Source of the DNA: a virus
Strand: one strand, 5' to 3'
Virus record (IMG/VR): IMGVR_UViG_3300034356_000748
Span: 1 to 42,509 of that record
Length of the DNA: 42,509 nucleotides
Shown here: piece after piece, positions 1-42,509 of the stretch
How the letters are laid out: every line of letters begins with the position of its first letter
Numbering within the stretch: the stretch's first letter is position 1
The notes under the pieces: model-generated
The model's database searches: none
What the model was told of the DNA's origin: nothing
The model's input: the letters and a program-made list of their open reading frames with translations, nothing else
Made by a program: the position numbers and the translations under genes

Positions 1-1634
1 GGTGTAGTAGTATTATTTACATAACGCATCGTAAGCAACTGAAGACCAATTGACTGACTAGCTGGTGATGTTATAATACCAATCCCTTGTCCGGCAGCAC
101 TGATGCCACTCTGGTATTTGATTAACGCATCTAAGTTCAGTAGCAATGAGCAGTTAAACTGATCCGTAAACGTAGTGCCATCACAAGAGTCAACTACAGG
201 CTCTATGTTTGATGCTGTGCCTATAGCATCTTGAAACTCAATACTTGTTGCCAACTCATACACCGAAGCATACGATCTAGGCAATACAAATGAAAAGTTA
301 AGAGACGTGCTATCTGTTGTCTCAGCAGGAAACGGAGTATTCCCAGCAAACCCTTGATGCTCAAATGAAATATCGGCTGTAATAGAGGCCCCTGCAACGA
401 GTTCAAATGGTGAAAGGTCTAAGTATGCCACCGAGCCTGGGATCGTTTGAGGAGAGCCAAAATTATAGGTCCCTGATCCAGTTGAATCAACTATCTCAGT
501 AGTACCAATCTCCTCTGATATTAACTCAACAGAATACTCTTGGTCAATAGGGTTGCCATTGATGTCTACCATGTCATACCCCTCAACATAGTTACCATAC
601 ATGAGTCTATTACCCATGATGGTCTGTGCCTTAGCAAGCAATGGTACGTTGTCGTACAATCTTAACAGCTCACTTTCAGGAAGGACGGTAAATATCTTAC
701 TGTTTGTAAATGTATATGTTTGATTATCGTTATCTGTTAGCCCAAGGTCAGCCTTGTTAAGCTTCTCAATAACCTTAATGACATTGCTAGTGGTATCCTT
801 AAATAGCAAGTCAATGCCAACCACAAGCGGACCGCCTGTATTGTAAGTTACTCTAGCTGCATTAAACTGGTTCTGCATGCCCTCATTCAGGTAGCTATTA
901 ATGCTAAAGTCAAACGGCTTAGGCTGAAACGCAGGGGCAGACCACTGAGATGTAGCAGAATATTCTCCCCCCTCATATAGGTATCGATATGCAAAGCAAA
1001 TGAATCTGTTTTCTAAGAAGTCATTTTCATTCCCTGTGTTAATTAATGTAACACTAGGGGACTCTACCGGTGGTCTCTTAATAACAAGAATAGACTCAGC
1101 ACTAAACTGGTCTATGTTACCCACAGGATCAGGATAGTTCTTTAATCTGTCTATGAACCTTGGTGGATTGTAATCGTCCGTAAAAAATATTAAGTCATCA
1201 ATAATGTTTATCCCCGTGATAAGATATCCTGGGTTAAAGTTTAGTGTGGTATTATCACCGCCTCCATCGTTAATGCTAATCAAGTGGTACGTCAATATGT
1301 TGTTGTACACATTGAAGGACACAATCATATCAAGCTTACCTGTAGCACCTACTGGAAAGTTGGAGTCATGAATAAACCAATAGATAGTCTCACTTGTGTT
1401 ATCAGCTATAGTGCCAATACATCTAGCTGAGGAACTAAGCGGTGTACCATTAACATACTTAATTGTAGTCAGCTTGCTGTTACCCTTAGTATTTTCAATG
1501 ACACCAATCTCAGAGTTCTCTGTAGATCCCATGCGAACATTAAGGGCATCGATATACTCTCCATCAGGAATGAGTCGTTCATCAACGACTTTATTCATTC
1601 TCCCAGCTATGAAGTTTCTTGTGATGTTCGTCAT
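1..1634 (-). CDS. Virion stabilisation / muzzle-like protein, partial (C-terminus outside window)
   Basis: Open frame running off the left edge; 544 N-terminal residues are visible from an ATG at 1634. It begins MTNITRNFIAGRMNKVVDER and continues with LPDGEYIDALNVRMGSTE, a start typical of the large structural proteins annotated as P22 gp10-like stabilisation proteins in crAss-like and marine Bacteroidetes podoviruses. The rest is beta-rich with no catalytic motif. It follows the neck gene by one base (the upstream stop begins at 1636), so it is the next gene of the neck/tail operon. Function is inferred from the N-terminal pattern and gene order; the family name is from memory. Confidence 0.6.
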   Translation of the reverse strand, partial: MTNITRNFIAGRMNKVVDERLIPDGEYIDALNVRMGSTENSEIGVIENTKGNSKLTTIKYVNGTPLSSSARCIGTIADNTSETIYWFIHDSNFPVGATGKLDMIVSFNVYNNILTYHLISINDGGGDNTTLNFNPGYLITGINIIDDLIFFTDDYNPPRFIDRLKNYPDPVGNIDQFSAESILVIKRPPVESPSVTLINTGNENDFLENRFICFAYRYLYEGGEYSATSQWSAPAFQPKPFDFSINSYLNEGMQNQFNAARVTYNTGGPLVVGIDLLFKDTTSNVIKVIEKLNKADLGLTDNDNQTYTFTNSKIFTVLPESELLRLYDNVPLLAKAQTIMGNRLMYGNYVEGYDMVDINGNPIDQEYSVELISEEIGTTEIVDSTGSGTYNFGSPQTIPGSVAYLDLSPFELVAGASITADISFEHQGFAGNTPFPAETTDSTSLNFSFVLPRSYASVYELATSIEFQDAIGTASNIEPVVDSCDGTTFTDQFNCSLLLNLDALIKYQSGISAAGQGIGIITSPASQSIGLQLLTMRYVNNTTT

Positions 1635-1635
1635 A

Positions 1636-2562
1636 TTATTTCAACCACTTGTCCATGCCACGTAGGTTCATCAATAGTCTACCTGGGTGAATGTTACTCA
1701 ATCTTATTTTAGAATTTCTTAGAAGAGCAGTCTTCTCTTTTCTTGCACGGTTAACAATGTACTCCTGTACACCAAGCTTAGCGTTTAATATTTCATACGT
1801 AATGTACGCATAAATAAATTTTTCAAACAATTTATTTACACTGACACTCGCATCGTCACCATTCTCCATGCCATCAGATACATACTCTAATATCACAGAC
1901 TGACCAAACATGTCCGAGTTGAAGTTAATCACGCCACTCTTGGCATCGATATTAAATGTAGGGTTGAAGTTAGCAGTCTCATTATTAAGACCATATCTGG
2001 TACCAATGCCATACTCAAAGTACCATTCTCCTCCTCCTAAATCCCATCCCTCCTGGCCATCAAATCTGCTCTGAGGATTCAAGTAAATGCTCTTCTTTAC
2101 ACCCTCTAATCTCTGCAAGTCAATCTCTGAAAACTCAGGAGACAATGCATTGCCTTGGTTGTCAAACAATATCTTACCAGTGTTGTCCTGCAAGTACGCC
2201 TTAGCAGAAAGCGTTTGAATGTTTTCAGTCAATGGTCTTAGGTATCCATCCTTGTATAGGTTTACCCTAACCCAGTTGACATAGTCTGATGGTAGAATGT
2301 ACTTAAGCGTATCGTCAACAGTTAGCTCAAGAACTTTTATTTGCTTAAACGCATCATAGTTTAGTTCTTGTATTGCTCTCTTGGCATGGAACAAAATTTT
2401 ATATCGTTCCTCATTATTTACCAAGGAGTGATTCCCAGAGTACATCAACAAAAAGTTGTTGACAACATCCTGCAAACTAACATACTGATATGACCCCCAA
2501 TTCTTATCAATTGGTTGATTGCCACCATTTTCGTAATACTGATATTGAGTGATGTATGCCAT
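1636..2562 (-). CDS. Head-tail connector / neck ring protein (putative)
   Basis: 308 aa starting MAYITQYQYYENGGNQPIDK. The segment around residues 110-125 (LPSDYVNWVRVNLYKDG) is the pattern seen in tail-tubular or ring proteins of podoviruses, where a helical first half is followed by a beta domain. No signal peptide, membrane segment or enzyme motif. It lies between another neck protein (2 bp away) and the stabilisation-like protein (1 bp away), in the place where crAss-like phages keep their ring proteins. It could equally be a minor virion protein. Confidence 0.5.
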   Translation of the reverse strand: MAYITQYQYYENGGNQPIDKNWGSYQYVSLQDVVNNFLLMYSGNHSLVNNEERYKILFHAKRAIQELNYDAFKQIKVLELTVDDTLKYILPSDYVNWVRVNLYKDGYLRPLTENIQTLSAKAYLQDNTGKILFDNQGNALSPEFSEIDLQRLEGVKKSIYLNPQSRFDGQEGWDLGGGEWYFEYGIGTRYGLNNETANFNPTFNIDAKSGVINFNSDMFGQSVILEYVSDGMENGDDASVSVNKLFEKFIYAYITYEILNAKLGVQEYIVNRARKEKTALLRNSKIRLSNIHPGRLLMNLRGMDKWLK

Positions 2563-2564
2563 GA

Positions 2565-3308
2565 TTATACAGATTGTTTTTGTTCCTCAGCTCCACCAAA
2601 CTGAACTGCCTCAATCTCACGAATAGACATACCAGCATACTGAAGAATTTTTGATACTAATTTTATTTCATCCTCAATAGGCACCTCGAAGTCTTGGTAT
2701 CCTAACCCAGGAGACTGATTGAACACCGGCTCACCATTCGTTAGCGTAGTGAACGTCCACTTAGGATCCTTAGGATATCTGAAGTAACTGGCATCCACCT
2801 CGTTAGCAAGATTAATTGTTGATGGGTATACTGTAAGGATGTTACCTTCCTGAGTATAAGCAGGATACGTTTCTGTTGGAGCGGTCAAGTTAGAGTTTAC
2901 CAACATTGTAATCTTTCCATGAGTAACCTTCTCTGCTTCTCCCTTAAATACTCTAGTAGCACCAGATGCATCGTAACAAAGGATCTTGTTAATCATAAAG
3001 TAATCAAAACCAGTAGTCGTTACCGATGGAAGATAGAACCTATTTGAAGCCGCAGTCACCTGAGTAAGAGTAGATGTTACAGCGAATAGTTCAATAGACT
3101 CTTCTAAAGGCTTTCTAATATCCGCATAGTCAGTACCTGATACACGAGCGTTCTCCTTGTTAATAGTATTGTTATAATCAGAGAAGTACTCCTCAAAGAT
3201 TTCTAACTGAGCCTGCTTGGCAAACAGGTTAAAGTCAGAAGGTGAGATGTATCCGTAATTATTCTTGTTCAGAATTGCCAATACGGTATTTCGAACTGAG
3301 TTGATCAT
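2565..3308 (-). CDS. Neck / head completion protein (putative)
   Basis: 247 aa. The N-terminus (MINSVRNTVLAILNKNNYGY, then ISPSDFNLFAKQAQLEIFEE) is helical and recalls conserved neck proteins of Bacteroidetes podoviruses; later parts contain a beta-rich domain with FRYPKDPKW and a C-terminal helix (IEDEIKLVSKILQYAG). It has its own -7 box (3322-3329) and lies just after a terminator, so it heads the neck operon 3308 to <1. I infer an adaptor role between portal and tail; the exact paralogue among P22 gp4-like proteins cannot be fixed by eye. Confidence 0.5.
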   Translation of the reverse strand: MINSVRNTVLAILNKNNYGYISPSDFNLFAKQAQLEIFEEYFSDYNNTINKENARVSGTDYADIRKPLEESIELFAVTSTLTQVTAASNRFYLPSVTTTGFDYFMINKILCYDASGATRVFKGEAEKVTHGKITMLVNSNLTAPTETYPAYTQEGNILTVYPSTINLANEVDASYFRYPKDPKWTFTTLTNGEPVFNQSPGLGYQDFEVPIEDEIKLVSKILQYAGMSIREIEAVQFGGAEEQKQSV

Positions 3309-3321
3309 TCTAGTCTTTTTA

Positions 3322-3329
3322 CAAATATA
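3322..3329 (-). promoter_or_regulatory. Bacteroidetes-type -7 box TATATTTG before the neck operon
   Basis: Read on the minus strand this is a perfect TAnnTTTG, 13 bases before the ATG of the neck gene at 3308 and directly after a terminator hairpin. No TTTG -33 box sits at the usual distance because that space is filled by the hairpin. Confidence 0.55.
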
Positions 3330-3332
3330 AAC

Positions 3333-3360
3333 AAAAAAAAAGAGGGTGTTATTACACCCC
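3333..3360 (-). terminator. Rho-independent terminator
   Basis: On the minus strand GGGTGT-AATA-ACACCC forms a perfect 6-bp stem with a 4-base loop, followed by CTC and a run of nine T. It ends the transcript of the 3393-4142 gene. Confidence 0.85.
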
Positions 3361-3392
3361 CATTTTTGATTATCTATCTATGAAAAACATGA

Positions 3393-4142
3393 TTACAAAT
3401 CTAAATTATTTTCTAGCATTTTCAAAGCATCAATGCCATCATCTGTTTTTAGGAATTGAGCCACGGCAAAGTATGGATCATCACCATAAGAAACAGTAAG
3501 CATCTTCTTCTTCACTGATGGTGTATTAAACCACACCTCCTTGTTGTTATTTCTGAATGACAATAGCTTGTTCTCAAAGAACACGTGGATATTTGCCTGA
3601 AGCTTTAGCATTGGGTCACGTAGGATATTCAAGAATCCTTTTGGATCTCTCTTTGCGTAAATCAAAATGTCACGCTTAAGCTCAGATGTTGTGAACTTAT
3701 TTGGGTCCTTACTGAACAATACTCTAGCGATTGTCTCAAGCTGGTCAACACTAAGCTGACGTGCTTCAATCAATGCATCTACCTCAGATGTAAGTTGTTC
3801 TACTTCCTTAGCTGCATCTCTTTCATAATCAACCTGCATAAATGAGATACCATTTAGTGGGTGATAGTGAAGGAACTGCTGTAGGACTGGATTATTTCTT
3901 GGTACTGATAGGAAGCCATTTTCGAATACGATTGGCTCTAAGATTGCGTTGCCATCCTGCTCATCCTCAAATGGGGATTTCTGGTTGATGGCATATCTTA
4001 GTGGTCTGTTTACATTGTTGTCCTCATCAAAGTAAAGAAGTGGATACCTCTTGGTATTTCTTGATGGGAGAGTAAAAGATAAAGGAGCAGAATCCCCCTT
4101 AAGTTTGTAGACTTTGTCAGAACTTGTTGCTGATTTTTTCAT
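3393..4142 (-). CDS. Conserved phage structural-region protein, unknown function
   Basis: 249 aa, starting MKKSATSSDKVYKLKGDSAP. N-terminal 80 residues are loop-rich and charged; residues about 105-150 form a probable coiled coil (AAKEVEQLTSEVDALIEARQ), and the rest is helical with the segment DPKGFLNILRDPMLKLQA. No membrane segment or catalytic motif. It lies between two terminators and so is probably transcribed alone or by read-through from the capsid gene. I do not recognise the family; a head-associated role follows from position only. Confidence 0.6.
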   Translation of the reverse strand: MKKSATSSDKVYKLKGDSAPLSFTLPSRNTKRYPLLYFDEDNNVNRPLRYAINQKSPFEDEQDGNAILEPIVFENGFLSVPRNNPVLQQFLHYHPLNGISFMQVDYERDAAKEVEQLTSEVDALIEARQLSVDQLETIARVLFSKDPNKFTTSELKRDILIYAKRDPKGFLNILRDPMLKLQANIHVFFENKLLSFRNNNKEVWFNTPSVKKKMLTVSYGDDPYFAVAQFLKTDDGIDALKMLENNLDL

Positions 4143-4157
4143 TGGATATAATTTGAT

Positions 4158-4196
4158 TAAAATTTAAAATAGAGGGAGTCAACCAAGACCCCCTCT
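4158..4196 (-). terminator. Terminator hairpin after the 4205-4546 gene
   Basis: On the minus strand AGAGGG and CCCTCT, extended by GTC/GAC across a mismatch, pair around a short loop and are followed by an A/T-rich tail (ATTTTAAATTTT). The T-run is interrupted, so it may be partial. Confidence 0.6.
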
Positions 4197-4204
4197 GTTA
4201 ATTA

Positions 4205-4546
4205 TTACTTCTTCTTCTTAGCTGCTCCGTAAAGATTTGCGGATCTTTTTTCAATCGATTTTGCAGTTATAGGGTTTTTACTTCCATAAAGCAAAGAACG
4301 CTGAAATTCTATTTCCTTTTCCAACTTACCAATAGTTTTCTTTGGATCTAAAGAAGGCATATCTTTTTTATTTCTTATGCCTCCTTGCCCTCCGCCTCTT
4401 GTATTTTCCATGTAAGTATAGGAGTCACTTTTTTGGCCAGGCTTCAAAACCTTTCCAAAAGTTTTACCTGCAATCATACTATCAGGACTATACTTTTTCT
4501 TAGGAGGATCAATTTTCTTAACTGATGTTGTTTTCTTAATTGCCAT
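4205..4546 (-). CDS. Small basic head-region protein
   Basis: 113 aa from the ATG at 4546 (MAIKKTTSVKKIDPPKKKYS). A longer frame to 4582 exists but would run through the hairpin after the capsid gene. The chosen ATG is preceded by AAAACAAACAAGACA, nearly the same leader as before the capsid gene, which decides the start. It is very lysine-rich with a glycine patch (ENTRGGGQGG) and ends AAKKKK. No known domain. Placement right after the major capsid gene suggests a minor head or DNA-contacting protein; this is inference. Confidence 0.65.
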   Translation of the reverse strand: MAIKKTTSVKKIDPPKKKYSPDSMIAGKTFGKVLKPGQKSDSYTYMENTRGGGQGGIRNKKDMPSLDPKKTIGKLEKEIEFQRSLLYGSKNPITAKSIEKRSANLYGAAKKKK

Positions 4547-4570
4547 TGTCTTGTTTGTTTTAAAGATTAA

Positions 4571-4594
4571 AGGAAGGGCCAATCGGCCCCTCCT
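4571..4594 (-). terminator. Strong hairpin after the capsid gene
   Basis: AGGA-GGGGCC and GGCCCT-TCCT pair around a short loop on the minus strand. The following bases are only moderately T-rich, so this may be an attenuator or 3'-end stabiliser for the abundant capsid message rather than a full stop. Confidence 0.55.
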
Positions 4595-4605
4595 ATTATT
4601 TTAAA

Positions 4606-6027
4606 TTAGGCTCCGTATCTGAACAATACAAAGTTGTTTGCACCTAGGGTACATACACAACGCTCAGACAAGAAGTTGACCTCCATCGCATCGAGATCGC
4701 TAGTCTGTGCACCACCGGCAGAACCTGTGATCCAAGTCTTGTATCTACGATCTTCAGTCTCAGAAGCTCTGTAACGAACGTGCAAGAATGGTCTCTTAGC
4801 GTTCTTACCCATGATCTGATCGTACACAGTGGTAGAACCAGCAGGTACCAATAGACCAGTTACAGTACCAGTAGCAGATGCACCAGTAGGCAAGCCACCA
4901 CGCAAAGTGGGATCGTTCAAGTACTTCCAGTCAGACTTGTAGAAGTCATAACCTCTACGGAATCCAGTGAATCCAAGATTCAAGGCCATCTTCTCATCGT
5001 TGTCGAATAGACCATAAGAAGTACCACCTGCACCGTAGCTGTTCTGAGCTGCCAACATATCGTCAATGTCAAAGCTGAATGCTCTGTTCAAGAAGATTAC
5101 GTTCTCCTCGATAGATCCCTGCTTGTCAAGACGAGAGATGATGCTATCAAAGTCAGATAGAGTAGTTGGGTTACCACCACCCCATACGTTACCACGGTTG
5201 TTAACCACGTAGAAAATACCCTCAGAACCTTTGTTACCATAGATAGGGTTCAAAGAAGCGTTAGCTACACCAGAACCAGACTCAGCAGGAACTGCTTCAA
5301 TCATTGCGGTCTCAAGATAGTCTTCGAAACGTAGACGAGTCTCGTGCTCAGACTTCAAATACCAAAGGTATCCAGTTGCACCATTCTCGGTAGTTACTTC
5401 TACCCATCCAATCTGAGCCATGTCAGAACCAGATACTGCATACTTGTCCTTGATGATGATTGGAGAGTTGTCGAAGATTTCGTCTTCAGCTTCCAAAGAA
5501 CCAATCATACCAACAGTTCCTTTCTTAAATTCAGAACCATAGATCCATACAGAAAGTACAGCAGTTCCAGAGAAAGTCTGTCCAGCACCTTCGTAGTAAG
5601 CAACATCGAAAGTATCATTAGCAGTGTTAACAGCAGTAACGATACCCTTGTTAGAAAGACCTGTAGCATTATCAGAGATAAATACAGTCTGTCCAGCACG
5701 GATCGCAATAGCAGTTACGTTAGCATCAGAAACAGTGATGGTTGCAGAGTCTGCTCCAGCAGCAGCAGAAGAATCGCAGTTCACATACTTAGTATGCAAA
5801 CGACCTTGCTCAGCCCACTTGATCATATCAGAGTTGGACGGCATTTCAGCTCCTACCATTCTTAGGAAGGAAGCTACGGTACGATTACCATAACGCTCGA
5901 ATTCTTTCTCGTAGGTATCAGGTAGATACTGGTTCAAGAAATCAAAGTTGGTAATGTAGTTAGTTGATAAAGGCACCTGCTCAGCACTTGGCTGCAACTG
6001 GAACCCAGGAGTGTTTAATACTGCCAT
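4606..6027 (-). CDS. Major capsid protein
   Basis: 473 aa. It starts MAVLNTPGFQLQPSAEQVPL and continues with NYITNFDFLNQYLPDTYEKE and FERYGNRTVASFLRMVGAEM, an N-terminal region like that of HK97-fold capsid proteins of crAss-like and other Bacteroidetes podoviruses. Length is normal for that group. Residues about 88-165 form a threonine/alanine-rich beta insertion. It lies directly after an acidic scaffold candidate and downstream of portal and TerL, the classical head order. The leader TAAAAACAAACAAAACA before the ATG is A-rich with no Shine-Dalgarno site, as expected for efficient initiation in Bacteroidetes. The identification rests on length, order and N-terminal pattern. Confidence 0.8.
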   Translation of the reverse strand: MAVLNTPGFQLQPSAEQVPLSTNYITNFDFLNQYLPDTYEKEFERYGNRTVASFLRMVGAEMPSNSDMIKWAEQGRLHTKYVNCDSSAAAGADSATITVSDANVTAIAIRAGQTVFISDNATGLSNKGIVTAVNTANDTFDVAYYEGAGQTFSGTAVLSVWIYGSEFKKGTVGMIGSLEAEDEIFDNSPIIIKDKYAVSGSDMAQIGWVEVTTENGATGYLWYLKSEHETRLRFEDYLETAMIEAVPAESGSGVANASLNPIYGNKGSEGIFYVVNNRGNVWGGGNPTTLSDFDSIISRLDKQGSIEENVIFLNRAFSFDIDDMLAAQNSYGAGGTSYGLFDNDEKMALNLGFTGFRRGYDFYKSDWKYLNDPTLRGGLPTGASATGTVTGLLVPAGSTTVYDQIMGKNAKRPFLHVRYRASETEDRRYKTWITGSAGGAQTSDLDAMEVNFLSERCVCTLGANNFVLFRYGA

Positions 6028-6048
6028 TGTTTTGTTTGTTTTTAGTTG

Positions 6049-7152
6049 TTATATTTTTTTAATGCTGCGGATTTTTAGACCCCTCCCAGAGTCTGGCGCA
6101 ACCGCCTTCACCTGCATTCCACCTTTGTTAACAACCTCAGGAGCTCTACGCTCAGACATATTTATATTTTTGGTCTTACGTAAAACGTCATCGGTAGCAT
6201 CCGCTTGCCCTTGCTCATAAAAGAACTTGGCAAACTTTTCAGGATTCATTGCGATAGACAAAGACTTGTGGTATCCAGCTGCATCCTTAATTAGTCCACT
6301 GTCATCCAAGAACTTATTAACAAAGTTCAATGGGCTTGACTGAGCACTCTTTAATTCAGAGCCAGATGCCGGAGCAAATAAAATCTTCTTATCGTTAATG
6401 TCGAACTCAAATCCTTTGAAGTCTTTACTAAAAACCTCCTCTGTCTTTTGGTCGAACCATCTACGCTTTCGATTACTTTCCTCCTCTATACTCTTTGACT
6501 GTTTTGTATACTGACGATAAGCCTCGAATTCTTCTTTCTCTTCTGGAGATAAGCCCATTCCACTTGACTCAAGCGGCAACTTATATTTCTCTTTCTGAGA
6601 ATTGAAATGTTTCTTAGCCTCGGCAATAGCTTTCTTTCTTGCAATCTTTACATGCTTAATCTTTGACTCATCATCTAGATCCTCATCAAAGATGTAATCC
6701 TCCATCAAGACTTCAATGTCCTCGTCATCTAGATTCTGCTGTGTATCTGCAAGGTACTCTCTAAGAAGATTATCTGGATCCATAGCATCGTAATCTTTCC
6801 TAAGCTTTAGGAAGTCATCAAAGCCACGCCCAGTATCCTTCTTATAATTTAAATAAGCTGAAACATCCTCAGGCAATTCTTCATTAGCCTGTCTCTGATC
6901 CATCAACTCATCAAATGAATTGATTTGCTTATTGTATCTTTTACCAATATATGAAAGAACTTTTTCTTCAGATAATTCCTCTTCTTGTGAAGTAGTATCC
7001 TGAGCTCCATTGTCAATACTAGTAGTATCAATAATAGTCTCTTTTTGTAATTCCCCATTGAGTTCTTTTTCATGTTTCTCAAGTAGTTCTCTTTCTACTT
7101 CTTGTACACTCTTAGGCTCAACTCCATCTAGTGATCTTACTTTGATTTCCAT
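6049..7152 (-). CDS. Scaffolding protein (putative)
   Basis: 367 aa, strongly acidic and helical. The first 200 residues are full of Glu/Asp (for example EEELSEEKVLSYIGKRYNKQ and DDEDIEVLMEDYIFDEDLDD); the C-terminus is basic (SGRGLKIRSIKKI). A charged helical protein with a basic tail immediately before the major capsid gene fits a capsid scaffold. No protease motif was seen in it or next to it. A promoter lies 20 bp before its ATG, so it heads the scaffold-capsid transcript. The call is by position and composition, not by a domain. Confidence 0.65.
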   Translation of the reverse strand: MEIKVRSLDGVEPKSVQEVERELLEKHEKELNGELQKETIIDTTSIDNGAQDTTSQEEELSEEKVLSYIGKRYNKQINSFDELMDQRQANEELPEDVSAYLNYKKDTGRGFDDFLKLRKDYDAMDPDNLLREYLADTQQNLDDEDIEVLMEDYIFDEDLDDESKIKHVKIARKKAIAEAKKHFNSQKEKYKLPLESSGMGLSPEEKEEFEAYRQYTKQSKSIEEESNRKRRWFDQKTEEVFSKDFKGFEFDINDKKILFAPASGSELKSAQSSPLNFVNKFLDDSGLIKDAAGYHKSLSIAMNPEKFAKFFYEQGQADATDDVLRKTKNINMSERRAPEVVNKGGMQVKAVAPDSGRGLKIRSIKKI

Positions 7153-7171
7153 TTAATTAGATTTTATGTTA

Positions 7172-7203
7172 CAAATATATATTTTTTTTTAACGTGGCTC
7201 AAA
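7172..7203 (-). promoter_or_regulatory. Promoter of the scaffold-capsid operon (TTTG-N20-TATATTTG)
   Basis: On the minus strand a TTTG (7203-7200) is followed after 20 bases by TATATTTG (7179-7172), matching the Bacteroidetes sigma-A consensus in both boxes. It is 19 bp upstream of the ATG at 7152; the -33 box lies inside the 3' end of the portal gene. Confidence 0.75.
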
Positions 7204-9624
7204 CTCTGCCATATCGAACCCATCGAGCGTGTCCTCATTGGATTCAAAGCTCAGTGGAGGTAAGTTATTTTTCCTCTGATTAATTAACTTAGACTGCTCA
7301 GAGTTCTGCTGACTAATTCGCTTGGCTTTAGAATCCTCCTTCATCATATCTCTATCTGCAAGTGCGGTCTCCTTAATACCAGCAATCTGCATCTGATAGC
7401 TAAACTCTTCAGCCATCAACATTTTCTTCAGCTCAGCCTCTGCCTTTAACTTCTCAATATCGAACGCCACCTCAGCCTGCTTAATCTGCATCTTAGATTG
7501 GGTGTCCAACTGAAGCTGTTGCATCGCTACCTGAGCAGCAAACTCCTGAGACTGCAACTGCTGCTGAGCCATCATGTCCTGCTTCTGCATCATCATCTTC
7601 TCCTCTCTCTCCTGCTTCTTAACCCTCTTCATCTTAAGTAGCTGGTTAGCAAGCTTAAGGTTCTTAATCTCTCTGATGTCAATAGCATCCTCAAGATTGA
7701 TGTCACCCTTAGACAATGCCATCTGTACGTTAGCCTCTAGCTGTGCTCTCTGCTCCTCATCTGGAGATATCTCAATGAAGATACCAAAGTCGTAGATGTA
7801 AAGATCCTTGATGTCATTCAAGATAGATACGTTATACTTACCAATCTTATTAGCAAAGTCATCCTTAAAGTCAGCGTACTGCAAAATATCTGCAACACGA
7901 TACGTAAGTGCCTCAGCAAGTGTGCGGTAAATAAATAGACCACTCTCAAGAATATGTCTAGTAGCTGTGTTAGAGTTAAGAGCTGCAAGCTTTTGTACAC
8001 CAACCAATGCATTAGGGTCAGGGTTAGATCCATCCCTTGCCTCGTTCAGACCGGTAACCGATCTAATCATATCAAGGTAGTGGTTGTAGTTAGCAATAAG
8101 CATCTGAGTCTTAGCCGCACCTGAGTTAGATGTAAGCTGCTGGATAGGAACTCGTGCGTTATTAAACTCACCATCCTGGGTGTAGCTTCTACCAATAACA
8201 CTACCTGTCTGGAAGTATAGTCTCAATGCATCCTCTGGATTGTAAGCCGCACCTGTTCCCAAGTCAACCTCATTCAATCCATCCGCATCAATGAACACAC
8301 CATCTGGTACCGTACGTGCAATGACCTGCTGTAGCTTCAAGTGAGTCAACTGAATCAAGTCAGCAAAAGGTATCATCCTTCTAACCAACGACTCAATAGC
8401 CCCCTTGTACATGCGTGGTGCACATGCCACATAGTTTGGTATAGCATGCTGAGACGAAGACTTTGGTCTAACCATGTTCTCTGACATCTCCCACTTCAAC
8501 AAGAAGTTAGTACCCATCACCATCACACCATCATACCAAACGTCAATTGTCTTCTCAATCTTCTCAAATTTCCCATCCTCCATCATTTCTACAGGAGGAT
8601 TGAACTTATCATCTTTCTCTATAATGCGACTTCCTCCACCCTCAAGGATCTTCTTCTTGTAGACCATCTTCTTAGTGGTCTTATAGTTGAAGTAAAGTAG
8701 GGTACAGGTATCACGATAGAACATACTGTTCTCGTAGAATCGAGCTACATTGTAATAGTCATACCAGCTCTGAGAGTATTTGGATATCTCCTCCATCTGC
8801 TCACGTGTAAGAGTCGGGTCAATCTTTAGTAGCTCCGTCATCGGAAGAGTCTTTATCTCTCCCCAATAGAAGCAGTCCTTAAAGAATGGGTCCTCAGTGT
8901 AGCTGTACACAACATTAGCTGGGTCAACATAGGACACCTCAACACCAGATCCTAGTAAGAACTCATGCTTAGCAATACCAATACCAATAACAGCAAGGTC
9001 ATAGTCAATACGCTTACGTGTATCCTGGTAGTGGTTCTCATCAAAAATTGTATTGATAGCCTCCTCTTCAGCTATCTCAATCGCAGGCTTATACTTAAGC
9101 TGCATGTATAGTGATAGCTCCTCATCAGTCTGAGGTAGCTCCTCTGGATTTGTTACAAATGGGTCAACACCAGTCTCACCCTGTATCTTTAAAAGTAAAT
9201 CCTTAGCAAGCATCTGACTCTCAATCATGTCCTGATACTTACTCCGCTTGGCTTGAGACATTGCATCCTGTGCATACGCCTTAACCTTAAACAGCCTGTC
9301 GTTCATGCCGTTAACGACAATGTCTACAAACTTAGGCAAGATAGGTACAGGAGTCCAGTCAAGGTTTAGATAAGACAAGTCGCCATCAATCGCTAACTCA
9401 TTCTTATATTTCTGAATGGACTGCTCACCACGTGCGTATAAACGCAAGCGATTAAACTCAGCCCACTGATTGTAATATCTACATTGACTTCCATCTTTTC
9501 TAAACCACTCATACTGAATGGCTTGACCCACCTGAAGACCAAACTCAGGTGTTGCTTTCTCAGCATCAGAAACAAACTGGCTTGGAAATGCTGTTGAAGA
9601 TATATTAACTACGACATCTTTCAT
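7189..9624 (-). CDS. Portal protein
   Basis: 811 aa. It has the layout of large portal proteins: an N-terminal mixed domain (residues 1-130), a central core with a long helical region (about 420-600), and a long glutamine/methionine-rich coiled coil at about 660-765 (for example EEKMMMQKQDMMAQQQLQ). The portal ring would sit at one capsid vertex and be the docking site for TerL. The gene overlaps terL by 4 bases (ATGA), so the two are translationally coupled. Size and neighbours match the portal of crAss-like phages; identification is by context and architecture rather than a catalytic motif. Confidence 0.8.
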   Translation of the reverse strand: MKDVVVNISSTAFPSQFVSDAEKATPEFGLQVGQAIQYEWFRKDGSQCRYYNQWAEFNRLRLYARGEQSIQKYKNELAIDGDLSYLNLDWTPVPILPKFVDIVVNGMNDRLFKVKAYAQDAMSQAKRSKYQDMIESQMLAKDLLLKIQGETGVDPFVTNPEELPQTDEELSLYMQLKYKPAIEIAEEEAINTIFDENHYQDTRKRIDYDLAVIGIGIAKHEFLLGSGVEVSYVDPANVVYSYTEDPFFKDCFYWGEIKTLPMTELLKIDPTLTREQMEEISKYSQSWYDYYNVARFYENSMFYRDTCTLLYFNYKTTKKMVYKKKILEGGGSRIIEKDDKFNPPVEMMEDGKFEKIEKTIDVWYDGVMVMGTNFLLKWEMSENMVRPKSSSQHAIPNYVACAPRMYKGAIESLVRRMIPFADLIQLTHLKLQQVIARTVPDGVFIDADGLNEVDLGTGAAYNPEDALRLYFQTGSVIGRSYTQDGEFNNARVPIQQLTSNSGAAKTQMLIANYNHYLDMIRSVTGLNEARDGSNPDPNALVGVQKLAALNSNTATRHILESGLFIYRTLAEALTYRVADILQYADFKDDFANKIGKYNVSILNDIKDLYIYDFGIFIEISPDEEQRAQLEANVQMALSKGDINLEDAIDIREIKNLKLANQLLKMKRVKKQEREEKMMMQKQDMMAQQQLQSQEFAAQVAMQQLQLDTQSKMQIKQAEVAFDIEKLKAEAELKKMLMAEEFSYQMQIAGIKETALADRDMMKEDSKAKRISQQNSEQSKLINQRKNNLPPLSFESNEDTLDGFDMAEFEPR

Positions 9625-11858
9625 CTAATAATTTGACTTTGATTTCCAGTGTTAGCGTACTTTGCGAAATTAACACTAATTTTCGACTCTTTTTTATCTG
9701 GTAAATATACATGTTTTTGATTTGCCATTATAGCTAATCCAGAACTGATTGATGCATCGTGCTTTGTTCGATCATTAATATCAAACTTAGCCCAGTCCTC
9801 AAGCGTTCTAATGAATGGCATTGTGCCTATCTCATCCGCTGGTCGGTAGGTAGATGTCATATCAAACCCAATGAACTTCTCAATGTACGACTCAATAGCA
9901 GAGGCGTGTGCCTGCTTAACTTCTTCACTTGAGTTAGGTATACCACCCAGCTCACGCTCTGTCTTGCTAAGCTTGTTCAACGGTCTATCAGGTCTGTTCA
10001 ATGAAAACGCTCTGTAGCCCCTATTCTTAAAGTGGTACAGTATACGTGCCTTGTTATTCTCTGCAAGCACTGGCATCCCATAGAACACACAGGCCATCAG
10101 CACATCCTCGAAGAATATCTCAGCAGTCTGTGGTCTAGCAATGTACTCTAAGAAGAACTGGTTCGCAGGAGCATCGTCCATGTGGTACTTAGTCATACCA
10201 TGCAGCGATCCATTAGATCCTCTCCCACCTACTACCGCAGAGATATCGTACGGGTCACAACCAAATGAGCCAAGGTGCTCGTTGCCAGGGTACTTCATTC
10301 CGTTCCTATTCACCACATTGTTCTGCATGTTGGTAGGAGGGACCCAGCTAATTATAAACCTGCCACGCTGGTCAGGCGTCCATATAACCTTGCTATCCTT
10401 CTCCCCATCCTTCCAGTGAAACGATCCACGTGTAACCATCTGACCCTCAATCATTGAGTCATTGTAGTCTATCTGCTGATAGATCTTAGTTAAATTAAAG
10501 ATAGATGACTTGCTCTCGTCCCTGAACGCATGGCTCTCCGTACGAGGGAACTGGCGATAGAACTCGTTGAGGGCATCGGCATCATTCTTCAATGAGTCCA
10601 CCTCAGCCTCCCAGTAGTCTATAGCACCATTACGTATCATCTGGTTGTCAACACCAAGGATAGGAGCGTCAGGCTTTCTAAGTATAGGCATACCGTACCT
10701 ATCAATGAATCCCTCCATGTTCCACTCCATCGGTATAAACAATGAGTATAGACCACTCTTAGTCTGTCCATTCGCATTTCTGTTTAATACATTTGAGTCC
10801 TCGTATAGCTTCTTGTAGTTGTCTCCACCCTTGCTCAACGCATTCGATGTAGATCCCATCATGCACTTGCCAATGATCTTGCTACCCACCCTAAGACAGG
10901 TCTTAGTTACTCGCCAGTTGTTGAGAATATTATTTGGCTTAGTCCACTTAGCACTCTCATCATGTGCCAAGAATAGTAGCTTCTCACCATCATAAGAGTT
11001 CTCCTCAGTGTTCTTCCAGTCAATGGTGGTATCTAGACCAAGCACATCATTGTCCCCGACAGTAGACATGTTCTTCTTAGTAATCTTAGATGCAGGTACA
11101 CGGTACGCAAGCTCAGTCTTTGGCTTGTCCATACCATCCATAATAGGTCTGAAGAAGAATGGTAGCCTGCTATTTATTGGGACCACCTTGTCAGTGAACA
11201 TCTTCTTAGCATCAGCACCTGTCTTAGATAGGATACCAACACGAGAGTCACGAGCAAGAGTGGCTATGTTCACGCACTCAGACGATGACATGAACGAGAA
11301 CCCTGAGCGTCTAATCTTTAGGTATATCATACCAAATGCCCTAGGGTCTGCTCTGCATGCCTCCCAGAAAATAAAGAATATCCTGTTAGCCTCACGGTAG
11401 TCTGCATATCCTACGTCAATGCTAGACCACTGCAAGTACATGTAGTGAGATCCTGTGATGTATGTCGGGTCACCATTGTTCATGAACCACATTCCATCCT
11501 CACGCCTATTAAACTCTGTCTCAATATAGTCTACCCAACTGTCCTTAAACTCAGCAGGCATCTCGTTCCAATGGAAGATTGACTGTATCTTTGATAGCTC
11601 CTTTGGTAGCTCCTGTCTCTCCCAGTACTGATCCCTTATGTTCTTGCTCCTTGAGAAGCAATCTTTAGGCTCCTTAGGTAAGGCCACAATCAGCCCTGAT
11701 ATATTTATAATATCACCTATCTCTCCGGTCCTAGATATAACGACCATGTCGTACTGCTCATTGTAGCCGTACATCCATGTCCTTCCGCTGTTCTTTTTAC
11801 TGACAGCGTTCTGAGGCACGTAGTCCTTAACGATTCGATATAGACCTTCGCTCTGCAA
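9621..11858 (-). CDS. terL: Terminase large subunit (TerL)
   Basis: 745 aa. ATPase half: a Walker A-like segment KIRRSGFSFM (181-190), Walker B LLFLAHDES with D300-E301, and a coupling motif GSTSN (335-339). Nuclease half: first acid in GCDPYD (D535), a second likely acid in VLAENN (E600), and KHDASISSGLA (D701), the usual three-acid RNase H-like site. It cuts and pumps the genome into the prohead. The Walker A lacks the canonical GKS/T, as in other phage terminases that use an arginine-rich variant. The start at 11858 overlaps the upstream gene by 32 bases; a later Met at residue 29 is a less likely alternative. Confidence 0.92.
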   Translation of the reverse strand: MQSEGLYRIVKDYVPQNAVSKKNSGRTWMYGYNEQYDMVVISRTGEIGDIINISGLIVALPKEPKDCFSRSKNIRDQYWERQELPKELSKIQSIFHWNEMPAEFKDSWVDYIETEFNRREDGMWFMNNGDPTYITGSHYMYLQWSSIDVGYADYREANRIFFIFWEACRADPRAFGMIYLKIRRSGFSFMSSSECVNIATLARDSRVGILSKTGADAKKMFTDKVVPINSRLPFFFRPIMDGMDKPKTELAYRVPASKITKKNMSTVGDNDVLGLDTTIDWKNTEENSYDGEKLLFLAHDESAKWTKPNNILNNWRVTKTCLRVGSKIIGKCMMGSTSNALSKGGDNYKKLYEDSNVLNRNANGQTKSGLYSLFIPMEWNMEGFIDRYGMPILRKPDAPILGVDNQMIRNGAIDYWEAEVDSLKNDADALNEFYRQFPRTESHAFRDESKSSIFNLTKIYQQIDYNDSMIEGQMVTRGSFHWKDGEKDSKVIWTPDQRGRFIISWVPPTNMQNNVVNRNGMKYPGNEHLGSFGCDPYDISAVVGGRGSNGSLHGMTKYHMDDAPANQFFLEYIARPQTAEIFFEDVLMACVFYGMPVLAENNKARILYHFKNRGYRAFSLNRPDRPLNKLSKTERELGGIPNSSEEVKQAHASAIESYIEKFIGFDMTSTYRPADEIGTMPFIRTLEDWAKFDINDRTKHDASISSGLAIMANQKHVYLPDKKESKISVNFAKYANTGNQSQIIR

Positions 11859-12120
11859 ATCCTTGTTTGGTATCTGTTCTGTTCACTCCCTTATCCAACA
11901 TCTCAAGAGCTTCACGCTCAGCCTCTATCCTATTGAGAATCTCAAACGCATCAAAGATGGCTAACTTCTTTGTAGCTGCGGCATTCTTTAATCTATCAGC
12001 AGACAACTCATCCTCATCATCATGCTTAATGATAGCCTCCTTGGCCACCTTAATCAACTGCTCTACAGCCTGGTGACCTGCCTCAATTATCTTCAGCTTA
12101 ATTTCCTTCGGATCTCTCAT
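11827..12120 (-). CDS. Terminase small subunit candidate
   Basis: 97 aa, almost entirely helical and charged (HQAVEQLIKVAKEAIIKHDD, then a long helix around AIFDAFEILNRIEAEREALE). It ends 31 bases inside terL and starts by a 4-base ATGA overlap with the upstream gene. A small helical protein directly before terL is where DNA-recognising TerS is normally found. No clear helix-turn-helix can be read off by eye, so the function is an inference from position. Confidence 0.45.
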   Translation of the reverse strand: MRDPKEIKLKIIEAGHQAVEQLIKVAKEAIIKHDDEDELSADRLKNAAATKKLAIFDAFEILNRIEAEREALEMLDKGVNRTDTKQGFAERRSISNR

Positions 12121-12680
12121 AGCTTAATAGTTATCTGATGATCATACATCCTATACAACTTCTCTCCATCCACATCAAACTCATACTCACTGTCTGGCTT
12201 GAAGCACACCTTGTCACCTGGACGAATACCTTGGGATATTAGATAGGCGTTAGGGTACACCATCTCACCCATGAGTGGCTCGTGAGTGAATGGCTTATTA
12301 ATATACGACTCAATTACTGGAATAGGTTTAACAAAGCAGTACCTATCATAAGTGTGCCATATACCATCTCTACGGTATAGGTAAAACTGATCAGGCTCAA
12401 TGAAGAACTTATCGTCTCTGAAAAATGACCGACCACTCTTACGCCTACCCTTGATGTCATTGTAGAACTTAAATGCATTGTGATGTACCAATAGAGTATC
12501 ACCCTGCTGCACAGGACCATCGTATCCATAGGGCACCTCAATCACCTCAGCATATCTGTTGGAGAACTTGTGGTCCTCCTCTGATGTGTTGACAATGAAC
12601 TCAATGCCACCAATATCCTTGGTGTTATTATATCGCTCACCCTTCACAGGTGTCACGATAAAATCAAATGGGGACTGCAT
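12117..12680 (-). CDS. GroES-like fold protein of the packaging operon (putative)
   Basis: 187 aa. The C-terminal 40 residues (RPGDKVCFKPDSEYEFDVDG, then EKLYRMYDHQITIKL) follow the GroES ending: GDxVxF, a gap, an acidic turn, E-x-L-x-M-x-x-x-x-I. An earlier stretch (about residues 20-72: IGGIEFIVN ... RYAEVIEVP ... VQQGDTLLVHHNAFKF) again resembles the GroES order 'GGIVL, G-x-V-x-x-V-G, V-K-x-G-D-x-V'. It therefore may contain two co-chaperonin-like barrels. It is coupled by ATGA and TAATG overlaps to the genes on either side, within the packaging and fibre operon. The fold call is my pattern reading and needs profile comparison. Confidence 0.5.
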   Translation of the reverse strand: MQSPFDFIVTPVKGERYNNTKDIGGIEFIVNTSEEDHKFSNRYAEVIEVPYGYDGPVQQGDTLLVHHNAFKFYNDIKGRRKSGRSFFRDDKFFIEPDQFYLYRRDGIWHTYDRYCFVKPIPVIESYINKPFTHEPLMGEMVYPNAYLISQGIRPGDKVCFKPDSEYEFDVDGEKLYRMYDHQITIKL

Positions 12681-12907
12681 TAGTAGTTTATATTGTATTC
12701 AATTGCAACAGGCATAGTGTAGTTAAACTCCTTCCAGAGAACTACCTCCTGCTTGTCGTTGATAATATAGATCCTAATGGCTCCTGTGTCTATGGTGAAT
12801 TTAATGAGATGAATCTCATGGCTATCACCAAGCACCTTCTGACCCACGATGTAATGCATTGATCCACCCTTGTAGTCTGGGCCTATCGATATTTTTCTTA
12901 TATCCAT
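12680..12907 (-). CDS. Conserved small phage protein, unknown function
   Basis: 75 aa, start MDIRKISIGPDYKGGSMHYI, with further conserved-looking segments VGQKVLGD, IYIIND and a C-terminal LWKEFNYTMPVAIEYNINY. This type of protein is frequent in uncultured tailed phages next to structural genes, but its role is not known to me. Stop and next start overlap as TAATG with the GroES-like gene. Cytosolic, all-beta by appearance, no cysteine or catalytic motif. Confidence 0.7.
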   Translation of the reverse strand: MDIRKISIGPDYKGGSMHYIVGQKVLGDSHEIHLIKFTIDTGAIRIYIINDKQEVVLWKEFNYTMPVAIEYNINY

Positions 12908-12930
12908 TAGATTAAATTTAATTCAACTTA

Positions 12931-13167
12931 CTACCAAACTACTCCGGCAGTATCAGTTCCTGTGATCCTATATATGTTACCAGCTACCAGCCCACCTGCT
13001 TTTGCTGCTGTGTTATTAGCGTAGACAGGCACGGATGGTAGAGGCATTGAAAGTATACTGCCAATTGTAAAGTTCTTAGTCTTGTTGCTATCCTCAGCAT
13101 CAGTGCCAATCAACTTGTCGTTGTAAGATACAGAGTTATCTGTTGAGTATGAGCTAATAGTCCCCAT
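12931..13167 (-). CDS. Fibre N-terminal-domain protein (stand-alone paralogue)
   Basis: 78 aa. Residues 1-37 (MGTISSYSTDN ... DKLIGTDAEDSNKTKNFTIG) match the first 35 residues of the 1574-aa fibre (MAKISTYPILSD ... DILIGTDVQDLNITKNFSIG) at more than half of positions. In the giant fibre this is the virion-attachment end. After it comes a short glycine/alanine tail. It therefore looks like a small protein built on the same attachment module, perhaps a truncated fibre or a competitor or adaptor for the same docking site. It is transcribed with the fibres. Confidence 0.7.
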   Translation of the reverse strand: MGTISSYSTDNSVSYNDKLIGTDAEDSNKTKNFTIGSILSMPLPSVPVYANNTAAKAGGLVAGNIYRITGTDTAGVVW

Positions 13168-13168
13168 T

Positions 13169-13495
13169 TTATTCTTCGGTTAATGGTTCAGGAGTAGGCT
13201 CAGGTGCAGGCGGTACGGGTGGTACGTAGTCACCTGTGATGGTTAGGTTCAGCTGCTCTGCTACCCAATCCCAGGCATAGGAGTCAACGGTCCACTGAGT
13301 GTAGGCATCTCCTGTCATTGTTAGGTTACCTTGTGCTACTTGCTGTCCTACTGCTAGGTCCTCATTCTCTGTAAGCAATGAGTAGTAGAATGTAGCTGAT
13401 GTGCTAAGTGTAACATTGATGGCGTAAGTGTTTAGAATCTTCGCCTCTAGTACTTGTCCATTGTCCCAAATGGATACTGGTTCGATTGTTTTCAT
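13169..13495 (-). CDS. Small fibre-operon protein with proline-rich tail
   Basis: 108 aa. Residues 1-88 are beta-rich (TIEPVSIWDNGQVLEAKILN at the start); the C-terminus is a Pro/Glu tail (VPPVPPAPEPTPEPLTEE). It is coupled by ATGA to the 807-aa fibre gene and is one base from the small attachment-domain protein. Proteins of this type occur in marine and freshwater phages near tail fibres; a minor virion role is likely but not shown. Confidence 0.6.
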   Translation of the reverse strand: MKTIEPVSIWDNGQVLEAKILNTYAINVTLSTSATFYYSLLTENEDLAVGQQVAQGNLTMTGDAYTQWTVDSYAWDWVAEQLNLTITGDYVPPVPPAPEPTPEPLTEE

Positions 13496-15915
13496 GCGTT
13501 TTTAAGTTTGTTTATTTGTTCTTGTTGTTCTTGTATTTGTTGTTGTTGTTCTTGTATTGCTTTGACCAAAGTGGGAATAAGGTCTGCCCTTACAGACTTG
13601 TATGGTTCTTCCCCTTCTTCTAGTTCTTGTTTGTAAATATCTATCAAATCAGGAAATACTTCTTCAAATTCTTGTGCTATAAATCCCCTGTCATTTTTTA
13701 TGTCTTTTCCTTTGCCTTCTTTCCAATCAAAAACGCGAGGCTTCAAAGCCATAATTTTATCAAGCCCACTATCTAAATCTCTTATATTTTCTTTTACTCT
13801 AGCATCAGATAATGATGAAATTGTGGTATTTGTTGCAAATATAGTACCACCCCAACCTACATAAAATCTGTAATTAGAAGCGCCAGTCGAATACATTCCA
13901 TAACTTTCAGTTGCGTTTGATGTAGCAGAACTTACGCAATAAATTCTTCCATCAGCATAATTTTTCAATCCATGTCCAGCACTAGGAGAATTGTTTGCCG
14001 TTCCCACCAAAACATCCCCCCCCGAAGTAATGCGCATTCGTTCGGTTAAACTTCCACCTGTACCAAAAACAAGATTATTAGAAGAACTTAAACCAATGTC
14101 GTTTGTACTTCCACTTGTAACCACTTGGTTTGCTATTCCTAAATAACCTTTTACTGAGCTTCCATAAGCTAAGGCTAAATAAGTACCATCGCTTTTATCA
14201 AATAAAATACCGCCATCAACTTTAAGCTTGTATCCACTATCCGTTGTCGTTCCAATCAGCACGTTGCCGGCAAAATAATTTCTATCTGAACCACTTGATT
14301 GGTAAATACCCCATCTATTTGTAATTGAACCTCCTGAACCTTCAAGATAAATACCATACCCTGTTGTTGCTGAGGTACAATTAATTCCTAAATACAATCC
14401 ATACAAAGTAGTAAGTGTTCCCATTGTTGGGTTTATTACAGCTGCAAACTGATTGCTGCCACTTGCAAAAGAAGTGCCGCTGACTTGAAACATTCTATCT
14501 GTTCCTAAAGCATTTGCTCCAACATTTACTCCTTGTAGTGCATTTACATTACCCGAAAAAGTAGCCGCGCCTGTAGATGATAAAATAAATCTATTTGAAA
14601 ATGTAAAACTACCTGCTGGACTTCTTTTAATTGCAAAAGTATCTGCTTCTGTTTCATTTCCTCCTAAATTAATTACCCAAGATGGAAGAGATGTGTTACC
14701 TTGACCAGATGCAGTTGAATTTACATTGTTTAAAATTGCAGTATTATTGTAAGATGAGTTAAATCCAACATTACTCGTAATACTAGTAAAAGAATTATTA
14801 TATCCTAATAATTGAATATATCTTTCTGTGCCTCCTGATGTTAAAGTTAACGACCCACTAAACCTCCCAGTCCCGTTAACGTCTAGCTTAAAGCCAGCAT
14901 CTGCGGTTGTGTTAATTAAAACATTTCCGCCGCTTGGTTGAATTGCTAAAGGTATAGACGTTCCAACACCATCCGAAACTTGTAACCAACCTGCAAAGGA
15001 ACCTGACGTTAAAGCTCCAATATTAATATTAGCAAATCCACCACCTTGATAAAATCTTGCATAACCTGTTGTTGCAGATAAGTTTTGTGCAGCAGCAGTT
15101 CCTAAAACTGTAACTCCAATTCCTGAACTACTTGAAAAGGTGGCTGTGCCTGTAGTAGCTATAGTTAAAGCATTTGTTGCAGAAGCAGTCCCTAAAATAA
15201 TATCTGAAATATCAGTACTTCTACCAATCTCAATTTGATTACTAGTGTTTAATTTAAAAACAGTTCTATATGCAGTATCTTGAAAATTTTTTGCTTGAAT
15301 TCCATAGTTATTTCCAAACTTAAAAACCCCTGCACTAGTGGTAATATCCCCAGTAAAACTAGCAGTAGTCCCGTTCAAAGCACCAGTCAACGTACCACCT
15401 GTCAAAGGTAGGTATGCTCCTAGGCTTGACGTAAGGGCTATAGTACCATCTGCGTCAGGTAAGGTGTAGTATCTTACGGCTGCATTTGTCCACTGAAGCA
15501 CCCCCCCATTTGATAGACCTTTCCCGAAGTAGATATTATTGGAGTTGTTGAATCCAATTTGATTTGTTCCTGCGCTACCCTCGTGGATAGTCCCAATGTT
15601 TTTGAATGTAGTAGCTTGATTTGTACCTCCAGCAGTTGCTAAAGAAAACCCATTTGGGAAGGATTTGAAACCCGTGATGCTTTGATTTGTATCTAGAGTT
15701 ACATAGTTCCCTACTACCTGCCCACCAATATCTGATAGGAGTTGTGAGCCTGTTCTATATTTAATTACACCGCTATCCGATACAAGAAACCTGTCAGTGT
15801 CAGTGGTAGCATTAGCAATCGTGTTTATATCTAAGCTTCCAGCAATGCCAACATTACCATCGACACCTAAGTCAAAGTAGTTTATTAGTTCCGATGTCCC
15901 CGTATTCTTGCTCAT
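13492..15915 (-). CDS. Tail fibre with C-terminal S74 self-cleaving chaperone domain
   Basis: 807 aa. Residues 1-80 are an attachment/collagen-like lead-in with the module DTDRFLVSDSGVIKYRTGSQ, shared with the neighbouring fibre. The middle is repetitive beta-helix sequence (GTxTFSSS, GNVLIGTTTDSGYKLKVDG). Residues 703-807 are a peptidase S74 domain: SDARVKENI with the Ser703/Lys708 pair, the conserved GFIAQEFEEVFP, then a terminal coiled coil of Gln/Glu repeats. This domain trimerises the fibre and then cuts itself off at the Ser. It binds the host surface. The centre is more A/T-rich than its ends. Coupled to the 1574-aa fibre by TAATG. Confidence 0.88.
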   Translation of the reverse strand: MSKNTGTSELINYFDLGVDGNVGIAGSLDINTIANATTDTDRFLVSDSGVIKYRTGSQLLSDIGGQVVGNYVTLDTNQSITGFKSFPNGFSLATAGGTNQATTFKNIGTIHEGSAGTNQIGFNNSNNIYFGKGLSNGGVLQWTNAAVRYYTLPDADGTIALTSSLGAYLPLTGGTLTGALNGTTASFTGDITTSAGVFKFGNNYGIQAKNFQDTAYRTVFKLNTSNQIEIGRSTDISDIILGTASATNALTIATTGTATFSSSSGIGVTVLGTAAAQNLSATTGYARFYQGGGFANINIGALTSGSFAGWLQVSDGVGTSIPLAIQPSGGNVLINTTADAGFKLDVNGTGRFSGSLTLTSGGTERYIQLLGYNNSFTSITSNVGFNSSYNNTAILNNVNSTASGQGNTSLPSWVINLGGNETEADTFAIKRSPAGSFTFSNRFILSSTGAATFSGNVNALQGVNVGANALGTDRMFQVSGTSFASGSNQFAAVINPTMGTLTTLYGLYLGINCTSATTGYGIYLEGSGGSITNRWGIYQSSGSDRNYFAGNVLIGTTTDSGYKLKVDGGILFDKSDGTYLALAYGSSVKGYLGIANQVVTSGSTNDIGLSSSNNLVFGTGGSLTERMRITSGGDVLVGTANNSPSAGHGLKNYADGRIYCVSSATSNATESYGMYSTGASNYRFYVGWGGTIFATNTTISSLSDARVKENIRDLDSGLDKIMALKPRVFDWKEGKGKDIKNDRGFIAQEFEEVFPDLIDIYKQELEEGEEPYKSVRADLIPTLVKAIQEQQQQIQEQQEQINKLKNA
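14243..14269 (-). repeat. 27-bp direct repeat shared by the two fibre genes (copy 1)
   Basis: Identical 27 bases (gttgtcgttccaatcagcac followed by gttgccg) occur here and at 16693-16719. Both encode the GNVLIGTTTD turn of the beta-helix repeat. Identity over every codon position suggests recent recombination between the two fibres. Confidence 0.85.
15689..15708 (-). repeat. 20-bp repeat shared by the two fibre genes
   Basis: gtatctagagttacatagtt is found here and at 18229-18248, each encoding NYVTLDT in the N-terminal half of an S74 fibre. Together with the 27-bp repeat it brackets exchangeable segments. Confidence 0.8.
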
Positions 15916-18900
15916 TAGTTATTACCTTTTAATTCGTCTAACTCTGACTTAAGTTCTTGTATTGCTTTGATAAGCATAGGTACGAATACTGAATATTTTA
16001 CAGACTTAGTCGTAGTCCCCAAATAATTTCCATCCTTATCTTTATCAATTGATGAATCTATTAAACCCGGGAATATCTCCTCAAGTTCTTGTGCAATTAC
16101 TCCGATTTGCTTAGTATCTTCTCCTATCAAATTATAGTTTCTTACCTTGACTTTTAGAAGGTCATTAAGTTTCGGACTAGCATCTGTGATATTTTCTTTT
16201 AGTTTAATATCAGAAATAGCACCATAAGAACCATTTTGATTTACTACATTACCATTTGAGTAAACTATAAACATGCTTGCACCTGCTGCTTTACAAATTA
16301 AAAAATAATTAGTAGAATTGTTAGGTGATGAGCTAAATCCAATCTCTGGACCATAAGGTGATGCACCAATATGTGTAAATAAAGCAATATTTGTATTAGT
16401 TAGTCCTTGTCTTAATTCATGGTAAGCAGCAGTTGAATTTGCATAATCCCCTGAATTGCTTGCTTTAAATGCCCCCTCCGAAGTGATGCGCATTCTTTCG
16501 GTTCCACTATTGTTTGTAAAAAAACACATATTAGGACTATATGTTCCAATAGCAGCATCATTATCTGATGCTCCTCCAGTCCACCAGCTTTTATTTCCAA
16601 TCCCAATAATACTTTGAGTATTGCTTTCATTTCTAACTAATAACGTAGCAGATGTCAAATTACCAGCAACCCGCACCCTCGCTCCTGTGTCTGTTGTCGT
16701 TCCAATCAGCACGTTGCCGCCTGAGGTGATGGTCATTGCAGCACTTCCACCATTGTTAGTTGAGAATAGTATTTTTTGACTATTTGTTGCTCTTATATTT
16801 AAATCACCTAAAGCTGAACCCGTGATAATATCACTTGTTGCTCCAGCCACACCAATCAAAGAATAAGAGGTTGTATCTATTCTATAACTGATATAAGAAG
16901 CACCAGATGTAGGTCTAATTATTAAACCTTCATTTGCATAAGTAGTTATACTACTTGAAAAGTCACCTATTGAAGCAAATAAGCCTCCTCTAGCACCACT
17001 ATTATATCCACTTCCTCTTACTGCAATTCTTAAATTATTATCTATATATCCCTGTAAAACTACTCCAGCTCCATCTGCTGAGATATTATTTTGTTGAGCC
17101 GTTACACTACTTGAAAAGGTAGCTGCGCCTGTAACAGATATACCAGTTGAATTAGCCGTTAATTTACCTGAATCCGAAACTGCTAAAGTAACTGACGTAC
17201 TTGCGTTTAAAACAACATTTGTGCTTTTTGCAATAAAAGAATAGTTAGTTGTGGTTGGAGTTACGCCAACTGGATAAATAGCTCCCCATCCGTCCGTTCC
17301 AGTATATGCCCTTATAATTAAACCTTGTGTTCCATCACTAAACCTACCCGTTCCGTTAACATCTAGTTTAAATCCAGCGTCTGTGTAACCTCCAATTATT
17401 ACATTACCTCCATTGGGTTGCAAATTTAATTGATAAGGTACTGCCAAATTATTATCTGAGGCTTGTATATAAGCTCCGTAATTTCCAGCAACTGTATTGG
17501 AACCAATATTTAATTCGTTACCTAAACTACCTTTTAATTGCAATAAAGAGTTTGCAGTTGTTCCGCTTGTTGGAGGTTGTGCAGATGTTCCTTCAACTGT
17601 TAATTTACCTTCAGGACTTGCCGTTCCAATACCAACGTTGCCTGTTCCTGTAACTCTTAATAATTCTGTCCCGCCATAACCATCAGCCGTAAAAGTAATA
17701 TCGTTTCCTTTTGCGCCTATTGATGGAGCATTACCACCACCTGCAATAAAGTTTATGTAAGCGCCTGAAGTAGAGTTATCATTTCTTACTCCTATAACAT
17801 TTCCACTTGTTGAAGTTCCTGCTTCTTGAACTAAAAATTTACGATTAGGAGTTGCGTTACCAATACCAACATTTGTTCCATTATCAAATACTAAACTATT
17901 CCCAATCGTTGTACTTCCTGTAAACTTTGGCAAGTAGTTAGTCGTCCCTGTCCCAGTTACTGGGTTAGTCAGGGTAGATACAGAACCATTAGCCATAAGA
18001 TACTGCGTAGAAGTTCCTCCTGTCTTTACTATTGTAGGTGCTTCGAAATTACCACCTATCACAGTCATAGCGTTTCCGCTTCCGCTAGTCTTTGTTACTC
18101 GTAAACCTTCACCATTACCGCCTTTGCTGATATCCAAAGCAATACCGCTTCCGCTACCATGGGAGATTATCATGGTTTCAGAACTTCCAGAAGTGGTGAA
18201 GGTTTTCTGTGACGTGATGGTTTGCGTAGTATCTAGAGTTACATAGTTACCACTAGCCTGCTTACCATTCAGTTGAGTTTGAATAGAGCTTGTAACACCT
18301 TTAACATAGCTAAGCTCAGTCAATGATGGGTAGGTAGCTGTACTTAAACTTGCTATAACTGTTGACCCTGTAAAGTATGCCAACTCATTTGTTGTGCCAC
18401 TACCTGAAACAGCATTGGTAAACCCTGAGGTGTATTTAATAATGTCTACAATGTTGCCTGCCATTGTGCCTACAGCAAGTACTACGGTCGTTCCGTTAGT
18501 AGCTGTAAAGTCAGAAGATGTCAATCGAACACCGTTAATGAACACGTCTAGAAGCCCAACAGTGTACCCACCTGTTACAGTGAATGTAGTCTGTGAAGCT
18601 GTAGCAATGTATGTTTGTACCTCTCTAGCAGATGGATTGACTCCAATTGTCCACGACCTGTTTGCTGTTAAGTTATATGTCTCACCATTAATAGTAAGTG
18701 TCCTCAAATCAGTTACAGGAGTGTAACCCAATGCTGTAGTGACATCACTACTAGTCAATGTAACCGCTCCTGTTCTAGTGTTGAAGCTAGTTACTCCTCC
18801 TTGGTACTGAGGGATGTTTAATGTAGATCCTATTAAAGTAGCTGGACCAGTTGTTCCTGTTGTAGTCAAAGTCAAAGAACTTTGTCCACCAATGTCACTC

Positions 18901-20639
18901 AGTAACTCAGCTCCTGTTCTGTACTTAATAATCCCTCCATCACTTACAATAAATCTGTCCGTATCAGTAGTAGCATTTACAATGCTGTTTACATATAAGT
19001 TGCCACTAACCTCAAGCTTGTACCCATTGTCTGCTGCTCCAGCACCAATTATTGTGTTGCCATTAGCAAACACTCTAGACACCTGAGTGCCTCCAATAGA
19101 TTGAGCTACTACGCCATCAGTATAGCTGTGTACAGTTGACCTCGGAGAACCGAAGTTATTCATCTGAATTGAATACGTGTACGCAGTCAATCCAATGTTT
19201 GTAAAGTTTACCGTACCACCGGTTGCACTATTGTATTGAAAGTTAAATGTATCAGGACCATAAGACAATGGGCTATCAACTAGTGATGTCGCTCCACTCC
19301 ACATTGGAAGAGTGAAAATCGTACCAGTCCCTGTTACAGGATTAGTTAATGCGTTCTGCTTATTGTTAAATGTATTCCAGTCAGTACTAGATAGATATCC
19401 ATCTGAGCTTGCTCCTGCCTGAGTAATTCCAATTGTGCCAGATCCTGTAATGGTACCACCTGTTAATGGACCACTAGTGCCTACACTTGTTACAGTACCA
19501 ACATTCCAAGTCCTATTAGCAGACAAATTAAAAGTTGTCCCATTAATAGTAAGTGTAGTGGTATTTAAAGCACCATCTGTAATGCCATATCCTGCTAGTG
19601 TAGTAGGCGTACCTGTAATCTTACCCCACGCAAGTGAACTAATCCAAGTAGGATTAGAATAAGTTTGATCTGTACGTACATCACCTACAGTCCACGATCT
19701 GTCAGCACTTAAATCGTATCCGACTCCGTTGATAGTAAGCGTTCTTGTTGCTGGAGGTGCTCCGACATCACTAAATGTAAGCACAACAGCACCGGTGTAT
19801 CCGTTAACGCTGACAACTGCATCGGTATTGTCTACCTTCTGCCAAGTTGATCCATTAAAAATAGCCCAGTCACCTAACTGCCAGTCAGTAATTCCATTAA
19901 GATTGGTGTTACCAGCAACACTTACAACATAGTAATGTCCCTGAACGCCAACTGAACTAGTCAAGGTTGGTGTATTGGTAGCAGCATTCCATGTCCCTTC
20001 GTAAGTTACTCCACCAGCAAGCCCATTTATTTGGTTCTGTACCTTCCCAAATGCAGTAAGAATACTGTCTGTGTCAGTAACAGTACCACCAGTGATATTC
20101 AACCCAGTCAATACTTTACTGATTACAGCCAAATTACTTAACGTAACAGTGGCATTGCCAGGTCCTACAGCAGTAGCCTCACCATTTAACTGAGTTATAT
20201 AGCTACCCTGAGCCTGATACTGAGGGATATTAAGAGTCTTGCCAATATAGGTTGCAGCACCGCTTGTACCAATAGTTGTTAAAGAATCAATAGTATTTAA
20301 ATCCCAAGATCTATTTGCACTTAGATCGTATCCTACAGAGTTAATTGTAATTGTCCTGGTAGCAGGTACATATACCGTAGAATCAAGAGTGCCATTTGCC
20401 TTTAAAAACTGAGAGGAAAGTCCTCCTGCAACAATGAATGAAGAAGATGTAATATTAAATGCACCTAGGTTTACGTTCCCAGTTGCCCCAACGTATGGCA
20501 CAAACTCGTTACCAATTATATCAATTATAGAACCTATCGAAAAGTTCTTAGTGATATTCAAATCCTGTACATCAGTGCCAATTAAAATGTCATTGATTGT
20601 AGGATCTGATAGTATTGGGTATGTACTTATCTTCGCCAT
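15915..20639 (-). CDS. Giant tail fibre with C-terminal S74 self-cleaving chaperone domain
   Basis: 1574 aa, the largest gene here. Residues 1-40 (LIGTDVQDLNITKNFSIGSI) are the probable virion-attachment module. A long series of similar beta segments follows (TLTINGVGYDLSADRSW-type repeats at least five times in residues 90-700), then GNVGIG-type repeats, and an S74 domain at 1476-1574 with SDIKLKENI (Ser1476/Lys1481), GVIAQELEEIFP and a terminal coiled coil. The S74 end folds the trimer and is removed by self-cleavage. It carries its own -7 box upstream. It shares several modules with the 807-aa fibre, so the pair arose by duplication or domain exchange. Confidence 0.88.
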   Translation of the reverse strand: MAKISTYPILSDPTINDILIGTDVQDLNITKNFSIGSIIDIIGNEFVPYVGATGNVNLGAFNITSSSFIVAGGLSSQFLKANGTLDSTVYVPATRTITINSVGYDLSANRSWDLNTIDSLTTIGTSGAATYIGKTLNIPQYQAQGSYITQLNGEATAVGPGNATVTLSNLAVISKVLTGLNITGGTVTDTDSILTAFGKVQNQINGLAGGVTYEGTWNAATNTPTLTSSVGVQGHYYVVSVAGNTNLNGITDWQLGDWAIFNGSTWQKVDNTDAVVSVNGYTGAVVLTFSDVGAPPATRTLTINGVGYDLSADRSWTVGDVRTDQTYSNPTWISSLAWGKITGTPTTLAGYGITDGALNTTTLTINGTTFNLSANRTWNVGTVTSVGTSGPLTGGTITGSGTIGITQAGASSDGYLSSTDWNTFNNKQNALTNPVTGTGTIFTLPMWSGATSLVDSPLSYGPDTFNFQYNSATGGTVNFTNIGLTAYTYSIQMNNFGSPRSTVHSYTDGVVAQSIGGTQVSRVFANGNTIIGAGAADNGYKLEVSGNLYVNSIVNATTDTDRFIVSDGGIIKYRTGAELLSDIGGQSSLTLTTTGTTGPATLIGSTLNIPQYQGGVTSFNTRTGAVTLTSSDVTTALGYTPVTDLRTLTINGETYNLTANRSWTIGVNPSAREVQTYIATASQTTFTVTGGYTVGLLDVFINGVRLTSSDFTATNGTTVVLAVGTMAGNIVDIIKYTSGFTNAVSGSGTTNELAYFTGSTVIASLSTATYPSLTELSYVKGVTSSIQTQLNGKQASGNYVTLDTTQTITSQKTFTTSGSSETMIISHGSGSGIALDISKGGNGEGLRVTKTSGSGNAMTVIGGNFEAPTIVKTGGTSTQYLMANGSVSTLTNPVTGTGTTNYLPKFTGSTTIGNSLVFDNGTNVGIGNATPNRKFLVQEAGTSTSGNVIGVRNDNSTSGAYINFIAGGGNAPSIGAKGNDITFTADGYGGTELLRVTGTGNVGIGTASPEGKLTVEGTSAQPPTSGTTANSLLQLKGSLGNELNIGSNTVAGNYGAYIQASDNNLAVPYQLNLQPNGGNVIIGGYTDAGFKLDVNGTGRFSDGTQGLIIRAYTGTDGWGAIYPVGVTPTTTNYSFIAKSTNVVLNASTSVTLAVSDSGKLTANSTGISVTGAATFSSSVTAQQNNISADGAGVVLQGYIDNNLRIAVRGSGYNSGARGGLFASIGDFSSSITTYANEGLIIRPTSGASYISYRIDTTSYSLIGVAGATSDIITGSALGDLNIRATNSQKILFSTNNGGSAAMTITSGGNVLIGTTTDTGARVRVAGNLTSATLLVRNESNTQSIIGIGNKSWWTGGASDNDAAIGTYSPNMCFFTNNSGTERMRITSEGAFKASNSGDYANSTAAYHELRQGLTNTNIALFTHIGASPYGPEIGFSSSPNNSTNYFLICKAAGASMFIVYSNGNVVNQNGSYGAISDIKLKENITDASPKLNDLLKVKVRNYNLIGEDTKQIGVIAQELEEIFPGLIDSSIDKDKDGNYLGTTTKSVKYSVFVPMLIKAIQELKSELDELKGNN
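16693..16719 (-). repeat. 27-bp direct repeat shared by the two fibre genes (copy 2)
   Basis: Identical to 14243-14269; the flanking bases diverge at once on both sides. Confidence 0.85.
18229..18248 (-). repeat. 20-bp repeat shared by the two fibre genes (copy in giant fibre)
   Basis: Same 20 bases as 15689-15708. Confidence 0.8.
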
Positions 20640-20658
20640 TATCTATTAAGTAATTGAA

Positions 20659-20666
20659 CAAATATA
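20659..20666 (-). promoter_or_regulatory. -7 box TATATTTG upstream of the giant fibre
   Basis: Perfect TAnnTTTG on the minus strand, 19 bp before the ATG at 20639. It overlaps the 3' end of the endolysin gene stop region by a few bases, so the fibre and packaging transcript can start here. Confidence 0.6.
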
Positions 20667-21128
20667 CTAAAGATTAAGGTAAGAAGTCTTACCATTGCTA
20701 CGCACAGCTTTTAACTTTTGCTTTCTGTTTTTTCCTTTAGTATAAGATACATGTACCCAGTCAGGGTTTTTGTCAGTACCAAACTCCCAAATCAATTGGT
20801 CGAAATTAAGATTGTCCTTGATGAAATTATAAACGTCAGCATTAGTAACTCCACTGCTGCTACCATCCATGTCGATGTCAATCGCTTCTCCCTTACAATG
20901 CTGAGAGGATGAACTCCCCTTAATGAATTTATTAAGAGCCTCTGATCTGTACCCAGAGCTAATATGAATAGGAACTCCAAAGTGTAAACGGATAGGCTCG
21001 AATACTTTCTCAGCTAGTAGCTTAAAATTTTCTAAGTGCTCGGCAGTAGGATTATTGTCAATGCCGTTACGTTTTGCAGAGTCACTTCTAGTAAGCTCTG
21101 ACAGATTTAAGTGTTGACTAATTTTCAT
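20667..21128 (-). CDS. Endolysin, peptidase M15 family (D-Ala-D-Ala carboxypeptidase-like)
   Basis: 153 aa. It has the metal-site layout of M15_3 peptidases: ISSGYRSEALN (56-66), SQHCKGEAIDID with His77 and Asp84, and DWVHVSY with His126 as the third zinc ligand. It should cut peptide bonds of peptidoglycan to release progeny. No signal peptide, so it needs the holin candidate upstream. It is the last gene of a lysis block with a lipoprotein, a membrane coiled-coil protein and a two-TM protein, separated by 5 bp from the lipoprotein gene. Confidence 0.88.
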   Translation of the reverse strand: MKISQHLNLSELTRSDSAKRNGIDNNPTAEHLENFKLLAEKVFEPIRLHFGVPIHISSGYRSEALNKFIKGSSSSQHCKGEAIDIDMDGSSSGVTNADVYNFIKDNLNFDQLIWEFGTDKNPDWVHVSYTKGKNRKQKLKAVRSNGKTSYLNL

Positions 21129-21133
21129 TTACT

Positions 21134-21493
21134 TTAGTTGTTAAGTGAATCTAATCCAACAGAATCTATGGTTATTTTTTTCTTTCCCCAAAAATTCTTT
21201 TCTTCTTTAATGAAAATAGTATCTCTAATATAAACAATTGTTTTTTCAGCCTTAGCCAACTCAACTGCTTTCTTTGCTACAACAACCTCAATTTTTAGAG
21301 TTTCAATTTTCTTTTCTACTTTCTCAACTAACTTAGTAAACTGCTTGTCTGACTTAGGCAATGTAATAGTAGCTTGCTTAAAGAGACTATCACTTTTAAC
21401 AAATAAGCTATCCGTTAATTGCTCTTCAATTACCTCTTCTTCTTTACCACAAGAAGCCAAAACAACTAGAAATAAAATAAATAAATATTTCAT
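21134..21493 (-). CDS. Lipoprotein, candidate outer spanin
   Basis: 119 aa. Signal peptide MKYLFILFLVVLASC with lipobox LASC, Cys15 being the lipid site. After it comes GKEEE, matching the K-(D/E)-(D/E) type export signal described for surface lipoproteins in Flavobacteriia. The rest is a charged coiled coil (SDKQFTKLVEKVEKKIETLK) and ends in a Phe/Trp-containing basic segment. Placed between an inner-membrane coiled-coil protein (1 bp gap) and the endolysin, it fits an o-spanin in a two-gene spanin pair. A surface-exclusion lipoprotein is the alternative. Confidence 0.6.
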   Translation of the reverse strand: MKYLFILFLVVLASCGKEEEVIEEQLTDSLFVKSDSLFKQATITLPKSDKQFTKLVEKVEKKIETLKIEVVVAKKAVELAKAEKTIVYIRDTIFIKEEKNFWGKKKITIDSVGLDSLNN

Positions 21494-21494
21494 C

Positions 21495-21782
21495 TTATTT
21501 GATTTTACCTAGCTCCTGTAAGGTTGTCAATTTAGCAAGTGAAGCAGACAACAAAGAATCGGATCTCTTTAAATTCATTGTTGCATTGTCCATCTTCAAT
21601 TCTAACGCATCAATTTTCAATCCCTGCTTTTCGATTTGACTTGTGTAATTGATTTTACCATCAATATACAAGTAGCCGATTGCAATAATCACAAGGAATA
21701 GCATCCCTTTTACAGGCTCTTTTGCAAATTCCGCAAAGCTAATTGGTAATGGGTTAGCCTTGATTTCTTTTTCCTCACTCAT
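21495..21782 (-). CDS. Membrane-anchored coiled-coil protein, candidate inner spanin
   Basis: 95 aa. A short cytosolic N-terminus, one membrane segment at about 27-45 (GMLFLVIIAIGYLYIDGK), then a long periplasmic coiled coil (LKIDALELKMDNATMNLKRS). This is the shape of Rz-type i-spanins. Its start overlaps the holin candidate by 8 bases and it is followed at once by the lipoprotein gene, so the two could bridge inner and outer membranes. Assigned by topology and neighbours. Confidence 0.6.
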   Translation of the reverse strand: MSEEKEIKANPLPISFAEFAKEPVKGMLFLVIIAIGYLYIDGKINYTSQIEKQGLKIDALELKMDNATMNLKRSDSLLSASLAKLTTLQELGKIK

Positions 21783-22020
21783 TTTCTTCTTTTTTTAATG
21801 GGTTTTTAAATATTTTTTCAGCAGCACTAATGCCCAATGCGGCAGCAGACAAAGCAGCTACCGAGTATACTAAAGCCTCAGAGGGTTCATTAATCGCATC
21901 ATGGTTGGCGTAAAGAGTATAGCATAATGCTACTGCGCTAAACACACCAACAAATCTTTTACTTGAAGCTTGTCCATTCTCAGACAAGAATCCTGATGCC
22001 CATTCAAAAAATTTTTTCAT
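21775..22020 (-). CDS. Holin candidate (two membrane segments)
   Basis: 81 aa with two hydrophobic stretches, about 23-40 (FVGVFSAVALCYTLYA) and 48-66 (ALVYSVAALSAAALGISAA), and a charged C-terminus (KNPLKKEENE). Small two-TM proteins beside an endolysin usually form the lysis pore. Its ATG overlaps the stop of the 40-aa basic gene (ATGA) and its end overlaps the spanin candidate, so the lysis genes are coupled. Confidence 0.6.
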   Translation of the reverse strand: MKKFFEWASGFLSENGQASSKRFVGVFSAVALCYTLYANHDAINEPSEALVYSVAALSAAALGISAAEKIFKNPLKKEENE

Positions 22021-22139
22021 CTTCCTTGTCCCCTATATTTTTTTGGTTTAGGATTATACTTACCATATGATTTTTTAGCAACACCGGTTCTCTTTTTACC
22101 GAAGCTAATTTTTCTTGCACTTGCAACTGCCTTTGCCAT
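22017..22139 (-). CDS. Small basic protein (40 aa)
   Basis: Encodes MAKAVASARKISFGKKRTGV followed by AKKSYGKYNPKPKKYRGQGR. It is held between two real genes by TAATG at its start and ATGA at its end, with no leftover bases, which is strong support for a gene this short. Eleven Lys and five Arg; no hydrophobic core. Possibly a nucleic-acid-binding or minor virion peptide; unknown. Confidence 0.75.
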   Translation of the reverse strand: MAKAVASARKISFGKKRTGVAKKSYGKYNPKPKKYRGQGR

Positions 22140-22426
22140 TATCCTTTTAGTGTTTCAAAAATAACTTTTAATGCCCCGGCCCCAACAAGTGTCACAAGAG
22201 CATAAAAATAATTCTTGTATTTTTTTAATTCAGACTTTAATTCATACACCTCTTTCTTCATTGTTCTCAAGTCTCCAATCATTCCATTAGAGTCTCTGTC
22301 AATTGGATTACCCGAAAGTAAAGTGTGCATGTCTTTAACAATAGCTTTAACCTCAGCTACGTCATTCTTTAACGCATCCAATTCAGCTGCCATATAATCA
22401 AGCCTATTGTTTTCCTGAGGATTCAT
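22139..22426 (-). CDS. Coiled-coil protein with C-terminal membrane anchor (XhlA-like)
   Basis: 95 aa. Residues 8-70 are a charged coiled coil (MAAELDALKNDVAEVKAIVK), followed by one membrane segment at about 73-90 (YFYALVTLVGAGALKVIF). This layout is that of haemolysin XhlA-type lysis helpers. It lies at the upstream end of the lysis block and may assist the holin; the assignment is by topology. Confidence 0.55.
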   Translation of the reverse strand: MNPQENNRLDYMAAELDALKNDVAEVKAIVKDMHTLLSGNPIDRDSNGMIGDLRTMKKEVYELKSELKKYKNYFYALVTLVGAGALKVIFETLKG

Positions 22427-22684
22427 TTACCAAAGAGCTACAATATTGTTAGCTGTTGTGTCAGTAGCGAATACTCTAATTACCTGGAAGGTAGTAACAA
22501 ATGCATTTGGTACGTTTGTAAATGTAATGTCATCTCCTCCTGCTGTTAGTACTCGAAGGATTCCTCCAGTCCCTACGTATAATATGCATCCCTCCACTGC
22601 TCCATTTCCAGGATTTGGAATGTCAACAGTATCACTCTTGGTTACTACTGCTGCTCTTGATTGTTGTAATTTTTGATATGCCAT
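22427..22684 (-). CDS. Small beta-rich virion-type protein
   Basis: 85 aa beginning MAYQKLQQSRAAVVTKSDTV, with IPNPGNGAVEGCILYVGTGG in the middle. Proteins of this pattern are common in cyanophage and environmental phage genomes as small structural or decoration proteins. No signal peptide or catalytic motif. It abuts the XhlA-like gene with no gap. Role unproven. Confidence 0.6.
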   Translation of the reverse strand: MAYQKLQQSRAAVVTKSDTVDIPNPGNGAVEGCILYVGTGGILRVLTAGGDDITFTNVPNAFVTTFQVIRVFATDTTANNIVALW

Positions 22685-22695
22685 GATCTTATTTA

Positions 22696-22854
22696 TTAAT
22701 CTTCATTATATGGGAACGCACGATTAAGTGCATCTTTTCTTTTTCCGCAGCCACAATCTTTTCCTGCGGCCTTAGCAACAGTTTCAACTACCTTCTTGAT
22801 GCCAGTAGCTGTAGTTACTTTATCGATGGTATCACCTAGTCCTTTACTTTTCAT
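22696..22854 (-). CDS. Small Cys-containing conserved phage protein
   Basis: 52 aa from ATG 22854 (MKSKGLGDTIDKVTTATGIK); a longer frame would need a TTG start. After a helical half it carries KDCGCGKRKDALNRAFPYNE, with a CGC pair that could bind metal in a dimer. This short protein recurs in phage genomes; function is not known to me. Confidence 0.65.
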   Translation of the reverse strand: MKSKGLGDTIDKVTTATGIKKVVETVAKAAGKDCGCGKRKDALNRAFPYNED

Positions 22855-22924
22855 GTTCTTTATAAGAAAGAATGGCACCAACCAATTAAGACTGATGCCG
22901 CTCTTTATGATTTAGATGAATAAT

Positions 22925-23326
22925 TTATTCAACTTCTTCAGCAGATTGCTCGGCTTCAATACTCTCAACCCATCCTGCTAAGAACTTAAAGTTCTCAATA
23001 CCTTCACTTGAGAAAGTAAACTGATAGAATTCAAATGTCTCATCAAGTAATGCTTTCATGTCCTTAGACATAGCCTTGATTCCATCCTTAGTGAACTTAT
23101 ATTCACCCTTCTCATTCAGCTCCAACACACCATTTGATTCAGTGTGAGCATGATCAAGACGAATGTCTTCACGCTTCTCATTGTACTCTTCAAATAGAGG
23201 CTTGATCTTATCTACAATCTTTTTAATCTTAGCCTCTGCCTTGCTACCTTTCTCAGTAGGAGTTACGTTCAACACTCGAACTAGCTCCAATAATTCTGCA
23301 TTTGTTTTGGTTACTTTCTGTGCCAT
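22925..23326 (-). CDS. Acidic helical phage protein, unknown function
   Basis: 133 aa from ATG 23326 (MAQKVTKTNAELLELVRVLN). A TTG-started extension into the upstream promoter is rejected. Strongly helical and acidic (KIKPLFEEYNEKREDIRLDH, SIEAEQSAEEVE). A -7 box lies 22 bp before the ATG, so it begins a transcript that continues into the small protein and lysis genes. Possibly an assembly or chaperone-type factor; unrecognised. Confidence 0.65.
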   Translation of the reverse strand: MAQKVTKTNAELLELVRVLNVTPTEKGSKAEAKIKKIVDKIKPLFEEYNEKREDIRLDHAHTESNGVLELNEKGEYKFTKDGIKAMSKDMKALLDETFEFYQFTFSSEGIENFKFLAGWVESIEAEQSAEEVE

Positions 23327-23348
23327 TTGATTTAATTTTAATGATGAA

Positions 23349-23356
23349 CAAATATA
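23349..23356 (-). promoter_or_regulatory. -7 box TATATTTG before the 22925-23326 gene
   Basis: Perfect TAnnTTTG on the minus strand at the end of the preceding gene, 22 bp before the ATG. No TTTG at the -33 distance. Confidence 0.5.
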
Positions 23357-23357
23357 G

Positions 23358-23693
23358 TTAAACTTTAGAAATTCTTTTACCCATGCCAACTCTACTTTTC
23401 TCTGCCTTCTTTGCAGCAAGCTTTGCTGGACTTATTTCACTCTTAGTCTTTGGTGTCTCTGATGATACCCTATTGGTTGGTCGGCAGTACTCATTACGCC
23501 CACCAGCCCCACAGGCTTTACCACTCTTAGTATCTTGCCACTTCTCTTCTTCCCATCTTTTTAGACTAGAACCCTTCTCAGACTTAGTAACACTGCCAGA
23601 TGCCTTACGACACTTAGCAATAGCTTGAGATGCCCTAGCAGAAGGGAACACATCATACGATGCCTTTACCTTTTTGTAGCAAGCGTCTTTCAT
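23358..23693 (-). CDS. Small basic protein of a family shared with large DNA viruses (DUF5872-like)
   Basis: 111 aa. The start MKDACYKKVKASYDVFPSAR, then ASQAIAKCRKASGS, matches the short 'DACYxKVKxxYxVxPSAYASxAxxKCRK' motif that I associate with DUF5872 of environmental phages and giant viruses. Then GKACGAGGRNEYCRPTNRVS and a basic tail (AAKKAEKSRVGMGKRISK). Cysteine spacing suggests metal binding. It overlaps its upstream neighbour as TGATG. Function unknown. Confidence 0.6.
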   Translation of the reverse strand: MKDACYKKVKASYDVFPSARASQAIAKCRKASGSVTKSEKGSSLKRWEEEKWQDTKSGKACGAGGRNEYCRPTNRVSSETPKTKSEISPAKLAAKKAEKSRVGMGKRISKV

Positions 23694-23983
23694 CAGTACT
23701 TACCTCTCTTACTCTTAGGTGATGATTGAGTAGATCCTCCAGGACCTGCCCATAAGTTCTTACATGCCCAGTACTTAGCAGATAATTTATCTGTAGCACT
23801 ATCGCATTTATGACGAGCCTTAAATGAAGACCGTGCCGCTGCCGAATAGTTATGACCATAACCCTCAGCACCAAAGTGAATTAGCTTCTCTTGTCCATTA
23901 GCACAAGCTTTAACCATTCTCTTCTTGCCGGGCCTGTCAGAGGCAACGACACGATTACATTTCATCTTTGACTTCTCAGCCAT
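23693..23983 (-). CDS. Basic Cys/His protein of environmental phages
   Basis: 96 aa. Start MAEKSKMKCNRVVASDRPGK; central LIHFGAEGYGHNYSAAARSS; then FKARHKCDSATDKLSAKYWA and CKNLWAGPGG. Four cysteines (about 9, 27, 60, 74) and several histidines could hold a metal ion. The protein is strongly basic and is often found beside the previous gene in phages. I know of no proven function. Confidence 0.6.
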   Translation of the reverse strand: MAEKSKMKCNRVVASDRPGKKRMVKACANGQEKLIHFGAEGYGHNYSAAARSSFKARHKCDSATDKLSAKYWACKNLWAGPGGSTQSSPKSKRGKY

Positions 23984-23985
23984 AA

Positions 23986-24111
23986 TTACTTTTTCTTCTT
24001 AGCTACAGCTTTTTTTACTGCTTTCTTAGCTACAGCTTTAGCAGCTTTCATAGCCATTGCTTTCTTTGGTCCAGATAGGACTGCGGCTTTGGGCATACCC
24101 ATGGCCATCAT
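23986..24111 (-). CDS. Histone H1-like Lys/Ala-rich protein (41 aa)
   Basis: Starts MMAMGMPKAAVLSGPKKAMA and ends in alternating MKAAKAVAKKAVKKAVAKKK, the composition of the H1/HU-tail-like DNA-binding peptides of bacteria. The ATG at 24111 has a perfect AAAGGAG five bases upstream, rare in this genome; an alternative ATG at 24126 would add MKGDQ and bury that site. It is the first gene of the leftward late block. Probable role is DNA compaction or charge neutralisation in the head; inferred from composition. Confidence 0.7.
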   Translation of the reverse strand: MMAMGMPKAAVLSGPKKAMAMKAAKAVAKKAVKKAVAKKKK

Positions 24112-24175
24112 TTGATCTCCTTTCATTTTTTCTTTGGTTTGTAAGAGGTTACGTATTCTTATTGTTTAAATGTAA

Positions 24176-24183
24176 TACCTTTG
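24176..24183 (+). promoter_or_regulatory. -7 box TACCTTTG for the regulator gene
   Basis: Perfect TAnnTTTG on the plus strand, 21 bp before the ATG at 24205. It supports the ATG start over the TTG at 24181, which lies inside the box. Confidence 0.6.
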
Positions 24184-24204
24184 TTTACAAATGTAATAAT
24201 AAAA

Positions 24205-24681
24205 ATGAAATCAAATAAAAGAGACTACCTGAAATTCTGGAAAGTAATCCGTGAATACTTTAAGGTAAGGCACAATCTCAGCCAAGCAGATCTAGACATG
24301 CTGCTATACCTATACTCAGAACGATACTTCAATATTACCACGTTCAGAGAATATGAAAAAATATTTGTCTGGGATAAAAAAAGATTCTATCGCCTCATAA
24401 ATGAAGGATGGATTGAGCTATTTGCAAGCAGACAGAAGGGTAGACCTGCCATGAGATCTAAGGCACTATACTCCTTGTCCTATAAAGCAAAGCGAATGAT
24501 TAACTCAATCTACAAAAAGTTGGAGGGAGAAGAGATTCCTGAGACAATGTGTAACAATCCTATGTTCAAGAAGAACGTAAGATTCTCAGACAAAGTCTAC
24601 AGGAATATGATTATTACTATGAATCAGGAATTAAAAGAGAATAGACTTACAGGACAAGAACTACGTCACGTTCCTGAATAA
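24205..24681 (+). CDS. Winged-helix transcriptional regulator (putative)
   Basis: 158 aa from ATG 24205 (MKSNKRDYLKFWKVIREYFK). Residues 24-95 have the MarR/PadR-like order: LSQADLDMLLYLYSERYFNI, a recognition-helix-like WDKKRFYRLINEGWIELF, and a wing ending ALYSLSYKAKRMINSIYK. Cytosolic DNA-binding role expected. It is the only rightward gene among leftward late genes and has its own promoter. Its last 35 bases overlap, tail to tail, the GroES-like gene on the other strand, so the two transcripts are partly antisense. May control the switch to late expression; inferred. Confidence 0.65.
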   Translation: MKSNKRDYLKFWKVIREYFKVRHNLSQADLDMLLYLYSERYFNITTFREYEKIFVWDKKRFYRLINEGWIELFASRQKGRPAMRSKALYSLSYKAKRMINSIYKKLEGEEIPETMCNNPMFKKNVRFSDKVYRNMIITMNQELKENRLTGQELRHVPE

Positions 24682-24904
24682 TTACGCAGTGCTCATCATT
24701 AATGATCATTACGTAGCTATTCGCCTTATCGTAGTACACATCATCCCCAGCCTTAATGTTGTGAACGTCTGTGCCTGAGTTGATTACTACTCCACGCTTG
24801 TAGCGTAATTGATTGGTATCCTCCCCAGATAAAATTAATCCTGAAGAAGTCTTAACTTCCTCGTCAATAGATTTGATTATAATGTTTTTTCCTATCGCCT
24901 TCAT
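24647..24904 (-). CDS. groES: Phage GroES-like co-chaperonin
   Basis: 85 aa. Aligns along its length with GroES: an N-terminal strand (MKAIGKNIIIKSIDEEVKTS), a mobile loop with SGLILSGEDTNQLRYKRGVV in place of the GGIVL segment (Leu-Ile-Leu hydrophobic tripeptide kept), NIKAGDDVYYDK for the VKVGDxVxF strand, and an end CVIIQERDVVLVL like EVLIMSESDILAIV. The roof hairpin is about eight residues shorter than in E. coli. Forms the lid for a GroEL ring, most likely the phage one at 27491-29104. It has a promoter of its own. Confidence 0.85.
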   Translation of the reverse strand: MKAIGKNIIIKSIDEEVKTSSGLILSGEDTNQLRYKRGVVINSGTDVHNIKAGDDVYYDKANSYVMIINDEHCVIIQERDVVLVL

Positions 24905-24918
24905 GCGTATTTTTTTTA

Positions 24919-24949
24919 CAAAGATAGTTATGTAAAGACCAGAAACAAG
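24919..24949 (-). promoter_or_regulatory. Promoter of the GroES-like gene
   Basis: On the minus strand CTTG, 19 bases, TATCTTTG (24926-24919); the -7 box is perfect and the -33 box has one mismatch. It lies 14 bp before the ATG at 24904. Confidence 0.65.
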
Positions 24950-25032
24950 ATGCTAGAAACAACTACCCCGAATACAACCCCTATCAGAAGTCCATCTATG
25001 AAGTTCCGATAATCTCTTTCATTTAGTGCCAT
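24928..25032 (-). CDS. Single-membrane-segment small protein (34 aa)
   Basis: MALNERDYRNFIDGLLIGVV followed by FGVVVSSILFLVFT: a short charged head and one long membrane segment. It starts at ATG 25032, shortly upstream of the GroES-like gene, and its end overlaps that gene's promoter. A longer frame extending to 25371 is antisense to the phosphoesterase and is rejected. Function unknown. Confidence 0.55.
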   Translation of the reverse strand: MALNERDYRNFIDGLLIGVVFGVVVSSILFLVFT

Positions 25033-25067
25033 AAGATTATTTTTATGTGTCCAATATAACAAAGGAA

Positions 25068-25097
25068 TTTGAAAAATAAAAAATAATAGTAACTTTA
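25068..25097 (+). promoter_or_regulatory. Promoter of the phosphoesterase operon
   Basis: TTTG (25068-25071), 18 bases, TAACTTTA (25090-25097), close to the Bacteroidetes consensus with one mismatch at the last -7 base. It lies 21 bp before ATG 25119. Confidence 0.6.
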
Positions 25098-25118
25098 TGG
25101 ACAACAAATAAGCTTCTG

Positions 25119-26000
25119 ATGAATCTAAGAAAGGTTGCCAGGAATGTTCACGTACTAGAACTTGGTAAAGAAGAAACAAAGTTAGCATTACTATCGGACG
25201 TACATTGGGACAATCCAAAATGTGATAGGTTCCAGCTAAAAGATCACCTGGATTACTGCTTAAATAACAATATACCAATCCAAATGAATGGGGATTTATT
25301 CTGCCTAATGCAAGGCAAGTACGATCCAAGAAGAAATAAGAAGGATATTCTGCCTGAACACAATACGGCAAATTATATAGATGCTGTTATCGAAGATGCA
25401 GTAGATTATTGGTCTCCATACGCACATCTACTCACAGTTATCGGATATGGTAACCACGAGACTGCAATTATTAAGAATCTCGAGACCGATCCGTTACAAA
25501 GATTTGTAGACTTGCTTAATTATACCAACAAGACAAGCGTTTGCACAGGTGGATATGGCGGTTGGTTAGTTATTAAATATCATCTAGGTAATAATACCTA
25601 CATGTCAAAAAATTTAAAGTACTTCCATGGGTCAGGAGGTGGAGGAATAGTTACAAAGGGAGCTATAAACTTGACCAGAGCTCTAGAGATGTACGAGAAC
25701 ATGGACGTATTTATCATGGGACACATACATGAGAACTCTAGCCGTAACGATGTACGTGATTCTATCTCTTATAACCCAGGAAAGCATGTACATGAGATTG
25801 TTCACAAGCAAATTCACCTAGCTATCACTGGATCCTACAAGGAAGAGTACCAAGATGGTGCATTTGGGTGGCATGTAGAACGAGGTGCTCCTGTAAAACC
25901 TACCGGTGGAAGGATACTTACACTAGCAGGGAAGGAAATAAGTAGGAAGGAAAATAAATCTTTTGAGTTATTAGTAGATAGTTGCAAGTTTCCACTATGA
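25119..26000 (+). CDS. Calcineurin-like metallophosphoesterase
   Basis: 293 aa with all five metal-site motifs: SDVHWD (Asp27, His29), NGDL (Asp59), GNHE (Asn112, His113), YFHG (His170), GHIH (His202, His204). These place two metal ions for phosphodiester or phosphomonoester cleavage. No signal peptide. No capping domain typical of Mre11/SbcD can be seen, so the substrate is open: nucleic acid ends or a small nucleotide. First gene of a three-gene operon, with its stop overlapping the next start (ATGA). Confidence 0.85.
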   Translation: MNLRKVARNVHVLELGKEETKLALLSDVHWDNPKCDRFQLKDHLDYCLNNNIPIQMNGDLFCLMQGKYDPRRNKKDILPEHNTANYIDAVIEDAVDYWSPYAHLLTVIGYGNHETAIIKNLETDPLQRFVDLLNYTNKTSVCTGGYGGWLVIKYHLGNNTYMSKNLKYFHGSGGGGIVTKGAINLTRALEMYENMDVFIMGHIHENSSRNDVRDSISYNPGKHVHEIVHKQIHLAITGSYKEEYQDGAFGWHVERGAPVKPTGGRILTLAGKEISRKENKSFELLVDSCKFPL

Positions 26001-26218
26001 AAGCAATACTAGAATTCGATTTGCCTGAAGATAACACAGAATTTCAGGCAGCTATAAACGGACACAACTACAAAAGTGCCATATGGGACTTTGACCAGTT
26101 GCTTCGATCTGAAATGAAGTACAAAGAACTATCTGACGAGACCTATCAGGCTTATAAATGGTGCCGTGAGGAGTTAAGAAAAATACTAGCAGAGGATAAT
26201 TTATTTATAGAACAGTAA
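25997..26218 (+). CDS. Small phage protein of the phosphoesterase operon
   Basis: 73 aa from ATG 25997 (MKAILEFDLPEDNTEFQAAI); the alternative TTG five codons earlier is ignored because ATGA coupling is exact. It is a compact alpha/beta protein rich in Trp and acidic residues, recurrent in Bacteroidetes phages. Its end overlaps the next gene as TAATG. Function unknown. Confidence 0.7.
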   Translation: MKAILEFDLPEDNTEFQAAINGHNYKSAIWDFDQLLRSEMKYKELSDETYQAYKWCREELRKILAEDNLFIEQ

Positions 26219-26754
26219 TGGAAGATAGAAGAATACAAATTGCAATCATTTCATTCTTAATAGGGGCTATACTTACAATTATAATCTACCCTAAACCTGA
26301 AGCAGAAGAGATTTATAAGTTTACAACTGTAACAGAAACCGATACTTTGTTTGTCGACAAATTGGAGACAGTTTATATCCCTAGAGAAAAGATAAAAACT
26401 CAAGTTCTTAGGGATACAATCATAGTTGACCATAGACCTATCATAAATGCCTTCAGTTCAACGACACCTTTCGAGTATGGTAACACCTACGTGAGCGGAG
26501 AAGTCCTCGGAGAGGTCCTTAAAATGAGCGTTACGAACGATTTTAAAATACCTGTGGTAACTAACACCGTTACCAACACAGAAACTCGGACAATTATCCA
26601 GAAACCTAAGGGGATATATTTAGGCGCAGGAGTAAACTCTTTGTTAAAACCGAGCGCATCGGTTGCCTACTTGGATAATAAGTACTTATTCCAGTACCAA
26701 TACCAACCCGTGACAAACATTCACACTTTAGGCGTTAGTAAAAAGTTATTCTAA
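26218..26754 (+). CDS. Membrane-anchored beta-rich protein
   Basis: 178 aa. One N-terminal membrane segment (about 7-25, IAIISFLIGAILTIIIYP) anchors a periplasmic part with alternating beta strands (TVTETDTLFVDKLETVYIPR) and a C-terminal sheet (GIYLGAGVNSLLKPSASVAY). It recalls the DUF6808-type proteins of Bacteroidetes phages, from memory. Possible envelope role during infection; not assigned. Last gene of the operon and followed by a terminator. Confidence 0.6.
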   Translation: MEDRRIQIAIISFLIGAILTIIIYPKPEAEEIYKFTTVTETDTLFVDKLETVYIPREKIKTQVLRDTIIVDHRPIINAFSSTTPFEYGNTYVSGEVLGEVLKMSVTNDFKIPVVTNTVTNTETRTIIQKPKGIYLGAGVNSLLKPSASVAYLDNKYLFQYQYQPVTNIHTLGVSKKLF

Positions 26755-26791
26755 AGGTTAACAAAAGTTCCCAATCTATGAACTTATAAGT

Positions 26792-26834
26792 ACCCAAGTA
26801 GCATACCGTAGGATCTGCTCTTGGGTCATTTTTT
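26792..26834 (+). terminator. Terminator of the phosphoesterase operon
   Basis: ACCCAAG (26792-26798) pairs with CTTGGGT (26820-26826), with a further AGCA/TGCT pairing inside, then CA and six T. Confidence 0.75.
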
Positions 26835-26841
26835 ATTGTAC

Positions 26842-26911
26842 AATTCGGAAGTGCACCGAATTCTGTCGCTAAAATTTACAATCTTTGCGATATTTGTAAA
26901 ATATATTTTAC
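26842..26911. repeat. Hairpin and palindrome in the convergent gap
   Basis: AATTCGG/CCGAATT form a 7-bp inverted repeat (26842-26862). A perfect 16-bp palindrome, GTAAAATATATTTTAC, lies at 26896-26911 just before the stop of the leftward gene. They may end leftward transcription or bind a dimeric regulator; nothing else is seen in this gap. Confidence 0.5.
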
Positions 26912-26912
26912 G

Positions 26913-27170
26913 TTATCCACTAATCTTTAGCAGCACTAAGTACCCAATCAGGTCGTTCACCACGTCCTCATCGTCCTTATCTAGGCTGCCGTTCTTGATT
27001 CGCTTAAGCTTGTCATCAATGCGCACCAGTAGTCCTTCTTTTGCGGACAACTGACTGAACACACCAAGCGGCTCTAGTGCTGAGTTACCATACTTCCGGT
27101 TCTTCTCAATGAGCATACGCTCAATTTGCTCAAGGACCTCGCCTACTTTGATTGCAAATGGTGCCTCCAT
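26913..27170 (-). CDS. MazG-like / nucleotide-modification-associated protein (DUF1599, NMAD1)
   Basis: 85 aa. It has the three signature blocks of DUF1599: EKNRKYGNSA (23-32), EGLLVRIDDKLKRIKNG (45-61) and DDEDVVNDLIGYLVLL (66-81). This all-helical MazG-like fold binds nucleoside phosphates with Mg2+, and the family is linked to phage base-modification or nucleotide-pool enzymes. No partner modification enzyme lies in the window. Last gene of the leftward groEL transcript. Confidence 0.75.
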   Translation of the reverse strand: MEAPFAIKVGEVLEQIERMLIEKNRKYGNSALEPLGVFSQLSAKEGLLVRIDDKLKRIKNGSLDKDDEDVVNDLIGYLVLLKISG

Positions 27171-27171
27171 C

Positions 27172-27267
27172 TTAGTTTATTTTAATGAACTCATACCACC
27201 ATATGACCAGCACTGCGAATAGCAGTGCCAGCCCTACAGTAAATGCCATCTTCTCAAATGGACGCAT
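27172..27267 (-). CDS. Single-membrane-segment small protein (31 aa)
   Basis: MRPFEKMAFTVGLALLFAVL followed by VIWWYEFIKIN; one membrane segment with a Trp pair at its edge. It overlaps the upstream gene by 14 bases and ends one base before the next start, so it fills the gap exactly. Function unknown. Confidence 0.6.
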   Translation of the reverse strand: MRPFEKMAFTVGLALLFAVLVIWWYEFIKIN

Positions 27268-27487
27268 AGTGTTCTCTTAACGTTTTGAACCGCTCACCAT
27301 TGATGTACTGACTTGTAGTGAACTTAGAGCGGACCTTCTTTACTAGCAGCCCATCCTCGAACAGCACATAGAACTCATTCTCATCGTACACCACAGCAGT
27401 GCTTAGGTACTTAGGCCACACCTTATGGTTCTCGTCAATCACTCTGATTGCTTGCCCGTGCCCAAATGGGTTTAGTATTGTCTCCAT
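27254..27487 (-). CDS. Small phage protein after groEL
   Basis: 77 aa, METILNPFGHGQAIRVIDEN at the start and YVLFEDGLLVKKVRSKFTTS later; a compact beta-rich protein that looks like an SH3-type barrel. It begins 3 bp after the groEL stop and is co-transcribed. Not recognised. Confidence 0.6.
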   Translation of the reverse strand: METILNPFGHGQAIRVIDENHKVWPKYLSTAVVYDENEFYVLFEDGLLVKKVRSKFTTSQYINGERFKTLREHYASI

Positions 27488-27490
27488 CGC

Positions 27491-29104
27491 TTACTTAGTC
27501 TCGTATGATCTAGCCATCGTAATGATGGCGTTAGTGCTCAGGATAGTTGTCGCTACACTCACAGCGTTCTGCAACGCGCTTCGTGTCACCTTCAATGGGT
27601 CAATCACCCCCATCTTGATCAGGTCACCCATCTGCCCGGTCTTTAGGTTGTACCCATGACCAATCGCAGCCCCCTCCTTGTACACGTCACTTGGCTTGAG
27701 CCCAGCGTTTGCAAGGATTTGTTGGAATGGTGCCATCATCGCATTGGATAGGATCTTAATCGCCACACTCATCTCAGGGCTGTAGTGGAAGCTGCCAGTA
27801 GGAATGAGAGTAGCTGTCTCGTCTAGCAACGCCTTGCCAGCCCCTGGTAGTATACCCTCCTCTAGTGCGCTTCTCACTGCGCACACCGCATCGTCAACAC
27901 GGTCATACAGCTCCTTCTGCTCTAGGTCAGTCTGCCCACCTACGTAGATCACACCTATGCCTCCCGTAAGGGAGGCGATCCGCTCCAGAATGTGGTCCTT
28001 GTCAGCCTTCTTCTTAGCAATCTTATGTGCCTGCCATAGCTGCGCCACTCTCTCCTCAATCTTGACTGCGTCTATTCTCAAGTCTGACTTTAGGATGATG
28101 GTCTTGTCCTTGCTCACCACCACTCTGGCCGCATGCCCCAGGTCATCAATACTGATCTGGCTCAGGTCATCCCCTGTCTTCTCACTGAAGTATGTCGCTC
28201 CTACACTCACCGCCAGGTCCTGCATCAGCTCATGCTGTCGATACCCAAAGCTAGGTGGTTGTACCACGCAGATCTTTAGGTTGTTCTTCATCACGTTTGC
28301 CGCCAAGGTGTTGACCACGTTCACATGGCAAGGTGACACAATGAGTAGCTTCTTCCCATCAGTAATGATTGGCTTTAGGATGTTCTCAATCTGCAAAATA
28401 TTACTTATCTCAATGTCAGCCACCAGCACATGCACGTCCTCAAATACGCACTCGTCTCTGCTCTGATCGTTGATGAACAATGGGCTTGTGTACCCCCTGT
28501 CAATCTTTAGGCCCTTAGTGGTCTCAGCATAGGTCTCACTTGTCTGGCTCCGCTCCACCGTTACTATGCCAGTCTTGCCCACCTCCTTGTACACCTCAGC
28601 AATAATGCGTCCGATTTGGCTGTCATTGTTCGCAGAGATTGTTGCCACGTCAACCAGCATTGAGTTAGTCACCTTCTTGCCCTTCTTCTTCAACCCCTCA
28701 ATCACTTTTGAACTCAAGTCAGAAATGTTTCGTAGCACCTCAGTAGTATTCAGCTCAGTCTGGCCTGCACCAATGTGCTCCAACCATCCAAGCACTAACC
28801 CCTCAGTCAACACTATGGCAGTAGTCGTGCCATCACCAGCAGAGGTAGCCGTCCTATCAGCAGCCTCCTTCATCATCTTCACCGCAAGGTTCTCAACAGG
28901 GTCAATCAAGTCAACTGACTTAGCGACAGTCACCCCATCCTTTGTTACCGTAATACCATGCGTGTGATTAGGACTCTCAATCAGTACAGTGTTGCCATAT
29001 GGGCCCAACGTACTCTTGACTGCTCCAGCAATCTTCTTGATGCCAGAGATTAACTTTAGCCTGCCCTCCTGGGCGAACACTAAATCTTTAGGTGAGTATT
29101 CCAT
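27491..29104 (-). CDS. groEL: Phage-encoded GroEL chaperonin
   Basis: 537 aa, close to the 548 of E. coli GroEL. Equatorial ATP site: TLGPYGNTV (32-40), TKDGVTVAK (54-62, Asp56), GDGTTTA (90-96) and RVDDA with Asp405 as the hydrolytic aspartate. The apical domain keeps the co-chaperonin-binding face (KLLIVSPCHVNVVNTLAANV; PPSFGYRQHELMQDLA). The C-terminal GGM repeat tail is missing. It would fold phage proteins, capsid or giant fibres being the usual clients. Own promoter (29121-29150). The GC content is clearly higher and the codon choice more C-rich than in neighbours, suggesting separate acquisition. Confidence 0.95.
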   Translation of the reverse strand: MEYSPKDLVFAQEGRLKLISGIKKIAGAVKSTLGPYGNTVLIESPNHTHGITVTKDGVTVAKSVDLIDPVENLAVKMMKEAADRTATSAGDGTTTAIVLTEGLVLGWLEHIGAGQTELNTTEVLRNISDLSSKVIEGLKKKGKKVTNSMLVDVATISANNDSQIGRIIAEVYKEVGKTGIVTVERSQTSETYAETTKGLKIDRGYTSPLFINDQSRDECVFEDVHVLVADIEISNILQIENILKPIITDGKKLLIVSPCHVNVVNTLAANVMKNNLKICVVQPPSFGYRQHELMQDLAVSVGATYFSEKTGDDLSQISIDDLGHAARVVVSKDKTIILKSDLRIDAVKIEERVAQLWQAHKIAKKKADKDHILERIASLTGGIGVIYVGGQTDLEQKELYDRVDDAVCAVRSALEEGILPGAGKALLDETATLIPTGSFHYSPEMSVAIKILSNAMMAPFQQILANAGLKPSDVYKEGAAIGHGYNLKTGQMGDLIKMGVIDPLKVTRSALQNAVSVATTILSTNAIITMARSYETK

Positions 29105-29120
29105 TTGAATTAAATTTTAC

Positions 29121-29150
29121 CAAATCTAAAGAATTTTTATATAAAACAAA
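29121..29150 (-). promoter_or_regulatory. Promoter of groEL (TTTG-N18-TAGATTTG)
   Basis: On the minus strand TTTG (29150-29147), 18 bases, TAGATTTG (29128-29121); both boxes match the Bacteroidetes consensus. The -33 box uses the T-run of the preceding terminator, so the two elements overlap. It lies 16 bp before the ATG. Confidence 0.75.
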
Positions 29151-29172
29151 AAAGCCATCCCGAAGAATGGCT
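29148..29172 (-). terminator. Terminator of the 29193-29483 gene
   Basis: On the minus strand AGCCAT and ATGGCT form a perfect 6-bp stem around an 8-base loop, followed directly by TTTTT. Confidence 0.85.
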
Positions 29173-29192
29173 CTCTTAATAGATTGATAAGA

Positions 29193-29483
29193 TTAAGCAA
29201 TTGCAATACCTGATACTGCAAATGGTAGGTTATCAACCTGAAACGCTACATACGTCCATGATGTACCCAATGCGCTTACAACAGCATCTTGGATAGCATC
29301 ACGCATAGCCTCACTGCCAGCCGGAGCTTCAGCATGAGTAATTGTTACAACATCAGTTCCTGTGCTTGACTTGTAGTGCACAGCCACAGTAGTTGTAGAC
29401 GCTTGAGTAATTAATACAATACCTGTTGCAGAAAGCAATTGGTACTGCTGGCTTGTTACGGGGATACTTAAAAATTTCTCCAT
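29193..29483 (-). CDS. Small beta-rich protein in a single-gene unit (virion or decoration candidate)
   Basis: 96 aa from ATG 29483 (MEKFLSIPVTSQQYQLLSAT). Upstream in-frame codons lie inside the promoter and are rejected. It is rich in Thr/Val/Ser strands (TQASTTTVAVHYKSSTGTDV) and ends LPFAVSGIAIA, a pattern common in small structural proteins of environmental phages. It has a perfect -7 box and a strong terminator of its own, so it is probably made in quantity. Leader AAAACCAAAAAACAAG is A-rich. Role as decoration protein is an inference. Confidence 0.65.
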   Translation of the reverse strand: MEKFLSIPVTSQQYQLLSATGIVLITQASTTTVAVHYKSSTGTDVVTITHAEAPAGSEAMRDAIQDAVVSALGTSWTYVAFQVDNLPFAVSGIAIA

Positions 29484-29507
29484 CTTGTTTTTTGGTTTTA
29501 GTGTACA

Positions 29508-29515
29508 CAAAGATA
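29508..29515 (-). promoter_or_regulatory. -7 box TATCTTTG of the single-gene unit
   Basis: Perfect TAnnTTTG on the minus strand, 24 bp before ATG 29483; no clear -33 box. Confidence 0.6.
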
Positions 29516-29537
29516 ATGAAAAAATGGAATCACTTTC

Positions 29538-29672
29538 CCATGACAAACTTCTTCTTCCCCATATATATATATATATATTTATATATATTATTTTTTTTTC
29601 TGACTTAGAATCAGTTTAAAAATCGACATAATCTATCAGTAGATTGAATATCAGTTAGTTACACGACATATT
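29538..29672 (+). repeat. Diverged 135-bp duplicated element, copy A
   Basis: Same order as copy B (37297-37429): CCATG-CA, a pyrimidine stretch, an alternating TA tract of 19 or more bases, TTTAAA, GACATAATC (29625-29633), and an 18-bp identical TTAGTTACACGACATATT (29655-29672). Copy A also has an AATCTA/TAGATT hairpin between the last two. No gene lies inside. It sits between two leftward units, and what follows on the plus strand is only a 7-codon frame. Confidence 0.75.
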
Positions 29673-29711
29673 TTCGTACATACCATGTCAGATAATCTAG
29701 CATACTAGGAT

Positions 29712-29739
29712 AAAAAAAAGAGGGACCATAAAATCCCTC
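29712..29739 (-). terminator. Terminator of the 29763-29960 gene
   Basis: On the minus strand GAGGGA and TCCCTC pair around an 8-base loop, followed by eight T. Confidence 0.85.
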
Positions 29740-29762
29740 CTTTCAAATAACCCAAAAAGTTA

Positions 29763-29960
29763 TTACATGAAGAACATGTCCTTAACCTGTTCGACATTTT
29801 TTGCTTTCTGGATACCTAGTGACACAGCCTCAGAATACATCTCAAGCTTCTCTGCTTTCTTCAAGGTCTTCTTAATATTAAGAGCCTCCTGAATACCAGT
29901 TACACCGTTAGGACGATCATTTATCAAACGACCATTCTTAATTGTTAGTCCATCGTACAT
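29763..29960 (-). CDS. Small helical protein beside the origin region, probably leaderless
   Basis: 65 aa from ATG 29960 (MYDGLTIKNGRLINDRPNGV); a TTG two codons earlier overlaps the -7 box. The second half is helical and charged (NIKKTLKKAEKLEMYSEAVS). It is a single-gene unit: the -7 box ends 3 bp before the ATG and a terminator follows the stop. With transcription starting a few bases after the box, the message would begin at or within the start codon. First leftward gene next to the origin candidate, so perhaps an early protein; unrecognised. Confidence 0.6.
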   Translation of the reverse strand: MYDGLTIKNGRLINDRPNGVTGIQEALNIKKTLKKAEKLEMYSEAVSLGIQKAKNVEQVKDMFFM

Positions 29961-29963
29961 GCA

Positions 29964-29971
29964 CAAATATA
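29964..29971 (-). promoter_or_regulatory. -7 box TATATTTG for a leaderless transcript
   Basis: Perfect TAnnTTTG on the minus strand only 3 bp before ATG 29960. Confidence 0.5.
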
Positions 29972-30146
29972 AGCATTTAGATGATAGGACTGTTTGGGTA
30001 ATACCACCAAATTACGACAGCCGGCCCAGCACGGAAACGATTTTTTTTCCGGCATGGGGGGTAGGCATGCCTTCGCCTTCCCTCAGATTTTTTGGCTTTT
30101 CTGCCTGCTCCACGCAGGGAGCAATGCCCTAGACTTTACGCATCCC

Positions 30147-30159
30147 TATCCCCTAGCTA
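30147..30159 (+). repeat. 13-bp direct repeat TATCCCCTAGCTA (copy 1)
   Basis: Repeated exactly at 30276-30288; the copies bracket the DnaA-box-like repeats. Confidence 0.8.
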
Positions 30160-30219
30160 CTGCATGGCAGTCCCCTAGTCTAGGCAGTCCCTTTGTTCCA
30201 GCTAAACTTGACCAGCAGT

Positions 30220-30252
30220 CAATCCACAAGATATCCACAAGATATCCACAAG
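30220..30252 (+). repeat. Three tandem 11-bp repeats resembling DnaA boxes
   Basis: caatccacaag, atatccacaag, atatccacaag in direct contact. Units 2 and 3 contain ATATCCACA, one change from the DnaA box TTATCCACA. The 11-bp period puts all sites on the same helix face, as in origin arrays. Confidence 0.8.
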
Positions 30253-30275
30253 GGATAGGAGGATTCTTTGCTTTA

Positions 30276-30288
30276 TATCCCCTAGCTA
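30276..30288 (+). repeat. 13-bp direct repeat TATCCCCTAGCTA (copy 2)
   Basis: Exact copy of 30147-30159. Confidence 0.8.
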
Positions 30289-30462
30289 GATTCTACAGAT
30301 AAATTATTCATGCGATTCACATGAAATTTTTCTCGCTGATTATCAAGCAGTTACATAAAAGTTTAAGAAATATTCATATTTATTTTGACACACCACTTGC
30401 TTTTGAACCAGAAATGAACTTACTTTACATCATCAAACAACAACAAACAAACAAACAAGCAC

Positions 30463-30678
30463 ATGGAAACTTTAGAATTCACTTCAAATCGTTTATTATT
30501 CTTAGCAAGAAATTTCTCTGGCAGTCAGCCTACATTCAGAATCTCATATTGCAAAAAGCACATGGAAATAACAGATTCATGCTCGGCATTTTTGAAGATT
30601 TTAATGTCGGATGAGGGAGTATTGGCAAGCTTTCACAATGGAGTAATACATGTTGAATATTTCAGAAAAATAGGTTAA
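30463..30678 (+). CDS. First rightward small gene, unknown function
   Basis: 71 aa, METLEFTSNRLLFLARNFSG at the start, ending GVIHVEYFRKIG. The ATG follows a leader of AAAC/AAC repeats, like the capsid leader. Its stop codon TAA lies inside helix I of hammerhead ribozyme 1, so a terminating ribosome would cover the ribozyme. No domain recognised. An overlapping frame from 30321 is judged accidental. Confidence 0.55.
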   Translation: METLEFTSNRLLFLARNFSGSQPTFRISYCKKHMEITDSCSAFLKILMSDEGVLASFHNGVIHVEYFRKIG

Positions 30679-30724
30679 CTGAAGAGACTTAAATAGTCGA
30701 AACTGCCGAAAGGCAGTCTTAACC
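30673..30724 (+). ncRNA. Type I hammerhead ribozyme 1
   Basis: All parts are present in order. Helix I: GGUUAA (30673-30678) with UUAACC (30719-30724). Core CUGAAGA (30679-30685). Helix II: GACU (30686-30689) / AGUC (30695-30698), loop UAAAU. Core GAAA (30699-30702). Helix III: CUGCC (30703-30707) / GGCAG (30712-30716), GAAA tetraloop. Then UC, with cleavage expected after C30718 in the GUC triplet. The core fits CUGANGA ... GAAA ... UH without exception. Open ends are in helix I, hence type I. Cleavage leaves a 21-nt leader before ATG 30740. Confidence 0.93.
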
Positions 30725-30739
30725 AAAACAACAAACAAC

Positions 30740-31060
30740 ATGAAGAATCTACAGGAGTTTATCGAAAAAATCCAAACTCAATTTGACTGGGTAAAGAAAG
30801 AATCAGGTCAATTGATTGATTCCAATGGAGTTAAATTGACTCTAAAAATAGAATACAATGATTATTTGGGAATACAGAGTGTTCTTTACTTATCAACTCC
30901 TAGTGGAAGATGTTTTGCATCATGGGGAGCGGAAACAATTGAAGAATCCAATGAAATGGCAAGATTCTTTAATCTGATTAAGCGTGAGACCATGACTTGG
31001 CAAGATAGACAAGAGGAGAACGAGTACAAGATGTACAAAGCAGTTTTCTTCGGAAAATAG
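30740..31060 (+). CDS. Small early-region protein between the two ribozymes
   Basis: 106 aa, MKNLQEFIEKIQTQFDWVKK at the start; central YLGIQSVLYLSTPSGRCFAS looks like a small alpha/beta fold. The ATG is 21 nt after the ribozyme 1 cleavage site and its stop TAG shares its G with helix I of ribozyme 2. After both cuts this gene would be on its own short message. Not recognised. Confidence 0.7.
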   Translation: MKNLQEFIEKIQTQFDWVKKESGQLIDSNGVKLTLKIEYNDYLGIQSVLYLSTPSGRCFASWGAETIEESNEMARFFNLIKRETMTWQDRQEENEYKMYKAVFFGK

Positions 31061-31124
31061 GTTAACTGATGAGTCCTAATTGGACGAAACGTGAGTGAGT
31101 TTACGAACTCACCACGTCTTAACC
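31060..31124 (+). ncRNA. Type I hammerhead ribozyme 2
   Basis: Helix I: GGUUAA (31060-31065) with UUAACC (31119-31124). Core CUGAUGA (31066-31072), the textbook form. Helix II: GUCC (31073-31076) / GGAC (31082-31085), loop UAAUU. Core GAAA (31086-31089). Helix III: CGUG (31090-31093) / CACG (31113-31116), extended after one bulged A by GUGAGU / ACUCAC, loop UUACGA. Then UC, cleavage after C31118. Helices II and III differ from ribozyme 1 in sequence but not in pairing. Leader after cleavage is 21 nt to ATG 31140. Confidence 0.95.
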
Positions 31125-31139
31125 ATAAACACAAAATAC

Positions 31140-31340
31140 ATGAAAAATCCTATTTCTTACCCAAAATACTTTGTATGGGTTTACGCATTCGATGGAAGAT
31201 TGTATAGCATTATTCCATTTAAGAAAAAAGAGAAAGCATACAAAAGAAGAGACTTACTAGAAAAAATGTCTTACAAATGTAGTGTTCATGAAGAATTGCC
31301 ATGTGATTGGACTGACATAGGAGTTTCAATAAGCCTTTAA
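31140..31340 (+). CDS. Small basic protein after ribozyme 2
   Basis: 66 aa from ATG 31140 (MKNPISYPKYFVWVYAFDGR), then basic IIPFKKKEKAYKRRDLLEKM. A GTG-started extension would run through helix III of the ribozyme and is rejected. Leader UUAACCAUAAACACAAAAUAC after cleavage. No domain recognised. Confidence 0.7.
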   Translation: MKNPISYPKYFVWVYAFDGRLYSIIPFKKKEKAYKRRDLLEKMSYKCSVHEELPCDWTDIGVSISL

Positions 31341-31352
31341 CTATAAACTAAA

Positions 31353-31457
31353 ATGAGCGAAAACAAAAAAGCATGGATTGTGGCCATAGGTATACTGGCA
31401 ATCGCATTCACAATTGGACATTTCTTTGGACTTGAACTAGAAAAAACAATATGGTAA
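31353..31457 (+). CDS. Single-membrane-segment small protein (34 aa)
   Basis: MSENKKAWIVAIGILAIAFT, then IGHFFGLELEKTIW. One membrane segment. It overlaps the next, similar small membrane protein by 7 bases. Unknown function; perhaps an early envelope-acting protein. Confidence 0.6.
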   Translation: MSENKKAWIVAIGILAIAFTIGHFFGLELEKTIW

Positions 31458-31552
31458 ACAGAAAAAAAGTACTCGACATCATCTACACAATCATCGCATT
31501 CATTCCAATTTTTATACTTGGATACATGCTTGGACTTCACATCCTAAAATAG
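31451..31552 (+). CDS. Single-membrane-segment small protein (33 aa)
   Basis: MVNRKKVLDIIYTIIAFIPI, then FILGYMLGLHILK. It resembles its neighbour in size and layout (basic start, one membrane segment ending in a 'GLxLEK/GLHILK'-like tail). Its stop codon overlaps the first two bases of the structured RNA at 31551. Confidence 0.6.
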   Translation: MVNRKKVLDIIYTIIAFIPIFILGYMLGLHILK

Positions 31553-31595
31553 ACCATCTTGGAGCATTGGCGAGAATCGTTTTCTCGCATGGTCT
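31551..31595 (+). ncRNA. Unidentified structured RNA between small genes
   Basis: AGACCAU (31551-31557) pairs with AUGGUCU (31589-31595), and GCGAGAA (31570-31576) with UUCUCGC (31582-31588). The two 7-bp helices stack directly on the 3' side, while the 5' side has a 12-base bulge, CUUGGAGCAUUG. No T-run follows, so it is not a terminator. It occupies the same kind of place as the hammerheads (stop codon overlap, 31 nt before the next ATG). No hammerhead core is present. Confidence 0.65.
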
Positions 31596-31626
31596 CAAAC
31601 TTTAATTTAACTTAATCAATCAAACT

Positions 31627-31905
31627 ATGAACATTTTTGAAAGTACAAAAAATCGATTTGGCTATTCAGATGCAATGAGCAAGTCAAATATTTGGGAGAG
31701 GTACGCAAATTACTTTGCAGGTGAAGAAATCATAGAGGAGGGGTTCAATCTTAACTCTGGGTATGTCTACTTAGCACTAGAGAATGGGGTCACAATTGCA
31801 TCATGCTTCGGGCAACCTGCTGAGTTCTTTGTGTATGACGAAGAAACGGAGGAAGAAATATCTTTCTTATTCTATCAAGATTTACAAAATTATTTAAATA
31901 AATGA
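31627..31905 (+). CDS. Small acidic early-region protein
   Basis: 92 aa, MNIFESTKNRFGYSDAMSKS at the start, C-terminal EETEEEISFLFYQDLQNYLN. Preceded by a non-coding structured RNA and an A/T-rich leader; its stop overlaps the next ATG (ATGA), so from here on the genes form a tightly coupled chain. Not recognised. Confidence 0.65.
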   Translation: MNIFESTKNRFGYSDAMSKSNIWERYANYFAGEEIIEEGFNLNSGYVYLALENGVTIASCFGQPAEFFVYDEETEEEISFLFYQDLQNYLNK

Positions 31906-32051
31906 AAGCAGTAATCTACATGCGAGGGGTCTATGGCGGTACATTCAGTCAAACCAAAGAGTTCAAAAACGAATCACATCTAGACAATTGGCTAAGATGG
32001 ATGGACAAGAATCAAGATAGGGTAAAAGTAATAGGAACTAAAATACTATGA
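31902..32051 (+). CDS. Small early-region protein (49 aa)
   Basis: MKAVIYMRGVYGGTFSQTKE, then FKNESHLDNWLRWMDKNQDR. ATGA overlaps at both ends with neighbouring genes support it. Compact alpha/beta; unknown. Confidence 0.65.
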   Translation: MKAVIYMRGVYGGTFSQTKEFKNESHLDNWLRWMDKNQDRVKVIGTKIL

Positions 32052-32296
32052 AAGCATACAAAGATTGGAATGAGTTTGATGTCTTAGAAATGCCAATAGA
32101 AAAGTTGATAGGATTTCTTTATTGGAATGACAGAAACGGATGTTGGGAAGGGGAAGATGACTTTCCTCCATTGACATTAGATGAAGCAAGGGAGTTTGCC
32201 ATCAGATACATACTAGGAGTTGAGACACAAGATGATGTGATTGGATACCCTACAGAGAATCAATACTACTTAAAACAAACATTAGAGAAACTATGA
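32048..32296 (+). CDS. Small acidic early-region protein
   Basis: 82 aa, MKAYKDWNEFDVLEMPIEKL at the start with GCWEGEDDFPPLTLDEAREF. Coupled by ATGA on both sides. Strong acidic charge as in many phage host-takeover proteins, but no family recognised. Confidence 0.65.
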   Translation: MKAYKDWNEFDVLEMPIEKLIGFLYWNDRNGCWEGEDDFPPLTLDEAREFAIRYILGVETQDDVIGYPTENQYYLKQTLEKL

Positions 32297-32574
32297 AAAA
32301 TTTAATCAGAGAAAAATTAGTAGAGTACCACAGAGAGTGTAGTGTAGATAGGTACGGGCAAGTGGGAGTGATTCGGGCTTATGATGTATTCAAAGATCAC
32401 ACAGATGATGTCCAAGAATTTGCCAAAGAAAATAAAACTTTGATAAGTATATCAACCTATGGTGGTAGACTAGGTACATTCAGAGGACTCCAAATTCTGG
32501 ATTCAGAGTTACAAAATGAATGCTGGAAAGCATTAAGAAATAATGAGAATTATATATACGCAATGACACATTAA
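32293..32574 (+). CDS. Small early-region protein
   Basis: 93 aa, MKNLIREKLVEYHRECSVDR at the start; alpha/beta with YGGRLGTFRGLQILDSELQN. Coupled by ATGA upstream; a 21-bp gap follows. Unknown function. Confidence 0.65.
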   Translation: MKNLIREKLVEYHRECSVDRYGQVGVIRAYDVFKDHTDDVQEFAKENKTLISISTYGGRLGTFRGLQILDSELQNECWKALRNNENYIYAMTH

Positions 32575-32595
32575 TCAACTTAAACAAATAAAGCT

Positions 32596-33153
32596 ATGCC
32601 TAATTGGTGTTCAAATGAAATCACAATTTCTGGGGATGTTACAAAGATTATACAAGCTCTGGAGTCTATTGAGAATAAGCAAGAAAATAATGTATTTAAG
32701 ACATTGATTGATGTCCCACAGGATGAGGACTGGTACAACACAAATCTTAAATGGTTTGGTACAAAGTGGGATGTATCACATGAGGAATCTGATCCCCAAG
32801 AATTTGATGGAGGATTGGTACTAACTCCCAACACTGCATGGTCTCCACCAATTGAGTTTGGTATAAACCTAGCCAAAAAGTATGGTGTGGAAGTGGAGTT
32901 GTACTACTACGAGGCGGGGATGGATTTCTGTGGCAAGACATACATCAACTCAGATGGCACATACACAGAGGAGGACTACGAGTACATGAAGGGGCTATAC
33001 AATTTTGATGTAGACTATTTCTGGGTAGAGATTGAGTCATACATAGAGTACGCAAAAGAGGAGGGTCAATCTGTGGAAGAATTTATGGAGGCGTATGACT
33101 ACCTACCTGAATATGACAAGGAAGAACTAACTAAAATGTACAATGAAATTTAA
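32596..33153 (+). CDS. Api92-like / DUF1281 ferredoxin-fold protein
   Basis: 185 aa. It begins MPNWCSNEITISGDVTKIIQ, the hallmark of the Api92/YubB group, and keeps the second block WSPPIEFGINLAKKYGVEVE followed by YYEAGMDFCG. The fold is known for Api92-like proteins as ferredoxin-like repeats; biochemical function is unknown, though the family is spread by phages and plasmids. It overlaps the next gene by 11 bases. Confidence 0.8.
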   Translation: MPNWCSNEITISGDVTKIIQALESIENKQENNVFKTLIDVPQDEDWYNTNLKWFGTKWDVSHEESDPQEFDGGLVLTPNTAWSPPIEFGINLAKKYGVEVELYYYEAGMDFCGKTYINSDGTYTEEDYEYMKGLYNFDVDYFWVEIESYIEYAKEEGQSVEEFMEAYDYLPEYDKEELTKMYNEI

Positions 33154-33427
33154 TCCAACAAGCGAGACTGCCAGACAAGAGGTATTGGAGTACGCAAAAA
33201 CACAATTGAGCATTGAGGATGCTAAACAAATCTTAGAGAGCAATGGCTATTTTGTGGCTAACCTATGGCATGTTTATGATGTGACTAGCACATACAAATG
33301 TACGGATGAACAAGCCTACGGAGTACTAAATGATGCATTGACAAACGAGTATCTCATGGAGCAGATTTGGGATACAATTTATTTAGTAGCAGAAGACTTA
33401 AACTTAGAAAGAAATGAAGACAATTGA
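33143..33427 (+). CDS. Small early-region protein
   Basis: 94 aa, MKFNPTSETARQEVLEYAKT at the start; helical, with acidic C-terminus (AEDLNLERNEDN). Contains a helical pair around SIEDAKQILESNGYFVANLW. Overlaps both neighbours (11 and 14 bases). No family recognised. Confidence 0.65.
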   Translation: MKFNPTSETARQEVLEYAKTQLSIEDAKQILESNGYFVANLWHVYDVTSTYKCTDEQAYGVLNDALTNEYLMEQIWDTIYLVAEDLNLERNEDN

Positions 33428-33620
33428 AGGATTAGAGAATGACTTTCTCAGAAGCGAAATCAAGAGGCTCAAGGAGATTCGAGAGGATCAAGAGCAAATG
33501 TTGGTAGAGGATATCTACCAGTGGATCATGGCGAACGAGGACATGGGCATGGGTGAATGTGCCGATGCATTATACGAGGCAACTAAAATTGTAGCAGAAT
33601 GGAAAAGAAAATGCAAATGA
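33414..33620 (+). CDS. Small helical acidic protein
   Basis: 68 aa, MKTIEGLENDFLRSEIKRLK at the start and EDMGMGECADALYEATKIVA later; almost wholly helical, possibly a coiled-coil dimer. Overlaps its neighbours. Unknown. Confidence 0.6.
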   Translation: MKTIEGLENDFLRSEIKRLKEIREDQEQMLVEDIYQWIMANEDMGMGECADALYEATKIVAEWKRKCK

Positions 33621-33772
33621 AAGAAAATGACATTTTAAGGTTGATGTATGACTTCGTTACTAGATTCGACAAGGACTTAAAGAAAGCATACAAAAGTATC
33701 CCCAAAAAAGATAGGCCATTTACCTACGAGCAGTTTATTATAGCACAATTCTCAAACTTAATAGAACAATGA
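33617..33772 (+). CDS. Small basic helical protein (51 aa)
   Basis: Starts MKENDILRLMYDFVTRFDKD with ATGA coupling to the preceding stop; in-frame ATGs at 33599 and 33611 would add six or two residues. Later KKAYKSIPKKDRPFTYEQFI. Its stop overlaps the next ATG. Unknown. Confidence 0.6.
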   Translation: MKENDILRLMYDFVTRFDKDLKKAYKSIPKKDRPFTYEQFIIAQFSNLIEQ

Positions 33773-33990
33773 ATGTATTCAAATTAAAAATCGGCAACTG
33801 GGATGGTGACCAGTGTACCCTGTACACTACCTTAACAGAGGAGAATGTAAGGAAGGTAGTAGAACCAATGGCAAAGCAACATGAGGAGATGAATTATTTC
33901 ATCGAGGACTACATCGTAGCATTGGAGGATGCATATCCTAAGAAAATAATCTTATCAAATTTAAGCGACACTACAACTATTCAACTATGA
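33769..33990 (+). CDS. Small acidic early-region protein
   Basis: 73 aa, MNVFKLKIGNWDGDQCTLYT, then ENVRKVVEPMAKQHEEMNYF. ATGA overlaps at both ends. Not recognised. Confidence 0.65.
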   Translation: MNVFKLKIGNWDGDQCTLYTTLTEENVRKVVEPMAKQHEEMNYFIEDYIVALEDAYPKKIILSNLSDTTTIQL

Positions 33991-34391
33991 AAATCGAAGT
34001 AAATGTACCAGATGGCGTTGATTTAGATCACGCCTACCAAGCGGTGACAGATGCATTGTACCTGCCCCAGAATGTAACTCAGGCAGAGTATACGCTAGTA
34101 TCAAACATACTAGATCAGTTAGCATCCAAGAAGTCAAAAGGCATACTAAAGCATGGCTTCAGAGACTGGGCAGAGACGCACCATGAGATTGTCTGCACCA
34201 TCCATGCATTGATTGACAATGATACGATGCCATCTAGACTAGAAAAGATTCTAGATACTGAAGGATTCGGTGGACTATATGACTTGGGCATTGACTTGAC
34301 CAATGAGTTCGCCAACACCTACGAGAACAGGGAATGGAATGGGGACTGGGTTGATACTATTATTGAATTTACAAATCTAAAACTACAATGA
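33987..34391 (+). CDS. Early-region protein, unknown function
   Basis: 134 aa, MKIEVNVPDGVDLDHAYQAV at the start, then ETHHEIVCTIHALIDNDTMP and a Trp/Asn-rich end (NREWNGDWVDTIIEFTNLKL). Alpha/beta, no clear catalytic motif, although the ETHHE segment could bind a metal. Coupled by ATGA to the next gene. Confidence 0.65.
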   Translation: MKIEVNVPDGVDLDHAYQAVTDALYLPQNVTQAEYTLVSNILDQLASKKSKGILKHGFRDWAETHHEIVCTIHALIDNDTMPSRLEKILDTEGFGGLYDLGIDLTNEFANTYENREWNGDWVDTIIEFTNLKLQ

Positions 34392-34582
34392 CACTAGAAG
34401 GAAGACTAAAGATGTACGAACTAGTACATGGAATGAATGACAGACTGCTTTACTTGGATGAGAAGAGCAAGGCTAAGTTTGTTAAAGGAATTGAGGCATT
34501 ATTTCAGATTTATCCATGCCCCAGAGAAGTAAAGTATGGATCAGAAGCAAGACTAAAGGATGGAAGCGAAGCAAATGTTTAA
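34388..34582 (+). CDS. Small early-region protein
   Basis: 64 aa, MTLEGRLKMYELVHGMNDRL, then YLDEKSKAKFVKGIEALFQI. Helical and basic. Overlaps the next small gene by 8 bases. Unknown. Confidence 0.6.
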   Translation: MTLEGRLKMYELVHGMNDRLLYLDEKSKAKFVKGIEALFQIYPCPREVKYGSEARLKDGSEANV

Positions 34583-34706
34583 TGTGTACTACTGCGGTAG
34601 TCTATACGCAAGGATAATTTCTACCACCAAGTGGGAGGCTATCGATCGGATCTGCAACGAGCATTACTGGTTGAACAGGAGCAAAGTTTCTGCAAAAAAA
34701 GATTGA
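34575..34706 (+). CDS. Small basic protein (43 aa)
   Basis: MFNVYYCGSLYARIISTTKW, then EAIDRICNEHYWLNRSKVSA. An in-frame ATG at 34560 would add MEAKQ. Two Cys and a His in the middle. Its last codon overlaps the -35 hexamer of a sigma-70-like promoter. Confidence 0.55.
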   Translation: MFNVYYCGSLYARIISTTKWEAIDRICNEHYWLNRSKVSAKKD

Positions 34707-34731
34707 CTTTGTTTATTTATTGTCTTATATT
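34703..34731 (+). promoter_or_regulatory. Sigma-70-like promoter candidate before the recombination block
   Basis: TTGACT (34703-34708), exactly 17 bases, TATATT (34726-34731), 23 bp before ATG 34755. The gap around it is the only sizeable one between 33.1 and 36.8 kb. Bacteroidetes sigma-A prefers TTTG/TAnnTTTG, so use by the host is uncertain. Confidence 0.4.
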
Positions 34732-34754
34732 GTATCAAAATTAAATCAAATCTA

Positions 34755-35012
34755 ATGGAAGATAGTGAAGTATTTATCAATGAGGAGGTTGAATTCAGCA
34801 TTGATGACAAGGACTACCTATGGGTAGGGAGCTACGAGGTTCACCAGTTCGGTGAGGAGTCAACTATGGACTGTATGGGCATGTGGGAGACTGAGATTAA
34901 CATCCTGTCTACCCTACGCCTATGCGAGCATGATGGTGATGATTGGAATAACATCACACCTACGCAAGATCATATGCATGGTCTTATAGAGCAGATAATC
35001 AGAGACTTATGA
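34755..35012 (+). CDS. Small acidic protein, first of the recombination block
   Basis: 85 aa, MEDSEVFINEEVEFSIDDKD at the start; later MGMWETEINILSTLRLCEHD. Strongly acidic, possibly a DNA mimic, but no family recognised. Leader AAATTAAATCAAATCTA is A-rich. Coupled by ATGA to a membrane protein gene. Confidence 0.6.
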   Translation: MEDSEVFINEEVEFSIDDKDYLWVGSYEVHQFGEESTMDCMGMWETEINILSTLRLCEHDGDDWNNITPTQDHMHGLIEQIIRDL

Positions 35013-35188
35013 CAGAACTAGACGTAATGTTCGTCTCTGGAATGCTAGTATTATTGGCAAACTTTATTGTATCAAGGAGGATCAGAGAGATTGATAGCTC
35101 GACTGAGAGAGGTAAGCTTCTGATTGAGGTGGCAAGTCTTGGACTGCTTATAGTATCATTTATTGTTTATATAATTCTAATATCATGA
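35009..35188 (+). CDS. Two-membrane-segment small protein (59 aa)
   Basis: Segments at about 6-22 (VMFVSGMLVLLANFIVS) and 42-58 (VASLGLLIVSFIVYIIL), joined by a charged loop (RRIREIDSSTERGK). ATGA overlaps at both ends confirm it. A membrane protein inside the recombination block is unexpected; function unknown. Confidence 0.65.
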   Translation: MTELDVMFVSGMLVLLANFIVSRRIREIDSSTERGKLLIEVASLGLLIVSFIVYIILIS

Positions 35189-35475
35189 AAATTGAAATCT
35201 TTAATAACTATTTAGAAAGTATTATCAAGCGTTACTCCATCCCAAAGGAGTGGATCTTCTCAAAGAATAAAAAGATGGAGGTAGTAGATGCAAGACACAT
35301 GCTGTACTACCTATGCTCAAAGAGAAGCATACCTGTGAGCTACATCCAGAGGTACATGGACATGAATGGGTACGTGATAGGTCACTCATCCATTATTCAT
35401 GGGATCAAATCAATCGATAGTAAAGTACAAGCAGACACAGACTACAAACAACTAATTAAAAATCTAGAAAAATGA
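35185..35475 (+). CDS. Stand-alone DnaA domain IV-like DNA-binding protein
   Basis: 96 aa. Residues 34-80 follow DnaA domain IV: ARHMLYYLCSKRSIPVSYIQ for the first helices, and GHSSIIHGIKSIDSK where DnaA has its signature GRDHTTVLHAxxKI. There is no AAA+ ATPase domain. Such a protein should bind DnaA boxes without melting DNA by itself. The phage carries DnaA-box-like repeats at 30220-30252, a plausible target. It heads the annealing-exonuclease-SSB series and is coupled by ATGA on both sides. Confidence 0.75.
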   Translation: MKIEIFNNYLESIIKRYSIPKEWIFSKNKKMEVVDARHMLYYLCSKRSIPVSYIQRYMDMNGYVIGHSSIIHGIKSIDSKVQADTDYKQLIKNLEK

Positions 35476-36092
35476 AATCAGAAAAATCAGTATTTGAGAG
35501 ACTCTCAGCTATCAATGTGAACGATCATGTTGAGAAGAAGGATAACCTAACCTACTTGTCGTGGGCATGGGCATGGTCTGTGACTAAGAAGGAGTGCCCA
35601 GATGCATCCTACACAATACTTACTACGGACTACGATGATGACCTTGGATTCATGTGCCACACATCAGTAACTATCGAGGGTCAGACATTAGAGATGTGGT
35701 TGCCTGTCATGGATGGCAAGAACAAGTCCATGAAGAAGAAGCCTTACTCCTATCCAACCAAGTACGGAGACAAGCAGGTGGATGCAGCGACTACATTTGA
35801 CATCAACAAGACCTTGATGCGTTGCTTGGTTAAGAACTTAGCGATGTTTGGATTAGGCATCTACATCTATGCCGGAGAGGATCTACCAGAGAGTGATCCA
35901 AAGATAGTGGAGCAGAGCGTGCCTACTGCACTGGTTACCTTGGTAAAGGGAAGCGATGATTGGAAGAAGGTTCTTAAGTATGTCGCTGACAACAAGAGCA
36001 AGGGTCTTGCATTCATTGGCAAGCAGTTGACCACCAAGTATGACATGTCTGTAGAACTCAAGAAAGAAATAGCTGAACTATGCAATCAGTAA
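35472..36092 (+). CDS. Single-strand annealing protein, Rad52-like (DUF1071/Sak family)
   Basis: 206 aa. The N-terminus (VNDHVEKKDNLTYLSWAWAW) and the block around 95-125 (AATTFDINKTLMRCLVKNLA, then MFGLGIYIYAGEDLP) are characteristic of DUF1071 recombinases of the Rad52/Sak group. It would anneal complementary single strands produced by the exonuclease encoded next, with which it overlaps by 13 bases. The C-terminal 60 residues are a basic helical tail. This pair resembles the lambda Beta/Exo arrangement. Confidence 0.85.
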   Translation: MKSEKSVFERLSAINVNDHVEKKDNLTYLSWAWAWSVTKKECPDASYTILTTDYDDDLGFMCHTSVTIEGQTLEMWLPVMDGKNKSMKKKPYSYPTKYGDKQVDAATTFDINKTLMRCLVKNLAMFGLGIYIYAGEDLPESDPKIVEQSVPTALVTLVKGSDDWKKVLKYVADNKSKGLAFIGKQLTTKYDMSVELKKEIAELCNQ

Positions 36093-36811
36093 TCGATGAA
36101 CTAAGGAATGATGACGAGTACTACAATGGTAAGGGTAAGTACTACCTATCCAACTCAGACATCTATTCTTTGCTTACCAATCCTAAGCTATTTAGAGTGC
36201 CCTCTGGGGACTCCAAACACTTTCATGAGGGTAGACTATTCCATCAGCTAATTCTCGAGCCTGAGAAGGCTGTAAACGTGCCACAGGTGGATGTCAGTAC
36301 AAGGAATACAAAGGAGTACAAGAAGTACCTTGAAGATTCTGGGCTTTCATTCGCCATGTTGACCAAGGAGTACGAGGAGATCGTTCGATTGGCTAGTGTA
36401 ATGAAGTCAAACTTCCAGTTCTACAATGACATCTACAGGGATGGCAACCTATACGAGGAGCCAACCATTGGTGAGATCAAGGGACTGCAATGGAAAGCGA
36501 AGGCAGACATAGTTACTAGCGATTCAATCATTGATCTGAAGACTACATCGGACATCAACAAGTTCAGATGGTCTGCAAAGAGCTACAACTACGACTCTCA
36601 GTGCTACATTTACCAGCAATTATTTGGAAAGCCTCTGTACTTTTACGTTATTGACAAGGAATCTGAGCAGCTTGGTCTGTTCAGACCATCCGAGGAGTTC
36701 GTAAGGGGTGGAGAAGCTAAGGTCGAGCGAGCAATGGAGGTATACTACAGGTACTTCGGACCAAATCCAACAGATGATATTGACAATTACTTTATAAACG
36801 AAACACTTTAA
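36080..36811 (+). CDS. PD-(D/E)XK exonuclease (RecE/YqaJ-like)
   Basis: 243 aa. KGKYYLSNSDIYSLLTNPKL and FHEGRLFHQLILEPEK at the start match the helical gate of RecE-like nucleases; the active site is KADIVTSDSIIDLKTT (Asp, then D-x-K) at about 137-152, followed by SYNYDSQCYIYQQLFG. It should resect double-stranded ends to give single strands for the annealing protein. It shares 13 bases with that gene. Assigned by motifs and neighbour. Confidence 0.85.
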   Translation: MQSVIDELRNDDEYYNGKGKYYLSNSDIYSLLTNPKLFRVPSGDSKHFHEGRLFHQLILEPEKAVNVPQVDVSTRNTKEYKKYLEDSGLSFAMLTKEYEEIVRLASVMKSNFQFYNDIYRDGNLYEEPTIGEIKGLQWKAKADIVTSDSIIDLKTTSDINKFRWSAKSYNYDSQCYIYQQLFGKPLYFYVIDKESEQLGLFRPSEEFVRGGEAKVERAMEVYYRYFGPNPTDDIDNYFINETL

Positions 36812-36815
36812 TCAA

Positions 36816-36983
36816 ATGATAGCACGAATAATATTTACAAGATCTTATGATCAATTTGAAGTTGGAGACACGGGAGAAGTTGTTGCGTTTATTAATGATA
36901 CTTCATTCATTACAGCGGTGATTGTCTTAGATAAAAACTCATCATTTGTAACGTCTTCATTGCTCAATTTTAAAAGAATTTAA
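36816..36983 (+). CDS. Small beta-barrel-like protein (55 aa)
   Basis: MIARIIFTRSYDQFEVGDTG, then EVVAFINDTSFITAVIVLDK. Short alternating beta strands look like an SH3-like barrel. Codon use is A/T-richer than in its neighbours. It lies 4 bp after the exonuclease stop. Unknown function. Confidence 0.55.
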   Translation: MIARIIFTRSYDQFEVGDTGEVVAFINDTSFITAVIVLDKNSSFVTSSLLNFKRI

Positions 36984-36996
36984 ACGAAAAAATAAA

Positions 36997-37257
36997 ATGG
37001 AAAAGAAAGAAACAATTTACGCAAACGGATTCATCGCAAAGAGAACTGAGAAAGATCCAGACTTCATCGTAGTTAGACTGTCACTCAAGGCAGACGAGGC
37101 AGTTGAGTTCATCAACAAGCACGCAAAGGATGGATGGGTCAACCTAGAAGTTAAGAATGGTAGAGAGGCAGGTAAGTTTAACGTGACTCTCAATACCTAT
37201 CAGGCAACCAAGCCTGAGTACAAGAAGAAAGAGGCTACCAACGAGATGCCTTTCTAA
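36997..37257 (+). CDS. SSB-like single-strand DNA-binding protein (putative)
   Basis: 86 aa. Its C-terminus ATNEMPF imitates the acidic-hydrophobic SSB tail (DDDIPF) that recruits repair enzymes. The body is beta-rich with basic residues (ANGFIAKRTEKDPDFIVVRL; WVNLEVKNGREAGKFNVTLN) and is short for a full OB fold. Last gene of the recombination block and followed by a strong terminator. The role is inferred from the tail and position. Confidence 0.55.
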   Translation: MEKKETIYANGFIAKRTEKDPDFIVVRLSLKADEAVEFINKHAKDGWVNLEVKNGREAGKFNVTLNTYQATKPEYKKKEATNEMPF

Positions 37258-37261
37258 AATG

Positions 37262-37289
37262 GAGGGGGTTTACTACCCCTCTTTTTTTT
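37262..37289 (+). terminator. Terminator of the recombination block
   Basis: GAGGGG and CCCCTC pair around an 8-base loop and are followed by eight T. Confidence 0.88.
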
Positions 37290-37296
37290 CTCTAGT

Positions 37297-37429
37297 CCAT
37301 GTCATTTTTCTTTTTCCCTATATATATATATACTACTTATATATTATTATTATTTCTTTGAATTTAAAAGGGTTTTTAAATTGACATAATCGACATAGAG
37401 TTAATTATCAATTAGTTACACGACATATT
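37297..37429 (+). repeat. Diverged 133-bp duplicated element, copy B (before the primase gene)
   Basis: Parallels copy A at 29538-29672: pyrimidine stretch, TA tract (37319-37332), TTTAAA, GACATAATC (37383-37391) and the identical TTAGTTACACGACATATT (37412-37429). It contains or is followed by several CGACAT motifs (37391, 37421, 37432) and ends 10 bp before the primase ATG, so it probably holds that gene's promoter or operator, or a second replication site. Confidence 0.75.
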
Positions 37430-37439
37430 AACGACATTT

Positions 37440-39830
37440 ATGATACATCAAGTGACCATATTCCAGAGTATCAAGGATACGAGTGCCCCATTCCACAGGA
37501 ATGTTGGTGTAATCCTTGAGAGAATTAGATCTGGATCGTCCAAGGAACTGGTAAAGAAGATCAGGGCAGAGAAGCGTAAGCAGGAGAGGAATGACTTGAA
37601 GAAGTTACTCCCAGCGATATGCTTCAGCGGTAAGTTCACCAAGAGATCTGATGTCTCCATCACCGAGCACAGTGGTATGATATGCCTAGACTTTGATGGC
37701 TACCAGAAGCAGAAGGACTTACTACAGGACAAGGAGAACCTGTCCAAGAACAAGTACGTCTACTCAGCATTCATCTCACCATCTGGCAACGGGCTTAAGG
37801 TACTGGTGAAGATCCCAGCAGATCAGGACAACCACATCAACTACTTCAATAGCCTAGAGAAGTACTTCAACAGCCCATACTTTGACAAGACTAGCAAGAA
37901 CGTATCACGTGTATGCTACGAGTCTTATGATCCGCTCATTCACATCAATGAGAACTCGTCTGTGTGGGATGTACTAGAGGAGCCAGAGTACACTGAGGTA
38001 AGTAAGTTCAAGGACAAGCCAACCATCCCAATCACTGATGAGAACAAGGTGGTTGACATCTTGGTCAAGTGGTGGATGAAGAAGTACCCAATGGTAGAGG
38101 GACAGCGTAACCATAACGTGTACATCCTAGCGATGGCGTTCAATGACTTTGGTATCAACAAGAGCCTTGCATCCTACGTGCTGAACCAGTACGCTACGGA
38201 GGACTTCTCTATACGTGAGATCGCTACCACAATTGACTCAGCCTACCGGAACACCACCAACTTTGGTACCAAGTACTACGAGGATGAGGAGAAGATCAAC
38301 ACCATCAAGGCTAAGCTGAGAAGGGGTGTGTCAAAAAAAGAGATACGTATTCAGCTACAGGACTCTCAACTGGATACGGATACTATCGAAGCAGTCTTGA
38401 CCAAGGTGGAGGAGGAGAACGCAAAGAAGACATTCTGGGAAAAGAGCGAGAAGGGAGTCACTCGAATAGTACACATTCAATTTAAGCAGTTCCTTGAGGA
38501 CAATGGCTTCTACAAGTACTGCCCTGAGGGTGGTAAGAACTACGTGTTTGTCAAGGTTACGAACAACTTGATTGACCACACATCTGAGAAGGAGATAAAG
38601 GACTACGTGCTTAACCACCTGCTTGAGTTGGATGACATCATGGTGTACAACTACTTTGCTGACAACACTCGCTTCTTTAAGGAGGAGTTCCTGTCGATGC
38701 TATCAACCATAGACATCTTCTTCATTGAGGATACCAAGGACACATCCTACCTGTACTACAAGAACTGTGCTGTGCAGGTGACCAAGGATGAGGTGAAGCC
38801 TATTGACTACCTTGACTTGGGTGGATACGTGTGGAACGATCACGTGATTGACCGCAACTTTAACATGTGCGATGTGACAGATGCATGCAGCTACAGGAAG
38901 TTTATACGTAACATCTGTGGTGGTGATGATGGCAGGGTTGAATCGATGGAGAGTACCATTGGGTTCCTACTACATGGCTACAAGAACCTAAGCTTCTGTC
39001 CTGCGGTGATCCTCAACGATGAGGTGATCAGCGATAACCCTGAGGGTGGCACAGGCAAGGGTCTGTTCATGAACGCACTAAGCAGAATGAAGAAGGTGGT
39101 GACTATTGACGGCAAGTCCTTCACGTTTGAGCGGAGCTTCGCCTACCAGCTGGTGTCTGCCGATACGCAGATCCTAGTCTTCGATGATGTGAAGAAGTAC
39201 TTTGACTTTGAGAGACTCTTCAGTGTGGTGACTGAGGGTCTGACGCTAGAGAAGAAGAACAAGGATGCAATCAAGATCCCATTCAGTAAGTCTCCAAAGA
39301 TTGCCATCACTACCAACTACGCAATCAAGGGATCGGGCAACTCATTCGCTAGACGTAAGTGGGAGCTGGAGCTACACCAGTACTACTCAAAGGCGTTCAC
39401 GCCTTTAGATGAGTTTGGTAAGCTGATGTTCGGTGACTGGAACGATGATGATTGGTGTGAGTTTGACAACTACATGATCAGATGCTTGGCTAACTACTTG
39501 AAGACTGGCCTAGTGAGAAGTAAGTTTGTCAACCTAAAGATCAGACAGCTATCTGCGGAGACCGCTCATGACTTCATCGAGTGGTGTGGTCTGGTGGAGG
39601 GTCAGCCTAAGAACAACACGCTGGAGCCAGAGGTAAGGCTGTACAAGAACGATCTGTACAACGACTTCGTCAACGAGTACCCTGACTACGGACCAAAGTC
39701 TAAGATGACCATCAGCAGAACCAAGTTCTACAAGTGGTTGGTATCATACGGCATGTTCAAGTATGGCGTTGCTCCTGAGGAGGGGCGTGATATGATGGGC
39801 AGGTGGATCATAATTCATTCAAATGATTGA
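37440..39830 (+). CDS. Primase-helicase: BT4734/VirE-type primase domain with SF3 helicase
   Basis: 796 aa. Residues 1-190 are a BT4734/VirE N-terminal domain with the archaeo-eukaryotic primase residues LDFD (83-86) and SPSGNGLK (113-120). Residues 200-270 are helical, PriCT-like. The C-terminal half is a superfamily 3 helicase: Walker A PEGGTGKG with Lys540, Walker B ILVFDD (578-583), and the arginine region SFARRKWELELH. One protein would lay primers and unwind DNA. The ATG follows copy B of the duplicated element and the gene overlaps the next helicase by 8 bases. Confidence 0.88.
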   Translation: MIHQVTIFQSIKDTSAPFHRNVGVILERIRSGSSKELVKKIRAEKRKQERNDLKKLLPAICFSGKFTKRSDVSITEHSGMICLDFDGYQKQKDLLQDKENLSKNKYVYSAFISPSGNGLKVLVKIPADQDNHINYFNSLEKYFNSPYFDKTSKNVSRVCYESYDPLIHINENSSVWDVLEEPEYTEVSKFKDKPTIPITDENKVVDILVKWWMKKYPMVEGQRNHNVYILAMAFNDFGINKSLASYVLNQYATEDFSIREIATTIDSAYRNTTNFGTKYYEDEEKINTIKAKLRRGVSKKEIRIQLQDSQLDTDTIEAVLTKVEEENAKKTFWEKSEKGVTRIVHIQFKQFLEDNGFYKYCPEGGKNYVFVKVTNNLIDHTSEKEIKDYVLNHLLELDDIMVYNYFADNTRFFKEEFLSMLSTIDIFFIEDTKDTSYLYYKNCAVQVTKDEVKPIDYLDLGGYVWNDHVIDRNFNMCDVTDACSYRKFIRNICGGDDGRVESMESTIGFLLHGYKNLSFCPAVILNDEVISDNPEGGTGKGLFMNALSRMKKVVTIDGKSFTFERSFAYQLVSADTQILVFDDVKKYFDFERLFSVVTEGLTLEKKNKDAIKIPFSKSPKIAITTNYAIKGSGNSFARRKWELELHQYYSKAFTPLDEFGKLMFGDWNDDDWCEFDNYMIRCLANYLKTGLVRSKFVNLKIRQLSAETAHDFIEWCGLVEGQPKNNTLEPEVRLYKNDLYNDFVNEYPDYGPKSKMTISRTKFYKWLVSYGMFKYGVAPEEGRDMMGRWIIIHSND

Positions 39831-41190
39831 GAGGGTACCAGGCTATTCGGATGAGCAGATGCTACGCTACTGCGGTACACTTTACAATGTTGTATCAAAG
39901 GACAAGTCTGCTGACCCAGATGTACTAACTAGTATAAAGAATTGCCTATCTCATTACGGAACAAGAAGCATGGAGTTTAGACCATACCAGAGGGACATAA
40001 TATCGCAGGGAGCACGAGCCATACAAGAACATGGCTTCGTGTACCTAGCGATGGAGGTACGGACAGGCAAGACATTGACCAGCCTTGGCATAGCCAGTGA
40101 GTGCGGAGCAAAGTCTGTGCTGTTCGTGACAAAGAAGAAGGCTATCGGCAGCATCGAGAAGGACTACGATCTGCTACAGCCTAGCTACCAGATAAAGGTG
40201 GTCAACTACGAGAGCCTCCACAACGTGGTAGATAGCTTCAAATTTGACCTGATAGTCATCGATGAGGCACATAGTATAGGTGCGTTCCCAAAGCCCAGCA
40301 ATCGGGCTGTAATGATACGACACGCCATCTCTAAGTATAGACCTAAGGTGATACTCATGTCTGGCACACCGACACCGGAGAGCTACTCACAGATGTACCA
40401 CCAAGTGTACGGCATACCTGGCAATCCATTCAAGCGGTTCGTTAACTTCTATAAGTTTGCTGAGGTGCATGTGAGGGTAAAGCAGAAGAACATCAATGGG
40501 CTATTCATTAATGACTACAGCACTGGGTTGGACAGCATCATCGATGAGATGAAGCCACACATGATAAGCTTCTCACAGAAGGAGGCAGGGTTCGTATCAT
40601 CAGTTACTGAGGAGATCCTAGAGGTGGAGATGAAGGAGTCTACCATGCAGCTTATCAATAAGCTAAAGAGGGACCTGGTGATTGAGGGTAAGACTGAGGT
40701 GATACTGGCTGACACGGCAGTGAAGTTAATGATGAAGGTACACCAGCTATGCAGTGGGACGATTAAGTTTGAGAGCGGTAACAGCATGGTGCTTGACACC
40801 ACCAAGGCTGAGTTCATTAAACAAAAATTTCAAGGAAGTAAGGTAGGCATCTTCTATAAATTTAAGGAAGAGCTATCTGCCTTGCAGTCAGTATTTAATG
40901 ATGAGTTAACAACTGATCTTAGTATATTTGAGAGCACTGACAAGAGCATTGCACTCCAGATAGTTAGCGGCAGGGAGGGGATCAGCCTTAGGCATGCGAA
41001 GTACTTGGTGTACTATAACATTGACTTCAGTGCTACGAGTTACTGGCAGAGCAGGGACAGGATGACAACAAAGGATCGTTCGTTCAACCATGTGTACTGG
41101 GTCTTCAGTAAGGGAGGCATTGAGCATGACGTGTACAAGACAGTGATAAAGAAGAAGGACTACACAGTTAATCATTTTAAGAATACATGA
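39823..41190 (+). CDS. SF2 (SNF2/DEAD-like) helicase
   Basis: 455 aa. Motif I MEVRTGKT (77-84), motif II VIDEAHS (145-151), motif III LMSGTP (about 178-183); the C-terminal domain has SGREGISLRHAKYLVYYNID and SYWQSRDRM as motifs V and VI with the arginine finger. It is a compact translocase like those in Bacteroidetes phage replication modules. Overlap with the primase gene by 8 bases and a shared promoter suggest joint work at the fork or in recombination. Confidence 0.88.
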   Translation: MIERVPGYSDEQMLRYCGTLYNVVSKDKSADPDVLTSIKNCLSHYGTRSMEFRPYQRDIISQGARAIQEHGFVYLAMEVRTGKTLTSLGIASECGAKSVLFVTKKKAIGSIEKDYDLLQPSYQIKVVNYESLHNVVDSFKFDLIVIDEAHSIGAFPKPSNRAVMIRHAISKYRPKVILMSGTPTPESYSQMYHQVYGIPGNPFKRFVNFYKFAEVHVRVKQKNINGLFINDYSTGLDSIIDEMKPHMISFSQKEAGFVSSVTEEILEVEMKESTMQLINKLKRDLVIEGKTEVILADTAVKLMMKVHQLCSGTIKFESGNSMVLDTTKAEFIKQKFQGSKVGIFYKFKEELSALQSVFNDELTTDLSIFESTDKSIALQIVSGREGISLRHAKYLVYYNIDFSATSYWQSRDRMTTKDRSFNHVYWVFSKGGIEHDVYKTVIKKKDYTVNHFKNT

Positions 41191-41191
41191 T

Positions 41192-41344
41192 ATGGAAAAT
41201 ATTTGGAACTACGTATTTCATTGGAATGAATACACACAGAAGTGGTACGCTGTACACAGAGACAGGTATCTAGACTATTGGAGTACTGATAAGGATAGCT
41301 TCCCATCAGATAAGAACTTAAACAATCTAATTAATAAGCTATGA
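41192..41344 (+). CDS. Small aromatic-rich protein (50 aa)
   Basis: MENIWNYVFHWNEYTQKWYA, then VHRDRYLDYWSTDKDSFPSD. Five Trp and six Tyr in 50 residues. It starts 1 bp after the helicase stop and ends by ATGA overlap with the next gene. Unknown. Confidence 0.6.
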   Translation: MENIWNYVFHWNEYTQKWYAVHRDRYLDYWSTDKDSFPSDKNLNNLINKL

Positions 41345-41559
41345 ATCAGACAGCAGTAGAATTTTTATACGAAGCATTGTGGGAAGCAGGGAAAGATAAA
41401 TTTATGTGGCAAATAATTTTGCAGCAAGCCAAAGAAATGGAGAAGGAGCAGATAAAAGAAGCTTACAAATACGGAGCATGTGATTTGGAGATTCAGTATT
41501 CACCTGTTGGAGAAATTAATTCAGAACAATACTACAACGAAACCTACGGAGATAAATGA
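41341..41559 (+). CDS. Small helical protein after the helicase
   Basis: 72 aa, MNQTAVEFLYEALWEAGKDK, then IILQQAKEMEKEQIKEAYKY. This short helical type recurs in Bacteroidetes phages. ATGA overlaps on both sides. Unknown function. Confidence 0.65.
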   Translation: MNQTAVEFLYEALWEAGKDKFMWQIILQQAKEMEKEQIKEAYKYGACDLEIQYSPVGEINSEQYYNETYGDK

Positions 41560-42191
41560 TAACTAACGAACAGAATGTATTGAATGCCAACATCCCTAAC
41601 CTGAAGCTAAAGGTTCGCAGGAGTTGGTTGACGAAGAAGGAGGAGGACCACAACACTTACGATAGCTGCTACGCATTTGCTATTCAGAGTGTGGCCGGTA
41701 AGATTCTAACCTTTCACATCATGACTGACTACGGGATGCTTAGGAGCCGTGTGCCTATCTCTGAGTTGTTCTTTAGTGAAACAGACAAGGACATCTCAAG
41801 TGACTTCAAGCAGCTGTGGGATTGCTTCAGCGAGAACGTGAGTATCATTGAGTACTCATACCTAGCAGAGAAGCGATGCAAGGTAATCCTAAAGGACAAG
41901 ACCCTTGTGTGGGCCACCTATCTATTCACCGTGGATTGGTTCAACAACCCATACTCTGACGAGCCTACGGACTACAAGTGTGGACATATCCTATTGGCTG
42001 ACGAGGGGTACCTTCTATGCCAACCCAACAACAGGATATTTTGGAAGGACTCAAACTTTATTACTAATGACTTCCCTGTAGATCCAAAGGAGTTTAAGGT
42101 TGACACTGAACTTCAATGCGTGGAGTCAGAGAGCGACAGGTGGGTGAGCTCAAATGGAAATTCATTTTACTACGATATAAACGAAATATAA
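41556..42191 (+). CDS. Conserved phage protein, unknown function
   Basis: 211 aa, MITNEQNVLNANIPNLKLKV at the start; the segment FNNPYSDEPTDYKCGHILLA and GYLLCQPNNRIFWKDSNF is its most distinctive part. Alpha/beta, no membrane segment. I have seen this type in phages without a known role. Coupled by ATGA and TAATG to its neighbours. Confidence 0.65.
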   Translation: MITNEQNVLNANIPNLKLKVRRSWLTKKEEDHNTYDSCYAFAIQSVAGKILTFHIMTDYGMLRSRVPISELFFSETDKDISSDFKQLWDCFSENVSIIEYSYLAEKRCKVILKDKTLVWATYLFTVDWFNNPYSDEPTDYKCGHILLADEGYLLCQPNNRIFWKDSNFITNDFPVDPKEFKVDTELQCVESESDRWVSSNGNSFYYDINEI

Positions 42192-42385
42192 TGAGCCCAG
42201 ATATTACAATGTGCCTGGGGACAAATTGTCCCTACAAAGAAACCTGCTACCGATTTACGGCAAATCCAAACGAGTATAGGCAATCCTACTTTACAGAGCC
42301 ACCTATTAAGGATGGCAAATGTGATATGTACTGGGGAGATTTAAGTGAGGAGATTTGGAACCAACTAAAAGATATAATGAAATGA
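42191..42385 (+). CDS. Small Cys-rich protein (possible metal binder)
   Basis: 64 aa from ATG 42191 (MSPDITMCLGTNCPYKETCY); an upstream frame from 42116 is rejected because TAATG coupling is exact. Cysteines C-x5-C-x5-C followed by a fourth in GKCDMYW could hold a zinc ion or Fe-S cluster. Frequent small phage protein; function unknown. Ends by ATGA overlap. Confidence 0.65.
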   Translation: MSPDITMCLGTNCPYKETCYRFTANPNEYRQSYFTEPPIKDGKCDMYWGDLSEEIWNQLKDIMK

Positions 42386-42509
42386 CAATCTATCTAGGTG
42401 ACCAGGCAAAAAAGTTATTCTACATGAGAGAGATTCCTGTAGAATCAATAGGTGTGTTCCAATCAATAGGTGGTGATTGGTTATACTGGTACAGCGATGG
42501 CTTTACGTA
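42382..42509 (+). CDS. Partial small protein at the right edge
   Basis: 42 residues visible, MTIYLGDQAKKLFYMREIPV then ESIGVFQSIGGDWLYWYSDG, running off the window. Coupled by ATGA to the preceding gene. Too short to assign. Confidence 0.5.
   Translation, partial: MTIYLGDQAKKLFYMREIPVESIGVFQSIGGDWLYWYSDGFT

Follow-up and report, generated by a model that had tools for sequence, protein, structure and literature searches.

Type I hammerhead ribozymes between stop codon and leader in the early operon of a tailed phage related to Flavobacterium phages

Clusters of hammerhead ribozymes between phage genes are already known, and message processing by them was proposed in 2011, when clustered prophage hammerheads were reported to flank single genes and it was suggested that long transcripts are converted by them into single-gene messages (Perreault 2011, PMC3088659). 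Hammerhead arrays were found to cut in vitro, and triple hammerheads from A. tumefaciens cut when transcribed in E. coli (PMC3088659). In the haloviruses HF1/HF2 an early gene is preceded by a hammerhead at a distance of 13 nt, and the 5' end of the transcript was mapped to no more than 3 nt from the cut (PMC3088659), and in E. coli the synthetic insulator RiboJ raises transcript levels ~2-fold and protein levels 2-10-fold (PMC6206723). The biological reason for the association of hammerheads with bacterial and phage genes is still called unknown (PMC10085705).

The locus described here lies in a virus contig, IMGVR_UViG_3300034356_000748, the 42,509 bases of which constitute the window that was analysed. 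As in the clusters of 2011, single phage genes are bordered by two or more hammerheads, so the suggestion in the initial annotation that this arrangement is undescribed does not stand; the present case differs in that the phage is podovirus-like and related to Flavobacterium and Cellulophaga phages, with leaders that have no Shine-Dalgarno sequence, and in that start-codon spacing and stop-codon overlap are tabulated. With HF1/HF2 it shares a hammerhead placed shortly upstream of an early gene within a polycistronic transcript, whereas the halovirus element has an archaeal host, is a salt-adapted variant and precedes the first ORF instead of lying between genes. RiboJ also lies ahead of a ribosome-binding site and leaves a defined leader once cut, but it is synthetic, derived from sTRSV, placed after promoters and followed by an added 23-nt hairpin; the window leaders carry no hairpin, and at a length of 20-24 nt leaders have no better folds than shuffled sequences. 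The RAGATH-1 hammerhead (Rfam RF03152) has the type I layout and a similar core, and is matched by the first of our ribozymes (HHR1) at 29.6 bits, which falls short of the 56.3 bits required for the family, whilst the second (HHR2) is not among the matches.

The large terminase of the phage matches those of Caudoviricetes sp. MW202828 (77%) and Flavobacterium elemoviruses (44%) as well as those of Cellulophaga, Tenacibaculum and Maribacter phages, and the portal, terminase, GroEL, Sak-like annealing protein and primase/helicase families fit a tailed phage. Judged from these relatives, a member of the Bacteroidota is the likely host. The GroEL-like chaperonin is encoded at 27491-29104 (phrog_5725, E 4e-132). 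A rightward early operon is opened by gene A (30463-30678, + strand), which encodes a 71 aa orphan and is followed on the same strand by gene B (30740-31060, 106 aa) and gene C (31140-31340, a 66 aa orphan). Searching Pfam with all three gave no matches and no function, relatives of gene C were not found among viral contigs, and the Bacteroidetes promoter consensus was not found on the + strand upstream of gene A.

Gene B has a ribozyme on both flanks. HHR1 occupies 30673-30724 (+) with a predicted cut at 30718/30719, and HHR2, which has a long stem III, occupies 31060-31124 (+) with a predicted cut at 31118/31119; the initial annotation had placed both cuts exactly, each 21 nt before an ATG. 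In both, stem I is formed by GGUUAA and the UUAACC that follows the cut, and is open-ended. Between these strands HHR1 has CUGAAGA, a stem II of GACU/AGUC closed by UAAAU, GAA, a stem III of ACUGCC/GGCAGU closed by GAAA, and the C of the cut site, and HHR2 has CUGAUGA, GUCC/GGAC closed by UAAUU, GAA, a stem III that begins ACGUG and ends CACGU, and again C. The core expected of a hammerhead (CUGANGA ... GAAA, A15.1-U16.1 and an NUH cut site) is present in HHR1 and HHR2 as CUGAAGA and CUGAUGA respectively, GAAA and GUC, and all three stems were recovered by descriptor scan and by folding. With their flanks included both still fold as hammerheads (z -4.6 for HHR1 and -3.9 for HHR2). It was also correctly noted at the outset that each ribozyme touches the upstream stop codon: the TAA of gene A (30676-30678) lies within the 5' strand of HHR1 stem I, and the last base of the TAG of gene B (31058-31060) is shared with stem I of HHR2.

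These are the only two sequences in the 42.5 kb, on either strand, that pass the descriptor, which found no hammerheads in 40 first-order simulated sequences. Looser stems gave no further type I hammerhead on either strand of the window, and none of its other CTGANGA..GAAA sites is hammerhead-like. Searching the whole window against Rfam at the curated cut-offs gave no match; under Hammerhead_1 (RF00163) HHR1 scores 27.4 and HHR2 18.6 bits, both below a 34-bit cut-off that is an automatic threshold and not a defining property of the hammerhead ribozyme.

A DNA pattern with the stem I of the window (TTAA) gave at least 120 matches in viral contigs, and a structure scan at least 168 hammerheads with this type of stem I. 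A covariance model was built from 45 viral hammerheads together with HHR1, with HHR2 left out. In this 46-sequence alignment 98.6% of cells pair, both sides change in 13 of the 16 pairs, and covariation reaches 0.639 as against 0.144 for shuffled and at most 0.113 for slid partners. The model scores HHR1, which was in its training set, at 75.7 bits and HHR2, which was not, at 63.4 bits (E = 1e-10 in a 1-Mb search). The intact, covarying structure and the score of HHR2 mark both as real type I hammerheads by structure, from which we infer that they are active. Among the matches listed from a sample in which stem I was left free, an A lies 5' of stem I in 104 of 122 and AA or AT on its 3' side in 86 of 122; loop II is mostly U-N-A-N-U, with U at both ends in 84 and A third in 86 of the 92 matches listed. 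The window ribozymes agree with this signature, and its conservation suggests a tertiary contact between loop II and stem I.

The survey adds to what was known a rule of placement, relative to the open-licence literature (later work on phage hammerheads may exist): the ribozyme usually takes up the space between the stop codon, where it begins, and a point shortly before the ribosome-binding region. The figures that follow are descriptive, being taken from the pattern-scan matches listed, from contigs that are interrelated and from mechanical ORF calls. Among 154 distinct TTAA-type matches listed the median distance from cut to ATG is 23 nt (quartiles 21-26), with leaders averaging 22.5 +/- 3.5 nt where there is no Shine-Dalgarno-like motif (n=97) and 25.6 +/- 3.7 nt where there is one (n=36). 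The upstream ORF ends at -2 to +14 nt from the start of the ribozyme in 106 of 145 TTAA-type matches listed (73%), which is explained in part by the ribozyme itself, since GGUUAA (UAA) and CUGA (UGA) provide stops in two frames. When stem I was not fixed, two scans gave 122 hammerheads among the matches listed, with a median leader of 29 nt and quartiles of 25-37. In relatives of the phage the distances are 21 and 22 nt in contig L339, which carries both ribozymes, 27 in G016, 28 in Flavobacterium phage elemoA and 34 in G001. The initial annotation had proposed a standard of exactly 21 nt and had itself named variable spacing in relatives as the finding that counts against it; with a range of 21-34 nt this strict form is refuted.

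The two window leaders (30719-30739 before the ATG at 30740, and 31119-31139 before the ATG at 31140, both +) had further been described as identical and A-rich. Both are indeed 21 nt long and start UUAACC, and the first continues with 15 A-rich nt; the shared start is the 3' strand of stem I, which has to pair with GGUUAA, and an equal length would arise by chance with a frequency of ~0.11 for two random leaders without a Shine-Dalgarno sequence, judged from the viral relatives among the matches listed. The A fraction in the 15 nt before the ATG is 0.73 for gene B, 0.67 for gene C, 0.60 for gene A and 0.40-0.80 for other genes of the phage. A-rich leaders are thus general in this phage and are not a product of the ribozymes.

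We consider it fairly probable that the hammerheads cut the early polycistronic RNA co-transcriptionally, separating cistrons A, B and C (with the rest) and giving them short 5'-OH leaders and hairpin-capped 3' ends. The anatomy, the covariation and the placement in many phages are seen directly; cutting in the infected cell is what these sequence features lead us to expect. Both ribozymes would cleave the transcript during its synthesis, and, given the type I layout, the catalytic body would be retained on the upstream product, so that the messages of A and B would carry the hairpins of stems II and III at their 3' ends, shortly after the stop codon, and terminate in a 2',3'-cyclic phosphate. 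On the messages of B and C, cutting would leave a 5'-OH followed by a short leader free of structure, made up of six stem nucleotides and ~15 nt to the ATG. Since the ribozyme fills the gap that begins at the stop codon and stops short of the ribosome-binding region, the cut would free the start site rather than remove it. 5'-OH and hairpin ends of RNA are in general protected from nucleases. The benefit may lie in uncoupled expression and stability of promoter-proximal accessory genes. Against the separation of cistrons it counts that some close relatives show no type I hammerhead by model R1, that leader distances vary, and that in a compact genome any element filling a gap would abut both a stop codon and a leader. 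Of the message-processing interpretation in the initial annotation there remain active-looking ribozymes at the stop/leader junctions of an early operon, with relatives tending to lie ~20-27 nt before the ATG; the exact standard and A-richness as a product of the ribozyme are lost.

The retained hairpins could themselves be the main purpose, hairpin-capped, cyclic-phosphate ends on the upstream messages replacing a terminator and the short leader being a by-product of compact spacing. The stem III hairpin does end at the cut, with -10.0 and -15.1 kcal/mol in the window and a sample median of -10.0 among the matches listed, and in most viral cases the upstream stop adjoins the ribozyme. It would seem unlikely, however, that this is the main purpose, as cutting does not end transcription and the nearness of the ribozyme to the next start, and not merely its position after a stop, is left unexplained.

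When model R1 was run over 31 whole records or contigs, one type I hammerhead was found in G001 (96% terminase), two in G004 (86%), one in G016 (79%), and one each in elemoA and Agrobacterium phage OLIVR1; none was found by the model in MW202828 (W01, 77% TerL) or in G003 (91% terminase), a 56-kb contig that may be incomplete. As some close relatives have none, the device is probably dispensable. Type III-like hammerheads were seen in G016 (L209, ~220-290) and G004 (L210, minus strand), both of which also have type I; these read CCGUC^CCUAAG..CUUAGG CUGAUGAG..CGAAACGG and lie ~60-90 nt before an ATG. In elemoA (MT497017.1) the hammerhead lies at 17287-17349 on the minus strand. A 108-bp CDS annotated across it at 17275-17382, on the other strand, is probably spurious.

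Genes adjacent to the ribozymes turn over quickly. The L339 copy of gene B is 98% identical and likewise flanked, gene A is different in sequence there with homology resuming at 30672, and another gene (F4) stands in place of gene C. This replacement of A and C at ribozyme borders, seen between the window, L339 and G001, would be expected if the ribozymes were exchange joints whose conserved cores provide homology for swapping accessory-gene cassettes, as would the second ribozyme of L339, which combines a stem II like that of the window with a stem III like that of G001. Ends of homology blocks, however, amount to 0.031 per ribozyme zone against 0.037 at ordinary gene junctions; breakpoints are therefore no commoner than at other junctions, recombination hotspots were rejected, and we regard this role as decidedly improbable.

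Many viral contigs carry 2-8 hammerhead copies at successive gene junctions. The 5.8 kb of contig L333, from an Aliivibrio MAG (JAAGZR010000219.1), contain eight type I hammerheads, all of them followed by an ATG at a distance of 20-34 nt; the contig is probably of phage origin and was binned with a bacterial genome. Copies within a phage resemble one another, with a stem I identity of 0.73 within as against 0.39 between phages in 21 multi-ribozyme contigs, as would be expected if messages were re-joined: the UUAACC at the 5' end of gene B RNA could pair with GGUUAA near the other end of the molecule, and ligation by the HHR2 so reconstituted could close the RNA into a circle. The idea that stem I identity is kept for re-joining looked strong in a first sample of 10 contigs, but in the sample of 21 the copies within a phage resemble one another in stems II and III as well, as duplication predicts, so that duplication suffices. 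Spliced or circular products were, moreover, sought in 2011 and none was found (PMC3088659), and circular messages must be considered very unlikely.

That the ribozymes are regulated, with salt, a ligand or a protein switching the cut, seems equally remote. A salt-dependent role has been suggested for HF1/HF2 (PMC3088659) and some viral leaders of 30-60 nt have hairpins (66% as against 33% of shuffles, n=44, related sequences included), but leaders below 30 nt show no more structure than shuffled sequences do, and those of the window are short and unstructured, with no aptamer-like domain attached. In L052 six post-hammerhead leaders of 44-45 nt have common AGUCAGGUGCAGACUAUAACAGGCAC-like sequences in which a small pseudoknot is possible. 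In L218, L248 and L306 the freed strand of stem I could pair with a repeat 12 nt downstream to give a 5'-terminal hairpin; as a general feature such re-pairing was rejected, with 28 cases observed and 27.1 expected over all leaders.

A third structured element, which is not a hammerhead, was observed at 31551-31597 (+), beginning at the stop of the preceding small ORF and ~30 nt before the ATG at 31627. It has an outer stem (AGACCAU/AUGGUCU), an inner hairpin and a conserved CUUGGAGCAUGG internal loop, with covarying versions in L339 and L006. It has no match in Rfam, and a pattern scan of viral contigs gave convincing folds only in the window, L339/L384 and L006 among the matches listed.

The separation of cistrons remains the reading we favour, and a wider form of it is put forward tentatively: type I hammerheads may be a standard cistron separator of many phages, their spacing selected for a minimal leader matched to the initiation mode of the host, shorter without a Shine-Dalgarno sequence and longer with one, and in this they would be nature's equivalent of the synthetic ribozyme insulator. 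The placement rule makes the question of why hammerheads are associated with genes a measurable one. It can be tested in an isolate, since one hammerhead, 28 nt ahead of an ATG, is present in elemoA, a cultured relative that has Flavobacterium sp. BAL314 as its host. If true, the expression of early accessory genes would be set independently of their neighbours by hammerhead cistron separators.
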